Shown here piece by piece: positions 1-63,083 of a stretch of 63,083 nt of DNA. Positions within the stretch are counted from its first letter, which is position 1, and each line of letters opens with the position of its first letter. The position numbers and the translations under genes were made by a program. A model generated the notes under the pieces. The model did no database searches, was not told the origin of the DNA, and saw only the letters and a program-made list of their open reading frames with translations. Where the stretch lies: IMG/VR virus record IMGVR_UViG_3300024302_000009, positions 1-63,083 of that record, one strand, 5' to 3'. Source of the stretch: a virus.

Positions 1-73
1 CTGTATCAGTGTCACCAAATACTTTGGTTGATCCTGCTACGCCAGCTAAAGAACCTTTACCATGATTATTCAT
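1..73 (-). CDS. Small virion-operon protein, 5' end only (second copy of the 76-aa gene)
   Basis: The ATG at 73 opens MNNHGKGSLAGVAGS..., the same first residues as the complete 76-aa gene at 62256-62486. The frame runs off the window edge, so only about 24 codons are present. It overlaps the stop of the upstream 128-aa gene by 4 bp (ATGA), exactly as in the other copy. It is most likely the same gene seen twice because the contig closes on itself. Confidence 0.75.
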   Translation of the reverse strand, partial: MNNHGKGSLAGVAGSTKVFGDTDT

Positions 74-456
74 CTGAGATTTGTCATCCCATTAGTGTTA
101 ACTGGCATTCGACAAACATAACCCGACAGGTTAATAGAGCTACTCCCGTATGCTCTTACTATCAGGTTATTGTTTAGGATGAGTCCCGGTACAATCAGTA
201 CCAAGCCAATATCCGGGGCTATTGTATAAGGTATTAAGTCATCTGTGGATGTTACTCCACCCCACTCAATAGTTACGTCTTGGTTTGTACTACCTGTATT
301 TACAGCATAGATAAAGATTTGCTCATGAACGTCTTGTGTGCCAGCTACAGACTGACAGGTATGTATAATAGTACCGGGTGTGCTGGAACTACTGACTTTG
401 ATTTGCCTACCATTAGTCGAGCCACTCAGTAGCTTTGTGTAGGACAACTCAGCCAT
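70..456 (-). CDS. Putative structural protein, 128 aa (allele A)
   Basis: A 128-aa beta-rich protein of unrecognised family, without signal peptide or membrane segment. It is about 80% identical to the 128-aa protein at 62483-62869. Roughly 25 substitutions lie between residues 2 and about 92, while the last 36 or so residues are identical. It sits in the leftward virion operon between a 136-aa protein and the 76-aa gene. Position and composition suggest a minor capsid, decoration or fibre-associated protein. Function is inferred from context only. Confidence 0.75.
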   Translation of the reverse strand: MAELSYTKLLSGSTNGRQIKVSSSSTPGTIIHTCQSVAGTQDVHEQIFIYAVNTGSTNQDVTIEWGGVTSTDDLIPYTIAPDIGLVLIVPGLILNNNLIVRAYGSSSINLSGYVCRMPVNTNGMTNLR

Positions 457-459
457 GAC

Positions 460-870
460 TTAAGCTACAAAACGGCAGTGTACGTTAAAGGTAGAGGCAG
501 TCGTGTAGGTACCTGTGCTGGTTACCTTGACACGGATTTTAGAACCAATCCAACCATCAATGTCAGTGTTATCTGCCAGAGCACCATCAGTAGGTGTAGC
601 GTGCGTATGTGCTAGTGCACCTTGCACAGCAGACACTTTACGCAAAGAGGACGTAGTGGCATTGAATGCTGATACATCAACCCAGTTGCTACCATCAATA
701 GAGCACTGTACCCATGCAGTAAGATCAGTTCCACCGCCACCTACAAACATGTTGTACTGAAGTACAAGACCAGTGCAGTTGTCTGGCACGATCTGCTCGG
801 TCCCTACATCTGCTGTTAGTGCAGTGGTGATAGTTCCTGAATATAAATTCAGTGCTTCTTTAGTAGCCAT
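460..870 (-). CDS. Putative structural protein, 136 aa
   Basis: Starts at ATG 870 (MATKEALNLYSGT) and ends 3 bp before the 128-aa gene. The Thr/Ala/Val-rich, beta-rich sequence (...TDLTAWVQCSIDGSNWVDVSA...) looks like a small phage decoration or fibre-type domain, but no family is recognised. The partial CDS at 62873-63083 is the second allele and matches its C-terminal half closely. Role in the virion is inferred from operon position. Confidence 0.75.
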   Translation of the reverse strand: MATKEALNLYSGTITTALTADVGTEQIVPDNCTGLVLQYNMFVGGGGTDLTAWVQCSIDGSNWVDVSAFNATTSSLRKVSAVQGALAHTHATPTDGALADNTDIDGWIGSKIRVKVTSTGTYTTASTFNVHCRFVA

Positions 871-873
871 TAT

Positions 874-1812
874 TTACCGTCCAAAATATTTCTTGCGTTG
901 GGCTTCATTGTACTTGCGGTTCTTTGTATCTTGTGCGAACTTCTTCTGAGCAGCAGTAGGACCCTTCTTGATAGCGGCCTTACGCTTAGCCCGAGAAGCG
1001 TCAACTACAGCTTTCTTGCTATTCTGTACAGACTTGTTAGCTGCACTGCGCTTAGCGGCTGTGGTGTCCACATTCTTGCTTACTACAGATTTGGTTTTCT
1101 TTGCAGGTACGTTGGCCTTAGGAGGAGATGTACGAGCAGTAGCAATTGTGCGACCAGCGCCAGCAGCACCGATAGAACGACGATCTGTAATAGACTTCTT
1201 CTTTGCAGGAGCTTTAGGGGCAGTCTTGGTACGAGTCTTACGCTGAGCAATAGTGTCTTTAGACTGAGCCAGTTGCTTCTCTTTGAGAGTAAGCTTAGGT
1301 GCTACTGTGGCGCGGCTACGATACGAAGCAGCACGCTTCTTACCAACATCCAGAGCTTGCTTGTCAAAAGCTGCTTTACGAGGTTTGTTAGTAGCTAACC
1401 CTTTTTCTTTTTTCTTTTTGTTCACTGCGTCACTGAGCATACTAGCACCACCTACTACCGCAGCCACAGGAAGCATCCTACGTAGTCCACCCTTCAGTGC
1501 GCTCTTAACCATCCCTTTGACGTTGCGAGGAGGCTGCTTAGTGCCGCCACCAGTAGTAGGCTTTGCTTTAGGAGCAGCCTTAGATTTAGGCTTTGCTTTA
1601 GCTTCTGGTTTAGGAGAACCCTTAGCACCACCACGACCACCGTCAGGGGCCTTACCCGTCATTGGTTTACTAGGCTTAGCAGTCTTTTTGATTGGGGAAC
1701 CACCAGCTTGCTTGGCGTTATACGCCCGTGCGTTCTTGTTCTTCTGTAGACGTACAGCTTTCTGTGCTTTCGTCTCATGTGCTGGTGTTGGTAGAATTGG
1801 TCGTTTGCCCAT
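874..1812 (-). CDS. Very basic Lys/Ala/Pro-rich protein, 312 aa
   Basis: A highly basic, low-complexity protein of repeated K, A, P, R, G and T, interrupted near residues 105-130 by one hydrophobic stretch (MLPVAAVVGGASMLSDAV). The composition resembles histone H1-like or nucleic-acid-condensing proteins. A DNA-binding role in the head, or as an ejected protein, is possible but only inferred. The long antisense frames over this gene are compositional shadows. It is followed closely by the 136-aa structural gene. Confidence 0.75.
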   Translation of the reverse strand: MGKRPILPTPAHETKAQKAVRLQKNKNARAYNAKQAGGSPIKKTAKPSKPMTGKAPDGGRGGAKGSPKPEAKAKPKSKAAPKAKPTTGGGTKQPPRNVKGMVKSALKGGLRRMLPVAAVVGGASMLSDAVNKKKKEKGLATNKPRKAAFDKQALDVGKKRAASYRSRATVAPKLTLKEKQLAQSKDTIAQRKTRTKTAPKAPAKKKSITDRRSIGAAGAGRTIATARTSPPKANVPAKKTKSVVSKNVDTTAAKRSAANKSVQNSKKAVVDASRAKRKAAIKKGPTAAQKKFAQDTKNRKYNEAQRKKYFGR

Positions 1813-1901
1813 AATATATTCCTAGTTAATAATTAGCCCCCCAACAGGGAGAAGATTGGGTAGGAGACGCCACTATTACGTGGGCCTCAACTGTTTAAGG
1901 G

Positions 1902-2309
1902 CTAAAAGTTTGAAGCTTGTAGTCCAGCTTTGCCTAATGTTACAAAGGCATAAGCATAATGATCTTTACCCTGAGGATCAGTATATTTAATCTCAATTAG
2001 TTGCATACGATTGTTTTGGAAGTCTGTGAACTCAGCCAATATCTTGTTGATAGGGGCTGGAGCATTACGACCATGAAAACTGAAGCAGACACCATTCTCA
2101 AGTGCCTTCTTCATGGAAGCATTGACATGTTCCTGACGCTCACGCTTAGCAATAGTTGGGTCAGCAGCGATGCGTGAAAGATCAAGGACGAATTGTTTAT
2201 TTGTACAGTAACCACCTACATTGGCTATCTCACCAGCTTTAAAGGCTAGTGCTGGTAGTGATACCAGCATTCCAAAGGTCAATAGAGCTATTGCAATAAA
2301 TTTAAACAT
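1902..2309 (-). CDS. Exported protein with Sec signal peptide, 135 aa
   Basis: The N-terminus MFKFIAIALLTFGMLVSLPALA is a classical Sec signal with an ALA-F cleavage site near residue 22. The mature about 113 aa contain two Cys (in GGYC and NGVC), which could form a disulfide in the periplasm. It is near the promoter-proximal end of the leftward operon. No family is recognised; an envelope function during infection or lysis is a guess from the signal peptide. Confidence 0.8.
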   Translation of the reverse strand: MFKFIAIALLTFGMLVSLPALAFKAGEIANVGGYCTNKQFVLDLSRIAADPTIAKRERQEHVNASMKKALENGVCFSFHGRNAPAPINKILAEFTDFQNNRMQLIEIKYTDPQGKDHYAYAFVTLGKAGLQASNF

Positions 2310-2331
2310 ACGTTAGTCCTTAGGTTATAAT

Positions 2332-2345
2332 TGGGTGCGCACCCA
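2332..2345. other. 14-bp perfect palindrome
   Basis: TGGGTGCGCACCCA lies between the first two genes of the leftward operon. It can form a 5-bp stem with a GCGC loop or serve as a dyad binding site. There is no T-tract on either side, so it is not an obvious terminator. Confidence 0.5.
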
Positions 2346-2390
2346 TACTCAAGAAGACTCACTCACGTTACCGCTTTCCTGAGATTTTTC

Positions 2391-2537
2391 TTAGTCTGTT
2401 GAATTTCTGGTTAGTATCTCTAGTCTCTCTTTTTCGTAATCATCGTACAAGCGAGCTGCGAACTTGATGGCTCCCTCTTTACTCATCCCTGAGTCCATCA
2501 GGTGTTTGATGTACAGACTACGTTTGTCTTCCTTCAT
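2391..2537 (-). CDS. 48-aa helical protein, first gene of the leftward operon
   Basis: ATG at 2537, TAA at 2391-2393. The product (MKEDKRSLYIKHLMDSGMSKEG...) is charged and predicted helical, with no Cys and no membrane segment. It begins about 27 nt downstream of the expected start of transcription from the leftward promoter at 2571-2598, with a GGG-containing ribosome site upstream. This makes it the first product of the virion operon. Function unknown; a small regulator or host-takeover peptide would fit. Confidence 0.7.
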   Translation of the reverse strand: MKEDKRSLYIKHLMDSGMSKEGAIKFAARLYDDYEKERLEILTRNSTD

Positions 2538-2570
2538 TTCACACCCTTTCTGTCTCTTGCCCTACTTACT

Positions 2571-2598
2571 ATTATAGGTTCTCTCACGGGTTTGTCAA
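2571..2598 (-). promoter_or_regulatory. Leftward (virion operon) sigma70 promoter, conserved-spacer class
   Basis: On the minus strand: TTGACA (2598-2593), 16-nt spacer, TATAAT (2576-2571). The spacer contains GTGAGAGAACC, nearly the same as in the promoters at 2980, 17411 and 24162. It should drive the whole leftward operon. Confidence 0.85.
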
Positions 2599-2614
2599 GT
2601 AAAAAATGCATGGT

Positions 2615-2630
2615 GTTGCAAATATGTCAC
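2615..2630. promoter_or_regulatory. Operator-like imperfect palindrome upstream of the leftward promoter
   Basis: GTTGCA-AATA-TGTCAC lies 16 bp upstream of the leftward -35 box. On the minus strand it reads GTGACA-TATT-TGCAAC, matching GTGACA-TTCC-TGCAAC at 17358 and the perfect GTGACA-AATA-TGTCAC at 24110. It is a candidate binding site for a phage activator or repressor. Confidence 0.55.
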
Positions 2631-2979
2631 TTAAGTAGTTGATTACAAACAAAAGAAAGTTTTAATTTAGTTTACTGATTTTATGCTATTTATGGGTGTA
2701 TACCTAATATAATTACATGCCCAAGTTAACTACTTGATTACAAAGGTTTATTAAGGACTTTATTTTCACGTTTTGTAAGGGGGGTTAGGGGCTAAGATTT
2801 ATATGTGTAGTTACAAGGACTTAGTAATAAAAGTCTTAATACGTAGGTAATATCAATGACTTAATGTTGAAATGTAACGAAGTCTCTCTATTTCCCTATT
2901 TAGGCTTTATTTTTGGAGGGTTTGCTAAACTTTCTTTCGTTCTATATCAAGGAGTTAGCAATTTGTTACAAAATAGTAC

Positions 2980-3007
2980 TTGACAAAACCCTGAGAGAAC
3001 CTATAAT
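2980..3007 (+). promoter_or_regulatory. Rightward sigma70 promoter, conserved-spacer class
   Basis: TTGACA (2980-2985), 16-nt spacer ending CCCTGAGAGAACC, TATAAT (3002-3007). The core is identical to the promoter at 24162. No gene follows for 1.2 kb, so it may make a long leader, a non-coding RNA or an origin transcript before reaching the 327-aa gene at 4208. Confidence 0.8.
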
Positions 3008-3559
3008 AGTACTTAGTACCCCACCGGGTTATATACCACGGGGGTCCCGATTTCCTCCTTAAGTATATTACTTAGTTTTCCCCTTTATATGTTCTCTAGT
3101 CCTTTCAAAGAACCACCTAAAATAAAAACTATGATTTCCCCCCGCTATAAGACCACTATACATCTGTAGGAAGACATAGAGTATACGCCTTTATGGCACT
3201 GCTGTATCCCCCACCCCATTAAGCCTTTAGGGCACCCTCTTTGTATGGGGCTTTAATGAGGTAGACACTTATTATTTGTATAATTATGTTCACCTCAATA
3301 CAATTAAACATATAAGACCCCCCGTGGCCCCTGCCCCCTCTCCCTATAATAGTACGACCACACTATTTCCCCGTGTATTACCTGACCGTAACTCCCGCTT
3401 GCCCTGCAATATAACTCATTAGTGTACTAACGATACACTCAATACTAGCATATCACAAACTATTACAACATGTTACCAATCAATTACCATGCCAACTAAT
3501 TCACCTGTTGCATTAATACCACATGTCAAGCACATAATGTATATTAGCATTATCACATA

Positions 3560-3923
3560 TACGGTCTGAACTGTACCAGTATGGCACAATGTGTATCATT
3601 AAGGTATGCACTCACTGCATGGCTGCATCACAATGGCACACCTGTATCACATTGGTACGGTCCTGTATGCCCTGACGTTGCCCTGTAAGGGCCTTTGGCT
3701 CGTTTGGTACCCGTTGGTAGCCAGCAAATTGGATGGCTTGTGTGGTCATCCTCATGCCACCACGCTTATATTAGCTTTCTCTAATTTACGGTCATATTCA
3801 CTTTTGCTAATATACGGTCCGGGTTGTGTTACTGGTAACAATACAACCCCTTCGCTCTGGGCTGTTGAACGAGCCGTAAATCCCAATTAGGTTGTATTAG
3901 CATTACCTAATGCAACTACGGTC
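3560..3923 (+). repeat. Cluster of five TACGGTC heptamers (iteron-like)
   Basis: TACGGTC occurs at 3560, 3656, 3787, 3813 and 3917 on the plus strand, with a reversed GACCGTA at 3384. More copies lie in the next intergenic gaps (5259, 5324, 6892, 6901). Five copies in 364 bp is far above the chance rate for a 7-mer. Spacing is irregular, so it could be an origin-binding, packaging or regulator site. Confidence 0.5.
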
Positions 3924-4098
3924 TGGCGGTTGTATCCCAAATAGTAATGCTCGTTTTTAAGCCTTTTCTTAAGGTGCCTTAAGGTTTTCAAACGTCTGTA
4001 ATCAGGGGCCAAAACGTGTCACGCAATGTCATGGAATACCTTGTATCCTGAATTACTGCCCTGAATTGTTGTTTAGTTTCAATAGGTTATTTTAGCGT

Positions 4099-4127
4099 TT
4101 GACATAAGGTGCTAGACAAGCGATAAT
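4099..4127 (+). promoter_or_regulatory. Early promoter (TTGACATAAG class) of the 327-aa gene
   Basis: TTGACA at 4099-4104 followed by TAAG, 17-nt spacing, GATAAT at 4122-4127. It is one of six promoters sharing the TTGACATAAG start. It lies 80 nt upstream of the ATG at 4208. Confidence 0.75.
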
Positions 4128-4207
4128 AGGAATAGTTAAAGAGAAGTGATTAAGGGGATTGACCCCGAACCAGCCAATTTTGGCACATTGAATAGGAACC
4201 AAAGATC

Positions 4208-5191
4208 ATGGCAAATGCCACAAAGACAGTTAAGAAAGCCAAAGCAGCGAAAGCCGCCAAAGCAGCCACCGAGCCAAAGCAATCAGCAGCCGATAAGGCA
4301 CTAGCTTTGACAGAGCGCAAAGCAGCGCAAGAGTTCAAGGCAATCCTGCTGACTTCCACAAGTGAAAAGAATCAGATGGAAAGTGACGTTGACGTTATTT
4401 CCCGTCGTGTGCAGGACTTCATTAAGAAGCATAAAGCAGCCAATAAAGACGCTGTTTATGTTGCACCTGATCGTCAGACCTTGCGCAAGTTCGTTTATGC
4501 TTCTGCTGACTACAACCGCAAGGTTTTGGAAATTGCACCTTTCGAAACTCGCACTTCTGCTGGTGTCAAAGCTGCATTGTTGGCCGTCAAAGCACCTACG
4601 GTTGAGAGTAGTTTCTCAATCAATGATAGTGACGCGACAATTTCCGCCAAAATCAAAGTCGATAGCAAAGGACGTTGCACCTTGCCTCAATCCTTCATTA
4701 GCCCCGTCGTTTATGATGATGAAATTGTTGACGGCAAGGCAACCGGGAAAAAGATTGCTCGCCAGAACACCAACAAAACGCAAATGGTTTTATCTGAAAA
4801 GATGATCAGCAGCTTGTTCGCAAACCATGTTGAGGCAACCGCCAGCAGGGCAGCCAAAGCCGGACAAGGTGCAACAACCGGACAAGTGACTAAGGAACAA
4901 TTGTCCAAAGCCGGAACATTGGACCTGATCAAAGCGTTATCCACTCGCATTAATGCAGCAGTCAAAAAGGGCAATGATGCAGTACTGGATTTTGAAGTTG
5001 ATGTTGTTGATGCCCTGACAAGGCTAGAAGATAATATTGGAATGTTTCAAGAGAAACACGCCAAAGCATCCAATGAGCTGGCTTCTGAATTGGCTAAAGA
5101 TGATCAGGCAATCCTTGATGCAGAAGCAGCCGAGATTGATGATGCAGCAGACTTTATCCAAGGCGTCGCCAAAGCTGCAAAGGCTAGCTAA
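4208..5191 (+). CDS. 327-aa early protein with Lys/Ala-rich N-terminus
   Basis: ATG 4208 follows AGGAACC. The first 45 residues are Lys/Ala repeats (KKAKAAKAAKAA...), like a nucleic-acid-binding tail. The rest is a folded, mixed helical protein with an acidic C-terminal region. No family recognised. It is alone between its own promoter (4099) and a strong terminator (5211), implying high, separately controlled expression. Its third-position GC looks higher than that of neighbouring small genes. Host takeover, DNA-binding or internal head protein are all possible. Confidence 0.85.
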   Translation: MANATKTVKKAKAAKAAKAATEPKQSAADKALALTERKAAQEFKAILLTSTSEKNQMESDVDVISRRVQDFIKKHKAANKDAVYVAPDRQTLRKFVYASADYNRKVLEIAPFETRTSAGVKAALLAVKAPTVESSFSINDSDATISAKIKVDSKGRCTLPQSFISPVVYDDEIVDGKATGKKIARQNTNKTQMVLSEKMISSLFANHVEATASRAAKAGQGATTGQVTKEQLSKAGTLDLIKALSTRINAAVKKGNDAVLDFEVDVVDALTRLEDNIGMFQEKHAKASNELASELAKDDQAILDAEAAEIDDAADFIQGVAKAAKAS

Positions 5192-5210
5192 CTTACAACC
5201 CCCCCAACTA

Positions 5211-5244
5211 ACCCTGCTGCCTTCGGGCAGTGGGGTATTTTTTT
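5211..5244 (+). terminator. Strong rho-independent terminator
   Basis: An 11-bp stem (ACCCTGCTGCC paired with GGCAGTGGGGT, two G-U pairs) closes a TTCG tetraloop and is followed by ATTTTTTT. It ends the single-gene transcript of the 327-aa protein. Confidence 0.92.
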
Positions 5245-5405
5245 GTCCAAAATTTCCTTACGGTCACGGTCATAAAAGTAAAGGAAAAGAAAAGAAATGC
5301 AAAAGTAATAGTAAAAGAGGACTTACGGTCCAGAAAAGAAGTAAAGAAATAGGCGGCAAAGTAGTGTCAGAAAAGTATTACTGTGCATACATATGGTAGT
5401 ATGAC

Positions 5406-5437
5406 TTGACATAAGCAACTACTTGTAGTAGTATATA
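5406..5437 (+). promoter_or_regulatory. Early promoter, TTGACATAAG class
   Basis: TTGACA at 5406-5411 followed by TAAG. The -10 is TAGTAT (5429-5434, 17-nt spacing) or the overlapping TATATA (5432-5437). It leads the operon starting at 5465. Confidence 0.75.
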
Positions 5438-5464
5438 GGGACAGTCAGGAAAGAGGAGCGAGAC

Positions 5465-5620
5465 ATGAGACGACAAGACCTGAGAACAATCCAGCTACTG
5501 CTTGAACAGTTACGCGACCTTGTTAAGATACAACAAGAGAGCCACGACATATCGGATGAAGACGCATCCCGTATGTTCTCCAACAAAATTAACCAGCTTG
5601 AGATATACTCACGCAAATAA
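5465..5620 (+). CDS. Hypothetical 51-aa helical protein
   Basis: ATG 5465 with AAAGAGGAG ribosome site 6-8 nt upstream; TAA at 5618. The product (MRRQDLRTIQLLLEQLRDLVKI...) is charged with a Leu-rich amphipathic helix near the N-terminus, suggesting a small oligomer or partner-binding protein. First gene after the 5406 promoter. Function unknown. Confidence 0.75.
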   Translation: MRRQDLRTIQLLLEQLRDLVKIQQESHDISDEDASRMFSNKINQLEIYSRK

Positions 5621-5647
5621 CACCAACGCATATGGAAGGAAAGAAGT

Positions 5648-5905
5648 ATGCTCTACATAGTGAAGGCAAGACATAATCCCCTCGACACATATGGTCCCTA
5701 CGCCACGAAGGCAGAGGCCAAGCTGATCAGGGATGAGCTATCCCCTGCTCCTGCTCCTAATACACAAGAGCAACGGGACCTGTATACCCAGTACAAAGCT
5801 GATGTGAAAGCAGGTAAGAAAGTGACCAAGCACATTGTGTCACCTGATGAAGCACGTAGCTGGTACATCGCTCGTACTGATGCACATGCAAGGGGAGCAA
5901 GCTAA
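5648..5905 (+). CDS. Hypothetical 85-aa protein
   Basis: ATG 5648 after GGAAGGAAAGAAGT. A small soluble protein with a beta start (MLYIVKARHN) and a conserved-looking C-terminal WYIARTDAHARGAS. Its stop overlaps the start of the next gene by 1 bp (TAATG), indicating translational coupling. No family recognised. Confidence 0.8.
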   Translation: MLYIVKARHNPLDTYGPYATKAEAKLIRDELSPAPAPNTQEQRDLYTQYKADVKAGKKVTKHIVSPDEARSWYIARTDAHARGAS

Positions 5906-6240
5906 TGCCCACATTCACACATGACGAAATGAACATCATTAACTTCTACCTGAAGGAAGTGTTGCATCATACTGGATTTGCATATGATCATCATGAGGGT
6001 GAGGTTATCTCTCTCATTGCAAAGACTACTCTTGTAGGTCTTCCAAGGAAGGCTGCCAGTGTTGATGAGTGCATAGCTATTGAGCAAGAGCTGGAGCGTA
6101 AGTACAACGAGGACTTCGCAATCAAATACCACTCCAAAGGTTTCATTGATGGTGCCAAGGCTTACAAGGCTGGTACGTTTGTAGCCAATGGTATCACTGA
6201 TCCTGATGACCCTGCATGTGAGGAGGATGACGATGAGTAA
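5905..6240 (+). CDS. Hypothetical 111-aa acidic protein
   Basis: Coupled start at TAATG 5905 with GGGGAGCAAG upstream. Helical N-terminus (HDEMNIINFYLKEVLHHTGFAYDHHEG) rich in His and Glu/Asp, and a strongly acidic C-terminus (DPACEEDDDE). Metal binding by the His cluster is possible but not shown. Overlaps the next gene by 8 bp. Confidence 0.78.
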   Translation: MPTFTHDEMNIINFYLKEVLHHTGFAYDHHEGEVISLIAKTTLVGLPRKAASVDECIAIEQELERKYNEDFAIKYHSKGFIDGAKAYKAGTFVANGITDPDDPACEEDDDE

Positions 6241-6376
6241 GAAAAACCTAGAGGCAGGGCATTATTACGCAGGTAACAAGGGCAGAACTACTTTTACACC
6301 TTTCAAGAGGACACCGGAGGAGCATCGCGCCCGTGTAGCTGCAAAGAAACTCTTGAAGAAAAGGAAAAGGAAATGA
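6233..6376 (+). CDS. Hypothetical 47-aa basic protein
   Basis: ATG 6233 with GAGGAGGATGAC upstream, overlapping the previous stop (ATGAGTAA). This start is preferred to an upstream in-frame one because of the ribosome site and the coupling pattern seen throughout this operon. The product ends in a very basic tail (KKLLKKRKRK), suggesting nucleic-acid or membrane-surface binding. Confidence 0.7.
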   Translation: MSKKNLEAGHYYAGNKGRTTFTPFKRTPEEHRARVAAKKLLKKRKRK

Positions 6377-6462
6377 GAAACCTCTACCTGCTATTCGTCA
6401 TAGCCTTCTGTATGTATAGCGTCGCTGTACTTGGCATGTTGGGCTATCTTTGGGTCACATAA
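6373..6462 (+). CDS. 29-aa single-pass membrane micropeptide
   Basis: ATGA overlap with the previous gene; AAGGAAAAGG ribosome site. Almost the whole product (MRNLYLLFVIAFCMYSVAVL...) is one hydrophobic helix. It belongs to a set of tiny membrane proteins in this genome. Function unknown. Confidence 0.6.
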   Translation: MRNLYLLFVIAFCMYSVAVLGMLGYLWVT

Positions 6463-6473
6463 GGAGAAAGACA

Positions 6474-6890
6474 ATGGAAGATTTTAAGACGTTTCTGGAA
6501 GCTATTAGTGGTTTGGTTGAGGGTGTACCTGATGTAGCTTTGTGGATCATCGGTATGTTCTTTGTATTCAAACTTACATTATTCCTCTCTGTTACTGGCT
6601 CTACTGTACTACTGGGTAAGTTAGCTATCAACAAGTTACATAGTTGGGCAACTAAGGAAAAGATTAACCTAACGGATACCTCCATGTATTTCACTGATGC
6701 TGCCGAGGGAATAGTACGATTAGCTATCACTACAGATGGTACTGACGCACGATTAATACGTCTACTTCGTACAAAGATAAGTGGTAAGCGTTGTAGTCTA
6801 GGGTCGGCTTATATTCATAGTGACTCTGTTGATTGGCTAGAAGATGCCATCAATGAAAAAGAGGAACGAGAAATGGCAGAGGCGGGATAA
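6474..6890 (+). CDS. Membrane protein, 138 aa
   Basis: Start chosen at ATG 6474 (MEDFKTFLEAI) because AAGGAGAAAGACA precedes it; an upstream in-frame start would overlap the previous gene without a ribosome site. Residues about 20-55 are strongly hydrophobic (ALWIIGMFFVFKLTLFLSVT...), one or two membrane passes, followed by a charged cytoplasmic-type domain of about 80 aa. Unknown function; a host-membrane effector is plausible for an early phage gene. Confidence 0.78.
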   Translation: MEDFKTFLEAISGLVEGVPDVALWIIGMFFVFKLTLFLSVTGSTVLLGKLAINKLHSWATKEKINLTDTSMYFTDAAEGIVRLAITTDGTDARLIRLLRTKISGKRCSLGSAYIHSDSVDWLEDAINEKEEREMAEAG

Positions 6891-6923
6891 ATACGGTCAT
6901 TACGGTCAGAAAAAGGAAAAGAA

Positions 6924-7100
6924 ATGGAAAATTCACGCAACTGGAAATACTGGATGGGCCACAAGGAGTGGTTCCTCCACCGTCAGCTCAAAAACATTGA
7001 GATGCAGGAAATTGCCCTGACAGCGAAGAAGGCAGCAATCAAGCTGGCTGTAAGCAAAAAGAGGGAAACACCTGTAGTAGAGTCCATGTGGTTGACTTGA
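6924..7100 (+). CDS. Hypothetical 58-aa basic helical protein
   Basis: ATG 6924 after AAAAAGGAAAAGAA. The product (MENSRNWKYWMGHKEWFLHR...) is Trp- and Lys-rich and helical. Its stop codon overlaps the -35 box of the next promoter (TTGACA at 7097). Two TACGGTC heptamers lie just upstream (6892, 6901). Confidence 0.72.
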   Translation: MENSRNWKYWMGHKEWFLHRQLKNIEMQEIALTAKKAAIKLAVSKKRETPVVESMWLT

Positions 7101-7125
7101 CATAAGTGTGTCATAATGGTACAAT
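7097..7125 (+). promoter_or_regulatory. Early promoter, TTGACATAAG class
   Basis: TTGACA 7097-7102 followed by TAAG, 17-nt spacing, TACAAT 7120-7125. The -35 overlaps the stop codon of the preceding gene. Leads the operon at 7165-8239. Confidence 0.8.
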
Positions 7126-7164
7126 AGGGACAGTTGGAAAGCGTCTCAAACAGAAGGACTATCA

Positions 7165-7443
7165 ATGCCTAACATCAACCTCGTAATCAGTAATGAACAG
7201 TATCTTGCTCTGCGTGAGGCTGTGCTTACTCCATCGGATCAGCGTGCCATTGAGAAAGAGGCTGCTGGCCTACACTTCACCAAGGATGAGCTTGGGTGGA
7301 TCAAGTCATACATGACACATGCGTACAAGACCACTGACTCCTTTGAAGGTGATCATGATGGTACCAACTGTTTCAACATATCTGTAAAGGCTGGTCTTAT
7401 GGCTGCTAACTTTGATGTTGATGATTGGGAAGGAGAGGAGTAA
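7165..7443 (+). CDS. Hypothetical 92-aa protein
   Basis: ATG 7165 with AGAAGGACTATC upstream. Soluble, acidic C-terminus (DVDDWEGEE). First gene after the 7097 promoter and coupled to the phosphoesterase by TAATG. No family recognised. Confidence 0.78.
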   Translation: MPNINLVISNEQYLALREAVLTPSDQRAIEKEAAGLHFTKDELGWIKSYMTHAYKTTDSFEGDHDGTNCFNISVKAGLMAANFDVDDWEGEE

Positions 7444-7961
7444 TGCCTGAAGTATTTGCCATATCTGACCTACATCTAGGTCACAACAACGTGTTAAACT
7501 TCACGCATGATGATAAGCCTCTGCGTGACTTTGCTAACACTGATGATATGCATGAGTGTATCATTGAGAGTTGGAACTCTGTTGTGTCTCCCGGTGACAA
7601 AGTATATGTCCTTGGTGACGTAGCTATGCGTAAGTCTGCCCTTCACCTTATGAATGAGATGAATGGCAGTAAACGTCTGGTGTTGGGTAATCATGACCTG
7701 TACAAATCACAGGTGTACCTCCAGTACTTCAAACAACTCTATGGTATCCGGCAAATCAACGGGCTATGGCTTACTCATGCACCTATGGAGCTTGGTGCTG
7801 TTGAGCAGGAGCGTGTAGGGCTAAATGTCCACGGTCATCTTCACGCTAACAGGGTAGCTCACCCTAAATACTTCAACGCATGTGTGGAGGCGATTAACTA
7901 CACACCTGTATCATTCGATTATCTATATGCTGTAGCAGACATAGCAAGAGGAGAAGACTGA
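7443..7961 (+). CDS. Calcineurin-like metallophosphoesterase 1
   Basis: Start at ATG 7443 (MPEVFAISDLHLGHNN), coupled to the upstream stop. Metallophosphoesterase motifs appear in order: D-x-H (SDLHLGH, residues 8-14), GD (VLGDVAM), GNHD (LVLGNHD), H (THAPMEL) and GHLH (NVHGHLHANR). These form the two-metal centre of the family. The 172-aa length is a minimal domain. Substrates of such phage enzymes are phosphomonoesters or cyclic phosphodiesters, including 2',3'-cyclic ends; the real substrate cannot be read from sequence. A second, unrelated copy is at 27797. Confidence 0.9.
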   Translation: MPEVFAISDLHLGHNNVLNFTHDDKPLRDFANTDDMHECIIESWNSVVSPGDKVYVLGDVAMRKSALHLMNEMNGSKRLVLGNHDLYKSQVYLQYFKQLYGIRQINGLWLTHAPMELGAVEQERVGLNVHGHLHANRVAHPKYFNACVEAINYTPVSFDYLYAVADIARGED

Positions 7962-8239
7962 TGGTTAACCTAGCCCGTCGTAAGACCAGAACTGTATCCG
8001 CAAATGGTCGGGAGGAGAGTGATGACTGGACACCTGTCTACCTTGATGTGCCCCATGAGGAGGCTGTAGAGGTATTCACCAAGGCTCTCGGCTTGCTGCA
8101 TGACATTGAGTTTGTGCGTAACAACTACAAGAAGGAGAAAATGGCTGACCTTATATTCGATGTAGGTGTGCACATTGATCGTGTGACTAACGAGAATGGT
8201 GGGCTTACCTTCATGAAACTTCAACGAGGTTTGACATAA
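7961..8239 (+). CDS. Hypothetical 92-aa protein
   Basis: TGATG coupling to the phosphoesterase. N-terminus basic (VNLARRKTRTVSANGR), the rest helical and charged. Its last codons (Leu-Thr-stop, TTG ACA TAA) are also the -35 region of the next promoter. No family recognised. Confidence 0.75.
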   Translation: MVNLARRKTRTVSANGREESDDWTPVYLDVPHEEAVEVFTKALGLLHDIEFVRNNYKKEKMADLIFDVGVHIDRVTNENGGLTFMKLQRGLT

Positions 8240-8259
8240 GCGTTGTATTGTAGTATACT
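8231..8259 (+). promoter_or_regulatory. Early promoter, TTGACATAAG class
   Basis: TTGACA 8231-8236 followed by TAAG, 17-nt spacing, TATACT 8254-8259, then ACAATAAGGAGA, a leader with ribosome site shared with the cassettes at 9435 and 9794. Drives the operon from 8283. Confidence 0.85.
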
Positions 8260-8282
8260 GTAGGGACAATAAGGAGAAAGAA

Positions 8283-8495
8283 ATGAAAATTACCCCGGTA
8301 ATTGGTATGGAAGTATATTACAACCATACTGGCATACATAAAAAAGTAGTTAGTATAGATGAAAGGGTGCGTTTCAGAGACTTACGTTATCCCCATCGCA
8401 CTTCAAATGCATTCCATAGCGAGTTTTCTACAAGTAATTACACCCTTATTAACAGAACCCCACGACAAAAGATAGAAGCAATGCTCATGAAATAG
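8283..8495 (+). CDS. Constant-tail family protein 1, 70 aa
   Basis: First of eight small proteins sharing a C-terminal tail; here TPRQKIEAMLMK. The N-terminal part (PVIGMEVYYNHTGIHKKVVSI...) fits a short SH3/KOW-like beta barrel, though it lacks the usual GD step of its paralogues. ATG 8283 follows AAGGAGAAAGAA of the promoter cassette. Function unknown; the shared tail suggests a common partner. Confidence 0.8.
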   Translation: MKITPVIGMEVYYNHTGIHKKVVSIDERVRFRDLRYPHRTSNAFHSEFSTSNYTLINRTPRQKIEAMLMK

Positions 8496-8504
8496 GAGAG
8501 AGAC

Positions 8505-8801
8505 ATGAAATATTTTGTAATCCTAGCAATACTGTTAGGTTATTCATCCCAAGCCAATGCACAAGTAGTGTGTGGCGATAGAAAAGTATACATAGAGACA
8601 CTCAAGGCCACGCACAAAGAGGTTACCACATCTATGGGCCTCAACAGCAACGGTAATGTAATTGAAGTGTTGGTGTCCCCTACTGGTAGCTGGACACTGT
8701 TGTCCACTTCCCCCAAGGGTAAATCTTGTGTGCTTATGTATGGTGAGGCGTGGATGAATATGCCTAAGCAAAATATTTCAGGCCCCTCAATAGAAGGATA
8801 A
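8505..8801 (+). CDS. Secreted periplasmic protein, 98 aa
   Basis: Sec signal MKYFVILAILLGYSSQANAQ with cleavage after ANA near residue 19. The mature part of about 79 aa has two Cys (VCGD and KSCVL) likely to form a disulfide. AGGAGAGAGAC ribosome site. Unknown family; an envelope-acting early protein, for example in superinfection exclusion, would fit a signal-bearing early gene, but this is inference. Confidence 0.8.
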   Translation: MKYFVILAILLGYSSQANAQVVCGDRKVYIETLKATHKEVTTSMGLNSNGNVIEVLVSPTGSWTLLSTSPKGKSCVLMYGEAWMNMPKQNISGPSIEG

Positions 8802-8805
8802 GAGA

Positions 8806-8979
8806 ATGGCTATTTATGCAGCGGAAATTGAAAGTGTTGTAACGCTCCATATTACGTTGGAGAGTGACACAGTACCCACAAAAGCAGATGTGCTACGTGC
8901 TGCTGCTTCTGTTGATAACCATCAATACTCTGACATAAGCGATGAAAGAGTTACGTGCATTGAAAAAGAAGAAGGATAA
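8806..8979 (+). CDS. Hypothetical 57-aa protein
   Basis: ATG 8806 with AAGGATAAGAGA upstream, TAA at 8977. Mixed alpha/beta small protein (MAIYAAEIESVVTLHITLES...). No motif recognised. Sits between the secreted protein and a 79-aa protein. Confidence 0.7.
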   Translation: MAIYAAEIESVVTLHITLESDTVPTKADVLRAAASVDNHQYSDISDERVTCIEKEEG

Positions 8980-8983
8980 GATA

Positions 8984-9223
8984 ATGTACTACATCACAAT
9001 CACACCAAAGAGTTTCTATCAGTTGGATGAAACTATCTCATACGCCACGGAGATTTTGGCAAAGGACTTAGGACCACATGTTGAGTGGGCTATTGAGTTC
9101 GCCAAGTCCCGTGATACTGAAGAGATACAGCATACTGTCTCTGTGCATAAGCATGTGGCTAAGGTACCACACATTGTTACGGTCGGAAATCTCACCATCG
9201 AAACTGGTTGTGAGGACTTCTAA
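8984..9223 (+). CDS. Hypothetical 79-aa protein
   Basis: Start chosen at ATG 8984 (MYYITITPKSF), preceded by GAAGGATAAGATA; an upstream in-frame ATG lies inside the previous gene without a ribosome site. Soluble alpha/beta protein, no family. Coupled to the next gene by TAATG. Confidence 0.75.
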   Translation: MYYITITPKSFYQLDETISYATEILAKDLGPHVEWAIEFAKSRDTEEIQHTVSVHKHVAKVPHIVTVGNLTIETGCEDF

Positions 9224-9438
9224 TGCGATGTAAGACAGGAGATAAGGTGTACGTGCACCCGGATAATGAATGGGGTGTGTACACTGAAGGGAAAGTGTAC
9301 ATTGTAGAGTATGTAGGGGACAATGGTAATTGTGACATAGTAGATGACAGGGGAACTGATCTGTGGATCAATAAGCGACATGTAACTCCTGCCCTCACAA
9401 CTCCCCGAGAGAAGATTGAGGCTATGCTATTGGCTTGA
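9223..9438 (+). CDS. Constant-tail family protein 2, 71 aa
   Basis: KOW/SH3-like N-terminus (CKTGDKVYVHPDNEWGVYTE) with the G-D-x-V step, then the tail TPREKIEAMLLA. Coupled start TAATG. The stop codon lies within the next promoter's -35 (TTGACA at 9435). Function unknown; compare the paralogues at 8283, 9558, 14292, 15384, 15604, 15842 and 16892. Confidence 0.82.
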   Translation: MRCKTGDKVYVHPDNEWGVYTEGKVYIVEYVGDNGNCDIVDDRGTDLWINKRHVTPALTTPREKIEAMLLA

Positions 9439-9463
9439 CATAAGCCTTTAGGTAGTGTATACT
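9435..9463 (+). promoter_or_regulatory. Early promoter, TTGACATAAG class
   Basis: TTGACA 9435-9440 followed by TAAG, 17-nt spacing, TATACT 9458-9463, then the shared leader ACAATAAGGAGA. Confidence 0.85.
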
Positions 9464-9486
9464 GTAAGAACAATAAGGAGAGAGAC

Positions 9487-9561
9487 ATGAGCAGCTTAAC
9501 AGGTGACGAGTTCTGGGATAACATCTCAAAGCGTGATCCCTTCAAGGGGAGAAAGAAATGA
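9487..9561 (+). CDS. 24-aa leader-like peptide
   Basis: ATG 9487 directly after AAGGAGAGAGAC; the frame MSSLTGDEFWDNISKRDPFK... ends at 9561 and overlaps the next ATG (ATGA). Excellent ribosome site and coupling argue that it is translated, perhaps mainly to load ribosomes on the next gene. No known homologue recognised. Confidence 0.5.
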   Translation: MSSLTGDEFWDNISKRDPFKGRKK

Positions 9562-9797
9562 AGTACGAAGTAGGTGATCTGGTACTTATCCCTAAGGATG
9601 TAACAGAGGAGTATGAATACCATGCTTTCACAGAGGGTGATCCGTATGAGGTAACGGAAATCTATACGGCTAACAATGGCATTATGTACCTGTATGTGAA
9701 TGATGATAGTGGAGACAACTGGGAGCTTGGCTTCGACGAGGTTAACCCCTACGAAAAGACTGCCCGACAGAAGATCGAAGCTATGCTACTCGCTTGA
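9558..9797 (+). CDS. Constant-tail family protein 3, 79 aa
   Basis: N-terminal YEVGDLVLIPKDVTEEYEYH followed by further beta strands as in SH3/KOW folds, then tail TARQKIEAMLLA. GGGGAGAAAGAA ribosome site. Its stop codon is inside the -35 box of the promoter preceding the tRNA-like cluster. Confidence 0.82.
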   Translation: MKYEVGDLVLIPKDVTEEYEYHAFTEGDPYEVTEIYTANNGIMYLYVNDDSGDNWELGFDEVNPYEKTARQKIEAMLLA

Positions 9798-9822
9798 CAT
9801 AAGAAGCTGGTTAGTGTATAAT
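9794..9822 (+). promoter_or_regulatory. Promoter of the tRNA-like cluster, TTGACATAAG class
   Basis: TTGACA 9794-9799 followed by TAAG, 17-nt spacing, perfect TATAAT 9817-9822. Transcription should start about 20 nt before the first tRNA-like element. The leader keeps the ACAATAAGGA ribosome-site sequence of the other cassettes although RNA, not protein, follows. Confidence 0.85.
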
Positions 9823-9848
9823 ACTTGAACAATAAGGAAAGACATTAT

Positions 9849-9926
9849 GTTCCGTTCGTCTAGATGGTCTAGGACGCTGGTAGCTTGCTACTTGAAACGC
9901 TGGTTCAAATCCAGCACGGAACCCCA
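9849..9926 (+). tRNA. tRNA-like element 1, Glu-type D arm, abnormal anticodon arm
   Basis: The acceptor stem GTTCCGT pairs fully with ACGGAAC, followed by a C discriminator and encoded CCA. The D arm GTCTAGATGGTCTAGGAC closely resembles that of bacterial tRNA-Glu. The T arm is GCTGG-TTCAAAT-CCAGC. The sequence where the anticodon arm should be (CTGGTAGCTTGCTACTTG) pairs with itself almost to the centre, leaving no standard 7-nt loop. No anticodon can be assigned with confidence. Confidence 0.65.
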
Positions 9927-9928
9927 AT

Positions 9929-10043
9929 ATAGCCACTCGTCTAAGGGTAAAGACACTGGGTGGAGGGTGTACGCTTCTATAGGGCCACTGCACGCTTGTA
10001 TAACACACAGAGATATCTGGTTCAACTCCAGAAGGTTATTCCA
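9929..10043 (+). tRNA. tRNA-like element 2, large insertion in the anticodon arm
   Basis: Acceptor ATAGCCA/AGGTTAT (one mismatch, one G-U), T discriminator and encoded CCA. D arm GTCT-AAGGGTAA-AGAC and T arm TCTGG-TTCAACT-CCAGA are intact. The region between them is about 60 nt instead of about 23. CTGGGTG may pair with CACACAG, closing a loop of some 40 nt. An intron, a structured insert or a non-decoding RNA are the options. Confidence 0.55.
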
Positions 10044-10048
10044 ATTAT

Positions 10049-10127
10049 GTTTCCATCGTCTAGTTGGTTAGGACGCTCATCTGTAAAACGGAGAGAAACA
10101 CTGGTTCAAGTCCAGTTGGAAACCCCA
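10049..10127 (+). tRNA. tRNA-like element 3, Glu-type D arm, enlarged anticodon loop
   Basis: Perfect acceptor stem GTTTCCA/TGGAAAC, C discriminator, encoded CCA. D arm GTCTAGTTGGTTAGGAC, T arm ACTGG-TTCAAGT-CCAGT. The anticodon arm is about 20 nt, with a weak stem CTCAT/GAGAG and a roughly 10-nt loop containing CTGTAAA. Forcing a standard loop there would give GTA (Tyr) but with an unpaired stem, so identity is left open. Confidence 0.6.
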
Positions 10128-10129
10128 AT

Positions 10130-10223
10130 GTTCCTGTCGTCTAGATGGTCTAGGACGCTGATGAGATTGCCTCAATGTTGGTCCTTATCAGAAACACTGG
10201 TTCAAATCCAGTCAGGAACCCCA
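10130..10223 (+). tRNA. tRNA-like element 4, 24-nt anticodon loop
   Basis: Perfect acceptor GTTCCTG/CAGGAAC, C discriminator, encoded CCA. D arm is identical to element 1 (GTCTAGATGGTCTAGGAC); T arm ACTGG-TTCAAAT-CCAGT. A perfect 5-bp anticodon-type stem CTGAT/ATCAG closes a 24-nt loop instead of 7. The elbow contacts (GG in the D loop, TTC in the T loop) are kept, so the L-shape should form without normal decoding. Confidence 0.62.
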
Positions 10224-10247
10224 ATTATGCTAGCAAAGGAGTAGCTC

Positions 10248-10454
10248 ATGTCATCTGGTAAACAACAACAATACAAATGGAATGTTCCAGCAAAAAGGAT
10301 TTACGTCACAGAGGCACGTGCTATAGGCAAGCAGTACCAGCCATGGGACAAGCTGCCGGACATGGATAAGGATTATTATAGGGCCTGTGCACAGCGCAAC
10401 GCCCAATACAAGATTGCGCAATCAGCGCATGAGGTTGTTGGTAACCTCAAGTAA
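10248..10454 (+). CDS. Hypothetical 68-aa protein
   Basis: ATG 10248 with AAAGGAGTAGCTC, 24 nt after the last tRNA-like element, so co-transcribed with it. Basic N-terminal half (SSGKQQQYKWNVPAKRIYVT), helical C-terminus. Could be an RNA-binding partner of the tRNA-like RNAs, but that is only proximity. Confidence 0.72.
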   Translation: MSSGKQQQYKWNVPAKRIYVTEARAIGKQYQPWDKLPDMDKDYYRACAQRNAQYKIAQSAHEVVGNLK

Positions 10455-10486
10455 GCCAACTTAACGCTCAACATAGGGAGTACTCC

Positions 10487-10771
10487 ATGAGCAATAACTT
10501 TATCAACGTGAGTAAGGGTAGTAAGAGTAATCATGTCCAGCGTAAGGATGTGAAGTTTGGCGAACTGTTTCGCGCCAAAGGCAAAGAGATGGATGGTGCT
10601 ACATACGCCCATATGGGTGTGCGTACTGACCCTCCTACCTCCGGCCCTGAGGCATGGCAGTCGATCAACATCGACTCTGGTGAGGCAGCGTCTTCCCCTA
10701 ATGGGGATAAGGGCGTAGTCATCGTGGGTGGTTTCACTATTGAAGCTGCTATCCACGAAGACTTCTCTTGA
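10487..10771 (+). CDS. Hypothetical 94-aa protein
   Basis: ATG 10487 with AGGGAGTACTCC. Basic N-terminus (NVSKGSKSNHVQRKDVKFG) then a Gly/Ser/Pro-rich middle and a hydrophobic VVIVGGFTIEAAI strand. No family recognised. Last gene before the hairpin at 10788. Confidence 0.7.
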   Translation: MSNNFINVSKGSKSNHVQRKDVKFGELFRAKGKEMDGATYAHMGVRTDPPTSGPEAWQSINIDSGEAASSPNGDKGVVIVGGFTIEAAIHEDFS

Positions 10772-10787
10772 TTAGCTGAAAGGCACA

Positions 10788-10806
10788 GGAGGGTGAAAGT
10801 CCCTCC
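10788..10806 (+). terminator. GC-rich hairpin, possible weak terminator
   Basis: GGAGGG-TGAAAGT-CCCTCC followed by ACTTTCTTT. A perfect 6-bp stem with a short, interrupted T-run; it could end the tRNA-like operon or act as an RNA-processing or stability hairpin. Confidence 0.45.
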
Positions 10807-10832
10807 ACTTTCTTTAAACTAAGTAGGGTATT

Positions 10833-10961
10833 GTGATACAGCATATATTTACATTATTGGAATTTGTTAATTGGATGGAAATTAATCCATCATTGGTGTA
10901 CGGTGAGGACTACATATACCTTGCTGTAGTTGACACTAAAACTATATATGTAATCTACTGA
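10833..10961 (+). CDS. Possible 42-aa peptide (GTG start)
   Basis: Open frame from GTG 10833 (MIQHIFTLLEFVNWMEINPS...) to TGA 10959, just upstream of the ribosome site of the 553-aa gene. Start context TAGGGTATT is weak. It may be a small gene or simply an open leader. Confidence 0.35.
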   Translation: MIQHIFTLLEFVNWMEINPSLVYGEDYIYLAVVDTKTIYVIY

Positions 10962-10972
10962 AGGAGAAAGAC

Positions 10973-12634
10973 ATGCGCGGATACTTTACCAACTCAACTG
11001 GGGCCAAGACTAAGGTCCAACTGCGTGAGCTGATTACTGGTTGGTCAGAGGATGCAGACACAGGCGAAAAGGAGTTTGCTGAGCATTACGATAAGTTCTA
11101 CAGTGATGAGGGTATCCTTACTGCTGCTCGGTTGATGCGCCACTTTAGTGAGAGGGCAGTCAGGTTAACTGGTGCTATTGCTAATCACTGTGGTTATGCA
11201 GAGAAACACACCTACCTTGAGTGGGGTGAAGGTGTCCCAATGATGCCGTTGTCCTACGTCGTGGTCAACAAGGGTGTTGTTTCGGTCAGAGTACATGAGG
11301 AGATTAAAATCCCTGTGCCTAGTGCCAATAACACTCTCCGCAACGTGTGGTGGTGCTCTGGTACAGATAACCTGAATATCATGGCTACCATCATTGAGGC
11401 TGACAAAGGTAACCCCCGCAACAAGAAGTGGGAGACACCTGCTCGCGCTATCGCTAACATGAAGCGAACCAAAGATTACACTATGGCTAAGTTCATGAAC
11501 AAGTTTACCCTAGTGGGTAATATGTATACTGCATCACAAATGCGTGATGTAGCAGACAACATCGCGGAGGAGTTCCTTCCTGTAGAGGTCAAGGAAGCTC
11601 TAACGCTACAAGACTGGATTGATATGTACGAGCTGAGTAAGCAGTCTTGTATGGTGTCACGTAGTGAGCACGCTGGTCAGTGGAGTGGTGACTTCCTCAG
11701 TCAAGTACAGAAGGGCGTACCTGTTGAAAAGGTGATGCACCCTGTCGTGTGGTACTTCTACAATCCTGATGTACGGGGCTTTTATGTACGAAAGAGAGAT
11801 AGTGTCACCACACGTTGTATTGTCATCAACGATGATGTATTCAACTACAAGATGTACTCCTCCGGTGAGGTAGATGGTCGTGCCCTGCGTGCATACTTTC
11901 AAGAGCAGGGGTGGGAGCAGATGGAAGAAGATGACATGGTTGAATGCGGTACTGCATCCTTCACTATACCAGCATATAAAAAGGATAACGGAGAAAAGGT
12001 CTGTCCTTTCCCCTACGTTGACTCCATTAATATGTACTGGAATGTGGAATACCTTGAAGATACTGATGAGTACAGGTGGTCCCAAGCAATGGAAGACACA
12101 CGCCCTGTACCTAAGGTACGCAGCCAAACCTATGCAGGGTTCATAACCCACAATCATATCACTGGTGCACAGTGTGTGCGTTGTGGCGGGGATTGTGGTA
12201 GGTACGCTGTGCTAACTAACGATAACTCCAACTACTGCTGTGATGAGTGTGCAGAGAATGACGGGTATGGTCGTGCAAAACGGTCAGACCACTCAACTAT
12301 CTGGATAGCTCGGGAAATGGCTTTCCTTGATGATGTTCATGGTGATATGTTCACCAACAGAGAAGCCTGTATCTCTTGTGGCGGTTTACCTCACTACAAG
12401 GGGCACACCTATGAGACGGAAGAAGAATACCCGTTGACTGTTCACGGTTACCAGAACATCACTCACGGTGACATGGCAATGACAATCACGCGGAGCACCT
12501 ATAGGTTCCTAACAGAAAAAGGCCAAATAAAAGAAGGTGTACTCACTCTCGGCAAGGCAATCGCCCCTCCCAACATCAATGTAACACGGGGCATGAACAG
12601 ATTTAATCGTGCAACAAGTCAATTTGAAAAGTAA
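10973..12634 (+). CDS. 553-aa protein with two Cys-rich zinc-type motifs
   Basis: ATG 10973 follows AAGGAGAAAGAC. The N-terminal about 380 aa match no family I know. The C-terminal part has a treble-clef-like cluster (CVRCGGDCGRYAVL... then CCDECAEN) and a second C-x2-C-GG (CISCGGLPHYKGH), which probably bind zinc. Large conserved-looking genes between the small-gene block and the replication genes are often involved in DNA or RNA metabolism. No catalytic motif could be assigned. Confidence 0.85.
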   Translation: MRGYFTNSTGAKTKVQLRELITGWSEDADTGEKEFAEHYDKFYSDEGILTAARLMRHFSERAVRLTGAIANHCGYAEKHTYLEWGEGVPMMPLSYVVVNKGVVSVRVHEEIKIPVPSANNTLRNVWWCSGTDNLNIMATIIEADKGNPRNKKWETPARAIANMKRTKDYTMAKFMNKFTLVGNMYTASQMRDVADNIAEEFLPVEVKEALTLQDWIDMYELSKQSCMVSRSEHAGQWSGDFLSQVQKGVPVEKVMHPVVWYFYNPDVRGFYVRKRDSVTTRCIVINDDVFNYKMYSSGEVDGRALRAYFQEQGWEQMEEDDMVECGTASFTIPAYKKDNGEKVCPFPYVDSINMYWNVEYLEDTDEYRWSQAMEDTRPVPKVRSQTYAGFITHNHITGAQCVRCGGDCGRYAVLTNDNSNYCCDECAENDGYGRAKRSDHSTIWIAREMAFLDDVHGDMFTNREACISCGGLPHYKGHTYETEEEYPLTVHGYQNITHGDMAMTITRSTYRFLTEKGQIKEGVLTLGKAIAPPNINVTRGMNRFNRATSQFEK

Positions 12635-12643
12635 GGTGGAATA

Positions 12644-14287
12644 ATGTCAAAAGGACCAATCAATAAGAAAGTGGTGACTAATCTTCCTGTCAAGGTTGAT
12701 CCCCACAAACGAGTTAAGAAGGGGGACATTGATCCTGTACTTCATGCTCTCCTTCGTCTGGCTACACCTATGGGGTCAGAGAAGGTCATTGTGGGTATCA
12801 TCAATGCTGTCTGTGCTAAACTATCTATTGAGACTACTCTCGATGAGAAGGGTAATCTACGTGCGGTTGTGGGAGAGGGGTCCAAGACTATCTTTAGTTC
12901 CCATATGGACACTGTGCATGACGCTTTTGGTGCATTACGTCTGTATCAATACACGGGGGACAAGAAGAAGGGGATCATCTTTGCTAAGCAGAACAACAAG
13001 AAATGTGTGCTTGGTGCTGATGACAAGGTGGGTGTGTGGCTTATGCTCAAGCTTATGGAGGCTGGTACACCGGGGCTGTACATCTTCCATATGGGGGAGG
13101 AGCAAGGTCGCGTAGGCTCTAAGTATATCGCTGCCTCTACACCTGAGATATTGGAAGGGTACGAGCGTGCTATTGCGTTTGATAGGGCAGGATACTTGGA
13201 CATTGTGGACACACAAATATCCGGTGAATGTTGCTCTGATACGTTTGTAGAGGCTCTGTCAACTCAACTAGACGCTGGTCTGGATGACAAGTACCCTGAT
13301 AGGGCTACTACCTCAGGCTTTACTGGGGCTACAGGTTCCTATACGGACACCGCCTCTTACATGAAACTCATCCCTGAATGTACCAATATCTCTGTGGGCT
13401 ATGACAACCAGCACACATCTGAGGAGATATTCGATTGGCCGTGGCTCAACGAGACGCTGCTGCCTATCCTGCTCAAAGTTAAGTGGGAAGACCTTCCAAC
13501 GGTCAGAGATCACACGGCAGTTCCTGTCTACACTAATAGCTACCGGAGTGGTGGTTATGGGAATTATGGTGGCTACAGCGGCTATGGCATGGGCGCAGAC
13601 CCTTGGTATGAGGATGATGACTTCTGGAAGGGCAATAGCCAGAACGACACTATCCGCAATGTGTCTTTGTATGAGAAGGATATCCCACGTACATATGACT
13701 CCACGGCTACATGGGTACTAGGGGAGGATTTACCCACTAACATCTACATGGCTACACGTATCATTGAGAAATGGACGTATAAGAAGGGAGATATCCTTGT
13801 TGATGAGGTCAAGACAGCTAACAAGACCATTGAAGAACTCAAGGACTTGGTGAACACTGCATACTATCTGTTCTCTAACATTGAGAGCTTGAAGATACTT
13901 GAGGATGGGGATGACAGGGCTAAGATGGTTCAAGGGGATATTGACGACTGGTATCAGGATATGTACACTACTGGTGTGTATGCAGGAGAGCTTGTGGATG
14001 ATGATAGCGAGGAACCTGCGGAGGAAAAAGATGAGCCGGGGCGTCCACCGGGACCAGCAGACAACATGACCTTTGATAGTAACCTGTTTAAGCTGACACA
14101 AGCGAATGAGGAGGCTACAGGAGGATACAATGAGATCACCATTGTTAACAGTGCTGGTGTCAAATACTCTCACTCTGCCTTGAAAGAAAAACGCAAGGGG
14201 GACACTCTGTACTACAACATGAGTGGTTATCGTCTGCCTTATATGTTCTACACCATCAAAGGTGATGAGAATTTCCTGAAAGGTTAG
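12644..14287 (+). CDS. M20/M28/M42-like zinc peptidase fused to a Gly/Tyr-rich linker and extra domain
   Basis: Residues about 30-290 carry the two-zinc aminopeptidase pattern in order: H-x-D-T (SSHMDTVH, H87/D89), bridging Asp (LGADDKVG, D126), catalytic Glu pair (HMGEEQGR, E152/E153), Asp (IAFDRAGYLD, D180) and late His (YDNQHTSEE, H257). A Gly/Tyr-rich linker (SGGYGNYGGYSGYGMG) follows near residue 305, then about 230 aa of unknown fold with an acidic stretch (DDDSEEPAEEKDEPGRPP). The complete metal set argues for an active hydrolase. Relatives remove N-terminal residues or deacylate amino-acid conjugates; the substrate here is unknown. Starts 9 bp after the 553-aa gene. Confidence 0.82.
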   Translation: MSKGPINKKVVTNLPVKVDPHKRVKKGDIDPVLHALLRLATPMGSEKVIVGIINAVCAKLSIETTLDEKGNLRAVVGEGSKTIFSSHMDTVHDAFGALRLYQYTGDKKKGIIFAKQNNKKCVLGADDKVGVWLMLKLMEAGTPGLYIFHMGEEQGRVGSKYIAASTPEILEGYERAIAFDRAGYLDIVDTQISGECCSDTFVEALSTQLDAGLDDKYPDRATTSGFTGATGSYTDTASYMKLIPECTNISVGYDNQHTSEEIFDWPWLNETLLPILLKVKWEDLPTVRDHTAVPVYTNSYRSGGYGNYGGYSGYGMGADPWYEDDDFWKGNSQNDTIRNVSLYEKDIPRTYDSTATWVLGEDLPTNIYMATRIIEKWTYKKGDILVDEVKTANKTIEELKDLVNTAYYLFSNIESLKILEDGDDRAKMVQGDIDDWYQDMYTTGVYAGELVDDDSEEPAEEKDEPGRPPGPADNMTFDSNLFKLTQANEEATGGYNEITIVNSAGVKYSHSALKEKRKGDTLYYNMSGYRLPYMFYTIKGDENFLKG

Positions 14288-14291
14288 TGAT

Positions 14292-14585
14292 ATGGAAAGA
14301 GATGTTAGACTAGGTGATAAGGTTAGGTGCTGGACAGATACCTCCTCAGTGCGAATAGGTACTGTGTGTCGCTTAACTGTCGCTGGCTGCGACCTTAAGG
14401 CTCAGGGCTATGACTTCATCATGAGTGGTGTGGAGAATAACAGAGGGCACCCCCTAAACCACGATGAAAGAGATATTTATGATTTGCCCTACGGGGATGA
14501 CTACTGGTATGGGGCGTTTAAAGACTGTGATGCACCAATTAAACTGACAGCTAGACAAAAGATTGAAAGGATGTTACATGCTTAA
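14292..14585 (+). CDS. Constant-tail family protein 4, 97 aa
   Basis: Longest member. N-terminal VRLGDKVRCWTDTSSVRIGT is KOW/SH3-like; the middle has a Tyr/Asp-rich insertion; tail TARQKIERMLHA. The codons for the tail's ERM (GAAAGGATG) act as ribosome site for the GluRS-like gene, whose ATG at 14578 lies within this gene's last codons. Confidence 0.82.
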   Translation: MERDVRLGDKVRCWTDTSSVRIGTVCRLTVAGCDLKAQGYDFIMSGVENNRGHPLNHDERDIYDLPYGDDYWYGAFKDCDAPIKLTARQKIERMLHA

Positions 14586-15387
14586 CACACGTATTGCTCC
14601 ATCACCTACAGGTGACATGCACCTTGGAACAGCACGCACTGCATACTTTAACTGGCTTGCTGCACGGGCCACCGGAGGTAAATTCATTCTACGGATTGAT
14701 GATACCGACTTGGAACGCAGCAAGCCAGAACACACTGAAGTAATCCTTGAGACAATGGAATGGCTCGGGCTGGACTATGATGAAATCCATTACCAGAGTA
14801 AGCGTCAAGATAGGTACGAAGATATTGTGCGTATGTTTAAACATAGTGATAAAGGGTTTATTGATGATGGGTGTTTGCGACTGACTGCGCCCTTTGAGGA
14901 GGACAATCATCTAGTGATGATGAAATCAGACGGCTCCCCTACATATCACTTTGCCTCTGTGCTGGATGATATTGACATGGATACTAACTACATCATTCGT
15001 GGCAATGATCATGAACTCAACCTTCCTAAACACCAGCACATCCATAACCAAATTGTAGGTAATCTAGGGCCAGCGTTCCCTGACGTACAGCATGTAAGCC
15101 TTATCACCAAGGGCGGCAAGAAGATGTCCAAGCGTGATGATGCTGCATCTATGCTGTGGTATCGTGACCAAGGGTATAGTCCTGAGGCTGTGCTAAACTT
15201 CATGTTACGGTTGGGATGGTCACCAGATCAGGATGACAAGTCCAACGCTATCATCACAAGAGACAAGGCTGTAGAGATGTTCTTCGATGGGGGACACTTT
15301 ATCAAGGCTAAGCTGTCCGGCTATGACCAGAACAAGCTGGATTGGTTCAACAAGAAGTACAAGGCTATGGAGAGGATGGCGGCATGA
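14578..15387 (+). CDS. Minimal glutamyl-tRNA-synthetase-like protein, catalytic domain only
   Basis: Class I aminoacyl-tRNA synthetase of the GluRS/GlnRS type. Signature start RIAPSPTGDMHLGTAR (residues 5-20; HLGT is the HIGH motif), LRIDDTDLERS (39-48), FASVLDDIDM, IIRGNDHELNLP (ligand-binding region) and KKMSKRD (181-187, KMSKS motif). At 269 aa it lacks the roughly 170-200 aa anticodon-binding C-terminus of a normal GluRS (about 470 aa) and has no Cys4 zinc site. GluQ-RS also lacks that domain, but its KMSKS is usually altered and it has a zinc site, so this looks more like a cut-down GluRS. Start chosen at ATG 14578 over an upstream in-frame one because of GAAAGGATG spacing. It may charge the tRNA-like elements at 9849-10223. 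Confidence 0.9.
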   Translation: MLNTRIAPSPTGDMHLGTARTAYFNWLAARATGGKFILRIDDTDLERSKPEHTEVILETMEWLGLDYDEIHYQSKRQDRYEDIVRMFKHSDKGFIDDGCLRLTAPFEEDNHLVMMKSDGSPTYHFASVLDDIDMDTNYIIRGNDHELNLPKHQHIHNQIVGNLGPAFPDVQHVSLITKGGKKMSKRDDAASMLWYRDQGYSPEAVLNFMLRLGWSPDQDDKSNAIITRDKAVEMFFDGGHFIKAKLSGYDQNKLDWFNKKYKAMERMAA

Positions 15388-15611
15388 CGTATTGTTTTCA
15401 ACCGGGGGACAGAGTTAGGGTCAAGTACAACAATGATAGCAGCGCAGCAGATCACCCCGCAGGTAGTATCAGAATAGTAGATAAGTCGGAAACAACAAGA
15501 AGCGGGCTTACCACCTTTAGGGGGAATTACCATTATGGTATATGGGCTGAAAAATTAGAGTTGTGTGTCCCCACCGCCAGAGAGAAAATAGAAAGGATGC
15601 TCCATGAGTGA
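15384..15611 (+). CDS. Constant-tail family protein 5, 75 aa
   Basis: ATG 15384 overlaps the GluRS-like stop (ATGA) and has GAGAGGATGGCGGC upstream, so it is preferred to an upstream in-frame start. N-terminal CFQPGDRVRVKYNNDSSAAD (KOW/SH3-like), tail TAREKIERMLHE. Overlaps the next family member by 8 bp. Confidence 0.82.
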   Translation: MTYCFQPGDRVRVKYNNDSSAADHPAGSIRIVDKSETTRSGLTTFRGNYHYGIWAEKLELCVPTAREKIERMLHE

Positions 15612-15849
15612 AATTAACGGAGGAAACAACTTCAAGGTAGGGGATATGGTGTATATTCCGGGCCATAGTATATTTGGGGAGCCTAGCAAAGTCCTAGAGA
15701 TAGGGGAACCTACGTTTCGTGACGCTGACTACACTTATGTCATGGCCCTTGAAGGTATTTATGACAATACCCGCACTATTGTACCTAATGGGTTTCACCT
15801 GTATGCTATGACACCTCGTCAGAAGATAGAGAGGATGCTCCATGCTTAA
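15604..15849 (+). CDS. Constant-tail family protein 6, 81 aa
   Basis: N-terminal FKVGDMVYIPGHSIFGEPSK then repeated beta strands, tail TPRQKIERMLHA. Starts inside the tail codons of protein 5 (ATGAGTGA) and has protein 7 overlapping its own end: three tandem members in a row, consistent with recent duplication. Confidence 0.83.
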   Translation: MSEINGGNNFKVGDMVYIPGHSIFGEPSKVLEIGEPTFRDADYTYVMALEGIYDNTRTIVPNGFHLYAMTPRQKIERMLHA

Positions 15850-16087
15850 CGGAGGAAACAAATTCAAAGTTGGTGATATAGTGTCGTATGCACCCAAACT
15901 TGACGACGATTATGATAAAAATCAAAACTTAAAAGTAGTTAGTGTGCAAGAGTTAGGTTTTCATCAGGATAGCTGTACGTATACAATATGCCTAGAAGGG
16001 ATGGGAGGTACAAAGTATCTACCTAGCTATTACAAACTAGAACCTATGACAGCTCGACAGAAGATTGAGGCCATGTTACATGAGTGA
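15842..16087 (+). CDS. Constant-tail family protein 7, 81 aa
   Basis: Opens MLNGGNKFKVGDIVSYAPKL, like protein 6 (INGGNNFKVGDMV), so these two are the closest paralogues. Tail TARQKIEAMLHE. Its tail codons supply ribosome site and start for the primase gene. Confidence 0.83.
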   Translation: MLNGGNKFKVGDIVSYAPKLDDDYDKNQNLKVVSVQELGFHQDSCTYTICLEGMGGTKYLPSYYKLEPMTARQKIEAMLHE

Positions 16088-16895
16088 TATCAAGGAATAT
16101 ATAGACTCCATCGACCTTGACATGGACGTAGTACACAGGACGGATTGCCCTGAATGTGGTGGTGGTAACACCTTTACGGTCACCAAGACGCTCGATGGAA
16201 CAGTATGGAACTGCTATTCAGCGACCTGTAGTGTAGTAGGCGGTACTTCGGATGTGCGCTTAAGCAGTGAGGAGCTAGAGATGTTCCTCCAGAGAGGGGA
16301 TGTCAGGACCCCTTCTCTGTTCCAGATACCTGATATATGGGTACCAGCACGACAATCCAAGAAGACTATGGACTACCTTAAGGTGAATAACTGTCTGGAC
16401 GCCTATGAGGAAGACAGAGCAGACATCATGTATGACCCTGTATTGGACCGCCATGTCTTTGTAAGCTGGTCTGAGGGCATCTGTAAGGGTGCGGTAGGTA
16501 GACTAGCTGGAGGCTCCAGTGCCCCTAAGTGGTGGGTCTACAGCCTAGCAAACACCCATCCATTAGTTATCCCCCAATATGGGGTAGCTGGCTTCCCCGA
16601 GTATCCTAATCCCAAGGTAGGGGTGCTGGTGGAGGATGCAGCGTCTGCTTGTGCTGTGAGTTGTGAAGCTGACGGAATTGCATTGATGGGTACAAATCTG
16701 AACCCCTACTATGTACCTGTCATAAAAGAGTACGATAGTATTATTATTGCCCTAGACCCTGATGCGCACAACAAGGGCATTGACATGCAGCTAGAGGTAT
16801 CCATGTACACCAATGCGAAGGTTGCTACCATCACGGATGACCTTAAATACATGCAACCTGATCAAATTAGATGGGAAATAGGAGATTTAGTATGA
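16080..16895 (+). CDS. DNA primase, DnaG/T7 gp4A-like
   Basis: Start ATG 16080 (MSDIKEYIDS) inside the tail codons of the upstream gene. An N-terminal zinc-ribbon (DCPECGGGNTF ... WNCYSATC) recognises primer-start sites in this family. A TOPRIM-like core follows (VGVLVEDAASACAVS with the metal-binding Glu/Asp, then IIIALDPDAHNKG). The 271-aa length matches a primase domain without fused helicase; the helicase is separate at 18425. Makes RNA primers for lagging-strand synthesis by the DNA polymerase at 20726. Confidence 0.88.
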   Translation: MSDIKEYIDSIDLDMDVVHRTDCPECGGGNTFTVTKTLDGTVWNCYSATCSVVGGTSDVRLSSEELEMFLQRGDVRTPSLFQIPDIWVPARQSKKTMDYLKVNNCLDAYEEDRADIMYDPVLDRHVFVSWSEGICKGAVGRLAGGSSAPKWWVYSLANTHPLVIPQYGVAGFPEYPNPKVGVLVEDAASACAVSCEADGIALMGTNLNPYYVPVIKEYDSIIIALDPDAHNKGIDMQLEVSMYTNAKVATITDDLKYMQPDQIRWEIGDLV

Positions 16896-17122
16896 TTAAC
16901 AGACATAGATTTAAGGTGGGGGACAAGGTGAAGCGTAAAAAGCACGATTACCCTGCTGGTTACTACAATGGCACATACACAGTGTGTGAGACATTCGGTT
17001 CACATGGTATCAGGTTAATTAATAATACCAATAAGCGCAAACTATATAACGGATACTACGCATGGGATGTGACACAAGTATTGTCCGCCCGAGAGAAAAT
17101 AGAAAGGATGCTACATGCCTAG
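16892..17122 (+). CDS. Constant-tail family protein 8, 76 aa
   Basis: ATG 16892 overlaps the primase stop (ATGA) with AGGAGATTTAGT upstream. N-terminal FKVGDKVKRKKHDYPAGYYN is the clearest KOW-like start of the family; tail SAREKIERMLHA. Last member of the set. Confidence 0.83.
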   Translation: MINRHRFKVGDKVKRKKHDYPAGYYNGTYTVCETFGSHGIRLINNTNKRKLYNGYYAWDVTQVLSAREKIERMLHA

Positions 17123-17282
17123 ATGTTGTGATGAGGCCAACAATGAGTTGGTGGAGAAGATTTGTGATGATTTACGTGTGTTATTGTTTGATGAAGAACA
17201 GATTAACACTATTGAGATATGGCATATTCAAAAGAAGTACACCAAGGTAATCTCTGATACAACACCCAAGCGGCCATTCTGA
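17115..17282 (+). CDS. Hypothetical 55-aa protein
   Basis: Starts at ATG 17115 inside the tail codons of protein 8 (AGAAAGGATGCTACATG), TGA at 17280. Product MPRCCDEANNELVEKICDDL... has three Cys and is helical. Unknown function. Confidence 0.68.
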   Translation: MPRCCDEANNELVEKICDDLRVLLFDEEQINTIEIWHIQKKYTKVISDTTPKRPF

Positions 17283-17356
17283 TGCAAGGTGATGAGGTAT
17301 TCGTCTTGTGTCTCCTAGCCTTCATGCTACTAGTTGTAGTATATGGCATGGGATAG
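17282..17356 (+). CDS. 24-aa hydrophobic micropeptide
   Basis: TGATG coupling to the previous gene; MQGDEVFVLCLLAFMLLVVV... is a single membrane helix. No independent ribosome site. One of several tiny membrane frames in this region. Confidence 0.45.
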   Translation: MQGDEVFVLCLLAFMLLVVVYGMG

Positions 17357-17357
17357 T

Positions 17358-17373
17358 GTGACATTCCTGCAAC
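17358..17373. promoter_or_regulatory. Operator-like imperfect palindrome
   Basis: GTGACA-TTCC-TGCAAC lies 37 bp upstream of the -35 of the 17411 promoter and differs only in the 4-bp centre from the minus-strand site at 2615-2630. Candidate regulator site. Confidence 0.5.
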
Positions 17374-17410
17374 ACTTATAAACTATTTTAGGGTGTTTGT
17401 ACGATTTGTC

Positions 17411-17438
17411 TTGACAAAACCCTGAGGGAACCTATAAT
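17411..17438 (+). promoter_or_regulatory. Rightward sigma70 promoter, conserved-spacer class
   Basis: TTGACA 17411-17416, 16-nt spacer with CCCTGAGGGAACC, TATAAT 17433-17438. Downstream GTACCCC is also shared with the 2980 promoter. Drives the replication-gene operon from 17497. Confidence 0.87.
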
Positions 17439-17496
17439 AGAACTTGTACCCCATGAGGTTTAACACCCAGTGGATTTCAGATTTAAGGAGGATTAG

Positions 17497-17625
17497 ATGT
17501 TTACACTAGAAGCTAAAGAGATAATACGAGGCATAAGGTGGATATGTTTCACCTTGGCAGGAGCTATCTTCTTATGGGTAACCATAGCGGTAGTAATAAG
17601 CCTGATCAGTAGGATGATAACATGA
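17497..17625 (+). CDS. 42-aa single-pass membrane protein
   Basis: ATG 17497 with a near-perfect ribosome site (TTAAGGAGGATTAG). Short amphipathic N-terminus (FTLEAKEIIRGIRW) then one membrane helix (CFTLAGAIFLWVTIAVVISL). First gene after the 17411 promoter. Function unknown. Confidence 0.75.
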   Translation: MFTLEAKEIIRGIRWICFTLAGAIFLWVTIAVVISLISRMIT

Positions 17626-17801
17626 CTGATTACCATATGTGGGAATACTGGAGAGACAAGTATGGGTATGAAGATGCCTTAAAGGATTATTACCCTGATG
17701 ATGTAGCTAACACCAGACAACTAGAGTTTGCTCTTAGCCAACTTAAAATGGCAGAGATAATGATAGACACCATCATGAAAGGGAAAGAAGACTATGGGTG
17801 A
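17622..17801 (+). CDS. Hypothetical 59-aa protein
   Basis: ATGA overlap with the previous gene. Acidic, Tyr-rich start (TDYHMWEYWRDKYGYEDALK) and a helical C-terminus. No family recognised. Confidence 0.7.
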   Translation: MTDYHMWEYWRDKYGYEDALKDYYPDDVANTRQLEFALSQLKMAEIMIDTIMKGKEDYG

Positions 17802-17880
17802 AGCAATATTTATGATAATGATTAGCTTACTTGTAATCGTATTTGCAGGTGCAGCAGTGGTAGGGATGATACCAGCATGA
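17794..17880 (+). CDS. 28-aa membrane micropeptide
   Basis: ATG 17794 within the end of the previous gene, with GGGAAAGAAG upstream. MGEAIFMIMISLLVIVFAGA... is essentially one membrane helix. Overlaps the next start by 4 bp. Confidence 0.6.
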   Translation: MGEAIFMIMISLLVIVFAGAAVVGMIPA

Positions 17881-18233
17881 AACGTAATGTAATAGAGACT
17901 GACCATAACGTATACCTATACTTGAGGAAGGTACTGATCACTGACCTGATTGATGATCTAGTAGAGTTACAGGAGAAGCACGGTGATGATGCCAAGATAA
18001 CAATTGATACACAGCATGATCATAATGGGTATACCTATGATGATGTTCAGGTTACTGTATTCTCATACTCCGGTGAGACAGACAAAGCCTTTGAGAAACG
18101 TAAGGCCAAGGCAGCTACCGCCAAGATCAGAGCTGACACAGCAAGAGAGATTAAACGGCTCAAGAAGATAGAAGAAGACCACAAAGAACTGGCAAGGCTA
18201 CAGGCTTTGTATCCAGAAGGGGCTAAGGTATGA
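17877..18233 (+). CDS. Hypothetical 118-aa coiled-coil protein
   Basis: ATGA coupling. Residues 1-65 are alpha/beta with an Asp/His-rich stretch (IDTQHDHNGYTYDD); residues 70-115 form a long charged helix (AKAATAKIRADTAREIKRLK) typical of a coiled coil. Unknown; lies two genes before the helicase. Confidence 0.75.
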   Translation: MKRNVIETDHNVYLYLRKVLITDLIDDLVELQEKHGDDAKITIDTQHDHNGYTYDDVQVTVFSYSGETDKAFEKRKAKAATAKIRADTAREIKRLKKIEEDHKELARLQALYPEGAKV

Positions 18234-18424
18234 CACTACTAGAGATGCTGCGCAACAATGCAGGTCCGGAGGAGAATATGTCTTGTAGGATTGATCATGC
18301 AGCAGCAGATAAAATAGAAAGCCTAACTAGAACGAACAAAGCACTTAATAAAAAGCTCAAGGCGTATAAAGATTATATTTTATGGTTTTGTTCTCCGGGA
18401 GATGACACAGATGAGGAGTACTAA
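18230..18424 (+). CDS. Hypothetical 64-aa protein
   Basis: ATGA overlap with the previous gene. Helical with a coiled-coil-like segment (IESLTRTNKALNKKLKAYKD) and acidic end. Ends directly at the start of the helicase gene. Unknown. Confidence 0.72.
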   Translation: MTLLEMLRNNAGPEENMSCRIDHAAADKIESLTRTNKALNKKLKAYKDYILWFCSPGDDTDEEY

Positions 18425-19627
18425 ATGGAAAAACAACTACTACTTAAGCTGCTGAACCATGAGTTCTATGAGGATAACAAACACCTTGTAAAGAGAGAAT
18501 ACTTCCCCAAGAACCTGCAACCCTTGTGGAACACGGTACAACAGGCTCAGGAGACGTACACAGAGGACTTAACCCCTTCTGTGGTAAAGAGGCTCCACAA
18601 TGAGTTCAACCCTGCTATGACCACCCGTCAGAGGGATAACATAGCCATTGTACTGGACGACATGGCACACAGTGATGCTGTACCCAATGATATGGCTGTG
18701 GACATCATGAAGCGTGTGCATAGGCGTGAGAGTGCCCGTGCTGTGGCTCAGGAGGCTGTTAAGGTTATCAATGGCTCTGTAGCCACTACAGCTAACCTTA
18801 AGCTCATGCTCGGTGACCTAGACGATGACAAGTTTGATGCAGACACCTTCAAAGAGATTGAGTATGATCTTGATAGTCTGTTGGACTCTGTATCACTGGA
18901 ACACCTGTTCAAGTTCCGCCTCCCTAGTCTGAGGGCACAAGTACCCGGAGCAGGTCGAGGCCACTTTGCGATTATCTTCGCACGTACAGAGATAGGTAAG
19001 AGTACCTTCTCTTGCTCTGAGGCTGCTGGTTTCCTTATGCAAGGGCTTAAGGTTGCTTACTTCATCAACGAGGACCCTGCCAAGGCTATGTATACTCGCC
19101 TTATCTCTAGTTACACAGAGAAGACCATCCTAGAGATGCTGGCAGACAAGACTACGGTCAATGAGAAGTTTGGCCCAGTATCCAAGAACCTGCACATGAT
19201 GGATTGTGTGGGCATGGATATCACAGAGGTGGATATATGGTGCAAGGAGAACCAGCCTGATGTTGTGTTCCTTGATCAGTTGGATAACTTCCAGATAGGA
19301 GGGGCGCACAACAGCGATACGGAGAAATTAGGGTCTATCTACAGGTATACCCGAGAGATTGCCAAGCGGAGGGACTGTCTTATATTTGCAGTCACACAAG
19401 CCTCTGTAGAAGCACAAGGCTTAGCTACCATACAGAAGCACATGATGGAGAACTCCAAGACAGCTAAGCAAGCTACCGCTGACCTTATTATTGGTATTGG
19501 TTACAATGATCAGGTACATCCTAACGAAGAGACACGACAAATCAATGTAGACAAGAATAAGATTAACTCATGGCATGGTCATGTGATCTGCCATATGGAT
19601 AAAGAGAAGGCTTTGTTTAATGACTGA
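18425..19627 (+). CDS. Replicative DNA helicase, DnaB/RecA-like
   Basis: Hexameric helicase core: Walker A ARTEIGKST (residues 186-194; Lys192), GLKVAYFINEDPA (motif 1a-like, E), Walker B VVFLDQLDNF, and a C-terminal Arg/His region (QINVDKNKINSWHGHVI). The N-terminal about 150 aa are helical, as in DnaB N-domains. At 400 aa it fits a DnaB-type helicase without fused primase; the primase is at 16080. It should unwind the fork for the polymerase at 20726. Walker A has Ala/Arg where most have G-x-x, a minor deviation. Confidence 0.9.
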   Translation: MEKQLLLKLLNHEFYEDNKHLVKREYFPKNLQPLWNTVQQAQETYTEDLTPSVVKRLHNEFNPAMTTRQRDNIAIVLDDMAHSDAVPNDMAVDIMKRVHRRESARAVAQEAVKVINGSVATTANLKLMLGDLDDDKFDADTFKEIEYDLDSLLDSVSLEHLFKFRLPSLRAQVPGAGRGHFAIIFARTEIGKSTFSCSEAAGFLMQGLKVAYFINEDPAKAMYTRLISSYTEKTILEMLADKTTVNEKFGPVSKNLHMMDCVGMDITEVDIWCKENQPDVVFLDQLDNFQIGGAHNSDTEKLGSIYRYTREIAKRRDCLIFAVTQASVEAQGLATIQKHMMENSKTAKQATADLIIGIGYNDQVHPNEETRQINVDKNKINSWHGHVICHMDKEKALFND

Positions 19628-19829
19628 TAAAGAGCAGCCTCTTAATGAGTTTGGTAGGATCAAGAACTGGCGAGGACTTAACTGGCTGGATGACCCTAGA
19701 CCAGTGACTTGGGAAACCTTTGGCCTCAAGCACCATGACAATGAGAAGAAGTTTGGGGGTAAGGATGCTATCTATGTTCTATATGCTGCTGCCTTCCTTG
19801 TTCTAATGTTTATTGGGAGTTCATTGTGA
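19620..19829 (+). CDS. 69-aa tail-anchored membrane protein
   Basis: Overlaps the helicase end by 8 bp. A soluble, Trp-rich N-terminus (NEFGRIKNWRGLNWLDDPRP) and a C-terminal membrane helix (AIYVLYAAAFLVLMFIGSSL). Coupled to the helicase; could tether replication to the membrane, but this is speculation. Confidence 0.72.
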   Translation: MTDKEQPLNEFGRIKNWRGLNWLDDPRPVTWETFGLKHHDNEKKFGGKDAIYVLYAAAFLVLMFIGSSL

Positions 19830-19999
19830 AAGTATTAATGATTGATCCACCTTCAGGGTGGAAGTATGGGTTCCCTAAACCTGCACCTAAGGTGGGGGAC
19901 CTTAACGACCAGTGGTGGATTGATAATGGCTACCCTGAAGATAAGCTGGATGATATTACACGGTTTAGGTATTTTGAAACGGAGGTTGATGATGAGTGA
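19826..19999 (+). CDS. Hypothetical 57-aa protein (GTG start)
   Basis: GTG 19826 overlaps the previous stop (GTGA), with GGGAGTTCATT upstream. Product MKVLMIDPPSGWKYGFPKPA... begins like nucleotide-binding or methyltransferase strands (IDPPSGWKYG) but is far too short for such a fold. Unknown. Confidence 0.65.
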   Translation: MKVLMIDPPSGWKYGFPKPAPKVGDLNDQWWIDNGYPEDKLDDITRFRYFETEVDDE

Positions 20000-20132
20000 T
20001 ACACAGTATTTTACTATTTTAGGCACTACATGGATGGTAGTAGTACAAGTTACTACGGGCTGGCTACAGCTAGTGACTTTGGTTGCTTGTCTTGGTTGCT
20101 TCGGTATAGCTGCATGGAAACAGAGCAGATGA
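19992..20132 (+). CDS. 46-aa membrane protein
   Basis: ATG 19992 with GGAGGTTGATG upstream, overlapping the previous stop. Product MSDTQYFTILGTTWMVVVQV... has one or two hydrophobic helices. A longer upstream in-frame start lies within the previous gene and has no ribosome site. Confidence 0.65.
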   Translation: MSDTQYFTILGTTWMVVVQVTTGWLQLVTLVACLGCFGIAAWKQSR

Positions 20133-20326
20133 TGAATGACGGGTGGTACTGGGTTAAATCCAGTGTGGATGAGGATTACCATTTCATTGTCAGGGTTGAT
20201 GGTGGATGGGTATTCAGGTATGGTGATGCTACATGGTACAAGCAAGAGGACTTTATGTTTGTGAATGAGATACGAGGACATACAGAAATACAAGCTACAC
20301 TTGCAAAGGTAAGGGGTGAGAAATGA
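20129..20326 (+). CDS. Hypothetical 65-aa protein
   Basis: ATGATGA overlap with the previous stop; start ATG 20129 or 20132. Aromatic-rich beta protein (NDGWYWVKSSVDEDYHFIVR) that may be a small barrel. No family recognised. Confidence 0.65.
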   Translation: MMNDGWYWVKSSVDEDYHFIVRVDGGWVFRYGDATWYKQEDFMFVNEIRGHTEIQATLAKVRGEK

Positions 20327-20562
20327 TTGACCAGAAAGCATTGAAAGCTGCTCTTGAGGCATTCATGGGCGTCAGTATCGACAACACTGCACCCACTGAA
20401 CTGTTGAGCTATATGGCTAGAGCCATCACAACCTACGAGGCCGCAAAGCCACAGCTTGACCAAGAGGCGCTGGAGATTGTGCTTGACTACGCTGGTAAGG
20501 GCCACGGCTACACAGTAAAAGAACGTCAAACCGCCATTGCAAAGCTGAGAGGGACTGAATAA
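20323..20562 (+). CDS. Hypothetical 79-aa helical protein
   Basis: ATGA coupling, AAGGGGTGAGA ribosome site. All-helical, Ala/Leu-rich (IDQKALKAALEAFMGVSIDN). No motif recognised. Coupled to the next gene by TAATG. Confidence 0.72.
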   Translation: MIDQKALKAALEAFMGVSIDNTAPTELLSYMARAITTYEAAKPQLDQEALEIVLDYAGKGHGYTVKERQTAIAKLRGTE

Positions 20563-20726
20563 TGGATATTGTTGAAGACCTGCGCCTTAACCATGAGTAC
20601 TGCCCAAAAGATGTTATCCTACAGGCCGCTGACGAAATAGAACGACTACGCAAGACGGACAAGATGGCTTGTGAACGTGCAGCCTATTGGGAAGATATGT
20701 ATCGTAAGCTGACAATGGAGAAGTAA
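20562..20726 (+). CDS. Hypothetical 54-aa helical protein
   Basis: TAATG coupling on both sides, directly upstream of the DNA polymerase. Charged helix with two Cys (MDIVEDLRLNHEYCPKDVIL...). Such short helical proteins with ILQAADEIERLR recur in phages, but no function is known to me. Confidence 0.7.
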   Translation: MDIVEDLRLNHEYCPKDVILQAADEIERLRKTDKMACERAAYWEDMYRKLTMEK

Positions 20727-22867
20727 TGCGCGTAACAATACTGGACGTTGAAAACTCCGTTACTTATAAAGAATATGAGGGGCGGGACGGCAAGATTAAG
20801 AAGCACACGATTATATCCCCCTATAGTGAGGACAACTATTTAGTATCATTAGGGCTTTATTCATTTGATGACACAGTGTCTGATATTACAGACGAAGATG
20901 TAGAGTATTTCTGTTTCCAACATAACGAGGAACCTGCAACAGAGGGTGGTTACGAGCGTGTCCAAGAGGTACTGGACAACACTGATCTTCTGGTAGCACA
21001 CAACTCCAAGCATGAGATTGCATGGCTTGACGCATGTGGCCTTAAGTACAAGGGCGCTACATGGTGCACTATGATTGCAGAATACATCCTCCTACGCGGA
21101 CAGAGTGCCCCCCTCAAACTTAAAGCCTTGGCAGAGAAGTATCGGCTTCCTCAGAAGAAGACTGATCTTACAGAGGAATATCTAAGCAACAAGGTTGGCT
21201 TTGAAGCTATGCCTTGGGACGATGTGGTAGAGCCATATGGTCGTGGTGATATTGTCACTGGTGGCTTGCTCTATCTGGCACAAGTAAAAGAATACGACAA
21301 AGACACAAACAAGGGACTTCTCCCTACCCTTCGTATGATGAATGAGTTCACCTACGAACTGGCAGAGATGGAGAAGAATGGCTTGCCTGTAGACGTGAAG
21401 GCTCTACAAGAGGTCAAAGCAGCGTATATCTATGAGCATAACCAACTCCGTGTACGTCTAATGGAGATGGCGCAGGATGCTGTAGGAGACACGCCTGTAT
21501 CACTAACTTCCAATGACTTTATGTCCAAGCTTCTATATTCCCGTGAGATCAGGGATAAGGAGGAATGGAAAGATGTATTCAACATCAAGAAGGACGATAA
21601 GAAGCGGGACCTCCCTCGCACACGTATGAACCCCTCTCAGTTTAACAAGGCTGTGAGGTCCATGAGCACTATCTTCCAGAAGACTTCTGCCACACACTGT
21701 AAGCCATGTAAGGGTAAGGGCTGGATACACAAGGTCACGATCAAGGGTGTGCCTTATAAGAAGATGCCCACCTGTAAGGATTGCGGCGGTGTAGGTGTTG
21801 TCTACAAGCCTACAGGGCATGTAGCAGGGTTTATGTTGGTGGCTACCAGCCCTAGAGGTACGTCTGCCAGTGGCTTCTCCTGTGATGCTGACACCCTTGC
21901 CTCGTTAGCTAGTGGTGCCATAGGGGATGCCAGAGAGTTCATGGCTAAGTATGCTAGGTACAATGCTGTGTCCTTCTACCTCTCCACCTTCGTAGAGGGT
22001 ATTGAGCGTAGGCTGGACATTGATGATGTACTACACACCTCTCTGAACCAGTGTGTAGCTGCTACAGGACGTTTATCGTCCAGTGGGCCTAACCTACAGA
22101 ATATGCCACGTGGGAACACCTTCCCTATCCGCAGGGCTATTGTATCTAGGTTCCCCGGTGGTAGTATCATGAAGGCTGACTTTAGCCAGTTGGAGTTCCG
22201 GGTAGCAGGGTATCTATCGAAGTGCCCAGTGGTGCTGTATGATGTTAGCAACGGGGTGGACGTACACTCCTTTACGAGAGACACCATCAATGCGTATGAT
22301 AATGAGCCAGACATCGACAGACAGGACGCCAAACCAGACACCTTTAAACCTCTGTATGGTGGAATGTCTGGTACACCAAGGCAGGTAGCATACTACAAAG
22401 CCTTTATGAAGAAGTATGGGTTTACTGCGTGGCATGACACCTTGCTGGCAACGGCAGTGGAGTACAAGCGTATCACACTACCCTCAGGGCGTCAGTATGA
22501 CTTCCCCGGCGCTGTGAGGACCAAGACAGGCTATGTGAAGTACACTACGCAGATAGTCAACTACCCAGTCCAAGGCTTCGCTACGGGCGACCTAGTGCCT
22601 CTGGCGTGCATAGCTGTGGGGAGATTGATGCGGTTACGGTCGGACCTGAAATCCCTTGTCATCCTCACAGTGCATGATGATATCGAGATTGATGTCTATC
22701 CCGGTGAGGAGGATGAGATTGCCAAGATACTTGAGAAGGGTATGCTAAGTATCCCAGAGATGTGTATGGAGTTCTACGGCTTTGAGCTTGAATACCCATT
22801 GGAGATTGAGATAAGCATAGGAGAGAATTTGATGGAACAAACTGAAATAGGAAAGTTTAGCAGATAA
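20726..22867 (+). CDS. DNA polymerase, family A, with zinc-type insertion
   Basis: 713 aa. Proofreading 3'-5' exonuclease at the N-terminus (TILDVENS with D/E; LLVAHNSKHEIAWLD) and a palm with motif A (KADFSQLEFR, Asp485), motif B (RQDAKPDTFKPLYGG) and motif C (VHDDIEID, Asp651/652). This is the T7-like replicative type. Between exonuclease and palm, residues 325-356 carry two DnaJ-like C-x2-C-x-G-x-G motifs (CKPCKGKG, CKDCGGVG), which probably bind zinc and are unusual in the family. Coupled upstream by TAATG, part of the operon with the helicase. Confidence 0.95.
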   Translation: MRVTILDVENSVTYKEYEGRDGKIKKHTIISPYSEDNYLVSLGLYSFDDTVSDITDEDVEYFCFQHNEEPATEGGYERVQEVLDNTDLLVAHNSKHEIAWLDACGLKYKGATWCTMIAEYILLRGQSAPLKLKALAEKYRLPQKKTDLTEEYLSNKVGFEAMPWDDVVEPYGRGDIVTGGLLYLAQVKEYDKDTNKGLLPTLRMMNEFTYELAEMEKNGLPVDVKALQEVKAAYIYEHNQLRVRLMEMAQDAVGDTPVSLTSNDFMSKLLYSREIRDKEEWKDVFNIKKDDKKRDLPRTRMNPSQFNKAVRSMSTIFQKTSATHCKPCKGKGWIHKVTIKGVPYKKMPTCKDCGGVGVVYKPTGHVAGFMLVATSPRGTSASGFSCDADTLASLASGAIGDAREFMAKYARYNAVSFYLSTFVEGIERRLDIDDVLHTSLNQCVAATGRLSSSGPNLQNMPRGNTFPIRRAIVSRFPGGSIMKADFSQLEFRVAGYLSKCPVVLYDVSNGVDVHSFTRDTINAYDNEPDIDRQDAKPDTFKPLYGGMSGTPRQVAYYKAFMKKYGFTAWHDTLLATAVEYKRITLPSGRQYDFPGAVRTKTGYVKYTTQIVNYPVQGFATGDLVPLACIAVGRLMRLRSDLKSLVILTVHDDIEIDVYPGEEDEIAKILEKGMLSIPEMCMEFYGFELEYPLEIEISIGENLMEQTEIGKFSR

Positions 22868-23250
22868 TGTTTGATAAAATTTATCCAGTACGTACACATA
22901 CTGAGTATGTGCCGTATGACAAAACTGTAAACCACCAATACGCCACTACATCAGAACAGGCTAAGCATCTTGAAGATTTACAGAAGCAAGCGTGGGCTAG
23001 TGTTACAGATGTTATGGTGGAGGATATTGAGGAGAACTTCATCAGTGTGGCTAAGGCTGTAAGAGCTAAAGACTACTCTAGTTGGAAGGATAGAGCCTTC
23101 GCATGTTTTATCCTTAATGGTAAAGAGTTTGAGGTTAGGGTTTCAGTTGAAGACGTAGAAGATGATCCCAATGCAGTTAACAGAGCTATTGCTGAGAAGA
23201 TAGCAGCAGAGATAACTTCACAAATCTTTAAAGAAATGAGGGTAGTATAA
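22867..23250 (+). CDS. Hypothetical 127-aa protein
   Basis: Starts at TAATG coupling with the polymerase stop. Helical N-terminal half, then a beta region (FACFILNGKEFEVRVSVEDV) and an Ala-rich helix. Polymerase-accessory function is possible from position only. Confidence 0.76.
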   Translation: MFDKIYPVRTHTEYVPYDKTVNHQYATTSEQAKHLEDLQKQAWASVTDVMVEDIEENFISVAKAVRAKDYSSWKDRAFACFILNGKEFEVRVSVEDVEDDPNAVNRAIAEKIAAEITSQIFKEMRVV

Positions 23251-23474
23251 TGATATGGTTATTTTTATTCACAGCTATGGTTAGCTCCTCGGCACCAGCT
23301 ATGGTGGTTATACCTATGGGCAATAATCAAAAGTATACTTGTCAGGTTAGGTTAGATAACATCATGGAGCATGAGAAAAAGAAAAAGTATAGGCAGAGGG
23401 TATCCAGAGGTTATTGCATGGATCAGAGTGGAGTGTATTACGAGAGAGTGGAAAAACGGAGGAAGAATAAATGA
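23250..23474 (+). CDS. Small exported protein, 74 aa
   Basis: N-terminal signal-like helix (MIWLFLFTAMVSSSAPAMVV), then a basic C-terminal part with two Cys (YTCQVRLDN, GYCMDQSG) and a KRRKNK end. Coupled starts on both sides. Periplasmic or membrane-anchored; unknown function. Confidence 0.7.
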   Translation: MIWLFLFTAMVSSSAPAMVVIPMGNNQKYTCQVRLDNIMEHEKKKKYRQRVSRGYCMDQSGVYYERVEKRRKNK

Positions 23475-23854
23475 ACATCCTAGTATGCGGAGGCAGAGAC
23501 TACGGCAACAACACAGATGAGATGGAGTTCATCTGGGCAGTGCTGAAATACAAACATGAGGAAAACCCCATCACTCATTTGGTTAATGGCGGGGCTAAGG
23601 GAGCAGATAGCGCAGGTCATGCATGGGCAGCCTTCAATGGTATTGATGTATCTGTGTACGAAGCTAACTGGGCTAGGTATGGCAATGGAGCAGGGATGAT
23701 AAGAAACCTACAGATGTTAACAGAAGAGGCTATTGATTTAGTTATCGCATTTCCGGGAGGCAATGGGACAGCAGACATGGTTCGGAAAGCCATAGTAAAA
23801 GGTGTGCCAGTTTATAAACCAAAGTATGAGGACAAGTACAGGAGTGCTATATGA
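23471..23854 (+). CDS. SLOG-superfamily protein (DUF2493/YspA-like)
   Basis: Rossmann-type SLOG fold: nucleotide-binding start MNILVCGGRDYG, then NGGAKGADSAGHAWA, an aromatic strand VYEANWARYG, and the tail IAFPGGNGTADMVRKA with the PGG-x-GT loop. 127 aa is a typical stand-alone DUF2493 length. SLOG proteins bind nucleotide-derived ligands (ADP-ribose, NAD or similar) and occur in phages and in anti-phage systems. The ligand here is not known. Confidence 0.88.
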   Translation: MNILVCGGRDYGNNTDEMEFIWAVLKYKHEENPITHLVNGGAKGADSAGHAWAAFNGIDVSVYEANWARYGNGAGMIRNLQMLTEEAIDLVIAFPGGNGTADMVRKAIVKGVPVYKPKYEDKYRSAI

Positions 23855-24057
23855 ATATTGACGACGAGATGAAAGTGGCTGAACTAAAGTTATGGGCACT
23901 TATTGAGAAGTATCAGGAAGACAATGAGGGGCAAGGCCCAAATATTATCTACATCAGTGATGACGAAGAACTACAATCATTGATGATGTGGGAGTGCGTT
24001 CAACAGGGATGGGACTATGATCGCACGACTAAACCTACATATGCTGATTACGAGTGA
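23851..24057 (+). CDS. Hypothetical 68-aa acidic protein
   Basis: ATGA coupling to the SLOG gene. Acidic with a Trp-rich end (SLMMWECVQQGWDYDRTTKP). Unknown; possibly a partner of the SLOG protein by position. Confidence 0.68.
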   Translation: MNIDDEMKVAELKLWALIEKYQEDNEGQGPNIIYISDDEELQSLMMWECVQQGWDYDRTTKPTYADYE

Positions 24058-24113
24058 GTTTTGTATTTGGTATTGCAGTGGTGATAATATTGTTAATGGT
24101 AATTACAGGGTGA
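24054..24113 (+). CDS. Possible 19-aa hydrophobic peptide
   Basis: GTGA overlap with the previous gene; MSFVFGIAVVIILLMVITG is one membrane helix. No ribosome site of its own, so translation would rely on coupling. Confidence 0.35.
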   Translation: MSFVFGIAVVIILLMVITG

Positions 24114-24125
24114 CAAATATGTCAC
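24110..24125. promoter_or_regulatory. Perfect operator-like palindrome
   Basis: GTGACA-AATA-TGTCAC, a perfect 6+4+6 dyad, 36 bp upstream of the 24162 promoter. The same half-sites occur upstream of the 17411 and leftward promoters. The half-site spacing does not match a CRP site (GTGA-N6-TCAC), so a phage-encoded regulator is more likely. Confidence 0.6.
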
Positions 24126-24161
24126 ACTTTTAAATTAATTTCACTTTTATGTCGATTTTAC

Positions 24162-24189
24162 TTGACAAAACCCTGAGAGAACCTATAAT
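24162..24189 (+). promoter_or_regulatory. Rightward sigma70 promoter, conserved-spacer class
   Basis: TTGACA 24162-24167, 16-nt spacer with CCCTGAGAGAACC, TATAAT 24184-24189. Sits immediately upstream of the 310-aa putative ssDNA-binding protein gene; the expected RNA start near 24196 rules out the earlier in-frame ATG at 24195 as translation start. Confidence 0.9.
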
Positions 24190-24221
24190 AGTATATGAGG
24201 CTAATGACAAAAGGAGCAAAA

Positions 24222-25154
24222 ATGTCAAAAACAGAAGTAGCGACAATCGAAGGGGTTAACGTACCCGCAACACTATCCGAGCTGTCTTCAGCAGAGCGTG
24301 ATGCTATCATGGAGGCGTCGGGACAAGGCGTTGTATACGGAAGTCTGTTACCCCGCCTGTCTATAAACTACAAAGCGGACTACTTGCCGGATGAGACTGA
24401 CCCCGACACGGTTATCTCTCTACCACGGGGCAAGTACAAGCTCACAGTGGAGAACAGTGAAGGTGAGAAAGTAACGGCGTATGCAAAGAATGTAATCTTC
24501 CAGCCATACATGAAGGTTAATTGCTATGCTGCATACAACAAAGACGAAGAGAAGTATGAGCTTATGTCCACACGTTTCCCTAACTGGAACACTCCGGTTA
24601 TGGATGATCTTGGTAACGAGTTTATTGCCAAGGCGTATGGTCGTGAGGTCAAGAAGGCATACCCTAAGTGGGAGAAGTTCATTAAGTGCTGGAACATTAC
24701 GTATGGCACAGCAACTCTCCCCGATGCGGTAGATATGCATGGTGCTGCTGTAGAAGTTGCAGACGTACCTTGTTCGTGGGTAGCAAAAGGTTCAAGCTTT
24801 ATGCCTTTGGCGGAAGCCATTGATGGTCTTACAGCACAAGGTAAGATGATGCAGCAATACACAATGAAGCTTGGTGCTACTCGCGTGGATGATGGTGGGG
24901 ACCTTGTGTACTTTATCTCCACGATTGATTGGTCTAAGGATAAAGTTGAGTTCGGCCCAGATCAAATGGATTTGTACCGAGACTTCCAAGACACAATCAA
25001 AGAAGAGAATGCGCAAATCCTTAAGAAGTTCAAGGAAGCGCAGAGTAAGCGTAGTAACATTAAGGCTGCCGAAGATTTCTCCGGGTCGGACTTGTCAGAT
25101 GACTTTAACATTACGCCAGATGACTTGCCAGAGGATATGTTAGCGGCAGGATAA
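24222..25154 (+). CDS. Putative single-stranded-DNA-binding protein, 310 aa
   Basis: ATG 24222 after AAAGGAGCAAAA. It has a beta-rich central region (KLTVENSEGEKVTAYAKNVI, TRFPNWNTPVMDDLGNEFIA) and a flexible acidic C-terminal tail (DLSDDFNITPDDLPEDML), as in T7 gp2.5-like and other SSBs, where the tail contacts polymerase and helicase. A dedicated strong promoter fits a protein needed in large amounts. No clear sequence family is recognised, so the assignment rests on tail, context and expression. Confidence 0.7.
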   Translation: MSKTEVATIEGVNVPATLSELSSAERDAIMEASGQGVVYGSLLPRLSINYKADYLPDETDPDTVISLPRGKYKLTVENSEGEKVTAYAKNVIFQPYMKVNCYAAYNKDEEKYELMSTRFPNWNTPVMDDLGNEFIAKAYGREVKKAYPKWEKFIKCWNITYGTATLPDAVDMHGAAVEVADVPCSWVAKGSSFMPLAEAIDGLTAQGKMMQQYTMKLGATRVDDGGDLVYFISTIDWSKDKVEFGPDQMDLYRDFQDTIKEENAQILKKFKEAQSKRSNIKAAEDFSGSDLSDDFNITPDDLPEDMLAAG

Positions 25155-25175
25155 GCAGCAGAAGCGAAGAGAAGG

Positions 25176-25298
25176 GTTGGTGGTCATCCCGGAAAACGAA
25201 AACCACCCCTTACTAGGGAGTAGTACTACCCGATCTAGGGAGATCGAAGTGTGTGAAAGATAGGTCCGAGGGAGCCTTGACTAGTTCAAAATTCCCTC
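25176..25298 (+). ncRNA. Structured untranslated region with several hairpins
   Basis: The 166-nt gap before 25321 holds GGTGGT (25179-25184) pairing with ACCACC, a hairpin GATCT-AGGG-AGATC, and a long stem GAGGGA (25268) with TCCCTC (25293) enclosing TTGA/TCAA. There is no T-tract. It may be an RNase processing site, an mRNA stability element or a cis-regulatory RNA controlling the downstream gene. Confidence 0.45.
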
Positions 25299-25320
25299 AC
25301 TTATTTAAAGGAGAAAAGTA

Positions 25321-25986
25321 ATGGCTCTACGACTTAAAGACATAGACTTTGTGATAGCTAATAGTTTTGGGGATGGTGCGGAGTACAGGGATAGTGTGCT
25401 GTATGGCAGTAGCATGTACCCCGACCCATACGCTGCCGTACACCACGTAACTGTTATTACCACTCGCAATTCACTTATGGCTGTGCGGCTCACAAAGCAA
25501 AACCATAAGGTAGTAGGTGACCTTCGGCCCGAGCTGGAGGAGATGAGAGTTTCCCGTATTCGTACATACAATACATATGCTTGGTATGATGGGCCTCAAT
25601 GTGGTGGTACTTACACTAGTACTGCCTCAGACAGTGTTACCCTTAATGCTGAGTTTGATACAGCAGAAAGGTACATGGAGGTAAGTGCAGAGCTGGATGA
25701 TATGCTTAGGGAAGAGGCCGCATCGGGGAGACGCCCCACAGCAGCTATCCCTAGTACCCAGTATGAAGGGCATGACGCAGTATCAGCACAACGAGTAGAC
25801 ACAGCACTATCCGCACTAGTAGTAAGATCAAGGGAGATATACAATGCAAGAGTCGCAACTAATAACCTTACAACTCAGCAACTACCTAATCAAGATGGCT
25901 CAGGACGAAGTACAACTGCCGCAGGAATTAGTACAGGTTATGGCAGACAATCTAGCCGCTACTTTCAGTTCACAGCGGAACTCTGA
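25321..25986 (+). CDS. Hypothetical 221-aa protein overlapping the nuclease gene
   Basis: ATG 25321 after AAAGGAGAAAAGTA. Beta-rich N-terminal half (VHHVTVITTRNSLMAVRLTK), helical middle (AELDDMLREEAASGRR) and a Ser/Thr/Gln-rich C-terminus. The last 143 bp overlap, in another frame, the start of the Cas4/RecB-like gene. Unknown family. Confidence 0.72.
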   Translation: MALRLKDIDFVIANSFGDGAEYRDSVLYGSSMYPDPYAAVHHVTVITTRNSLMAVRLTKQNHKVVGDLRPELEEMRVSRIRTYNTYAWYDGPQCGGTYTSTASDSVTLNAEFDTAERYMEVSAELDDMLREEAASGRRPTAAIPSTQYEGHDAVSAQRVDTALSALVVRSREIYNARVATNNLTTQQLPNQDGSGRSTTAAGISTGYGRQSSRYFQFTAEL

Positions 25987-26713
25987 TTTTTCCCTACGGA
26001 TGTCTAACGTAGGCAAGCCCTTGTGCCAATTAGTTATGGCTAGGGATGGTGCAAAGAGGGACCCCATTCATCCCACACAGATGCCAGTAAGGTTCGCCAC
26101 TGGAAATCTAATGGAAGAATGGTTTGTGGCTGTAATGCACGCAGCCGGGATACCAATCGAGGGATACCAGACCAAAGCCAAACTTGATATCGCTGATACG
26201 TCCATATCAGGGACCAGCGATCTGATCATATATGGCAAGGTCTGGGACTTGAAGACTGCCTCTGACTTCGCGTTTAAAAAGTACGAGCGTGATGGTTATG
26301 AGGGAATGAAAGCAGACGACCCTTTCGGTTATGTAGGTCAGGGTTTTATGTACGCCAAAGCACATGATAAACCATTGGGAGGGTGGATTATCATCAATAA
26401 GAGTAATGGCAAATTCGTTGTTATCTCCGCGCCGGAGGAGCAGGAGGAGGAAATAAAGGAAGTACTGGAGAATGTCGCAACCAGCATCAAGTACATCAAT
26501 GAGGGAGGAGAATTTAAAAGGGGCTTTGACGATGAGGAGGAGAAGTTCCGTAGTAATCCCACAGGTAATCGCAAGTTAAAGTTTGGTTGTGAATGGTGTG
26601 ACTACAAAGCTGCTTGTTGGCCTGATCTTACTCATGCACCCGCAGCCTTTAGTAAAGCCAAGGATCGTAAGTGGGTTTACTACACTGAACTAAATAACAC
26701 GTTGGACGAATGA
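25844..26713 (+). CDS. Cas4/RecB-like PD-(D/E)XK exonuclease
   Basis: ATG 25844 has a good ribosome site (AAGGGAGATATACA), supporting this start despite the 143-bp overlap. RecB-type nuclease motifs: FATGNLMEEWF, then GTSDLIIYGKVWDLKTAS (catalytic D...D-x-K) and QGFMYAKAHDK (motif with Q/Y). C-terminal CEWCDYKAACW resembles the Cys cluster of Cas4/AddB-type Fe-S nucleases, although only three Cys are visible. Likely a 5'-3' exonuclease for recombination, host DNA degradation or replication. Confidence 0.83.
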   Translation: MQESQLITLQLSNYLIKMAQDEVQLPQELVQVMADNLAATFSSQRNSDFSLRMSNVGKPLCQLVMARDGAKRDPIHPTQMPVRFATGNLMEEWFVAVMHAAGIPIEGYQTKAKLDIADTSISGTSDLIIYGKVWDLKTASDFAFKKYERDGYEGMKADDPFGYVGQGFMYAKAHDKPLGGWIIINKSNGKFVVISAPEEQEEEIKEVLENVATSIKYINEGGEFKRGFDDEEEKFRSNPTGNRKLKFGCEWCDYKAACWPDLTHAPAAFSKAKDRKWVYYTELNNTLDE

Positions 26714-27048
26714 AAACAAGTAGCGCCAAGCAGAAGGGTAGGAAACTGCAACAATGGGTAAGGGATCAGTTTTTAGCGATATTTCCTGATCTTGAGCCAG
26801 ATGATGTAAGGTCTACCTCTATGGGGGCGGGGGGTGAGGATGTACAGTTGTCCCCCGCTGCTCGTAAGCTTATACCATTAGTTATTGAGTGTAAAAATGT
26901 AGAGAAGTTAAATGTGTGGGCTGCATATGATCAAGCTAAGGAGCATAAAGAAAAAGGTGAGCCTGTTGTTGTGATGAAGAAGAACCACAGAGAGCCACTA
27001 GTGGTCATAGACGCAGAGTACTTTTTTAGGATGTTGAAAAATGAGTGA
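26710..27048 (+). CDS. PD-(D/E)XK endonuclease, Holliday-junction-resolvase-like
   Basis: 112 aa, ATGA coupling. Basic N-terminal helix (SSAKQKGRKLQQWVRDQFLA), then the catalytic pattern GAGGEDVQLSPAAR ... PLVIECKNVEKLNVW, with D, E-x-K on adjacent strands. Short phage proteins of this type are treated as resolvases or replication nucleases. Works with the RecB-like protein by position. Confidence 0.78.
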   Translation: MKTSSAKQKGRKLQQWVRDQFLAIFPDLEPDDVRSTSMGAGGEDVQLSPAARKLIPLVIECKNVEKLNVWAAYDQAKEHKEKGEPVVVMKKNHREPLVVIDAEYFFRMLKNE

Positions 27049-27292
27049 TGATAAAATGGGCGTAGACATGGAGAATAATATTATCACCATGCAGACGGAT
27101 TGTAGCTACGTTGTGTTTAAAGAGAGTGAAGAGGGGCGGCTACGTACTTTTAGTTACACGGGCAAGGACTGCTCTGACATATTGTACGTACTGATTAATG
27201 GAATGTTAATGCATTTGGAAAACAACCAAGACTTTTTATTGGACTACGCAGGGGAGCATGATGAAGATTATAAGCCAGTGGTGGTACATTGA
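27041..27292 (+). CDS. Hypothetical 83-aa protein
   Basis: Overlaps the nuclease end by 8 bp. Soluble, acidic, beta N-terminus (ENNIITMQTDCSYVVFKESE). No family recognised. Confidence 0.72.
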   Translation: MSDDKMGVDMENNIITMQTDCSYVVFKESEEGRLRTFSYTGKDCSDILYVLINGMLMHLENNQDFLLDYAGEHDEDYKPVVVH

Positions 27293-27795
27293 TGTTAGCA
27301 AACAAAACAGACAAAGACTCTGTTAAAGAGTATTTAGAAAATAGAGTTAATAAATATTCTCCAATATTTGATACTGATTGCTGTTGGTTTTGGTCCCGTG
27401 GCGTTAACACAAGTGGATATGGTCACATAGGACCTAATCGTATAAGTGCTCACTATGGAGTCACTACGGCGCATAAGCTATCTTACTTAGTGCATAATGG
27501 GGAAGTACCTGAAGGACAGTGTGTATTACATACGTGCGATAACAAAATATGCATAAACCCCAACCATTTGTTTTTAGGTACGCACCAAGACAACATGGAT
27601 GATATGGTGCGCAAAGGTAGATCAGACACTTCTTCAGGTGAAGACCACCCCATGTCAGTGCTGTCAACCCTAGATGTTTTACGTATAAGAGATTGCAAAG
27701 ACCACAATACTTCTGTAGAGCTATCCCGTATGTTTGATGTTAGCCCCAGAACAATAAGAGATATATGGAATAGACATACTTGGAAGGATGTATAA
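27292..27795 (+). CDS. HNH homing endonuclease
   Basis: ATG 27292 overlaps the previous stop. HNH fold of the phage homing type: WFWSRGVNTSGYGHIG, EGQCVLHTCDNKICINPNHL (H and zinc-site residues), FLGTHQDNMDDMVRKGR (N, H). A C-terminal helix-turn-helix (VELSRMFDVSPRTIRDIW) gives DNA specificity. AT-richer than its neighbours and inserted neatly between coupled genes, as expected of a mobile gene. Confidence 0.87.
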   Translation: MLANKTDKDSVKEYLENRVNKYSPIFDTDCCWFWSRGVNTSGYGHIGPNRISAHYGVTTAHKLSYLVHNGEVPEGQCVLHTCDNKICINPNHLFLGTHQDNMDDMVRKGRSDTSSGEDHPMSVLSTLDVLRIRDCKDHNTSVELSRMFDVSPRTIRDIWNRHTWKDV

Positions 27796-27796
27796 A

Positions 27797-28570
27797 ATGA
27801 GTACTCATATGGTTATAGGTGATACCCACTCCAAACCGGGGCAAAGTTTAGAGAGATTTCATATGTTGGGGGAGTTTGCTTTGAAATATCGCCCTAATGA
27901 AATTATATGTTTAGGAGATTTTGCGGACATGGAGTCTCTGTGCTCCTACGACTTTGGCAAGAAGAGCTTTGAGGGTCGCAGGTACAACAAGGATGTAGAG
28001 TCTTGTAGAGAGTCTCTGGCCGCCTTTAACGCCCCTATAGATGCATACAATAGGCGTCAGGCATTGAACCGCAAGGTACAGTGGCGTCCTAAGCGCACCA
28101 TGCTAGGTGGCAACCATGATGAGGCACGCATCAATCGTGTGATTGAGCTTGATCCCAAGATGGACGGCACTATCAGTATGGATGATCTGGGCTACACAGA
28201 TTACGGGTGGGACTATCAGCCCTTCCTACAGCCTAAGAACATTGACGGTGTGCTCTACAACCACTACTTTGTGAGTGGTGTCATGGGGCGTCCTATTGGG
28301 GGAGAGAACTCAGCACGCAGCCTCCTAATGAAGAACATGGTATCCTCTACAGCAGGACACTCACATGTGTATGACTACGCCAACAGGACAACTCCAGAGG
28401 GTAAACGTATTCATGGGCTGTCAGCAGGGTGCTACTTTGAGGAGAGTATGGATTTTGCACGTAGCACAGAACATCTGTGGTGGAGAGGTATTTTCTTGAA
28501 GCATAATGTTGAAGATGGGGATTATGATCTTGAGACATTTAGCATGAGGCGGTTGAGGGAGATTTTGTAA
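27797..28570 (+). CDS. Calcineurin-like metallophosphoesterase 2
   Basis: Start chosen at ATG 27797 (MSTHMVIGDTHSKPG), 9 nt after AAGG. Metal motifs in order: GDTHSKPG (D-x-H), CLGDFADME (GD), MLGGNHDEAR (GNHD), NHYF (H) and STAGHSHVYD (GHSH). 257 aa, longer than the 7443 enzyme and clearly from another subfamily. Substrate unknown; DNA-repair nucleases and nucleotide phosphatases both use this fold. Confidence 0.88.
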   Translation: MSTHMVIGDTHSKPGQSLERFHMLGEFALKYRPNEIICLGDFADMESLCSYDFGKKSFEGRRYNKDVESCRESLAAFNAPIDAYNRRQALNRKVQWRPKRTMLGGNHDEARINRVIELDPKMDGTISMDDLGYTDYGWDYQPFLQPKNIDGVLYNHYFVSGVMGRPIGGENSARSLLMKNMVSSTAGHSHVYDYANRTTPEGKRIHGLSAGCYFEESMDFARSTEHLWWRGIFLKHNVEDGDYDLETFSMRRLREIL

Positions 28571-28782
28571 TGCGTGGCGAAGTACAAGACTTTATGGAAA
28601 TGATGAGGAAACGCTTTTTGAACTACGAACAATACCAAGCATTGCTGGAGGAGGAGCATAAGAAATACCCTCCCCATCACTTAACGTCTAAGTATGCAGA
28701 CAGAATAATTGCGGACCTAGAGAGACAGATTAAAGAATTGAAGGAGGAGTTAGATGCTGTACAATTATCAAACAATCGGTGA
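28570..28782 (+). CDS. Hypothetical 70-aa coiled-coil protein
   Basis: TAATG coupling. All-helical, with a C-terminal heptad-like stretch (ADRIIADLERQIKELKEELD). Overlaps the MazG-like start by 29 bp. Unknown. Confidence 0.7.
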   Translation: MRGEVQDFMEMMRKRFLNYEQYQALLEEEHKKYPPHHLTSKYADRIIADLERQIKELKEELDAVQLSNNR

Positions 28783-29155
28783 CAAGTTAAACATTTTCCA
28801 TGCCAAGATGGGGGAGCATATTCCTTACAAGTATGATAACTCCTTGCTACGGCTCAGGAAAGAATTGATTAGTGAAGAGTTTGATGAGACATGGGACGCA
28901 ATTCAAGAAATTGAAGACCTTGCGTATTCAGAAGAGAGTGAGAAAGTACTCAGAGGCAAACTACTAAAGGAGCTTTGTGATTTAGTGTATGTAGCAGTGG
29001 GTACAGCAGCGCAACTTGGTATGGACTTTGACTCTGCTATGAACAGAGTACACAAGAACAATATGACTAAATGGGAGAACCCCCGTTTTCGTGAAGATGG
29101 AAAACTTCTAAAACCTGAGGGATATGAAACTGTTAATTTGGAAGACCTAGTATAA
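28754..29155 (+). CDS. MazG-like nucleotide pyrophosphohydrolase
   Basis: All-alpha NTP pyrophosphatase pattern: LRKELISEEFDETWDAI (E-x2-E) and LLKELCDLVYVAVGTAAQLG (E-x2-D), followed by VHKNNMTKW. Ribosome site AAGGAGGAGTTAG precedes ATG 28754. These enzymes clean dNTP pools or lower ppGpp; in phages they usually sit with RNR and ThyX, as here. Confidence 0.86.
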   Translation: MLYNYQTIGDKLNIFHAKMGEHIPYKYDNSLLRLRKELISEEFDETWDAIQEIEDLAYSEESEKVLRGKLLKELCDLVYVAVGTAAQLGMDFDSAMNRVHKNNMTKWENPRFREDGKLLKPEGYETVNLEDLV

Positions 29156-29430
29156 TGGCACACTACATTAAGATACACGACTTGGGCAATAACCCTTTCT
29201 TTGCGGATCAGATGCAGTTGGTAAAAGACTTGGATATTGGGGCCTTTAAGGTTTATGGTATCCCCCTCGGTAACGTACACACGTTCATTGAGTTCGCTCA
29301 GGAGAATGCTGAAGACTTTGAGCAGTTTGTGAATAAGAAGGCTTTGCTTAGTGGGGAGCTGGTTGCGGCCCCTACTGACGAGGAAGATGTTGACAAGTTT
29401 ATCGAAGCTGAATTTACTGAAAGCGAATAA
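29155..29430 (+). CDS. Hypothetical 91-aa protein
   Basis: TAATG coupling on both sides, between the MazG-like and RNR genes. Acidic C-terminus (TDEEDVDKFIEAEFTESE). No family recognised; position suggests nucleotide metabolism. Confidence 0.74.
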   Translation: MAHYIKIHDLGNNPFFADQMQLVKDLDIGAFKVYGIPLGNVHTFIEFAQENAEDFEQFVNKKALLSGELVAAPTDEEDVDKFIEAEFTESE

Positions 29431-31127
29431 TGAATAAAGTATATGGCCCTACACTACCAATTTCAGAAGAGTTACATGCACAAAAATACAGGGGGGAAGG
29501 CGAGAGTTTTGAAGAGGGTGTAATCCGTGGAGCTGGTGCTGTTGCGGACGATGAGGCTCACTACGCTAAGGTGGTGGATATCAACAAGAACATGCGTTTC
29601 CTGCCAGCAGGGCGTGTTCAGGCGGCTATGGGCAGTGCACGTAATGTAACACCCTACAACTGCTTTGTGAGTTCCACTATCGAAGATAGCATGGATAGTA
29701 TCATGCGTGCTGCTACAGAAGCAGCAGAAACCATGAGACTAGGAGGCGGCATTGGATATGACTTTAGTAGATTACGCCCAGAGGGGGATCGCATTGTATC
29801 TCTCGACAGTACATCAAGTGGCCCCATTTCATTCATGGAAATATTTGATGCTATCTGCGGTACTATCATGGCAGCAGGGCATAGGCGCGGTGCGCAGATG
29901 GCTGTCCTTAGGGTAGATCATCCAGACATTGAGAAGTTCATCAGGGCCAAGCAGAACGAAGAGAAGTTCAAGCGGTTCAACGTATCCGTAGCTGTTACAG
30001 ATAAGTTCATGCAAGCAGCTATTGATGGTGATGATTTTGATTTGGTATTTGATGGTCGTGTTTACGGTCGTGTCAATGCGTCAGCTTTGCTGGATGAGAT
30101 CATGCGCTCCACATGGAACTGGGCTGAACCCGGAGTACTGTTCATTGATCGCATCAATGAGATGAACAACTTGTACTATTGTGAGGAATTGGCAGCTACA
30201 AACCCTTGTGGTGAGCAGCCACTGCCTCCTAATGGTGCCTGTCTGTTGGGTAGCTTCAACCTAACCATGTACATCAAGGAGGATAATAATGGTAAGCGGT
30301 ACTTTGATTACGGTGCTTTTGAAAACGATATTGCTCCTACTGTTCGGGCTATGGACAATGTTGTTGACAGGGCTGTGTATCCGCTTCCGTCACAGCAGTT
30401 GGAAGCAGAGTCTAAAAGACGTATGGGCTTGGGCGTTACTGGGCTGGCTAATGCAGGGGAGTCTCTTGGTTTACCTTATGGCACTCCTAGATTTATAAAG
30501 TTCACGGAGTCTGTTCTAAGTATCTTAGCCAACACTGCGTATATGGCCTCTGCTATGTTAGCAAAAGAAAAGGGAGCGTTCCCACTATACGATAAGGAGA
30601 AATATCTTGCTGGAGCTTTCATCAAAACTCTGGACGACTCAGTACAAAAAGCTATTGCTAAGCACGGTATTCGTAACTCCCATCTCACTAGTATCGCTCC
30701 TACTGGAACAATTAGCCTTACTGCAAACAATGTTTCATCGGGGGGAGAACCAGTATTCGCCCTTAAATATGATAGGACGATCAATACACTCCGTGGAGTT
30801 GTGGTTGAAAGTGTTACTGACTACGCATTCCGTGAGTGGGGTGTTAGAGGTAGGACTGCCTCGGAGCTGAGTGCAGATGACCACCTGAGGGTACTGGTTG
30901 CCATGCAGAAGTATGTGGACAGTGCAGTATCCAAGACTTGTAATGTGTCACCAGACATGCCATTTGATGAGTTCAAGATGTTGTACATCAACGCATGGAA
31001 GGGTAAGTGTAAAGGTATTACGACATACAATCCAGAAGGTAACAGAAAAGGAGTGCTGAATGTTACAGAAGAAAGCGAAGGAGCAGCCTGTTGGATCAAT
31101 CCCGATGGGTCTAAGTCTTGCGAATGA
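29430..31127 (+). CDS. nrdJ: Ribonucleotide reductase, class II (adenosylcobalamin-dependent)
   Basis: 565 aa. Reduces ribonucleotides to deoxyribonucleotides for phage DNA synthesis. Motifs: MRFLPAGRVQAAMGSARNVT, PYNCFVSSTIEDS (first redox Cys), AAETMRLGGGIGYDFSRLRP, the radical-site TNPCGEQPLPPNGACLLGSF (Cys and Glu), and SIAPTGTISLTANNVSSG. The C-terminus has a Cys pair (CWINPDGSKSCE) for re-reduction. No small subunit gene is near, consistent with the B12-dependent type, so the host must supply cobalamin. The next gene starts inside its 3' end. Confidence 0.93.
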   Translation: MNKVYGPTLPISEELHAQKYRGEGESFEEGVIRGAGAVADDEAHYAKVVDINKNMRFLPAGRVQAAMGSARNVTPYNCFVSSTIEDSMDSIMRAATEAAETMRLGGGIGYDFSRLRPEGDRIVSLDSTSSGPISFMEIFDAICGTIMAAGHRRGAQMAVLRVDHPDIEKFIRAKQNEEKFKRFNVSVAVTDKFMQAAIDGDDFDLVFDGRVYGRVNASALLDEIMRSTWNWAEPGVLFIDRINEMNNLYYCEELAATNPCGEQPLPPNGACLLGSFNLTMYIKEDNNGKRYFDYGAFENDIAPTVRAMDNVVDRAVYPLPSQQLEAESKRRMGLGVTGLANAGESLGLPYGTPRFIKFTESVLSILANTAYMASAMLAKEKGAFPLYDKEKYLAGAFIKTLDDSVQKAIAKHGIRNSHLTSIAPTGTISLTANNVSSGGEPVFALKYDRTINTLRGVVVESVTDYAFREWGVRGRTASELSADDHLRVLVAMQKYVDSAVSKTCNVSPDMPFDEFKMLYINAWKGKCKGITTYNPEGNRKGVLNVTEESEGAACWINPDGSKSCE

Positions 31128-31293
31128 GCAATATTATACTGGTATGCTAAGAGGTATGCATATTATGCAAGACGCGGCCCTTAATGGTATGCAAAGTATG
31201 GATGTAGACAAGCGCGAGGTCTTTAAGATGGTATCCGAGCTTGTGGGATGGAGTATGATGATGGAGACTATATCAAAAGATGAAACATCCTAA
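31060..31293 (+). CDS. Hypothetical 77-aa protein overlapping the RNR 3' end
   Basis: ATG 31060 lies 67 bp inside the RNR gene in another frame but has a very good ribosome site (AAAGGAGTGCTGA). The rest is Met-rich and helical (YYTGMLRGMHIMQDAALNGM). A later start at 31105 is possible but has a weaker site. Unknown function. Confidence 0.6.
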   Translation: MLQKKAKEQPVGSIPMGLSLANEQYYTGMLRGMHIMQDAALNGMQSMDVDKREVFKMVSELVGWSMMMETISKDETS

Positions 31294-31540
31294 GGAAAAC
31301 TGCTTCACTTGCACACTATACGCACATTGGCAAAAGCAACAGGCACTACAGAAACCAATCATAGATGTAGAATTTGAGGAGATAAAAGATGGGCCAGAGA
31401 GAGGACGTACAGATGGTGGGTCTGTTGCAGCAGATAGCGGCGCTGCTACAGGACATGTCGATAGCATCACAGGTGATGGAAGCGAAACCGGAACCAGTGA
31501 AGGCAAAGGAGAAGGTGGAAAGGTTGACATCAGGGTGTAA
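31280..31540 (+). CDS. Hypothetical 86-aa protein with N-terminal Cys pair
   Basis: Short real-looking N-terminus (KHPKENCFTCTLYAHWQKQQ) with C-x2-C, then a Gly/Ser/Asp-rich acidic tail that overlaps the next gene by 152 bp. Weak ribosome site; translation probably coupled to the previous gene. The tail may be shaped by the overlapping frame. Confidence 0.55.
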   Translation: MKHPKENCFTCTLYAHWQKQQALQKPIIDVEFEEIKDGPERGRTDGGSVAADSGAATGHVDSITGDGSETGTSEGKGEGGKVDIRV

Positions 31541-31637
31541 AGACCATCCTAATTATTCCGGCCAACGTAAACCACGAAGCGAGTGTCCCCACTGTTGGGA
31601 GAGCTATGATGAGAAAAACAAAGGGAAAGCAAAATGA
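31389..31637 (+). CDS. 82-aa protein with zinc-ribbon-like C-terminus
   Basis: ATG 31389 after TGAGGAGATAAAAG. Helical N-terminal half (MVGLLQQIAALLQDMSIASQ), Lys/Glu linker, then CKDHPNYSGQRKPRSECPHC, a likely zinc-binding knuckle. Occurs just after RNR; function unknown. Confidence 0.7.
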   Translation: MGQREDVQMVGLLQQIAALLQDMSIASQVMEAKPEPVKAKEKVERLTSGCKDHPNYSGQRKPRSECPHCWESYDEKNKGKAK

Positions 31638-31807
31638 GTAAGAAGTTGTGCCATGCGTGCGTTGACCCCCGCGATACTGGACTACCGTTCTATGCGCTGT
31701 GGGATGATGGAGAGTATGTAGAATGTTATTTTTGTGAGGGTACAGGACGTAAACTCACACTTAAAGAAATGGAAAAAAGGGAACAGGAGATGGAAAATGA
31801 AAGTTGA
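31634..31807 (+). CDS. 57-aa zinc-ribbon protein
   Basis: ATGA overlap; AAAGGGAAAGCAAA ribosome site. Two Cys pairs (KKLCHACVDPRD and VECYFCEGTGRK) form a rubredoxin/zinc-ribbon-like knuckle, followed by a charged helix. Possible small nucleic-acid or protein-binding module. Confidence 0.72.
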   Translation: MSKKLCHACVDPRDTGLPFYALWDDGEYVECYFCEGTGRKLTLKEMEKREQEMENES

Positions 31808-31985
31808 ACTAGAGATTGAGAGCCTTGACGAATTTGTAATTACAGCACTACGTAACTCATATGAGCTTGTGGTACTGGATGACCTTAAGGGGCAAGAGGA
31901 GTTGCTAATTAGTATCCTTGATGTGTTAGAGTACTACACTATTCATGAAGAGCACATGGACTGGCTAAGCAGTCTGGCTGTGTGA
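31797..31985 (+). CDS. Hypothetical 62-aa protein
   Basis: ATG 31797 with CAGGAGATGGAAA upstream, favoured over an in-frame start inside the previous gene. Acidic helical protein (MKVELEIESLDEFVITALRN). TGATG coupling to the next gene. Unknown. Confidence 0.7.
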   Translation: MKVELEIESLDEFVITALRNSYELVVLDDLKGQEELLISILDVLEYYTIHEEHMDWLSSLAV

Positions 31986-32218
31986 TGGCTTTTGGCACCA
32001 TTAATTATCTACCTTCACAAGTAGCTCTTAGCTCAAAGGAGTACAACATATGTATGCGAAAGTGTATGGAAGCAATAACAGAGAGGCTGATGGTTGATGA
32101 GAACAAAGAGACTATGTGCGTAGACGATATAGATACGCACCTCATGTCTCGGTTTATGACACCAGATGAAGACACTATTAGGATATCAGTCAGGACGGAT
32201 GTGTATAGGAGTTTTTAA
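31985..32218 (+). CDS. Hypothetical 77-aa protein
   Basis: Start ATG 31985 overlaps the previous stop (TGATG). Mixed alpha/beta with two Cys (NICMRKCMEA). Coupled to the metallopeptidase gene by TAATG. Unknown. Confidence 0.7.
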   Translation: MAFGTINYLPSQVALSSKEYNICMRKCMEAITERLMVDENKETMCVDDIDTHLMSRFMTPDEDTIRISVRTDVYRSF

Positions 32219-32520
32219 TGTACCTAGCGCCGAGTGTTAAGATAGCCCATTATGACTTCCTTATACAGCAGATGGGCGCAGTTATGGAGTCTGCTGAAGT
32301 GCATGGTATGTGTGATAAGAGTGGTCAGGTTATCTACATAGACACTGGTGCCACTAATGCCATCCAGAAGGATACTCTACTGCATGAGATAATGCACGCT
32401 ATCTGGTGGACTGCATACTTGGAGGATGAAGATAAAGAGGAACGGGTTGTCAGCAGCTTATCTACAGGGCTGTTACAGGTGCTGCGAGACAACCCTTGGG
32501 TGGGAGAAGCTATAAGATGA
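32218..32520 (+). CDS. HExxH zinc metallopeptidase-like protein
   Basis: 100-aa minimal gluzincin/ImmA-like domain. DTLLHEIMHAIWW places the zinc ligands at His56 and His60 with catalytic Glu57, preceded by the strand QVIYIDTGATNAIQKD. Similar small phage proteins cleave or bind host factors; SprT/ImmA-like activity is inferred from the motif only. Overlaps the homing endonuclease start by 4 bp. Confidence 0.78.
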   Translation: MYLAPSVKIAHYDFLIQQMGAVMESAEVHGMCDKSGQVIYIDTGATNAIQKDTLLHEIMHAIWWTAYLEDEDKEERVVSSLSTGLLQVLRDNPWVGEAIR

Positions 32521-32882
32521 AAGTTGATGTGATACCAGAGCCTGTCGATACAGAAAATGTATACTTAGCAGGAGTCATTGATGGGGAGGGTTGTTTTGTA
32601 AGCACTATTGATAAACGCACTGGGAAACCTAATTGCTGGTTAGCTGTTGAGATGACAGACCTAGATGTGATACAGAGATTACATAAACAATACGGAGGGC
32701 ATTATCATGAGAATACTGCGCCCTCCCGTAAGCCTCATTTTAAGCAGAGTTGGAGATGGCGGTTAAACAAACAAAAAGATTTATTTGATTGTATTATACA
32801 TATCGGCCCTTACCTTTGTGAGCGCAGATACAAGAAAGCTAGTGAACTATTTGAAATATTGGAGCCTAAGGTATGCAAGTAG
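32517..32882 (+). CDS. LAGLIDADG homing endonuclease, single motif
   Basis: ATG 32517 with GGGAGAAGCTATAAG. One LAGLIDADG motif (YLAGVIDGEGCFVS, near residues 17-30), so it should work as a homodimer, then a basic DNA-contacting beta sheet (PHFKQSWRWRLNKQ) and CERRYKKASELFEI. 121 aa. Overlaps the thyX start by 10 bp and shares its low GC. Confidence 0.85.
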   Translation: MKVDVIPEPVDTENVYLAGVIDGEGCFVSTIDKRTGKPNCWLAVEMTDLDVIQRLHKQYGGHYHENTAPSRKPHFKQSWRWRLNKQKDLFDCIIHIGPYLCERRYKKASELFEILEPKVCK

Positions 32883-33514
32883 AATTAGTATGGGCTACAC
32901 CTAACGGTGAGCAGCTTATTGCGGAGATGGCAAGAGTATCTAATCCAACCAATGCAAAAAACACAGAAACTGCACCTAACCTTATCAAATACCTCATAGA
33001 GCATTCTCATTGGAGTCCTTTTGAGATGGTGAATGTATGTATGTCTATTAAGTGTCCTAGAGATATTAGTAGACAGTTACTTAGGCACAGGTCTTTTACA
33101 TTTCAAGAATTTAGCCAAAGATACGCAAAAGTTGATAGTAATTTCATACCTAGAGACATTAGACTACAAGACACAGCTAACAGGCAGAATAGTATTTCTA
33201 TAAATCCTCATACAGAAGATAAAGAAGAGTTACTGGCAGTACACGATTGGTATGAAACTCAAAAGCGTATTCATAATATCACTAAATCAGAGTATGAGAG
33301 GCAGTTATCTAGGGGAGTAGCCAAAGAGGTTGCGCGTACTTTGTTACCTGAGGGGCTAACCCCAACCCATTTATATATGAATGGTACCCTACGTAGCTGG
33401 ATACATTTTTGTGGTGTTAGGTTAGGTGAGGAAACACAGAAGGAGACGAGGCAAGTGGCACAGATGATTGAGGATATTGTTAAACCCTTATTTCCAGTTT
33501 CATGGAGGCTTTGA
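32873..33514 (+). CDS. thyX: Flavin-dependent thymidylate synthase ThyX
   Basis: 213 aa. The signature RHR-x7-S is present (RHRSFTFQEFSQRY, Arg71 to Ser81), with the N-terminal HSHWSPFEM and C-terminal LRSWIHFCGVRLGEETQKET substrate/FAD regions. Makes dTMP from dUMP using CH2-THF and FAD. Belongs to the nucleotide block with RNR and MazG. Its AT-rich codon use, matching the upstream homing endonuclease, hints that the two arrived together. Confidence 0.95.
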   Translation: MQVELVWATPNGEQLIAEMARVSNPTNAKNTETAPNLIKYLIEHSHWSPFEMVNVCMSIKCPRDISRQLLRHRSFTFQEFSQRYAKVDSNFIPRDIRLQDTANRQNSISINPHTEDKEELLAVHDWYETQKRIHNITKSEYERQLSRGVAKEVARTLLPEGLTPTHLYMNGTLRSWIHFCGVRLGEETQKETRQVAQMIEDIVKPLFPVSWRL

Positions 33515-33515
33515 A

Positions 33516-33854
33516 ATGAGTAGAGCAGAGACAGAGATTTGTGATGCACGACTATTCCTCAATACAGATGGTAACATCATCTTTGAGCTTGGGGAGTACC
33601 CACCAGCTCACCTAGCTGCTATACTAGATAGTAGTGAGGCTATGGGGCCACAGGAGAACCTATACAGCTTCCTAACGGCCCAACGTAGGTTCAAGGAAGT
33701 CTTTTGGGCACTACATGAAGAGATGGAGATGCACAACGGCAAGGAGGCAACCATCACATACGATGATGGGGAACAACTAGAGATAGAAACAGTACTGGAG
33801 GAAATGTATGGAGCACAAGATAAGCAGTCCGCAGCTACAGGTGGCAATAAATAG
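33516..33854 (+). CDS. Hypothetical 112-aa protein
   Basis: Start ATG 33516 just after the thyX stop, GGAGGCTTTGAA ribosome site; the earlier in-frame start lies inside thyX. Soluble alpha/beta protein, acidic, with Gln/Ala-rich end. Overlaps the last gene of the rightward unit by 47 bp. Confidence 0.75.
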   Translation: MSRAETEICDARLFLNTDGNIIFELGEYPPAHLAAILDSSEAMGPQENLYSFLTAQRRFKEVFWALHEEMEMHNGKEATITYDDGEQLEIETVLEEMYGAQDKQSAATGGNK

Positions 33855-33987
33855 TCTGCTACCTTACCATGACACGTTGTCTAAGGAGAACAAGTTGGTG
33901 CTTACAACTTTACTACAGTTACAGTTAGTGAGGATGGCGGAAAAAGAAGCACAAGCCACACCAGCTACCACGTACATACAAGGCTAA
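33808..33987 (+). CDS. Hypothetical 59-aa helical protein, last gene of rightward unit
   Basis: ATG 33808 with CTGGAGGAAATGT, inside the end of the previous gene. Product MEHKISSPQLQVAINSLLPY... is helical and Leu/Gln-rich. Ends 5 bp before the shared terminator. Confidence 0.68.
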   Translation: MEHKISSPQLQVAINSLLPYHDTLSKENKLVLTTLLQLQLVRMAEKEAQATPATTYIQG

Positions 33988-33991
33988 AAAT

Positions 33992-34024
33992 AAACCCTCC
34001 CCGGATTTCTCTAGGGAGGGTTTT
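33992..34024. terminator. Bidirectional rho-independent terminator between convergent units
   Basis: Inverted repeat AACCCTCCC ... GGGAGGGTT with a 12-nt loop; TTTT follows on the plus strand and TTTATTTTTAG on the minus strand. It separates the rightward early/replication unit from the end of the leftward virion unit. Confidence 0.93.
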
Positions 34025-34055
34025 CTCGTTGTGAGCGAGTCTTCTTCTTTTCTTA

Positions 34056-36362
34056 TTATGAGTTCTTTTTCCTTGCTTGTATAGCCTGTGCGTATTTAGC
34101 CGCTGCAAACATAGTGTTGACCTTAGGGTCCATCAGTATTCTTTCTAGCTGCCTGATGTTCATTTCTTTTAGCTCTGACTGCTTTAGCCCAGTATATTTA
34201 GTGAATTTATTCCCAAATAATTTACCAGCGTGCTCCAGCATATTCTTAGCTGTTTGTGGTTCTACTTGCCAATAGCCTCTGGCCGGACCCTCTGAAAAAC
34301 CTACATGAGACTTCTCATTTAGGGATAACTTCACAACCCCTGTATCAATCGTGCCTTTTCTAAATACACCTTTCTTGGGTATTTTTGGCTTCCTAAACTT
34401 AACTTGCTGTACTTTGTATCTGCCGCCACCGCTCTCATGTAGGGCTGTCATGTACATAAGCTCTTCAAACTGCTTAGGGTCCATACCTGCATCTCCTGCA
34501 AAGGCATCAGCAGCTATCCTAGACATCTTCCGCAGTTCTTTTTCTTTAGGGGCTTTGCCGTACAAGCGTTTAACATCTGCACGGAATTTCTTCATCTTCT
34601 CAGGGTCGTTCTTTCCCTGATATGCCCACCCCCACAGCTTACTAAAGTCCTGCGTGTTACTCTCTCTGGTGCTGGCTTTAGCCTCACTGGCGTTAGTCAT
34701 CATGCTGCCGCCTACTACGGCTGCTCCTGCTGCACCAGCTACAGGTTTCTTTATGTCGTACATACCACTGGAGGTGGGCACATCACGCATTGATCTAGCT
34801 GTGTGAAACTCTCTATCTTCAGGATTTCCTCCGGTGCGGGAGTTAGGGGTGTCATCTGCTGTGTCATATATATAATTACGTGCACGACTTTCATCAGACA
34901 AACGAACTCTGCCTTCGGTTAGCCTAGCATCTGCCTCACCAACATTGCCATAATACGACTCATCAGGGTCTGCTGTAAATTTTTTATACCTATTTCTGGT
35001 AGCGATCTCTTCTCCCATAGATTTGTAAGATATCTGTCGGGTGTTAGCTAATTTTATAGACTGCTCAGAAGGTGTCCAGCCAAACATATCTTCAAAGTAG
35101 TCTTTAACAAAATTCATATCTATATCTTTTGTAGGCTCTTTACCATTATTCCTATTCATGGCTAGTTCCCGAAGTATATGTGCATCTTGTAATGTTTCTG
35201 TGTCAGCATCCCAAACCTTAAAGTGTTTTTGCTCAACCTTAAACGCTCCGGGATTAGTGCCTAATGTGTGCCCCTCTTTGGTCTGTACTAGGTGCTGTAT
35301 CTCATGTAACAATGTTTCTAGTTTGTTACGATTACTATCTCTTGTGTTAAACTCTGCAAAATCATCACCCATAATTCTTTGTATTTGCTCATCATATTGT
35401 TTGAATGACGCCAAATTCAATTTCATAACTGTGCCATTATTAGTAACAGTACCTGCGTATCCAGAACCGGGTTTCCACTCAAACATTACCATAGTGTCTT
35501 TTAATTCTGGGTACACCTTAAACAGTTCGTCATGCTGTATGACATCGCCTAGTCGTGCCATGTCTAGGGTGTCTGCACCTTTATTCATCTTCTCTGTACC
35601 AAAATCTGTAATTTTAGCAGCTTGATCGTTTATTTCAAACTTCCAGTCACCAGATACAGGGTCCTTGGCCCACCCAGTTTCTTTCCAGATTTTACGCTCG
35701 CTCCTGAGCATAGCTTCATCTGCAAGCGCAGCGCCTCCGTGCCCATATTGATCATATGTTTTACCATCAATGATCATAGGTTTGCGTTTTTTATTTGCTG
35801 CTAGTGCTGCTTTCTGCGCTGCCTCCGCAGCCTTATGCTCTCGCATAGCTGTGCCAAGGGTACCAATCTGTTTAAGGCCAGAGTCTCCTTTAGCCATAGC
35901 TCTCATAGCACCCTTCTCACCACTGAGCATACCAGCAGCAGCAAACGCAGCTATGCCTTTGGTAGCCGCAGCTTTAGCTACAGAAGCAGTACCAAGGGTA
36001 GCAGCATCCAGAGCACCAGAAGCTACAGACTCTACTCCACTAGCAGCAGCACCAAAGTAATCCCCCTCACCCCACCTTTTCTCTGCTTCTTTACTGGCGT
36101 CTGTCATGCCCTTGAAAGGGGCAAAGTCTAGGGCGTTCTCATTCATCCAGCCGTAGGTAGCTTTAGCAGCGTCAACTGTGGTGTCATACGCATCTTCAGC
36201 AAACTCAGCTATGTCTCCGGGTATCTTTGCTAAAGACTGACCAGCAGAGGACATGAATTTAGATATATCAGACTCAGGTTCATTGGTACGGTCTGGTAAA
36301 AGATCAAGCCGAGGCCCTGTACCATTGAACTTATGTGCATAGTTTGTTATCTCATCATCCAT
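34056..36362 (-). CDS. Large virion protein with HExxH protease-like motif and transglycosylase-like C-terminus, 768 aa
   Basis: Start chosen at ATG 36362 (MDDEITNYAHKFNG) with GGAGAAGCAGT, overlapping the lipase stop by 8 bp; the longer frame runs into the lipase. N-terminal Ala-rich helices with possible membrane-active segments (ASVAKAAATKGIAAFAAAGM); near residue 352 a zincin-like LLHEIQHLVQTKEG; C-terminal from about 630 a lysozyme/SLT-like region (MTALHESGGGRY with Glu near 641, GPARGYWQVEPQTAKNML). This fits an ejected inner-core protein that opens the peptidoglycan for DNA entry. AT-richer than the capsid genes. Confidence 0.82.
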   Translation of the reverse strand: MDDEITNYAHKFNGTGPRLDLLPDRTNEPESDISKFMSSAGQSLAKIPGDIAEFAEDAYDTTVDAAKATYGWMNENALDFAPFKGMTDASKEAEKRWGEGDYFGAAASGVESVASGALDAATLGTASVAKAAATKGIAAFAAAGMLSGEKGAMRAMAKGDSGLKQIGTLGTAMREHKAAEAAQKAALAANKKRKPMIIDGKTYDQYGHGGAALADEAMLRSERKIWKETGWAKDPVSGDWKFEINDQAAKITDFGTEKMNKGADTLDMARLGDVIQHDELFKVYPELKDTMVMFEWKPGSGYAGTVTNNGTVMKLNLASFKQYDEQIQRIMGDDFAEFNTRDSNRNKLETLLHEIQHLVQTKEGHTLGTNPGAFKVEQKHFKVWDADTETLQDAHILRELAMNRNNGKEPTKDIDMNFVKDYFEDMFGWTPSEQSIKLANTRQISYKSMGEEIATRNRYKKFTADPDESYYGNVGEADARLTEGRVRLSDESRARNYIYDTADDTPNSRTGGNPEDREFHTARSMRDVPTSSGMYDIKKPVAGAAGAAVVGGSMMTNASEAKASTRESNTQDFSKLWGWAYQGKNDPEKMKKFRADVKRLYGKAPKEKELRKMSRIAADAFAGDAGMDPKQFEELMYMTALHESGGGRYKVQQVKFRKPKIPKKGVFRKGTIDTGVVKLSLNEKSHVGFSEGPARGYWQVEPQTAKNMLEHAGKLFGNKFTKYTGLKQSELKEMNIRQLERILMDPKVNTMFAAAKYAQAIQARKKNS

Positions 36363-36996
36363 ACTGCTTCTCCACTGCTTTGCACATATATCCCATGCTG
36401 TGACGGGCAAGAGGGTTGTACCAGTTACCTGAACCAACATGAATGCGCTCATCAACATGTACAAGACCGGGGACCGGGGGCCAGTAGACTGCAACATCAT
36501 ATTTGTTTCCTATCACGTTAGTCTCACAAATAACTTGATCGGCTGCCTTCTGGTCTAAGGACTTGGTAGCACAAAAAGAATAGAGTGCCGTAGGCATCAT
36601 AGGGTTAGCTGAGCAATAGACAGTGGCTAATGCCCCGCCCATTGAGTGCCCTGTGACGTACAGAGGCTTACGTATACCCGCTATAACAGTATCTATGGCT
36701 GGTCTGAGCATGTTAAAGGCGTCTTTGTACCCTGAGTGGATACGCCCCTCTCCAGCCCACTTCTCCAGTCTAGGCCATGACAGGTTGTGCCATATGTCCA
36801 TGAAGCTGGTAGGCTCTGTACCACGCCACACCAGCCATGCTTCATCTGCACTCTCGCAGAGCATAGCCTGTGTGTCTGCATGGCTCCAGAAGAACACATC
36901 CTCATCAAAGCCAAGGGCCTTAGCCCGAGCAATAGCTACATCACACTTCTCATATACGGCAGAAGCTAATTGTGAGGCGACTACTACTTTTTGCAT
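36355..36996 (-). CDS. Class 3 lipase-like alpha/beta hydrolase
   Basis: 213 aa. Lipase_3 pattern: WLVWRGTEPTSFMDIWHNLS (oxyanion strand), EGRIHSGYKDAFNMLRP, and the nucleophile elbow YVTGHSMGGALATVYC with Ser118; later Asp (VAVYWPPVPGLVHVDERI region) and His candidates complete a triad. No signal peptide. Lies in the virion operon between a lipoprotein and the inner-core protein, so it may act on host phospholipids at entry or lysis. Rare in phages as far as I know. Confidence 0.87.
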   Translation of the reverse strand: MQKVVVASQLASAVYEKCDVAIARAKALGFDEDVFFWSHADTQAMLCESADEAWLVWRGTEPTSFMDIWHNLSWPRLEKWAGEGRIHSGYKDAFNMLRPAIDTVIAGIRKPLYVTGHSMGGALATVYCSANPMMPTALYSFCATKSLDQKAADQVICETNVIGNKYDVAVYWPPVPGLVHVDERIHVGSGNWYNPLARHSMGYMCKAVEKQYG

Positions 36997-37328
36997 TCTT
37001 TGGCAATCCTTACGTTAGCAAGATACTTGATACGCTCATAATCAGCAGAGGTATCAATTTCATAACCTTCAGCAGCAGGCAGAAGGATCAGTAGAGCACC
37101 TACAGGAGGGATAGCAGCAGTGGCGATACCAATACTGGCACCCATGATAGCATAGCCCTTGGCTTGACGCAGGTTAAGGACTTTTGCAATCTTCTGTGCA
37201 CGCCCATACATCTCACGATCAATACCTTCACAAGTCGTGGGGGCATCCTTAAACGGCGTTAAAATACCTTCTGGTGTAGTACAAGCAGTCACTAGAGATA
37301 CTAGTGCAACCATAATCAGTTTATTCAT
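36984..37328 (-). CDS. Lipoprotein with hydrophobic hairpin, 114 aa
   Basis: Signal MNKLIMVALVSLVTACTTPE with lipobox LVTAC (Cys16), so lipid-anchored. Residues about 55-90 are a hydrophobic Gly/Ala/Ile stretch (YAIMGASIGIATAAIPPVGA), like glycine-zipper outer-membrane lipoproteins. Overlaps the lipase start by 13 bp. Could be a lysis (spanin-like) or superinfection-exclusion protein; not resolved. Confidence 0.78.
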   Translation of the reverse strand: MNKLIMVALVSLVTACTTPEGILTPFKDAPTTCEGIDREMYGRAQKIAKVLNLRQAKGYAIMGASIGIATAAIPPVGALLILLPAAEGYEIDTSADYERIKYLANVRIAKECKK

Positions 37329-40300
37329 TTTTAGCTTCCTCTCTCGCTCTTGATCTTTCGTAGCCCTTCATAACTGAGTCTACTAGTCTCTTGATGTTGG
37401 AGTTCAACCTGTCATTGATTTTGGTGAGGTCTGCCAACTTCTTCTGTGGATCACCTTTACGGGCCAGTATGCTGTTTTTACGTTTGTATAGCATCTGGAT
37501 ACCCTGCATACTTGCCTTGAGGTGCATATTACCCTCAAACAGACGCTTGTACTCAGGGTTAGCCAACATGTCTTTTACTAGCTGCCTAGCCTCAGGCTCC
37601 GCTTTAGCCATGTTACTCTGGATAGTGTTACCTACAGGCTCAGCTTTCTCACGCATCTCACGCAACAACTGTACATTACGTCCACCTTTGTGGGTAGGCT
37701 CCATTGATCTACCAGTAAGATAGGTGTCACCAGCAGCCTTTGCAGGGTACCTGTCAGAGTTAATCTCTTCGTCTATGGCGTGGAACGCTTTACCCACAAT
37801 ACCGGGGAGCAGGAAGTTAAACCATCTGTCCAGTTTCACAGGGGACAGGCCAGCAAACTCCCCACCAAAGTCTGCAATGAACTTAGCAGGTGTGGAGGTA
37901 TTGGCACGAACCCTTGACTGTGGGATTTGGCTAAGCTCATACTCTGTCTGTATAGGGGCACCAGTGAGGAGGTCCTCGTTGATAGAGTGCTCTAGTATGG
38001 TACGTGGCAGAGAAGGGATCATAGACATACCTTCTATGCTGGTAAGACGCCCCATCTGCATAAGCATGTACTTCTGGAAAAGCTTACGCTCCTCTGGTTC
38101 AGTGAAGTAGTCATTGAAAGCTATCTTGATAGCGTTAGGTAAGATGGCAAACTCAAAAGGTACAGGTATTGTGAAGATGGCATTGTCGTAGCCAGCTATC
38201 TTAGGGGTTACAATAACAGTGTTGTCGAACCCGATGTGGGGAGCTATATCATTGTATATTCTTGAGACATCTTTATCTCCAGTTATACCCTCTGCGTTCT
38301 CGTTGTAGGCGTCAACCATCATATAAGCTATGGACAGTTTGCCAAGCCTACGGTACACGTTAGCTACCTCAGTAGCTTCTTGTGCGTTCAGACGCTTACC
38401 CATGAGCTTACGGACACCCATAGCTCGGGACCACCTGTAGACACCCTGTGCCCAAGTGTTTGTAAACGCAGACACACTAGTAATCTGACGGAACAGACCA
38501 TTGGTGCCCGTGTTACTAAAGTCCATAAGATCACGTACCATGAACCCTGCTTTACGCTCAGAGTAACCATTCTTGATCAAACGGTCATACTGGGCCTGTC
38601 TAGGGAGATACTCTAGGCGGGACATGATGTCCTCATACCTGCGCATCCATGTCCCTAGTGTGCTCTTATCCAGCTTCATAAGTTTATTAGCGTGCTCACC
38701 GAGGCCAATGCTACGTAACCTCTCAGCAGGAGTCTTTGTGGCAAGTTTCTGTATGGACTCCGGTGTCCATTCTTTTAAGGTTCTCCCTATTCCCTCTGTA
38801 CTTACGGTGGTGCCAATGTCGTGCAGGTTGTGACCAAAGCCCATACCCTGTTTGATTGTGTCACCAAAGTCATCAGCAAAAGGTTTAGTTTTTCCTGCTA
38901 TAGATGCAGCTTTGTTTATGGCTGGTTTGAATACTGTAGTGCCAGAGGCTTTAACTAAATCCATAAGTGCGTGTGACTTACTAGGTGCAGCCAGCAGGGC
39001 AAAGTGTGCAATATCCCTCATCAAGTTGACCTGCGTAACAAACACAGGATCATACGTGGTGATAGACTTACTCTCATAACGCTTGAATGGGCGTAGGATA
39101 CCCAAGAAGGAGTTGAAGTAAGGGTTAGTCTCCAGAGGAGCCAACGACTTCATAGACGCAGCTAGGTCAGGAGCCTTAATGATGTACTGTTCTTCAACAC
39201 CATTCCTGAACACCTTCTCAATGTGTTGTCCTTTTTTAGCTTCCTTGGTAGTACCCTTAGTGATTAGCTCAGCTATGTCATCCCCATGATCAAGACGTTT
39301 GATCTGGTCAAAAGCTTTAAGCTTGAACTTGTTTGTGAGTGCAAACTTCATCTGACGCTTTACAGCATTAACGTAGTTTACGTACATATTCTCAAGAGGG
39401 GGCATATCCCGCAGAGACTCTTCTGGTGAGAGTTTACGTGCCTCCTTTACAGAGGACTTGCCACCTGTAGGCTTAGCTTTATCCTTAGTACGTGCAACAA
39501 TATCAGCGTCATCAGCGGTACGGAAAAAGTATGCGTGGTACTTACTTACAGAGTTAAAGGATTTAATGTCTTTAGCACTTAGTGTGCCTGAGTCCTTCAG
39601 GATTTCCAGCAGTGCTTTGTTAGTGCTTTCAAAGTTTTTAAGCTCGGCCTTCAGGATACTATTGTTGGCAGACATACCAGCATCTCTAAGGCCCTGCTTC
39701 CACTCATCTCTAGGGATACCAGCAGAAGACTCCTCTAGTGCCTTGGCGTCTTTTCGTAGCTGCTTCTGCTTCTTGGAGCCAGCTTTAGCCGCATCAGCCT
39801 CTGTACGAAGCTTGGCAGCCTTCTTGGCCCTGTAGGCAGCAATATCCTTTGCCTGAGAATACTTCCAGTACTTCTCAAACTCTCCTACAACGTCTGTTTG
39901 AGTGGCCTTAGAGGCACCCTCAAGGCGCTTGTAGATGTTATTGAATGAGTATACTTGTGGATCAGACAGCAGCTTCTTGCCACCTTCAGCGTACTTGAGC
40001 ATACCATTAACTAAGAACTGATCAATGTCTTCATTAGCACGGGAGAGCATACGCCCCTCTTGCTCTACAGACATCTCCTTGACATTGTTCTCAATGCCAT
40101 CAGCCTTGTCCCGTAGCTTACGCGCCTTGACGAGAGCTTTGTCTTTAGTGGCTCCGTCAGCCATCTTGGCGGCACCATCCTCAACGCTCTTAGCGTGAGC
40201 AAGGATTTGATCTACCTCAAGGTCCTGAAACTCTCTGTGAACGTCGTATCTATCTGTGATAGCCCGGATAGTCTTCTCAATGGGCCGCGCTACCCTTTTA

Positions 40301-41079
40301 TGTGCAAAGTCCTTAGCAAATTGAGGAGCAGCCCCTGCGCCCTTCTTAATGGCGTTGGAGGATGTCTTACCCACAAACTTCAATGCTTTAGGCAGTGACG
40401 CCATGAACACATCAGCAAAAGGGCCACCGAGGGTGTCCGCTACAACAGTCTTCAATCTGTTGACAGCAGCAGGATCATCTTCACTAGTCGCAAGAAAATC
40501 CACCAGAGCGTTCTTCACGCCGAGGTGGTCACGCAGAGCATTAGCTACGTTAGGGTCGTCATGCTCAAAGATCAGTGCGCCAGTGCCACCAGCGACTAAG
40601 GATGCGCGTGCGGAGTTAGCAGCAAAAGCACCTGCTTTACCTAGTGCACTACCCGATGTAGCCAGTTTAGCTCCCCATGTGAGTGCTTGTGCACCCTTCA
40701 TAGCTTGGGTAAAAGGAACGGCAAACTGTAGTATAGTGGAGGCAACATTACCTGCAATGGACTCAGGGTCTTCTGTTATGTCTACATCCCACAGACGTTC
40801 ATCTGTAGCCCCAAACTCATGTAATAGCATGGAGGGAGCATTTATGATACCTTCAGCAGCAGTACCCAATACTCGCACTGCTTCTTCCCCATAAGAGTTC
40901 TTCTCAGGGAGCCACGGAGTAGACTTCTCCTCGCCCAGTAATGCGTCAAGATTAGGTGTAGCAGTATTTACAGACGGGGTGGAAGGTTCGCTTAGTAAAG
41001 CATCAAGATTAGGTGTCTGTATTTCCGCTTCTACCGTATCTTCTGCTAAGAGAGCATCAAGATTAGGTGTTTCAGACAT
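37321..41079 (-). CDS. Giant internal virion protein, 1252 aa, with three PNLDALL repeats
   Basis: ATG 41079 (MSETPNLDALL); a TTG one codon earlier is also possible. The N-terminus repeats TPNLDALL three times (residues 4-11, 22-29, 41-48) in acidic linkers. Then Ala/Gly-rich segments that could cross or disturb membranes (TSGSALGKAGAFAANSARAS), long charged helices (AYRAKKAAKLRTEADAAKAG), and a C-terminal domain of the type found in large polyvalent phage proteins. By size and place it is the main ejection protein, analogous to T7 gp16. No catalytic motif recognised. Confidence 0.8.
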   Translation of the reverse strand: MSETPNLDALLAEDTVEAEIQTPNLDALLSEPSTPSVNTATPNLDALLGEEKSTPWLPEKNSYGEEAVRVLGTAAEGIINAPSMLLHEFGATDERLWDVDITEDPESIAGNVASTILQFAVPFTQAMKGAQALTWGAKLATSGSALGKAGAFAANSARASLVAGGTGALIFEHDDPNVANALRDHLGVKNALVDFLATSEDDPAAVNRLKTVVADTLGGPFADVFMASLPKALKFVGKTSSNAIKKGAGAAPQFAKDFAHKRVARPIEKTIRAITDRYDVHREFQDLEVDQILAHAKSVEDGAAKMADGATKDKALVKARKLRDKADGIENNVKEMSVEQEGRMLSRANEDIDQFLVNGMLKYAEGGKKLLSDPQVYSFNNIYKRLEGASKATQTDVVGEFEKYWKYSQAKDIAAYRAKKAAKLRTEADAAKAGSKKQKQLRKDAKALEESSAGIPRDEWKQGLRDAGMSANNSILKAELKNFESTNKALLEILKDSGTLSAKDIKSFNSVSKYHAYFFRTADDADIVARTKDKAKPTGGKSSVKEARKLSPEESLRDMPPLENMYVNYVNAVKRQMKFALTNKFKLKAFDQIKRLDHGDDIAELITKGTTKEAKKGQHIEKVFRNGVEEQYIIKAPDLAASMKSLAPLETNPYFNSFLGILRPFKRYESKSITTYDPVFVTQVNLMRDIAHFALLAAPSKSHALMDLVKASGTTVFKPAINKAASIAGKTKPFADDFGDTIKQGMGFGHNLHDIGTTVSTEGIGRTLKEWTPESIQKLATKTPAERLRSIGLGEHANKLMKLDKSTLGTWMRRYEDIMSRLEYLPRQAQYDRLIKNGYSERKAGFMVRDLMDFSNTGTNGLFRQITSVSAFTNTWAQGVYRWSRAMGVRKLMGKRLNAQEATEVANVYRRLGKLSIAYMMVDAYNENAEGITGDKDVSRIYNDIAPHIGFDNTVIVTPKIAGYDNAIFTIPVPFEFAILPNAIKIAFNDYFTEPEERKLFQKYMLMQMGRLTSIEGMSMIPSLPRTILEHSINEDLLTGAPIQTEYELSQIPQSRVRANTSTPAKFIADFGGEFAGLSPVKLDRWFNFLLPGIVGKAFHAIDEEINSDRYPAKAAGDTYLTGRSMEPTHKGGRNVQLLREMREKAEPVGNTIQSNMAKAEPEARQLVKDMLANPEYKRLFEGNMHLKASMQGIQMLYKRKNSILARKGDPQKKLADLTKINDRLNSNIKRLVDSVMKGYERSRAREEAKNE

Positions 41080-41084
41080 CAATG

Positions 41085-42110
41085 TTAATTCCCTCTGTTA
41101 GCATACTCAGTGGCTACTTGCTCTAGTGTTGCTAGGGAAGCGCCAGCAGCCTGTAGTGCTTTAAGCCTACTTCTTACTTCCCCTTGACTGAGCTTACCAC
41201 TTAAAATTTCTTCTCGGGCACTGACAATAGAAGCAGCAAGCGCAGCTTCCTTTTGTGGTCCCGGAGGCATAGCATTCAGTGCCGCTGCTTCTTGTGAACC
41301 TCCTGCGCTAAACACACCAAATGGGGAAGCCTTTAATGCAGCCTCTAAATGGTCATCAGGATTGAGATTACCCCCAGTCTTAACAGCAATATGGAAGGAG
41401 CGTTTAGCTTGGGACTTTACATGCTCAACCCATTGACTGACTACAGGGTTAGAGATTGTGAGATGAGGTTTACCGTCCTGCCCATATGTTAACTGCACAT
41501 CTTCAGCGTCAACACCTTCGGTGTTACGTAACACAGAGTCAAACTTATGGGACGCAAGGTCTTGCATCTTACTATCCATACCCACAATAAGGTTTGCTTT
41601 TTGGTTAGCGTCAAGAGTAACAGATGATAAAGAAGCAGCAGACTTACGTATGTACGCAGCCGCCAAGGCACTACCAACGTAACGCGCCCCTTGTGGAGTA
41701 TCAATTAGCTCCATCTTAAGAAGCGCCCCTGCACCTTCAGCAGTTATCAAGGCTTTCATCTCATCAAGGTTTTTTGCATGTGGGTTCAGGCTACTGAGTG
41801 CAGTCTTAATACCATCCGTCCGTGACTTCTCTTTACTATCAAAGCTTTGTAATTGGGCCTTAACAGCCTGATCAGCTAAAGACAAGTCTTCCTTAGGGGC
41901 AATATTCTGACGCCTGTTTTTCTCTAGTTGTATCTTCTCTGCTTCAGCTTGAGTATCTTTCCACCCACCAGCACCAGAGAACTTAAGTTCTTGTAGCTTA
42001 GTGGCCTTCTCAATCTCCCATTCGCGTGCAGCATTAGCATCAACATGCTCCTCACGCCGATCCAGCATACCCTTAAGGGCAAAGCCCAGTCCAGAACTAG
42101 CAAATCCCAT
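41085..42110 (-). CDS. Internal virion protein, 341 aa, helical
   Basis: Short Gly-rich start (MGFASSGLGFALKGMLDRRE) and then almost entirely charged helix and coiled coil. It ends with Ala/Gly/Leu helices (LKALQAAGASLATLEQVATE). Located directly upstream of the giant protein with a 5-bp gap; analogous in position to T7 gp15-type core proteins. Assignment from context. Confidence 0.76.
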   Translation of the reverse strand: MGFASSGLGFALKGMLDRREEHVDANAAREWEIEKATKLQELKFSGAGGWKDTQAEAEKIQLEKNRRQNIAPKEDLSLADQAVKAQLQSFDSKEKSRTDGIKTALSSLNPHAKNLDEMKALITAEGAGALLKMELIDTPQGARYVGSALAAAYIRKSAASLSSVTLDANQKANLIVGMDSKMQDLASHKFDSVLRNTEGVDAEDVQLTYGQDGKPHLTISNPVVSQWVEHVKSQAKRSFHIAVKTGGNLNPDDHLEAALKASPFGVFSAGGSQEAAALNAMPPGPQKEAALAASIVSAREEILSGKLSQGEVRSRLKALQAAGASLATLEQVATEYANRGN

Positions 42111-42697
42111 TACTTAATCTCCTTACCCATGATACCCTTGCGCTTCACAGAGGCAAGTAAATCTGCTTTACTCTTCTCAACATCAGCCTTCTTGTCATTA
42201 CGCTTAACACCTACAGGCATACTAGGGGCCATCTTCTCAAAGGCAGAGATGTCCATAGGCTTCTTCTTCTTAGGCTCTGTATTGACGTTGGCACCGCCCA
42301 TGTTGGCTAGACCAATGATCATAGCAGCCACAGGCTCATACAGCATCATAGACATATCAATGTTCCACAGGCCCTCTTGGGCACCATGTAGCAGTACTGG
42401 CTCAATGATAGCATTCAAAGGGATACCTGTATTGACAATACGAAGCAGGTTGTTGACGTTATCCTGTTGGATCATACGCTCAAAGATATGATCTACAGCA
42501 TCATCCAGATCAGTGTACTGTGGAGGCTGCTCATACGTGCTCTGGCCCTGTTCAGCAGTTAAAGACTGTCCGGGTATAGGCAGATCAAATGCACTCATAG
42601 CACTATTCTGGCCTTCAGGAGTAGGTTCCTCAGGGAACATCGAAGGAGCTTCAGGCTCTTGCTCAGTGAATAAGCCTTCCATACTATTAGGTAGCAT
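42110..42697 (-). CDS. Hypothetical virion-operon protein, 195 aa
   Basis: Pro/Glu/Gln-rich flexible N-terminus (TEQEPEAPSMFPEEPTPEGQ), a helical middle with hydrophobic patch (SMMLYEPVAAMIIGLANMGG) and a very basic C-terminus. Coupled by 1 bp to the next gene. Probably an inner-core or ejection component. Confidence 0.74.
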   Translation of the reverse strand: MLPNSMEGLFTEQEPEAPSMFPEEPTPEGQNSAMSAFDLPIPGQSLTAEQGQSTYEQPPQYTDLDDAVDHIFERMIQQDNVNNLLRIVNTGIPLNAIIEPVLLHGAQEGLWNIDMSMMLYEPVAAMIIGLANMGGANVNTEPKKKKPMDISAFEKMAPSMPVGVKRNDKKADVEKSKADLLASVKRKGIMGKEIK

Positions 42698-43055
42698 CTG
42701 ATTTCCTTGTTACTTTTTCACTTTGAGCCACAGCATCTGCAAAGGCTGAGATAACTCGACCAGTTACAGGCATAAGGTCTGAACGTGTGGTAGCTTTGAT
42801 GCCTCGTCCACCAGCAGGGCCAGCACCTTTGTACCGTCCTGTGCCTCCTGAGGGTGTTGTAGGGGCCTTGGCAGCGTACTTACCAAATGTAGCGCCAGCC
42901 ACAGCCCTCTTATCGGCTGCTCGGGCTAACATAGAGTTACTAGCACCAGAGGTAGCTACACTACCTTGCACGCCCATAGTGGAACCACCGCCTATTGCTC
43001 TACTGGCAGCTCCTGCTACAGCGGGTAACACTGCACTGAATATCTCACCCCACAT
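42687..43055 (-). CDS. Small Gly/Ala-rich virion protein, 122 aa
   Basis: Hydrophobic Ala/Gly-rich start (MWGEIFSAVLPAVAGAASRA) that could be membrane-active, then Gly/Ser/Thr-rich basic sequence. Overlaps the next gene by 11 bp. Resembles the small internal proteins that precede large ejection proteins in podophages. Confidence 0.74.
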   Translation of the reverse strand: MWGEIFSAVLPAVAGAASRAIGGGSTMGVQGSVATSGASNSMLARAADKRAVAGATFGKYAAKAPTTPSGGTGRYKGAGPAGGRGIKATTRSDLMPVTGRVISAFADAVAQSEKVTRKSDAT

Positions 43056-43066
43056 ACATCTTCTCC

Positions 43067-44176
43067 TTAAACTGTAGAGGCATACTGTAGTAACAGGTCA
43101 CTGGCAAATCTACCAACACCCGCAAACAATGCAGCCTTTTCATCATGTCCCCGATCATCGAGGAAATCCTCTCTACCAAGTGCGTAGAAGGCAATCTTGG
43201 AAGCTCGTTCTTTCTCATTCTCAGAGGACTGGTTAGCCCAGTGGAATGCATCTCTTGCACGCTGCCACAGATCAGCCTGAGCTTGCTGTGACATGTTGAA
43301 GCGGTTCTGTACGTCTTGTTGCAGGGAGGCGTTAGCAGCAGCAGTGTTAGCCAGATTGAGGGTTCTACGCCACTCAGCATTGCTCTTAGCTACAGTCATC
43401 TTATTCTGTGCTAGGAACTTGTCTGTCTCATTCTGCATCTTATCATAGAACTGGTTACCAGAGTTAGTCTGGTCAGCACCAAAGCGTGACATCTCATTGC
43501 TCTGCTCTACGTTAAACCGCACCATACGATCACGGAACGAAGCCATGAATTGATCAATCTCTTGCTTATTCTTGGCATCAAACTGCTTGGCAGCGTTCGT
43601 AGCAGCAGTGTTACTAAGCATAGTAGACTGACGGTTACGGAGGTTCTCAAGGTTCATCTGACCAAAGGTAGCAGCGTCCAGCTTAGCGATAGGAACAGCA
43701 GCTTCCATGATAGCTGTGGAGATAGCAGCACCAGCTACAGAGCTTGCACCAATACCTCGGGCAATCATCTGTTGGTTAGCGTGACGAATAGCCCCGTTAG
43801 CCCATGTAGCAGTGCCCTCTTCTACGTCCTGCATCAAGTTCTTAAGTTGACCTTGGACAGTAGACTCTTCAGTTACAGTGCCCTGTTGTGCTGTGGACTG
43901 TGTAGCATCATACGTAGAAGCTTCCACATTAGCTATATCATCCACTTGAGTTTGATCTACAGCGGAGGTAGTGCCAGTAGCAATAGGTGCAGTAGGGGTA
44001 GCAGAGACATCCTGTAAAGGCTGGTCTGTCAGTAGCTCATTCTGGTTCTCTTGAATATCAATGGTAGGCGTCTGAGTGCCAGCAGGGAGAGCAGGGTTGG
44101 TTACCTGATCTGCCGTGGCTTGCTCAATGCCCTGACCACCAACTACAGGATCAGAATAGTCGATTTCTAATGCCAT
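43067..44176 (-). CDS. Internal virion protein, 369 aa
   Basis: N-terminal 110 aa are Thr/Gln/Asp-rich and disordered (ALPAGTQTPTIDIQENQNEL); the rest is helical, Ala/Asn/Gln-rich (NTAATNAAKQFDAKNKQEID), like T7 gp14/gp15-type core proteins. Lies between the fibre-region genes and the ejection-protein block. Confidence 0.76.
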   Translation of the reverse strand: MALEIDYSDPVVGGQGIEQATADQVTNPALPAGTQTPTIDIQENQNELLTDQPLQDVSATPTAPIATGTTSAVDQTQVDDIANVEASTYDATQSTAQQGTVTEESTVQGQLKNLMQDVEEGTATWANGAIRHANQQMIARGIGASSVAGAAISTAIMEAAVPIAKLDAATFGQMNLENLRNRQSTMLSNTAATNAAKQFDAKNKQEIDQFMASFRDRMVRFNVEQSNEMSRFGADQTNSGNQFYDKMQNETDKFLAQNKMTVAKSNAEWRRTLNLANTAAANASLQQDVQNRFNMSQQAQADLWQRARDAFHWANQSSENEKERASKIAFYALGREDFLDDRGHDEKAALFAGVGRFASDLLLQYASTV

Positions 44177-44496
44177 TAACCATCGCTCCTTACTTTTTTC
44201 TTCGCTATCAGCTTATCTTTGACCTCTTGCGGAATTGGAGTACCACTGATTAAGTGGTCTAGAATATCTTCTACTAAACGCGGCATAATCTTGTCTGACG
44301 TAGCTAGACGGTCTTCAAAGGTTTCAACGGGGGTGTCGTCTTGAACTTCAATACAAGTTGGGTCAGCCGCAACATCCAGCAGCATTAGCTTATAATACTT
44401 ATTGTCTGGATATGCTGTCCAATATTTGTAGTTAGGCGTGTTAGTGGAATACCCGGTAGTCACGCCATCAATTTGATGCTCTGTGTATTTGCTCAT
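44176..44496 (-). CDS. Possible tail-fibre-associated protein, 106 aa
   Basis: Follows the fibre gene with a 4-bp overlap. N-terminal Tyr/Thr/Asn-rich (YSTNTPNYKYWTAYPDNKYY), C-terminal helical and basic. The position suggests a fibre chaperone or assembly protein, but no family is recognised. Confidence 0.68.
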   Translation of the reverse strand: MSKYTEHQIDGVTTGYSTNTPNYKYWTAYPDNKYYKLMLLDVAADPTCIEVQDDTPVETFEDRLATSDKIMPRLVEDILDHLISGTPIPQEVKDKLIAKKKVRSDG

Positions 44497-46286
44497 AACT
44501 CATCCTCGTATCCAAAGTAGCTACCTGACGCTTGCGGCATGTAAACATGTAAACCTTGCCCTGCGACATGCGTTCCTGACGCTCCTGTGAAGTTCACTAG
44601 ATTGGACTTATCTGATCCCAGGAACGTCACTGCAACTGCGCTGGAAGTCGTGGTGCCGGGTGAACTGTCAATGCTGAAATCATTCGTCGCAGAAATATCA
44701 AGGGTCGGTGCGTTTGTCCGCATTGGTACGGGGAAATTTATTTCAATACTGGCGACAGTCGCACTATCTGCAAAGCCTACACCAATCTCTGCATGGTTAG
44801 CACCATCGTCGGATATTCTCCAGCAGTACCGCTGACACTTTGCCAATACTTCGCTGTAAATTTCACCCTCAAAGGCTGTCGCGTCTGATCCAAGTTCGCA
44901 TTTCACCTTGCCAAGCGTTCCTGTATCCGTTGCGATAGTTGATCCACCAGCAGCATCAGCGCCAGTGAATTGCAGTGTAATGACCTGATCCAATACCGCT
45001 GTTACAGTGATAGGAGAAACAGCGAAGTTGCCCGACATAGTTTGAGTGTTTACAACACCTCTTGCCGTGGCTGTACCAGACCATGAAATTGTATGCGTCC
45101 CGGCAGTGTCAATCTGTACGCCCTCAATGACCTGTTCGATACTGTCATTCGCGGCAATCGTGACGGTCTGCGGAGAATTAGGAGAAGCACTGGAGAACGT
45201 GTAGCTGCTGTTCGCAGTTCCAGACCGCCACCTGTCGTGCATGTAAGTGCCATCAGCGGTCGCTGTTGTAGAAACATAATTGCGCTGGTTGACCTGAAAG
45301 CCACCGTTGATAATCTTGTTGGGGTTTACACCGCCAGCCGCATGGGTATCAATCATTTCCTTGACGCCAGCTACAGTAGGGGTAACTGTGTCGTCTGTGC
45401 CTGTCACATTTTCTGCGCTAGTAGATCGTTCTACAAGACCAGCAAGTGTAACAGAGGAAGATTTAGTTCCTACTAAGGGCACAAGACCTGAAGTGGTGCC
45501 TGTGTCCAGTGTGGCTACAGTACCCAACCCCAAAGAGGTTCGTGCCGTAGCACCTGCTTCATATGCAAACGCACCAGCACCTGTGGCTACAACAAATTCT
45601 CCATCAGCACTAGCAGCACCTAAAGTGTTAAGGTCATCTAGTACATCGCCTTGAGCTTGCACATCAGTGCCTATTACAAGGCCCAAATTAGTTCGTGCGT
45701 CACCCGCAGAACTAGCCCCCGTACCCCCATCTGCTACAGGAACATCGGTACCAGAAGCGTGGTATATCACGTTACCCTCGACTGCTAAGACTCCAGCCCC
45801 AGAGCGAGTTAGAGTAGTATCCGAAGCTGCACCAACTTCAATACCAGTGAACTGTGGGCTGTCTCCAGTCCCTACACCAATGCTTGTACGCAGTGTAGCA
45901 CCACTCTCCAATACTGGATCAGTAGTGCCATCACCTACAACCATCTCACCGTCAGCCATAGCTGCTAATGCTGTTACAGCACCAGTACCAGAGCCTAAGA
46001 GGATACCACCATCAGTTAGTGTAGTGGCCCCAGAGCCACCTTGTGCCACTGTCAGTGCAGTAGTCAACCCTGTTAAGGATGTGATGTTAGAGTTAGCACC
46101 TGAAGTAGCAGCGCCAGTAACATTAGCTACAGCAATGTTAGGTCCATTACCAGTAGTACCATCATGTGCGTGCCCAGTAGAAGCGTTAAACGCAGCTAGG
46201 ATAGCATCGAACTCATCATTCGTATCTGCTGCTTCAATAGTATCTCCAGTGGTGTATACACTTTGCCGCGCAGTGTAACCAGCCAT
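44493..46286 (-). CDS. Tail fibre / receptor-binding protein, 597 aa
   Basis: Opens MAGYTARQSVYTTGDTIEAA, then FNASTGHAHDGTTGNGP, the G-H-x-H-D-G pattern common in phage fibre trimer domains. The middle consists of repeated Thr/Gly/Ala-rich beta segments (LTVAQGGSGATTLTDGG, VPVADGGTGASSAGDARTNL), typical of a fibre shaft. The last 250 aa are a beta-rich tip (NGGFQVNQRNYVSTTATADG...). Expected to bind the host receptor. Confidence 0.87.
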   Translation of the reverse strand: MAGYTARQSVYTTGDTIEAADTNDEFDAILAAFNASTGHAHDGTTGNGPNIAVANVTGAATSGANSNITSLTGLTTALTVAQGGSGATTLTDGGILLGSGTGAVTALAAMADGEMVVGDGTTDPVLESGATLRTSIGVGTGDSPQFTGIEVGAASDTTLTRSGAGVLAVEGNVIYHASGTDVPVADGGTGASSAGDARTNLGLVIGTDVQAQGDVLDDLNTLGAASADGEFVVATGAGAFAYEAGATARTSLGLGTVATLDTGTTSGLVPLVGTKSSSVTLAGLVERSTSAENVTGTDDTVTPTVAGVKEMIDTHAAGGVNPNKIINGGFQVNQRNYVSTTATADGTYMHDRWRSGTANSSYTFSSASPNSPQTVTIAANDSIEQVIEGVQIDTAGTHTISWSGTATARGVVNTQTMSGNFAVSPITVTAVLDQVITLQFTGADAAGGSTIATDTGTLGKVKCELGSDATAFEGEIYSEVLAKCQRYCWRISDDGANHAEIGVGFADSATVASIEINFPVPMRTNAPTLDISATNDFSIDSSPGTTTSSAVAVTFLGSDKSNLVNFTGASGTHVAGQGLHVYMPQASGSYFGYEDEL

Positions 46287-46287
46287 A

Positions 46288-46869
46288 TCAACGCCTTCCT
46301 ATTATTTTGTGGCACCAAGCTTTTAGCTCGTCCACAGACAAATTACTTTTCATCATGTTTACTTGGTAACAAACTAAATGTATGTTATCTAAAGTGTATC
46401 CCAAACTAGAGTCTATCCTATCAACGGATGCTATGTAAGGGTTAGGGGCACCATCTCCCATCATAAATGACATTGGTATACCAGTTATACTACACAATCC
46501 TTGCTGGTCTTCCCACATACACATAAGTATGTCTTTAGTGACTTCGGATTTCCACCCCTTACCCTTAGCTCTGTATGCTACTCTACGTTTAGCCGTTTTA
46601 GCCCAGCCATCTAAGCTATTTCTGCTATGCAAATGCCAACAATACCGACTACAGAAGTGTATATCCCCGCGTCTAGCTCTTGCCTTTTCTACTATCTCTC
46701 CATTCCACATTTTATACAGAGCACTATGTGGGATGTTTAACTCTTCAGCTATCTCTTTATATGATTTAGTGCCCTTTAACGATTTTGCACGTTCAATTTG
46801 CTCTTTAGTGTACTTACTAGGTAGGTCGGGAATATTTTTATCACACTGATCACATATATATTTTGTCAT
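46288..46869 (-). CDS. Free-standing HNH endonuclease inside the virion operon
   Basis: 193 aa. N-terminal zinc-type Cys motif (YICDQCDKNI), helix-turn-helix (YKEIAEELNIPHSALYKMW), second Cys pair (HFCSRYCWHLH), and an HNH-like core (ASVDRIDSSLGYTLDNIHLVCYQVNMMK; D, N and C residues). AT-rich against its neighbours and placed between fibre and tail genes. Likely a mobile homing gene; the target may be the neighbouring gene in related phages. Confidence 0.85.
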   Translation of the reverse strand: MTKYICDQCDKNIPDLPSKYTKEQIERAKSLKGTKSYKEIAEELNIPHSALYKMWNGEIVEKARARRGDIHFCSRYCWHLHSRNSLDGWAKTAKRRVAYRAKGKGWKSEVTKDILMCMWEDQQGLCSITGIPMSFMMGDGAPNPYIASVDRIDSSLGYTLDNIHLVCYQVNMMKSNLSVDELKAWCHKIIGRR

Positions 46870-48398
46870 CTGCGCCCTGCGGGGGTCACTTCAATTAAGA
46901 AGTCTTTAATTGCGAATGCAGACTCAACTGCTGTGTGTTCAAATAACAGTGCGATAGTAAAACCAGAACCTTCAGCACTTAACCTTGTAATAGCAGTGGG
47001 GTCGTTTCCATAAATAGCTGCGCCATATACTGCACTCCCATATACGGGTATGCTAGTAGGTGTGGATAGTGTGTATTCTGTTGGTTGTGGTGTGTCATCG
47101 CTACCAAAGTCATATACAAACTTGACTGTAGCGTTAACTGTACCCTCATATGAAATAGTAAGGATTGCTCTTTGAGTGGCCTTACGTATACCAATATCTT
47201 CAAAGGAATAGTCTGGTGTCCTGTATACAGATGCTATAGCAGTGCCATTAAAACTGTTACCACTCTCCTGTTGATACACTATACCGTCGTCATACCCACC
47301 ATGAATTACAAGCTCCGTAGTGGTGCTAATGTAATCACTAGCACTGTAGGAGGGGCGAATACCTACGATGTCAGCAAAGTCCCACCCTACATTACCCGCA
47401 ACCTGTGGAGTAGTTTGCCGTGTGAGGGCAGCTAAAGTACCTTTAGCAACAGTGTCAGAGTCTGTAGTCTTAGGGTAAAAGATACGATATTGGTTCTTCT
47501 TACGTACTACGCAGGAGATAATATCAGCAGTGGTTTCTCGTACACCTTCTAAACGGGTGTGTACTGGTGTGGATATAGTACCTAACTCAACATCACCAAT
47601 CTTATCTGTACCAGCAACAGTGCGAAGACCATCAGTAGCCAAGAACACAATATCTCCACCAATCTCTTGTATGGACTGTGCAGCTACACACCCTACATTC
47701 TCACTGACTGGTTCAATCTTCCAGTCCTCTAAGGTGTTGCCTGTGAGCTTATGAATGCTATCCCTACAAAAGATGTAAAGAGCATCACGAAACTTCTTAA
47801 GTCCTGTAATGCTGTCTTTGATGTTTACTACACCAGCACCATTAGCAGGGGTGAAATCATTTATAGCGTAGGGCGCGGACCATGTGAGCACATTATCCTG
47901 CGCATAGAACATATGGTTCTTAAAATCATGGACCTCGGAGGGAGCAGTAGGAGCAGTACCAGAACCACTACCAACAGCACCATTCATAAGTGTGTAGGTA
48001 GAAGCGTCCCATGTGGCTGCATAGTTAACCCCATCAGCCATAATAAGGCGCTCTGTGCCATCCCAGTTGTATTTATCGAACGTATAGGTCCCTGCGCTGG
48101 TCCTAGCGCTACTGATAGAGGTCCATGTGGTACCACTACCATACTCTACGTTAGCACCTCTGCACCCAATCACAGTGGCTCCTAAGATGGCTAGGCCTAG
48201 TACTTTACCTGTACCAGTGAGTGCCGTGGAGCTATACTCACTAAACCCATCAATACGACGATAGCCGCCATTAATGTTAGGCTCAAAGTTCTGTAGTTGT
48301 AGAGCTTCCCCCGGCTCCATACTTTCAGGAGTTTTGTCCAGTACCAGACCACCACCACAGGTGATTTTGAGAGGTTTAATCTCAGAAGTATCTGGCAT
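46866..48398 (-). CDS. Tail tube/hub protein (T7 gp12-like role), 510 aa
   Basis: Start ATG 48398 overlapping the upstream stop (TAATG). Beta-rich with propeller-like repeats: NFEPNINGGYRRIDGFSEYS, WDGTERLIMADGVNYAATWD, FKNHMFYAQDNVLTWSAPYA, KFRDALYIFCRDSIHKL. This kind of sequence is common in podophage tail-nozzle or stabilisation proteins. Function inferred from position after the adaptor and from fold-like repeats. Confidence 0.78.
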   Translation of the reverse strand: MPDTSEIKPLKITCGGGLVLDKTPESMEPGEALQLQNFEPNINGGYRRIDGFSEYSSTALTGTGKVLGLAILGATVIGCRGANVEYGSGTTWTSISSARTSAGTYTFDKYNWDGTERLIMADGVNYAATWDASTYTLMNGAVGSGSGTAPTAPSEVHDFKNHMFYAQDNVLTWSAPYAINDFTPANGAGVVNIKDSITGLKKFRDALYIFCRDSIHKLTGNTLEDWKIEPVSENVGCVAAQSIQEIGGDIVFLATDGLRTVAGTDKIGDVELGTISTPVHTRLEGVRETTADIISCVVRKKNQYRIFYPKTTDSDTVAKGTLAALTRQTTPQVAGNVGWDFADIVGIRPSYSASDYISTTTELVIHGGYDDGIVYQQESGNSFNGTAIASVYRTPDYSFEDIGIRKATQRAILTISYEGTVNATVKFVYDFGSDDTPQPTEYTLSTPTSIPVYGSAVYGAAIYGNDPTAITRLSAEGSGFTIALLFEHTAVESAFAIKDFLIEVTPAGRR

Positions 48399-49504
48399 TA
48401 ATACCAACCCCTGTAATGTACGCGAGGAGTAGGAATAGTAGAAGCTGCTCGGAAGTATGTGGGCCTGTTAACAAGCTCTACACGCATACGCTCCAACCCT
48501 TCTTTGTACTCCTTGTTAGACCTGTCAGCAAACGCTGGATCAGACCTTAGCTTTAACACGTAGTATACAGCCCGAGAGATGATAACCTGTTCAAACCTAG
48601 CAGGGATACTATGTGTATCACCAAAGGCTGACATATCAGTAGCAGGAGCATAGTAGTCAAATAGCACTTGTAAGTTACCCTGATCAGGTACAGGGGTGAC
48701 ACCAAACTCATCATTCTGTGTAGGGTACACAGCGCGAGGGATGTCCATAATATCTTTGGCGCTCTGGGTATCTTTCCATCTGCGCTCTTGACGCCATGCG
48801 TCTTGGTTCAGGACTTCTAGGTCCCGTCCTTCTATGTCCTCATTCATACGTACAAAGGCTACATCCACCGCAGTGGTTGAGGTAGTCTCCATACTGAGGA
48901 ATGTGGTTGCGCCAGTAGCTGTAAACGTAAAGTCGTACAACTCTCCTTCACCCGCGCTGTCCAGTGTAATTGTTTCTGTTTGGATTTCAGCACCACCTGA
49001 TGTGGTACCAATTTTGATTGTTACACCATTACTAAAGTGTTGCAGCAGAACCTTGTAGTTCCGGCTTGCCACTGTAGATAGTGATTGGGTTAGTCCACCA
49101 ATGTCTGTGCCATCACCAGTGAGGCGTGCAGCACCAGAGTTACTTGATGTGTATGCAGCAGTACCACTGCCAGCAGAGATGTCTGTCCAGCTAGTAATAG
49201 TAGTAGTGAACTCCCCGTTGGTAATCTCTTCAATGGGGCGTACAAAGAAACTTTCCCAATCCGTAGATTTCAACGAAGTGGGAAGGGCGTATACGGCAGT
49301 ACCTACAGTAAGTAATTGTGTGCCTGAAGTGTAAGCAAAGGGCCACTCAGTCTCCGCGTTGTAGATGTCACGGATAGCAGCATTAACAGCGTTCTTAACA
49401 GTAGTCTGAATACCACGGGATGCAGCGAAATCAGAACCATCTGTATTGAAAGCAACTTCATTAATAGAAGTCAACACTTCATTACATACTGTCAAATAAG
49501 TCAT
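48398..49504 (-). CDS. Head-tail adaptor / tail tubular A-like protein with inserted carbohydrate-binding-like domain
   Basis: ATG 49504 after AAAGGGTAATTG. N-terminal helices (TYLTVCNEVLTSINEVAFNT) and WPFAYTSGTQLLTVGTAVYA are typical of gp11-like adaptor proteins. Between residues about 90 and 220 lies a beta-sandwich insertion (NGEFTTTITSWTDISAGSGT ... YDFTFTATGATTFLSMET), like a CBM4/9 domain. The C-terminal half returns to the adaptor fold (IPARFEQVIISRAVYYVLKL). 368 aa, longer than usual because of the insertion. Confidence 0.8.
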   Translation of the reverse strand: MTYLTVCNEVLTSINEVAFNTDGSDFAASRGIQTTVKNAVNAAIRDIYNAETEWPFAYTSGTQLLTVGTAVYALPTSLKSTDWESFFVRPIEEITNGEFTTTITSWTDISAGSGTAAYTSSNSGAARLTGDGTDIGGLTQSLSTVASRNYKVLLQHFSNGVTIKIGTTSGGAEIQTETITLDSAGEGELYDFTFTATGATTFLSMETTSTTAVDVAFVRMNEDIEGRDLEVLNQDAWRQERRWKDTQSAKDIMDIPRAVYPTQNDEFGVTPVPDQGNLQVLFDYYAPATDMSAFGDTHSIPARFEQVIISRAVYYVLKLRSDPAFADRSNKEYKEGLERMRVELVNRPTYFRAASTIPTPRVHYRGWY

Positions 49505-49529
49505 CAATTACCCTTTAAATTAGAATGAA

Positions 49530-49552
49530 GGGGGAGAGCCGAAACCCTCCCC
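49530..49552 (-). terminator. Hairpin after the capsid/decoration genes
   Basis: GGGGAG paired with CTCCCC across a 10-nt loop, in the gap after the 145-aa gene on the minus strand, followed by a weak T-rich stretch (CTTCATTCTAATTT). It could partly terminate transcription so that capsid genes are made in excess. Confidence 0.45.
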
Positions 49553-49564
49553 ATCCAAATAGTC

Positions 49565-50002
49565 TTACGCAGCGAATGTAGCTCGTTGAGTTACATTTGG
49601 CTCGGTAATGTCAACACACAAAGCCCAATAGCGGATTTTGGCGTCAATAGTACCAGTAGCACCCGTAGCGTCCAGCGTGTTAGCAGCGTCATATGTTACA
49701 AACATTTCTGCAACAGCGTTACCGCTTGTCATAGAGCCTGTGGAAGCCACAGTAGCAGCAGCAACATATTCTACAGTGCCATCACCAAACTCAACGGTAC
49801 CAGAGTTACCAGCGGCGTCAGCCGTCAGAACATCAGCACCAGCGTTGATGACCATTGTACCTGCTGGAATTTGAATTACTTCAATAACGTCCGTAGCGGC
49901 AGCGGCTTGAGTGCTGTAGTTCACTACTTCGTTAAGCAGGTAAGGTACATTTTTAAGTACTGCGTGTCCAGCAGTACCGCGATCACTTGTCAGAGTAGCC
50001 AT
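49565..50002 (-). CDS. Capsid decoration-like protein, 145 aa
   Basis: Beta-rich, Thr/Ala/Gly-rich, no Lys after residue 17 until near the end (VIEVIQIPAGTMVINAGADV, TDAAGNSGTVEFGDGT type strands). Lies 14 bp after the capsid gene, the usual place for a head decoration or stabilising protein. Family not recognised. Confidence 0.76.
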   Translation of the reverse strand: MATLTSDRGTAGHAVLKNVPYLLNEVVNYSTQAAAATDVIEVIQIPAGTMVINAGADVLTADAAGNSGTVEFGDGTVEYVAAATVASTGSMTSGNAVAEMFVTYDAANTLDATGATGTIDAKIRYWALCVDITEPNVTQRATFAA

Positions 50003-50016
50003 TGTTCAATTACTCC

Positions 50017-50961
50017 TTAATCAATGGTGTAGTATGCGAGGGACATAGCATCTGTACGCAGTGTCTTGCGACCATACATATGCATTCCACGAACGACATC
50101 ACCGAAGAACTTCTGGGACCGGAAACGCTCGGTCTTAGAAATCTGAGAAGCAGTTGCCGTAGACGACATGTGACCAGCCATTACAACGCCACCAGCGTTG
50201 GTCGTAGCAGGGATGTTGTTCGTCTTGTAGCAAGTAAAGCCACGGATTTGACCGTCAGTTACTTTACCGTTACGCAGGCGGCTTGAGGAGTCTCCAGTAA
50301 AGTCGACGCCCATAAGCTTAGAGTTCTCGTCTGCCATAACTTCCCAAAACTCGGGCTTAGCAGTGAACCAGCGGTTCTCTTCAGGGATATCCTGATCATC
50401 AAGCAAGCGAGACATGCGTGCCATAATAGCCAGTGGGGACAATTCACCAGCACCATAGCCCATGTCCAACGAGCCAGCGGCTGTGTCCATGTCAGTGATC
50501 TTGGTGGCAGAGTCCGAACCGATTACCATGTCTGGGCTAGAAGTAGAAACTTGACCCTTCATGTAGCTCAGAATTGCTTGGTCATAGCTATTCTTCAGTG
50601 CGTAAACAGCAGAAGAAGTAGCCATAGCTTCCCAATTCAGGTGAGCGTGCTTGGCTTCAATGTCATCAACCGCGAACGCGAAGTTCTTGGCTTGGTCAAC
50701 AGTCAGTGTCAACTCAGAGTCGTTCAACTCTTGAATTTCCACGTTCTGTCCACGCACATGATCATTGATCAAGATGGTAGGCTCGTTGATGATCTTTACA
50801 GTATCACCTTCGTTAGCAATCTCACCGAAATAGTCGGTGTTCGTGATTGCTTCAGCAACCGAAGCACGTCGGAAGTACTTCAGTACGTTTTTGGAATAGA
50901 TAACAGGTGTAAACGCACCCGTTGGCAGGTTATTCCAGCCTGATGCAGCAGCAAAAGCCAT
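50017..50961 (-). CDS. Major capsid protein, HK97 fold type
   Basis: 314 aa, no leader peptide visible. N-arm (MAFAAASGWNNLPTGAFTPV), E-loop region (EGDTVKIINEPTILINDHVR), spine helix (AFAVDDIEAKHAHLNWEAMA) and P/A domain features (ELSPLAIMARMSRLLDDQDI, EENRWFTAKPEFWEVMADEN). Preceded by a scaffold and followed by a decoration gene, the standard head-module order. Major structural protein of the virion. Confidence 0.9.
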   Translation of the reverse strand: MAFAAASGWNNLPTGAFTPVIYSKNVLKYFRRASVAEAITNTDYFGEIANEGDTVKIINEPTILINDHVRGQNVEIQELNDSELTLTVDQAKNFAFAVDDIEAKHAHLNWEAMATSSAVYALKNSYDQAILSYMKGQVSTSSPDMVIGSDSATKITDMDTAAGSLDMGYGAGELSPLAIMARMSRLLDDQDIPEENRWFTAKPEFWEVMADENSKLMGVDFTGDSSSRLRNGKVTDGQIRGFTCYKTNNIPATTNAGGVVMAGHMSSTATASQISKTERFRSQKFFGDVVRGMHMYGRKTLRTDAMSLAYYTID

Positions 50962-50996
50962 TGGTTTTATCCTTTCAGTAGCCTTCTACAATGCAG

Positions 50997-51842
50997 CTAT
51001 TGACCAATGAGTATTCGACCTTCGTCGGCAGCGAGTTTAAATTCCGCTTCCCGTGCCTCATACTCGTCCATAGCCATGTGTTGAATATAACTTTCTAGAA
51101 ATACCGGCTTGTCTTCTACCGCATCGACGCTGGATTTTTTACCAGACACCAATTTAGAGGCAGCTTCTTTAGCCGACATTTTCCGTTCAGTGTTATTCGC
51201 CTTGCCTGTGTCTTTACCGCTATGCAGCTTGTACAGATCAAGGATACTAGAGGTGAAGTCTCCATCGTTGGTGTTATTGTAAATACCATCCTGAATACGT
51301 GAGGATTGAGTACTTACCCAAACATGGAAGTCTTCGTCGTCGTTGATCTCTTCCCAATCAGGATGAGACTTAGTAACGACAGTCATTGCAACTTCTTCAG
51401 CGTGTTGAGCACGCTCGTCTTCAAGTTGCTTTTCAAGCTTCTCCATTTTGGAGATAACTTCTGCGTTTCCTTTATGCGAGACACTCGTTAGAATGTCATA
51501 CGTATCAGGATACTCAGTCTTAAAAGCCTCCAGTTCTTCATCTGTCTTTGGAGGGGTCCACTGGGGAGTAGCCTCCATACTGGCTTCTAGATCAGCGATT
51601 TGTTTCAGAAGTTTGTCTTTTTCAGCATTGGAGCCTTTACGGAGATCACCATAACGCTTTTTGTACGTTACTTCTTCTGCGCTAAGGGTATCCTCTGGGA
51701 CTGCATCCAGTACTTCTTCCTCAGTTAGTTCCTGAGGCTCTGGATCGTTTTCCAGTGCGTCAGCCCTGTCAGCACCCATATACATGGGACGTTCAAACAT
51801 GGACTTAGTGGCAACTTCCTCTACTTTTTCAACTACAGACAT
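50997..51842 (-). CDS. Scaffolding protein
   Basis: Start ATG 51842 (MSVVEKVEEVATKSMFERP) with GAAAGGAAATGTA. Highly charged, Glu-rich and helical (EELTEEEVLDAVPEDTLSAE, KDKLLKQIADLEASMEATPQ), 281 aa, directly upstream of the capsid gene. These are the hallmarks of an internal scaffold removed during maturation. Confidence 0.87.
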   Translation of the reverse strand: MSVVEKVEEVATKSMFERPMYMGADRADALENDPEPQELTEEEVLDAVPEDTLSAEEVTYKKRYGDLRKGSNAEKDKLLKQIADLEASMEATPQWTPPKTDEELEAFKTEYPDTYDILTSVSHKGNAEVISKMEKLEKQLEDERAQHAEEVAMTVVTKSHPDWEEINDDEDFHVWVSTQSSRIQDGIYNNTNDGDFTSSILDLYKLHSGKDTGKANNTERKMSAKEAASKLVSGKKSSVDAVEDKPVFLESYIQHMAMDEYEAREAEFKLAADEGRILIGQ

Positions 51843-51943
51843 TACATTTCCTTTCAACGGGGCCAGTGTCTAGTCTGGGTAGCCGTAAGGTTGCATGGAA
51901 GGGGCTAGGTATTCTAGGTAGCCTCCCGGTTAAAATGCAAGTA

Positions 51944-53599
51944 TTAAACAGCACTACCTAGAGGGCCTGAGTTAGCGTACTCAGGTCTAGGGCGGTTACT
52001 ACCTGCATTAGTTGACATAGCACTTGCTGATGGCTGAGCATTTCCGGTTTGCTCAGGTAGACCAGCAGGAGGAGGACCTCCCTCTGCCATGTGCTTATCC
52101 TGCGCCTTTTGAGCAGTTGCAGGGTCAGCCTCGACGCCCTTACCATTAAGGGCACCTAATAGTTTAGTTCCGAAGTATTCTTTAGCCGCACGGCTGAATA
52201 TAACTTCACCATTTGAAATATTGATAGGGGGCTTAGGCTCTTCTCCACCTAAACCGGGAGGACCAGACTTGGCAGGAGCACCCACCTTCTCTGTAACCTC
52301 TTTAACCATCTGATTGATCTTGTCCATGCCTAGAGCTTTTACAGCCGCAGCATTTAGTACATAAGCTCCCGCTTCTGTCTTCATAGCGCCCCCATCATCT
52401 GTAGGGCCTCCGGGAGCAATAATATCTTGTGCTACAGGTTGTGTACTCGCCTCAGGAGGCATAGCCATTCCGGGCAGCGCACCACCAGCAGCGTAACCTT
52501 TAATTTCTCCACCAGTAGCTACATCCTGACCACCCATACCAGAAGTGTCAGCATCTCCAGATACATCAGCCCCGTGATCACCACTGTCCCCGCCTTGTGT
52601 GCCAGCAGGAGCACCTTCGGTATCCGGAGGGTTTTCTGAGGTATTAACTGCAACAGAGCCACCTTTGTATCCCGCAGGAACACTCTGATCTCCGGGGTTA
52701 GGGGTGCTGGCAGGATTACCATATGTACCATGTGGGCCTAAGCCTAAGTCTGAGTATCCGGCAGCTTCTCTTCCAGCTCTAGATGAATGATCTTGATCTT
52801 GATCACTAGAAGGCGCAGCATCAGGAGAAGAACCCCCAAAGAAGCCCGGATCAGCCATTACTGCTGCTTTTGCTATGTCAGGATTAAGTCCGGCTGCTAT
52901 TGCGGCATTGGCGGCTGTAGCTTGTGCTGCACTCATGTCGGCATAACCCCCCGGACCTTTTCCGGGATCAGAAGTAGTACCAGCAGGATCACCCGTTATA
53001 TCTTTTTGTGCATTATCATACATCTTCTCAGCTTCTGCTTTAGTGATGCCTAATGCTTTCATTGCTTTGTTTACTTGATCAAACTTAGCTGCGACCCCTA
53101 ACCCAAGCCCCGGAATACCTAACGCAGATAAGAAGCTAGGAGCTTTAGCGCCCTTCATAGCAGCTTCTACTTCTGATTTCGACATACCAGTAAAGTCTAA
53201 ATGGCCTCCCGGAGTGTTAGCAGCAGCGATACCCTCAGAACGATTTCCCTCTGCATCATAATATCCCCCAACATCGTCCCCACCAAAACCAGTAGCAGCA
53301 GCACCATCTCCACCTTGAGGGGTACCTTGGCGACGCCTCTCCTCGGCAGCAGCAGCATCTTCTGCGCTCTGTACACTTTTACCTTTATCATCAACACCAC
53401 CAGAGGTAGCGCCAGCACTGGTACCATCAGAGGTACCTGTAACATTCTGGATACGAGACTGAATAACACCTGTGTTCTGTTCATCAGTGCCATAGTATAC
53501 TGAGCCATCAGGACGACGGAAGGCCATGAAGTTAGCAGGAGCTTTCCCACTAGCTTTCAGGGCTTGTACATAGTTATCTTCGAATGCTTGATCAGCCAT
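51944..53599 (-). CDS. Gly/Pro/Asp-rich virion protein, 551 aa
   Basis: An N-terminal ordered part (DQAFEDNYVQALKASGKAPA) precedes long low-complexity stretches of Gly, Asp, Ser and Pro (GGDSGDHGADVSGDADTSGM) and a short folded region near residues 400-480 (YVLNAAAVKALGMDKINQMV, ISNGEVIFSRAAKEYFGTKL). Mostly disordered. Located between portal and scaffold; head protein of unknown role. Confidence 0.77.
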   Translation of the reverse strand: MADQAFEDNYVQALKASGKAPANFMAFRRPDGSVYYGTDEQNTGVIQSRIQNVTGTSDGTSAGATSGGVDDKGKSVQSAEDAAAAEERRRQGTPQGGDGAAATGFGGDDVGGYYDAEGNRSEGIAAANTPGGHLDFTGMSKSEVEAAMKGAKAPSFLSALGIPGLGLGVAAKFDQVNKAMKALGITKAEAEKMYDNAQKDITGDPAGTTSDPGKGPGGYADMSAAQATAANAAIAAGLNPDIAKAAVMADPGFFGGSSPDAAPSSDQDQDHSSRAGREAAGYSDLGLGPHGTYGNPASTPNPGDQSVPAGYKGGSVAVNTSENPPDTEGAPAGTQGGDSGDHGADVSGDADTSGMGGQDVATGGEIKGYAAGGALPGMAMPPEASTQPVAQDIIAPGGPTDDGGAMKTEAGAYVLNAAAVKALGMDKINQMVKEVTEKVGAPAKSGPPGLGGEEPKPPINISNGEVIFSRAAKEYFGTKLLGALNGKGVEADPATAQKAQDKHMAEGGPPPAGLPEQTGNAQPSASAMSTNAGSNRPRPEYANSGPLGSAV

Positions 53600-53796
53600 T
53601 ATAGCACAACTTCCCGGTTAATGTAATCTTTAAGTCCCTTGAGCTTTTCAAGGTATTTGGCTTCTCCCTGTGCGCGTGTAGTCTCATCGCCACTGGCGTT
53701 GGTCATCCTGCTAAACAGTAGCCCTTGCTCTTCTGCAAGGAAATCCATAAATACTTCCCATTGCTCAGAGTTAACAACAGGCTGCATCTTCTTCAT
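53599..53796 (-). CDS. Hypothetical 65-aa protein
   Basis: Helical, charged (MKKMQPVVNSEQWEVFMDFL...). Between portal and the Gly-rich protein, overlapping the latter by 1 bp. Small head-module protein of unknown role. Confidence 0.72.
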   Translation of the reverse strand: MKKMQPVVNSEQWEVFMDFLAEEQGLLFSRMTNASGDETTRAQGEAKYLEKLKGLKDYINREVVL

Positions 53797-53801
53797 AGTG
53801 T

Positions 53802-55859
53802 CTAGCTTAATGGTTCTTCTCCAGTATTACCAGAGAAGCTGTCTTCTCCGGGCATAGGAGCACCACCAGTGCCCATTGTGCCATCTCCGGTACCCGTGTC
53901 ACCCAAATTGAGTGAAGCGGCTCCCATGGCCTCTCCAGAGCCGCTGGTCTTCATCAGCTCAGCTTGGAATTGTGCCTTTGCCGGACCATTTACAAGCATC
54001 TCAGGGTCTAGGTCGAGTGTTTTGCCTAATTCTTCCAGAATGTACTCACCATTAGCCAGTGGAGCAGTAATAGGGTTGCTAAAGGCTGTCTGCATGAACT
54101 GGGTAAGGCGCTGACTACGTACTTCCTTCTGCATGATGGCTTCTGTGCCCAATGCTTTCACATCTAGGTCGCCAGTTACCCGCGCATCAGGGTTAAACTG
54201 CATATTCCAGTGGAACATAGCCTCACCGAGAGGCTTAAGCAGGTAATCGTCAAGGTTTTTAACCACAGTCTTGATATTCAGGGATGCAGCGCCCATAAGC
54301 ATCGACATACCAGAGGCTGTACGTGTAGTACCAGCTCCACCACTCGCTCCGTGGCTGTATGAAGGGATACCTGTGCTCTCATCAGCTAACTGACGGAACT
54401 TATCAAACATTTCCATGTTCTGTTGCGTCGTGTTAGGTATCTTAACCGCTGTAATAGCTGTACCAGCAGAGCCGCTTTGCCTACGGAACGTCTTTCCGGG
54501 GAACAAAGTCATATCTTGGCCTGAAACCAGTGAAGTTTCATCTACTTCCAAGATCACATGACCTGACAGAGCCAAGTTATCAATAGCCATACGCGCATGA
54601 CCATTCATAATCTGGGTGGCATCAGCCATATTCTCAGGAACACCCACACCAAACAGCTCATTAGGGTTCTTCTCATATGGAAACACATGAAAAGGAATGC
54701 GCTCTGGCTCAAATGGGTTGATTACAGCACGTAAAATCTCATTATTACAGACCCAGATGTTGATCTGGACCTCATTCATGACATCTACTTCTGATGGATC
54801 GACTTCCATACCAGCTTCAAGAGCCAGTTGGTGATCCATTACTCCCCAATACTCTAAAACTTCCCAACGGGTAGTGTCATCGTAGTTGTAGTCAGTATCT
54901 CGTACATCATCCTCATAACCTTCACTGTGGTAGTTAGGGCCAGCAGTGATGGAGTTACGAATACCATCCAAGTTAAAGAATGGGCGGTTAGCCAAACCAC
55001 GCATCTGGGAGCGATTGAGCTTGTGCCGTTGAATGGCGAACTCACACTCTTCGATAGTGGTAGCAGATGGATCAGGATAGAAGTCCCATACAGATACAAA
55101 CTCAATCCGTGGCACATTTACTGTAGTAGGATTGTATGTCTTACGGATGTCACTAGGATCATCCTTACTAATCTCGGTGTCCCATTTGTTCAGCGTCTTA
55201 TCGTAGCTGAAAGGACCCTTAATAATACCTGTACCATACAAAGCAGACTCAAGGATAGCTGAACGCAGCTCCCGTGAGGCATGAGATTCTGTAAGCTGGT
55301 CCCTGACAGTCTTTTCCATCTCTTCCGCAGCAAGCTGCGCAGGGGAGATAGTTACACCTTTAGGGTCAGGGTTCTGACCCATAACAAAGTCAGCACCTTT
55401 GAACTTGGCTTTCAGACCACCAACGATGGCATCAAATGCACTCTTATGTCCGTCTCCGGGATAACCTACAGCCAACTCTTTGGGGATGATAGGCTCTTCG
55501 GCATCCTCTTTAGGCCCTTTAAGGTGTGCCTTCTCGGCAATACCTGTAGGACGTTCAGTAGGACTAATCCCGATAGGGAACTTGTTACCAGAGAAGATGA
55601 CCTCAGTCAGTTGACCAAACGCAGCAAGGGTCTTGGTCTTTGCGATCTTTACAAAGACTTGTGACCTCTCTGTGTCCTTAAAGGTGACATTACCACTATA
55701 ACGGCCACGAAAGTCTTCGTATGCCTGATACAGTCGAATGTCTACAGAATTGCGTGCAGCTCTCGCCTCATAGAAGCGATCACGTACAAACGCAACGATA
55801 CCCGGAAATTCATCCTGAATATCTTCTAGGTCCTGTGCCTCTTGAGGATCATCCATCAT
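53802..55859 (-). CDS. Portal protein
   Basis: 685 aa, typical podophage portal length. Helical N-terminal part (FPGIVAFVRDRFYEARAARN) with IYQ/YEDFRGRYSGNVTF, wing strands (VPRIEFVSVWDFYPDPSATT), and a long C-terminal helical barrel (MNGHARMAIDNLALSGHVIL; MSMLMGAASLNIKTVVKNLD). The acidic Gly-rich end is disordered. Lies right after TerL in the packaging module; forms the dodecameric DNA entry ring. Confidence 0.92.
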   Translation of the reverse strand: MMDDPQEAQDLEDIQDEFPGIVAFVRDRFYEARAARNSVDIRLYQAYEDFRGRYSGNVTFKDTERSQVFVKIAKTKTLAAFGQLTEVIFSGNKFPIGISPTERPTGIAEKAHLKGPKEDAEEPIIPKELAVGYPGDGHKSAFDAIVGGLKAKFKGADFVMGQNPDPKGVTISPAQLAAEEMEKTVRDQLTESHASRELRSAILESALYGTGIIKGPFSYDKTLNKWDTEISKDDPSDIRKTYNPTTVNVPRIEFVSVWDFYPDPSATTIEECEFAIQRHKLNRSQMRGLANRPFFNLDGIRNSITAGPNYHSEGYEDDVRDTDYNYDDTTRWEVLEYWGVMDHQLALEAGMEVDPSEVDVMNEVQINIWVCNNEILRAVINPFEPERIPFHVFPYEKNPNELFGVGVPENMADATQIMNGHARMAIDNLALSGHVILEVDETSLVSGQDMTLFPGKTFRRQSGSAGTAITAVKIPNTTQQNMEMFDKFRQLADESTGIPSYSHGASGGAGTTRTASGMSMLMGAASLNIKTVVKNLDDYLLKPLGEAMFHWNMQFNPDARVTGDLDVKALGTEAIMQKEVRSQRLTQFMQTAFSNPITAPLANGEYILEELGKTLDLDPEMLVNGPAKAQFQAELMKTSGSGEAMGAASLNLGDTGTGDGTMGTGGAPMPGEDSFSGNTGEEPLS

Positions 55860-55864
55860 GTAAC

Positions 55865-56125
55865 TTAGTACTTACCTGATTTGCCGCAATTTTTAATAGC
55901 TGCTGTATCCGTCTGAGGACCAGTCATCTTGGTTTTAGAACCTTCTTGACCAGCGCCAGACTTCTTGGCATATTTACCAGTGCCGCCGCCAAAGTCATTG
56001 TTCTTTGTAGCATTAACTTTACCACCTGACATTTTACCGAAAGAAGTATTGGCTGTCATGTCGCTATTGAATGAGCCAGCCTTCTTGTAACCGGGAACAG
56101 GTGCTACGCTTGAGTAATTAGGCAT
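55865..56125 (-). CDS. Small basic Gly/Lys/Ser-rich protein, 86 aa
   Basis: Low-complexity basic protein (GGKVNATKNNDFGGGTGKYA) between TerL and portal. Probably disordered; a head or DNA-associated protein by position. Unknown. Confidence 0.7.
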   Translation of the reverse strand: MPNYSSVAPVPGYKKAGSFNSDMTANTSFGKMSGGKVNATKNNDFGGGTGKYAKKSGAGQEGSKTKMTGPQTDTAAIKNCGKSGKY

Positions 56126-56136
56126 TTGTTTTCCTT

Positions 56137-58884
56137 TTAATATCCAAACACAGGGTCTGCCATTTGTGGGGCATTCGCTGTGGAACTGAAGTATTCAGCT
56201 TCAACTATGTATCTTGCAGGTACTGCAAGTCGGCTAGTAACTCCGTAACGTAGAGCATCGTACAGGTGATCCTCTGGGAACTTGGTGTCTACATCTTCTG
56301 GGTTGTTCTTATCCAGAGGAAGCATTGGTAAGATACGAAGAAGATTATCACAAGCTGTGCTAATTCGTAATCTTGGTAACTCGGTTACTGGATCAATAGA
56401 GAACATCTTGTGGAGGGCCACTTTACCATTTACACGGCTGCCGGGACCCTTGTCAGCTTTAATCCACCTGACACCTAAATTGATCATCTCTTCAGCTATA
56501 GAAGGACCTCTCTGTCCTCTCATAGCCCATGTCTCATTATCCAAGATACCTAGTATGCCCGGAGGCTCTTCGGCTTCAATCTCATGGATTTTCTCTGCTA
56601 GAGCAACTCCATCCAGACCCTTCTGGTATAACTCTCTGTAAGCGTACACTGTACCATCGTAATCAACTGCAAACCAGATAACTGCGGCAGGAGCCGAATA
56701 ACCATAGTCACAAGCTCTAAACCTCGGCCAGTCCGCAGGAGGTACAAACTGTTCTACTGCGTGTATTGACTTATCGAACTCTGGAAAGGCACTGGAGTCT
56801 GATATGTCCCAGTCACCCTCTAAGAGCCTCTTACGCTGTACTGTGGACATAGACGCCAAGTTAGCCATGTACTCTGGAGACTGCATCAAGTAAGGGTTGT
56901 CAGTAAGCCTTGCAGGTATGAACCTGCGTCTGATAGCTTTCTTATTCCTTAGCTCTTCTGGTACAAACTCTGAGTCTGGGAACCTTAGTATCTCTCCCGT
57001 TTCAATGTCTCTGCCCCAGAAAGGCTCTCCCCAAGGAGCAGGATCAATGAACATCTTCTTAACCCACCATGCCCCAATCTGTCCGGGATTAGTGGTAGCA
57101 CGCATGTATGGTGTAATCTCTGGATCAGTAGTACGTAAACGAGAACGAAGTGTGTCCCATACGTAAGGTGTGGCAAACAGTGTTAACTCATCCACACCAA
57201 TCCAAGAGTACGATTGTCCAATGTAACGGCCTACGTCAGCATCTGCATCACAGAAACCAAACAGTAGAGTTGCACCTGATGGGAACTTCCATCTGTTTTC
57301 CCCTTTGTTATACTTAGCGCCGGGGAAGGCTTTAGGGTACAGCTCCATGGACAGATCAATCAGTTCCATAAGCTCAGGCATTGACTTACGAATAAGTAGC
57401 GCCCTGTGTGCTGGCCTGTGCATGTACCTCAGAGGGTCCATGAGCATCCCGTAGGAATTATGCGTTACTATATAATTGTCCGTTATATATAATCCATCTT
57501 CTGATGCTAGTGTGACACATTTAGCCTCTTCACGGTGACTATAACTTATAGAAACTATTCTGTTTTTTAAGTGTTTCTTTACTTTACACCTTGCCTTCTT
57601 CCTACTTAAATTAAATATGGAAGCAGCGTCTCTAAGCCGTATGTAAACAGTGTACGCTGTGTACCCTTCGTGAACTACGTTACCACATCTATAATGAGTA
57701 CTCTTCCACGTTATAGTAGCTGTTCCCCCTAAACCTCTAACTAGCTCTGCTACGTCTTCAGCCAGTGTAAAGCTTATTGAGGTGTAATACACCTTACTAT
57801 CTTTGGATGCGTAGCCATCTGTATCCATAAGCCCTTGTAATAAACATATTCTATCTTGTGTATTCGCTTTTTTATAGTTTTCAGGTATAAACTTTGTTAG
57901 AGAATTTGTACCTAGTAGCTTTAAATCCCGCAGAGCTTGTGTCTGTCCTAGCACACCCCACGCGTATTTACTTGATCTCTTAGTGACTACTACACCATCT
58001 TGGCGTATGCGATTTACAATCTCTTCATCAGCAGAGCTTAAACCTACAGAGTCTGTAGTTATACTGCCATCTCCGAGTAATGCACCTAATGTGTAAGGTG
58101 GCACTACAAGATTTGTAGACACTCCAAAATCAAACTGCTGTATTAAAGGAACTAACGCCCAGCGCGGTCGTTTTTTACTGTACTGCTTATCTGTATAATC
58201 TTGTAAACTTTTAGTGTCTCTAACCTTAGGTAATATAGAACTACTATTACCCGCAATAGTGTACTCCCACAAATGATCTCCTGTACATTCTACATTGGAG
58301 CCATCTTGAAATGTTACAAGATATATGTCTTGTGTTCCTTGTGGGTGTTCTTGTACAACCTTAGTGGTAGTTCCGTCTGGAGAATATACAATATCTCCTA
58401 CTCCCACCTCACCTATAGTTTTAAACCCTTCAGGAGTAAGTATTTTTGCGGATAATGGCTGTGCCTTGCCGCCACCAGCACTGCCTCCGTAGAGTATCTC
58501 TTTCTCAGGGGCAGCTAGGAAGTCTGTTTGAGGTCCCGGATTGGGTTGGAAGATGACTGTTCGGCCATCATCTAAAACATTCTGGAACGTCTGTCCTGCC
58601 GTGTCGATTGTGTCTTGGGTGATAACCTTTCCCTTTTTCTTAGGGGGATTGGTCATCACCCGGACAATCTCATTAGCAGCTTTAGCCTTGGCTTTTGCGG
58701 CTACCGCATTTTCCTCGGCCTTATCCTCTGCCTTTTGCTTACGTCTGGCTTTGGCTTCTTTTGCCCTGTGTGCCTTAGTGAGCTTAGCGTTTCTCTCTTT
58801 CTCAAGCTGCCTAGCTTTACGCTTGGCCTTTTCTGTTGAGGAGAGCTGATATCTACGCTTTGGCTTTGGAGTCTCGTCAGTCAT
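56137..58884 (-). CDS. terL: Terminase large subunit interrupted by an intein
   Basis: 915-aa precursor: 336-aa intein plus 579-aa TerL, the normal size. The N-terminal Lys/Ala-rich extension is basic. The Walker A motif is split: GGSAGGGK, intein, then S-YGMLM. Walker B is YSWIGVDELTLF. The C-terminal RNase-H-like nuclease has acidic residues at RACDYGYSAP, LGILDNETW and EDHLYDALRYGV. It packages DNA into the prohead together with TerS (59897) and portal. Splicing must occur before ATP can bind, so packaging depends on intein removal. Confidence 0.95.
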   Translation of the reverse strand: MTDETPKPKRRYQLSSTEKAKRKARQLEKERNAKLTKAHRAKEAKARRKQKAEDKAEENAVAAKAKAKAANEIVRVMTNPPKKKGKVITQDTIDTAGQTFQNVLDDGRTVIFQPNPGPQTDFLAAPEKEILYGGSAGGGKAQPLSAKILTPEGFKTIGEVGVGDIVYSPDGTTTKVVQEHPQGTQDIYLVTFQDGSNVECTGDHLWEYTIAGNSSSILPKVRDTKSLQDYTDKQYSKKRPRWALVPLIQQFDFGVSTNLVVPPYTLGALLGDGSITTDSVGLSSADEEIVNRIRQDGVVVTKRSSKYAWGVLGQTQALRDLKLLGTNSLTKFIPENYKKANTQDRICLLQGLMDTDGYASKDSKVYYTSISFTLAEDVAELVRGLGGTATITWKSTHYRCGNVVHEGYTAYTVYIRLRDAASIFNLSRKKARCKVKKHLKNRIVSISYSHREEAKCVTLASEDGLYITDNYIVTHNSYGMLMDPLRYMHRPAHRALLIRKSMPELMELIDLSMELYPKAFPGAKYNKGENRWKFPSGATLLFGFCDADADVGRYIGQSYSWIGVDELTLFATPYVWDTLRSRLRTTDPEITPYMRATTNPGQIGAWWVKKMFIDPAPWGEPFWGRDIETGEILRFPDSEFVPEELRNKKAIRRRFIPARLTDNPYLMQSPEYMANLASMSTVQRKRLLEGDWDISDSSAFPEFDKSIHAVEQFVPPADWPRFRACDYGYSAPAAVIWFAVDYDGTVYAYRELYQKGLDGVALAEKIHEIEAEEPPGILGILDNETWAMRGQRGPSIAEEMINLGVRWIKADKGPGSRVNGKVALHKMFSIDPVTELPRLRISTACDNLLRILPMLPLDKNNPEDVDTKFPEDHLYDALRYGVTSRLAVPARYIVEAEYFSSTANAPQMADPVFGY
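57457..58464 (-). mobile_element. Class 3 intein with LAGLIDADG (DOD) endonuclease in TerL
   Basis: 336 aa from Ala1 (AQPLSAKILTPEGF) to His-Asn336, next residue Ser. Block B is TGDHLWEY (Thr61, His64, Trp66); block F has Cys316 (AKCVTLASEDG); block G is NYIVTHN with Thr334. Ala1 plus the W/C/T triplet defines a class 3 intein, which splices via the internal Cys. Two DOD motifs, LGALLGDGSI and LLQGLMDTDGYAS, indicate an active homing endonuclease. The DNA is AT-richer than the exteins. Insertion exactly in the ATP-binding loop is a classic conserved site. Confidence 0.93.
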
Positions 58885-58891
58885 TGACTAC

Positions 58892-59428
58892 TTATGCAGC
58901 AGAACTAATTGGAGTAGCTTCAGAACCACCACTCTGCGTGATGTTGCCTTCAAGCATCCACCGATCAGTAGCTACATCAGTGACCCTAACCCAGTCATAG
59001 ATTTTACCACCAGTAGCAACACCATTCAAGGTAATTGTATCTGATGTGCCAGTTGTAGCAACCCAAGAGTATGTACCAGCCGCGTCAGTATCAGAACCCA
59101 TAATGAAACCAGCAAAACCAGCGTTGGTCGTGTCAGCAGTTACGATGGTCACAGCAGTAGCTGCGATACCCATCATGACTGTGTAGCTGTCGCCTGTACC
59201 AGTAGCTTCAGGCAGAGTAACAGCCAACGAAGCGTCCAGAGATACACAGATGCGATTAGCATGTGTAGCTTGGGTCAGGGACAGGGTGTTTGTGGCGTCT
59301 GCAATAGAGATCAGCCGTGTAGAAACATCAGCAGCATTGTTGATCTCAGCATTAGTGGCAGTAAGCAGTGTGCCAGCGGAGTCCGGGTTACGGACTACAT
59401 CATTCATATTCACGTTACGTGTACCCAT
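58892..59428 (-). CDS. Putative structural protein, 178 aa
   Basis: Beta-rich Thr/Ala/Asp-rich sequence (LDASLAVTLPEATGTGDSYT, GSDTDAAGTYSWVATTGTSD) of the type seen in head decoration or fibre tip domains. Directly upstream of terL. No family recognised. Confidence 0.75.
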   Translation of the reverse strand: MGTRNVNMNDVVRNPDSAGTLLTATNAEINNAADVSTRLISIADATNTLSLTQATHANRICVSLDASLAVTLPEATGTGDSYTVMMGIAATAVTIVTADTTNAGFAGFIMGSDTDAAGTYSWVATTGTSDTITLNGVATGGKIYDWVRVTDVATDRWMLEGNITQSGGSEATPISSAA

Positions 59429-59429
59429 C

Positions 59430-59678
59430 TTATTTTCCTTTGGTTTTCAGTATTTGTTTGAGTGCATCTTTGATCCACTCTTGATTTGTCTCGATAGTGC
59501 CTAGACGTTCCTTTACAGACTCATTCTTTTGTATCCATAAGGCATTTGCAGAAACCTGAGAGTTCAATGTTCCTGCGGAAAATCCAAACACTAGAGTTTG
59601 GAATATAATGGCACCCACTATAGAGACGTTAAAGGTCTTGCTTAAGTGCCAGCTTGAATTGTTTGTGTCGTCGCCCAT
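59430..59678 (-). CDS. Single-pass membrane protein, 82 aa, holin candidate
   Basis: Start ATG 59678 (MGDDTNNSSWHLSKTFNVSI) with GAGAGGGACTACTAA. One membrane helix (VSIVGAIIFQTLVFGFSAGT), then a charged coiled-coil-like tail (SANALWIQKNESVKERLGTIE). This layout fits a small lysis protein or membrane-anchored structural factor. Only one membrane pass is seen, so holin is a weak assignment. Confidence 0.72.
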   Translation of the reverse strand: MGDDTNNSSWHLSKTFNVSIVGAIIFQTLVFGFSAGTLNSQVSANALWIQKNESVKERLGTIETNQEWIKDALKQILKTKGK

Positions 59679-59679
59679 C

Positions 59680-59916
59680 TTAGTAGTCCCTCTCAAGGAT
59701 TTTCTGCATTCCTCTTAGGGATAACTTCTTCCCTGTGCGCTCTTCTATAATCTTAATAGACTTACGAATGCTGGAGTTTTCTTGAATTTCCCTTACATAA
59801 TTAAGGGCCTCAATTTCTTCTTGTTTTTCTATCAGAAGACTTCTGTTTTCTGGATGCTCCTGATAACCAAAAGGTATACGGGAGGACGCTCTTATTCTAG
59901 TCTTCACGTACCGCAT
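59680..59916 (-). CDS. Small helical DNA-binding-like protein, 78 aa
   Basis: Start ATG 59916 (MRYVKTRIRASSRIPFGYQE). Basic N-terminus; C-terminal helices SIRKSIKIIEERTGKKLSLR and GMQKILERDY look like a helix-turn-helix. Overlaps TerS by 20 bp. Could be a packaging cofactor or regulator. Confidence 0.66.
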   Translation of the reverse strand: MRYVKTRIRASSRIPFGYQEHPENRSLLIEKQEEIEALNYVREIQENSSIRKSIKIIEERTGKKLSLRGMQKILERDY

Positions 59917-60295
59917 CCTTCTTGGGAAGGATAAAAATACCACCATCAGATACGACATCAACTTGTACTTTGTCTGTACGAGAGATACCGATACGATCTA
60001 GAACTTGGTTGCCAGCCTTCATCTTAAGGTCAGCACCCTTAACATCTACGTTAGGGTCTTCAGAGTTCAGGATGTCCTCAAACGTAGCAGCCGCCCTCAT
60101 CCCCGTGAGTAGCAGCTTGTCTTCAATCTTATCCAGCCAGAAGTTCTTGTACTTGCGTACTAGTACATGAGCATACTGGTTGCTGTAATCTGCGGCTTCC
60201 CTAGCCTTGGCTAGATTACCTTTGGAGTCTACAAGGACCTTAAAGAAAAGGATTTGGCGCTCTTCTTGAGGCTCATCGCGTTTAGTGTTTGCCAT
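59897..60295 (-). CDS. terS: Terminase small subunit-like protein
   Basis: Start ATG 60295 (MANTKRDEPQEERQILFF) with AGAGGGGCTAAG; a longer upstream frame has no ribosome site and overlaps the previous gene. Helical DNA-binding N-domain (GNLAKAREAADYSNQYAHVL), helix VRKYKNFWLDKIEDKLLLTG, and a beta tail (VQVDVVSDGGIFIL). 132 aa. Position two genes before terL supports the TerS role. Confidence 0.82.
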   Translation of the reverse strand: MANTKRDEPQEERQILFFKVLVDSKGNLAKAREAADYSNQYAHVLVRKYKNFWLDKIEDKLLLTGMRAAATFEDILNSEDPNVDVKGADLKMKAGNQVLDRIGISRTDKVQVDVVSDGGIFILPKKDAVRED

Positions 60296-60296
60296 C

Positions 60297-60632
60297 TTAG
60301 CCCCTCTTCCGTCCTGCTGACTTGTTTCTTGGAAAGCTGCTATTCTTGGAGGCGGACTGCACACCAAGGTTACTGCGCTTATCGTTCTTAGGAGTTCCCT
60401 TTTTATTGTTCTTGTGGATAACGTGCTTGCCGTCACCCTTTTTAACTTTGCCTTCTTTTTCTAACTTGTAGCGTGCTCGGTTGCTTGCGTTACGATTTTT
60501 CTTGGTGGACTCTTTACCGTCGTACTTGCGCTCTTTCTTGTAGTCCCTGCCTGTAGCCTTTGTGGTGCCCTTCTTGGCTCCCGGCTTGGCCTTAGGGCCA
60601 CTCTGTTTTTTCTTTTTAACTGGTTTTTTCAT
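60297..60632 (-). CDS. Very basic 111-aa protein with HNH-like C-terminal segment
   Basis: Lys-rich throughout (MKKPVKKKKQSGPKAKPGAK), with KHVIHKNNKKGTPKNDKRSN near residues 69-88, which resembles a fragment of HNH/His-Asn motifs in phage packaging-site nucleases. May bind DNA near the packaging machinery. Nuclease activity is not claimed. Confidence 0.66.
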   Translation of the reverse strand: MKKPVKKKKQSGPKAKPGAKKGTTKATGRDYKKERKYDGKESTKKNRNASNRARYKLEKEGKVKKGDGKHVIHKNNKKGTPKNDKRSNLGVQSASKNSSFPRNKSAGRKRG

Positions 60633-61702
60633 TAGAAGTACTTATCACTCCCCCTGATAATAGCGTTAAATAGTAGTAGTCCTGAAAGATCATCTGCTAT
60701 AGTGAGAGAGATGTAGTTGTCATCAGGGTTCCCACTTATAATTACAGGGGATTGAAAATTCACCTCTATATTAATGTAAGTGTTAGTCCCATCGCTTATT
60801 GGGTTTGTAACATTTCCAAACCTTAAAAAATCCGATAGTTGGCGCAAGGGGGTGGAGAAATCAACTTGCCCATCAATTACACGTTTGAATGTTATACCAT
60901 TAGCTAAAGCAGACACACCCAGTATGGTGTTATACGACAGTCCCGGAACAGTACCATTAGTGACTACACTTGTAACATTGTCTGCTATTAGAAATTTAAT
61001 CTGGTCAGCGTAGTAATCGTAACTTGTATCCTTGGTAATCTTAAACTCTAAAGGGTCACCTGTCTCTTCTAACTGTATATCATCAAATACCACAGTAGGC
61101 TTAGCTCCCCCAAGCCGAGTCATAATTATACTAAAGCCGTCTACATCATCACTGGCAAAGAAAAATGCAGACAAAGGAATAGCAAATGTCTGTGCGGAGC
61201 CTATAAGGGAAGCATCCACATACGACTCTAAATCTACGTCTACTCCTACCTGTGTACCCGCATTATCAAATCGTATAGTCATGCCATTGTTGGCTTGGTT
61301 GTACGTAGTCAGGTTTACTTCACCCGTCAATGCCGTATAGCCTGAGGTGTCAATTGTAGTGGGTGACTCCTCAGCGAATGTAGCCTCATCTAAATCGTTA
61401 GCTGAGGTTATACTAATCTTACCTGCATCTGCAAAGTTCCAAGTACCCGCTACTGCGCTCCCTGTCCACTCAGTAGAGGTACCACCATTATGAATAATCT
61501 CAGGAGTACCACCAAAAGACACATTCTGTGCCATGTCGATACCGTGGGTATCGTTGATAAAAAACAAAGGACTGGGGTTAAACAACTCATCAGGGCGCGT
61601 GAAGGTTACTAGGCCATTGTGCCCACCATTTCTGTGGACATCTACTCTGCGCTCAGACTTGTTGCCGTCTGGTCCCTGTAGTCCGAATGCTACGTCTGCC
61701 AT
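60632..61702 (-). CDS. Virion protein with beta-sandwich domain, 356 aa
   Basis: Contains a galactose-binding/CBM-like sandwich (NNGMTIRFDNAGTQVGVDVD, KPTVVFDDIQLEETGDPLEF), then a C-terminal domain beginning TKDTSYDYYADQIKFLI. Thr/Asp-rich and extracellular in style. Likely head decoration or adhesin. Family not certain. Confidence 0.76.
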   Translation of the reverse strand: MADVAFGLQGPDGNKSERRVDVHRNGGHNGLVTFTRPDELFNPSPLFFINDTHGIDMAQNVSFGGTPEIIHNGGTSTEWTGSAVAGTWNFADAGKISITSANDLDEATFAEESPTTIDTSGYTALTGEVNLTTYNQANNGMTIRFDNAGTQVGVDVDLESYVDASLIGSAQTFAIPLSAFFFASDDVDGFSIIMTRLGGAKPTVVFDDIQLEETGDPLEFKITKDTSYDYYADQIKFLIADNVTSVVTNGTVPGLSYNTILGVSALANGITFKRVIDGQVDFSTPLRQLSDFLRFGNVTNPISDGTNTYINIEVNFQSPVIISGNPDDNYISLTIADDLSGLLLFNAIIRGSDKYF

Positions 61703-61707
61703 TTAGG

Positions 61708-62259
61708 TTACTCGTAGAATGCGAAGATAACACCTTCAACAATACCTGCTGAAGCAGTCTTATCAACTTCCAAGGCCATAGCTTGACCGGGACCTAAGCG
61801 AAGACGATCCTTAAGGCGAATTTCTTCGTGACCCGCAGCAGGGCATTGCACCTGATCAACTACAACTACAGATGTCAAGCCTGTAATAGAGTCATCCCCC
61901 CGGCATGTGGCCTGTGCTACTTTAGGCACAGCACGATTGAGACATGCAGCAGTTAGAGCAGAGCCAGCAGCGGCAGTGCCTGTTACTACATGTACTTTCA
62001 AAGTAGATAGCTGCACACAGTTGACACCAATAGCCTCTACGACTAGGTGCTTATCCGTATGGTCATTCTTCCAGTAAACTACATAAGTACCAGCAGCGCC
62101 TGTGGTGTCATCAAATACTAGGGAGTAGGCCTCAGAGTCATCGCGGGAAACGTAATACGAACGCTCATCAGAACGCGACGACACATTCATACGGCCATCG
62201 GAACCCTGAATACGTTGCTCAGAACCCGTAACGTCACTAGGTACAAAAATTTGTGTCAT
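61708..62259 (-). CDS. Putative structural protein, 183 aa
   Basis: Beta-rich with several Cys (VEAIGVNCVQLSTLKVHVVT, TAACLNRAVPKVAQATCRGD). Begins MTQIFVPSDVTGSEQRI. Sits between the 356-aa sandwich protein and the 76-aa gene. Unknown; virion role by position. Confidence 0.74.
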   Translation of the reverse strand: MTQIFVPSDVTGSEQRIQGSDGRMNVSSRSDERSYYVSRDDSEAYSLVFDDTTGAAGTYVVYWKNDHTDKHLVVEAIGVNCVQLSTLKVHVVTGTAAAGSALTAACLNRAVPKVAQATCRGDDSITGLTSVVVVDQVQCPAAGHEEIRLKDRLRLGPGQAMALEVDKTASAGIVEGVIFAFYE

Positions 62260-62486
62260 TGTGAACTGCTTTCTTGTTGTATTTCATCTATGGTTTTGGT
62301 GTCTCCTGTGAGTACACCTAGCCTGTACGAGATGAGTTGTAATTCTAAAAGTATCAAATTGTTTAGCCCGTGCTGATTACGGGTCTGTTGTTGTATTAGT
62401 GTTAACAGGTCTTCTGTATCAGTGTCACCAAATACTTTGGTTGATCCTGCTACGCCAGCTAAAGAACCTTTACCATGATTATTCAT
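62256..62486 (-). CDS. Hypothetical 76-aa protein of the virion operon
   Basis: Gly/Asn-rich start (MNNHGKGSLAGVAGSTKVFG), then a helix-rich part (LLTLIQQQTRNQHGLNNLIL). Overlaps the 128-aa gene by 4 bp and the 183-aa gene by 4 bp. Its 5' end is repeated at 1-73. Unknown role. Confidence 0.75.
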   Translation of the reverse strand: MNNHGKGSLAGVAGSTKVFGDTDTEDLLTLIQQQTRNQHGLNNLILLELQLISYRLGVLTGDTKTIDEIQQESSSQ

Positions 62487-62869
62487 CTGAGATTTGTCAT
62501 CCCATTAGTGTTGACCGGCATTCGACAAACATAACCTGACAGATTAATCGAGCTACTCCCGTATGCTCTTACTATCAGGTTGTTGTTCAAAAGCAGACCC
62601 GGTACAATGAGTACCAAACCTGCGTCGGGGGCTAAAGTATAGGGCAGCAAATCATCTGGGTTTGTAGTGCCGCCAAATTCTATTGTTACAGATTGATCTT
62701 GGTTACTGGTGTTAATAGCGTAGATAAAGATTTGATCATGAACGTCTTGTGTGCCAGCTACAGAGGGTGTCTGGTGTATCAGCGTACCCGGAGTACTGGC
62801 AGCAGCAACATTGATAGGTCGCCCATTCGTACTGCCGCTAAGCAGCTTTGTGTAGGACAACTCTGACAT
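62483..62869 (-). CDS. Putative structural protein, 128 aa (allele B)
   Basis: About 80% identical to the 128-aa protein at 70-456. It differs in the loop-like stretches near residues 18-35, 52-60 and 67-90, but is identical over the last 36 residues. The pattern (variable middle, constant end) fits surface-exposed loops on a conserved base. Probably the same gene in another strain of the population. Confidence 0.75.
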   Translation of the reverse strand: MSELSYTKLLSGSTNGRPINVAAASTPGTLIHQTPSVAGTQDVHDQIFIYAINTSNQDQSVTIEFGGTTNPDDLLPYTLAPDAGLVLIVPGLLLNNNLIVRAYGSSSINLSGYVCRMPVNTNGMTNLR

Positions 62870-62872
62870 GAC

Positions 62873-63083
62873 TTAAGCTACAAAACGGCAGTGTACGTTA
62901 AAGGTAGATGCAGTTGTGTATGTGCCTGTGCTGGTTACCTTGACACGAATTTTAGAACCAATCCAACCATCAATGTCAGTATTGTCTGCCAGAGCACCAT
63001 CAGTAGGTGTAGCGTGCGTATGTGCTAGTGCACCTTGCACAGCAGACACTTTACGCAAAGAGGACGTAGTGGCATTGAATGCT
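62873..63083 (-). CDS. Putative structural protein, C-terminal part (allele B of the 136-aa gene), truncated by window end
   Basis: Runs off the right edge; the visible about 69 codons encode the C-terminal half of the 136-aa protein, nearly identical to 460-670. The true start lies outside the window, so the internal Met at 63058 is not a start. Confidence 0.75.
   Translation of the reverse strand, partial: AFNATTSSLRKVSAVQGALAHTHATPTDGALADNTDIDGWIGSKIRVKVTSTGTYTTASTFNVHCRFVA

Follow-up and report, generated by a model that had tools for sequence, protein, structure and literature searches.

The window, meaning the whole 63,083-nt stretch of DNA analysed here, is a 63-kb IMG/VR virus record (IMGVR_UViG_3300024302_000009). 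It comes from a bacterial virus of marine type, and its portal protein and DNA polymerase point to an HMO-2011-like podovirus. The portal protein shares at most 50% identity with those of phages of Pelagibacter, Roseobacter, and SAR116. The close HMO-2011-like phages that were tested all lack tRNA genes above the Rfam cut-off; the relatives that have them are only the more distant phages of Vibrio, Aeromonas, and Pseudoalteromonas. The RNA cluster at 9849-10223 has no matching phage record. Together with a gene for a short glutamyl-tRNA synthetase (mini-GluRS), this cluster occupies a single early-type gene region on a common strand.

9794-9822, plus strand: sigma-70-type promoter, TTGACA-17-TATAAT, 12/12 consensus matches, top hit in 13 kb
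9849-9926, plus strand: element 1, tRNA(Glu)-like and anticodon-less, 78 nt, cloverleaf as minimum free energy (MFE) fold, 7/7 acceptor pairs
9929-10043, plus strand: element 2, diverged tRNA-like RNA, 115 nt, with a D-like arm, a 5-bp T arm with a TTCAACT loop, and CCA
10049-10127, plus strand: element 3, tRNA(Glu)-like with a closed, bulged anticodon arm, 79 nt, Rfam tRNA score 45.4 bits
10130-10223, plus strand: element 4, tRNA(Glu)-like with an extended anticodon arm, 94 nt, Rfam tRNA score 44.2 bits
10248-10454, plus strand: 68-aa ORF directly 3' of the RNA cluster, no family match
10487-10771, plus strand: 94-aa ORF, no family match
10973-12634, plus strand: ORF for a 553-aa orphan protein with Cys-rich stretches
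12644-14287, plus strand: 547-aa metallopeptidase-like protein (PHROG 4191 peptidase)
14578-15387, plus strand: mini-GluRS, 269 aa, class I GluRS catalytic part (Pfam tRNA-synt_1c, E 1.5e-58)

The consensus promoter would drive the tRNA-like cluster, with a predicted start about 20 nt before element 1. Other near-consensus sigma-70 promoters (10-11 of 12 matches) lie at 9435-9463, 4099-4127, 7097-7125, 8231-8259, and 5406-5434, at least one of them directly 3' of a small tail-bearing ORF (9223-9438). Judged by sequence, these promoters appear to mark an early region transcribed by the host polymerase. PADLOC returned no match. The 553-aa protein has no match in Pfam, PHROGs, NCBIfam, PADLOC, PDB, or phage records, and its single-sequence AlphaFold model reaches a pLDDT of 31, too low for use.

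All four elements, tightly packed as the preliminary description had stated and separated by spacers of 2, 5, and 2 nt, proved to be real. T arms and encoded CCA ends are present, and elements 1, 3, and 4 carry the Glu-type D arm attributed to them. Paired acceptor stems had been claimed for the whole set. This holds for elements 1, 3, and 4, where 21/21 pairs are Watson-Crick (GTTCCGT/ACGGAAC, GTTTCCA/TGGAAAC, and GTTCCTG/CAGGAAC), and fails for element 2, in which pair 7 is mismatched and one pair is G-T. Between elements 1, 3, and 4, double compensatory changes occur at acceptor pairs 4, 6, and 7 and at T-stem pair 49-65. Because the stems are fully Watson-Crick yet differ by such double changes, selection on structure is indicated rather than recent copying. 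The MFE folds of these three elements are cloverleaves (z = -2.28, -2.0, and -3.44 against dinucleotide shuffles), and each combines a 7-bp acceptor stem, D arm, T arm, and CCA. The Rfam tRNA model placed elements 3 and 4 above its gathering score of 29, and the compensatory pairs and Rfam scores rule out a chance origin. Element 2 shows the cloverleaf features only in part and folds no better than its dinucleotide shuffles (z 0.0). Its D arm is preceded by an additional nucleotide and contains U13-A22 where the others have U13-G22; it is the weaker, more diverged member of the cluster. ARAGORN labelled element 1 "Thr", element 3 "Tyr", and element 4 "???", and missed element 2; the Thr and Tyr labels are wrong because the arms were mis-registered, the bodies being of Glu type.

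The anticodon region is where all four depart from ordinary tRNAs. A normal arm with 5 bp and 7 nt occurs in 0/4 elements, as does a 7-nt loop with the U34 U35 C36 of bacterial tRNA-Glu. The arm of element 1 is self-complementary, as first described, with a 4-nt loop (GGTAG[CTTG]CTACT), and the roughly 40 extra nucleotides of element 2 were likewise found. For element 3, the loop of about 10 nt proposed earlier gives way to a bulged hairpin, CTC-A-TCTGT[AAA]ACGGA-GAG, that closes to 3-5 nt; a linear reading with the loop CTGTAAA pairs only 3/5 of the stem. Element 4 has the perfect stem reported, but its supposed open loop of 24 nt is partly paired, the arm CTGATGAG...CTTATCAG forming 8 bp plus an inner GCC/GGT. 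Folded alone, the arms of elements 3 (p 0.019) and 4 (p 0.007) are better than shuffles, that of element 1 weakly so (0.088), and that of element 2 is not. Closed hairpins, different from copy to copy, take the place of the loop. The preliminary description had named an alternative fold with ordinary anticodon loops as evidence against its reading; for elements 1, 2, and 4, none was found. Its view of these RNAs as tRNA-like but probably not decoding is well supported.

Outside the anticodon, the strong determinants of bacterial tRNA-Glu are U11-A24, the triple U13-G22:A46, and the absence of nucleotide 47, while G1-C72 and U2-A71 are weak determinants and position 73 is free (PMC9976931). Elements 1, 3, and 4 contain all of these non-anticodon determinants, with the variable region AAAC lacking nucleotide 47. 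Since tRNA-Glu makes no demand at position 73, their unusual discriminator, C73, is compatible with Glu identity. Element 2 lacks the U13-G22:A46 triple and does not carry the full set.

The mini-GluRS gene, absent from the preliminary description, was added by a scan of neighbouring genes. Its ORF (14563-15387) lies about 4.3 kb downstream of the RNA cluster on the same strand, and the ATG at 14578 is the likely start, giving 269 aa. The class I signature motifs are intact (HIGH-like PSPTGDMHLG and KMSKR), and the part that follows them is retained. The protein aligns to bacterial GltX (468 residues) at 3-88 and 139-310, and nothing in it matches the C-terminal third of GltX. In T. thermophilus GluRS, the anticodon-binding domain spans residues 323-468 (PMC3927822). 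The viral enzyme thus lacks this entire domain and most of CP1, the acceptor-binding insertion, and no remnant of the domain was detected downstream of the gene. A C-truncated GluRS specific for tRNA-Glu was reportedly described by Dubois et al. in 2009. A GluQ-RS identity was rejected, the protein scoring 253 bits as bacterial GltX against 141 as GluQ-RS in NCBIfam and standing far from YadB in the tree. Its single-sequence AlphaFold model has a pLDDT of 38, likewise too low for use.

A short form of GluRS is also present in the 634-kb phage LR745206. An IMG/VR scan with a two-sequence alignment as query recovered 26 loci, and nearly all of their enzymes have 260-290 aa and the same build, the exceptions being a longer outlier (L375) and two proteins cut by contig ends (L373 and L374). 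The mini enzymes form a single phage-only clade (support 99/99) that is separate from the cellular GluRS, and the nearest 80 cellular homologues are all full length, with at least 438 aa. The window's enzyme is the first to branch off, and the length of its branch makes its exact place less sure. The window, L357, L367, and L369/L370 represent deep-branching lineages that do not belong to the well-supported subclade of LR745206.

Several of these relatives also encode anticodon-less Glu-type RNAs. In L357, one such RNA (9434-9507) lies 450 nt upstream of the mini-GluRS gene. L367 carries two, at 356-453 and 11459-11532, one 690 nt downstream and one 9.5 kb upstream of the gene; their acceptor stems are identical and their arms different. 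In L369/L370, RNAs at 7026, 14628, and 14920 are found 3 kb upstream and 3.8 and 4.1 kb downstream of the gene. Pattern searches of whole records revealed non-canonical Glu-type elements in G000, G062, and G064/G065, and canonical ones only in G047, G058/G059, and LR745206. For comparison, 16/16 Glu-type matches in 34 phage records obtained with a different pattern were canonical by eye, and 2/8 Glu-type elements were flagged in shorter control loci, where L255 is clearly non-canonical and L244 is altered at nucleotide 33 only. The association of mini-GluRS with anticodon-less Glu-type RNAs is suggestive and not proof, given a sample of few independent lineages, related records, and many fragments, and a window picked for having the feature.

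One of these RNAs stands apart in form. The 122-nt Glu-type element at 14628-14749 of L369 contains a second T-arm-like hairpin (GAGGTTCGACTCCTC) in its anticodon region and looks like a tRNA nested within another tRNA.

tRNA bodies without an anticodon recur among phages; having a mini-GluRS dedicated to them is the special case. IMG/VR was scanned with patterns combining enlarged anticodon regions with Glu-type D arms or, as a control, Lys/Ala-type D arms, and only matches with 6 or more acceptor pairs and a complete T stem were kept. After filtering, at least 41 Glu-type elements (elements 1, 3, and 4 among them) and at least 81 control-type elements lacked a canonical anticodon arm, in a list that includes some borderline normal elements such as those with C33 loops. 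A phenomenon specific to Glu is thereby ruled out. The combination of A46 with no nucleotide 47, which had no part in the search pattern, occurred among the matches listed in 32/38 longer Glu-type elements (element 4 included) versus 10/72 control-type ones. Among the matches listed, 38 further phage records have anticodon-less RNAs of Glu type, and none of these records encodes a GluRS or GlnRS, so pairing with the enzyme is not universal.

Some bodies bear elaborate substitutes for the anticodon loop. L217, L238, L240, L247, L268, and others combine Lys/Ala-type D arms with long hairpins in its place, capped by UUCG in L240, L247, and L268. In L058, a solitary Glu-type tRNA-like RNA (8593-8660) extends its anticodon arm into a GCAA-capped hairpin, and its 12.9-kb locus holds no other tRNA gene.

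For the window, we favour the reading that the RNAs of the cluster are tRNA(Glu)-like, do not decode, and are meant as substrates for the virus's own mini-GluRS, the pair acting outside decoding; we put its probability at roughly 0.45. The preference stems mainly from two matching losses, of the anticodon in the RNA and of the anticodon domain in the enzyme. The earlier suggestion of aminoacyl donors outside translation likewise gains strong indirect support from a viral GluRS without an anticodon-binding domain and from the Glu elements kept in elements 1, 3, and 4. The cluster would be transcribed, and the mini-GluRS would charge these three RNAs with glutamate, reading the acceptor stem and D arm. 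Lacking an anticodon, the Glu-RNA could not decode and might instead deliver glutamate or mimic charged Glu-tRNA outside codon reading. Its partner may be a gene neighbour, either the orphan protein or the peptidase, and naming the 553-aa orphan as candidate user of the charged RNA is speculative. L367 encodes a distant relative of the 547-aa peptidase (Pfam M42 glutamyl aminopeptidase) 2.5 kb past its mini-GluRS. A gene set conserved with L367 was rejected, because the window's 553-aa ORF and the 566-aa ORF of L367 share no relationship and only the peptidases are distantly alike. Counting against charging are the shortened CP1, an insertion that normally helps to hold the acceptor arm, the missing Glu triple of element 2, the long branch of the window's enzyme, and the LR745206 subclade, seen with canonical tRNA-Glu genes only. 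On a more tentative level, phages may have evolved a self-contained glutamylation pair that supplies Glu-RNA during infection to a dedicated reaction separate from protein synthesis, with the anticodon half lost in both RNA and protein.

The RNAs might alternatively be decoys, an option also listed in the preliminary description: uncharged tRNA bodies with no anticodon to cleave that occupy host defence enzymes acting on tRNA, GluRS, or enzymes that modify tRNA, with the mini-GluRS unrelated or part of the decoy. Defence systems that target tRNAs are common, and phages counter them with tRNAs of their own (PMC11555353, PMC10264068); Cas12a3 is reported to cut tRNA tails (PMC12851939). Among the matches listed, many phages without a synthetase also have RNAs that lack an anticodon on bodies of Glu type or Lys/Ala type. 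Published phage counter-measures, however, need an intact anticodon arm, as seen with phage tRNA-Tyr, whose rescue from retron-Eco7 is abolished by a changed anticodon or changed stem-loops (PMC11555353). Decoys would also leave unexplained why a phage GluRS in the same region is missing its anticodon-reading domain, and we regard them as unlikely.

Relaxed or decaying tRNA-Glu copies, whose anticodon arms degenerate first once decoding is no longer needed, would account for the worn look of element 2. In comparable elements of other phages, moreover, the anticodon arms are only moderately above shuffles (median p 0.14-0.18) and U33 occurs at random frequency (27% and 25%). Decay should hit all arms, yet three bodies in the window are intact and end in CCA, compensatory changes separate the copies, and the promoter is perfect. 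Acceptor stems of 7/7 pairs also persist in other phages despite anticodon loss, as does A46 without nucleotide 47. This explanation is rather doubtful. It is improbable that the tRNA bodies are stable scaffolds for an antisense or protein-binding sequence in the anticodon position; nearly constant bodies with wholly different arms, both here and in L367, would fit, but complementarity between the arms and the phage genome runs no longer than it does for shuffles. Small introns cut out of the anticodon arm by some activity to yield normal decoding tRNAs, an option raised in the preliminary description and suggested by the perfect stem of element 4 and its 17 nt beyond a 7-nt loop, are very hard to credit: element 1 is of standard length and still lacks an anticodon loop, element 3 has 1-2 extra nucleotides, element 4 reads G32-A33 and so lacks U33, a nucleotide found at random frequency in comparable elements of other phages, the elements have no intron sequence in common, and we know of no bacterial machinery for tRNA introns of 17 or 40 nt.

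Charged tRNA-like RNAs without a decoding anticodon are familiar from tmRNA and plant-virus tRNA-like structures. Unlike these, the window RNAs keep a full cloverleaf including the D arm, have Glu rather than Ala, Val, His, or Tyr identity, and are accompanied by a dedicated truncated synthetase. Bacillus tRNA-Other with LysRS1 and the tRNA-Gly of peptidoglycan synthesis exemplify tRNAs outside translation or with a special synthetase, but anticodon loops and full synthetases are kept there. With bacterial tRNA-Glu and GltX, the viral pair shares the D arm, variable region, acceptor pairs 1-2, and enzyme signature motifs, and differs in its missing anticodon loop, anticodon-binding domain, and most of CP1. 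GluQ-RS (YadB) is likewise a GluRS paralogue of about 300 aa without an anticodon-binding domain, but it acts on queuosine in the tRNA-Asp anticodon, absent from the window RNAs. Phage tRNA arrays and anticodon-loop variants are similarly clustered, phage-encoded, and strongly promoted, whereas their tRNAs keep a decoding anticodon (PMC10264068, PMC11555353). Non-decoding uses of tRNA and GluRS paralogues free of the anticodon domain are thus already known separately. In the open-access literature searched, which misses most subscription journals, we found no description of anticodon-less phage tRNA-like RNAs, of mini-GluRS, or of a dedicated pair.

If the charging model is true, viruses use beyond decoding a tRNA/synthetase pair cut down to acceptor and D arms with a matching catalytic core. 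Such a pair has the form proposed for the primordial GluRS. With elements 1, 3, and 4 and the mini-GluRS, both substrate and enzyme are at hand for direct testing. The tRNA-finding programs in standard use give this widespread class of phage tRNA-like RNAs wrong labels (Thr, Tyr) or overlook it.

Elsewhere in the window, eight small ORFs of 70-97 aa (8283-8495, 9223-9438, 9558-9797, 14292-14585, 15342-15611, 15604-15849, 15842-16087, and 16871-17122) have a C-terminal tail, [TS]xR[QE]KIExML, in common. Their bodies are divergent, most begin with a KVGD-like start, and the tail is conserved as protein, because the codons differ. Two of these tail-bearing ORFs flank the mini-GluRS gene. The gene for the terminase large subunit (915 aa, 56137-58884, minus strand) is split by a stretch that matches LAGLIDADG homing endonucleases and is probably an intein.
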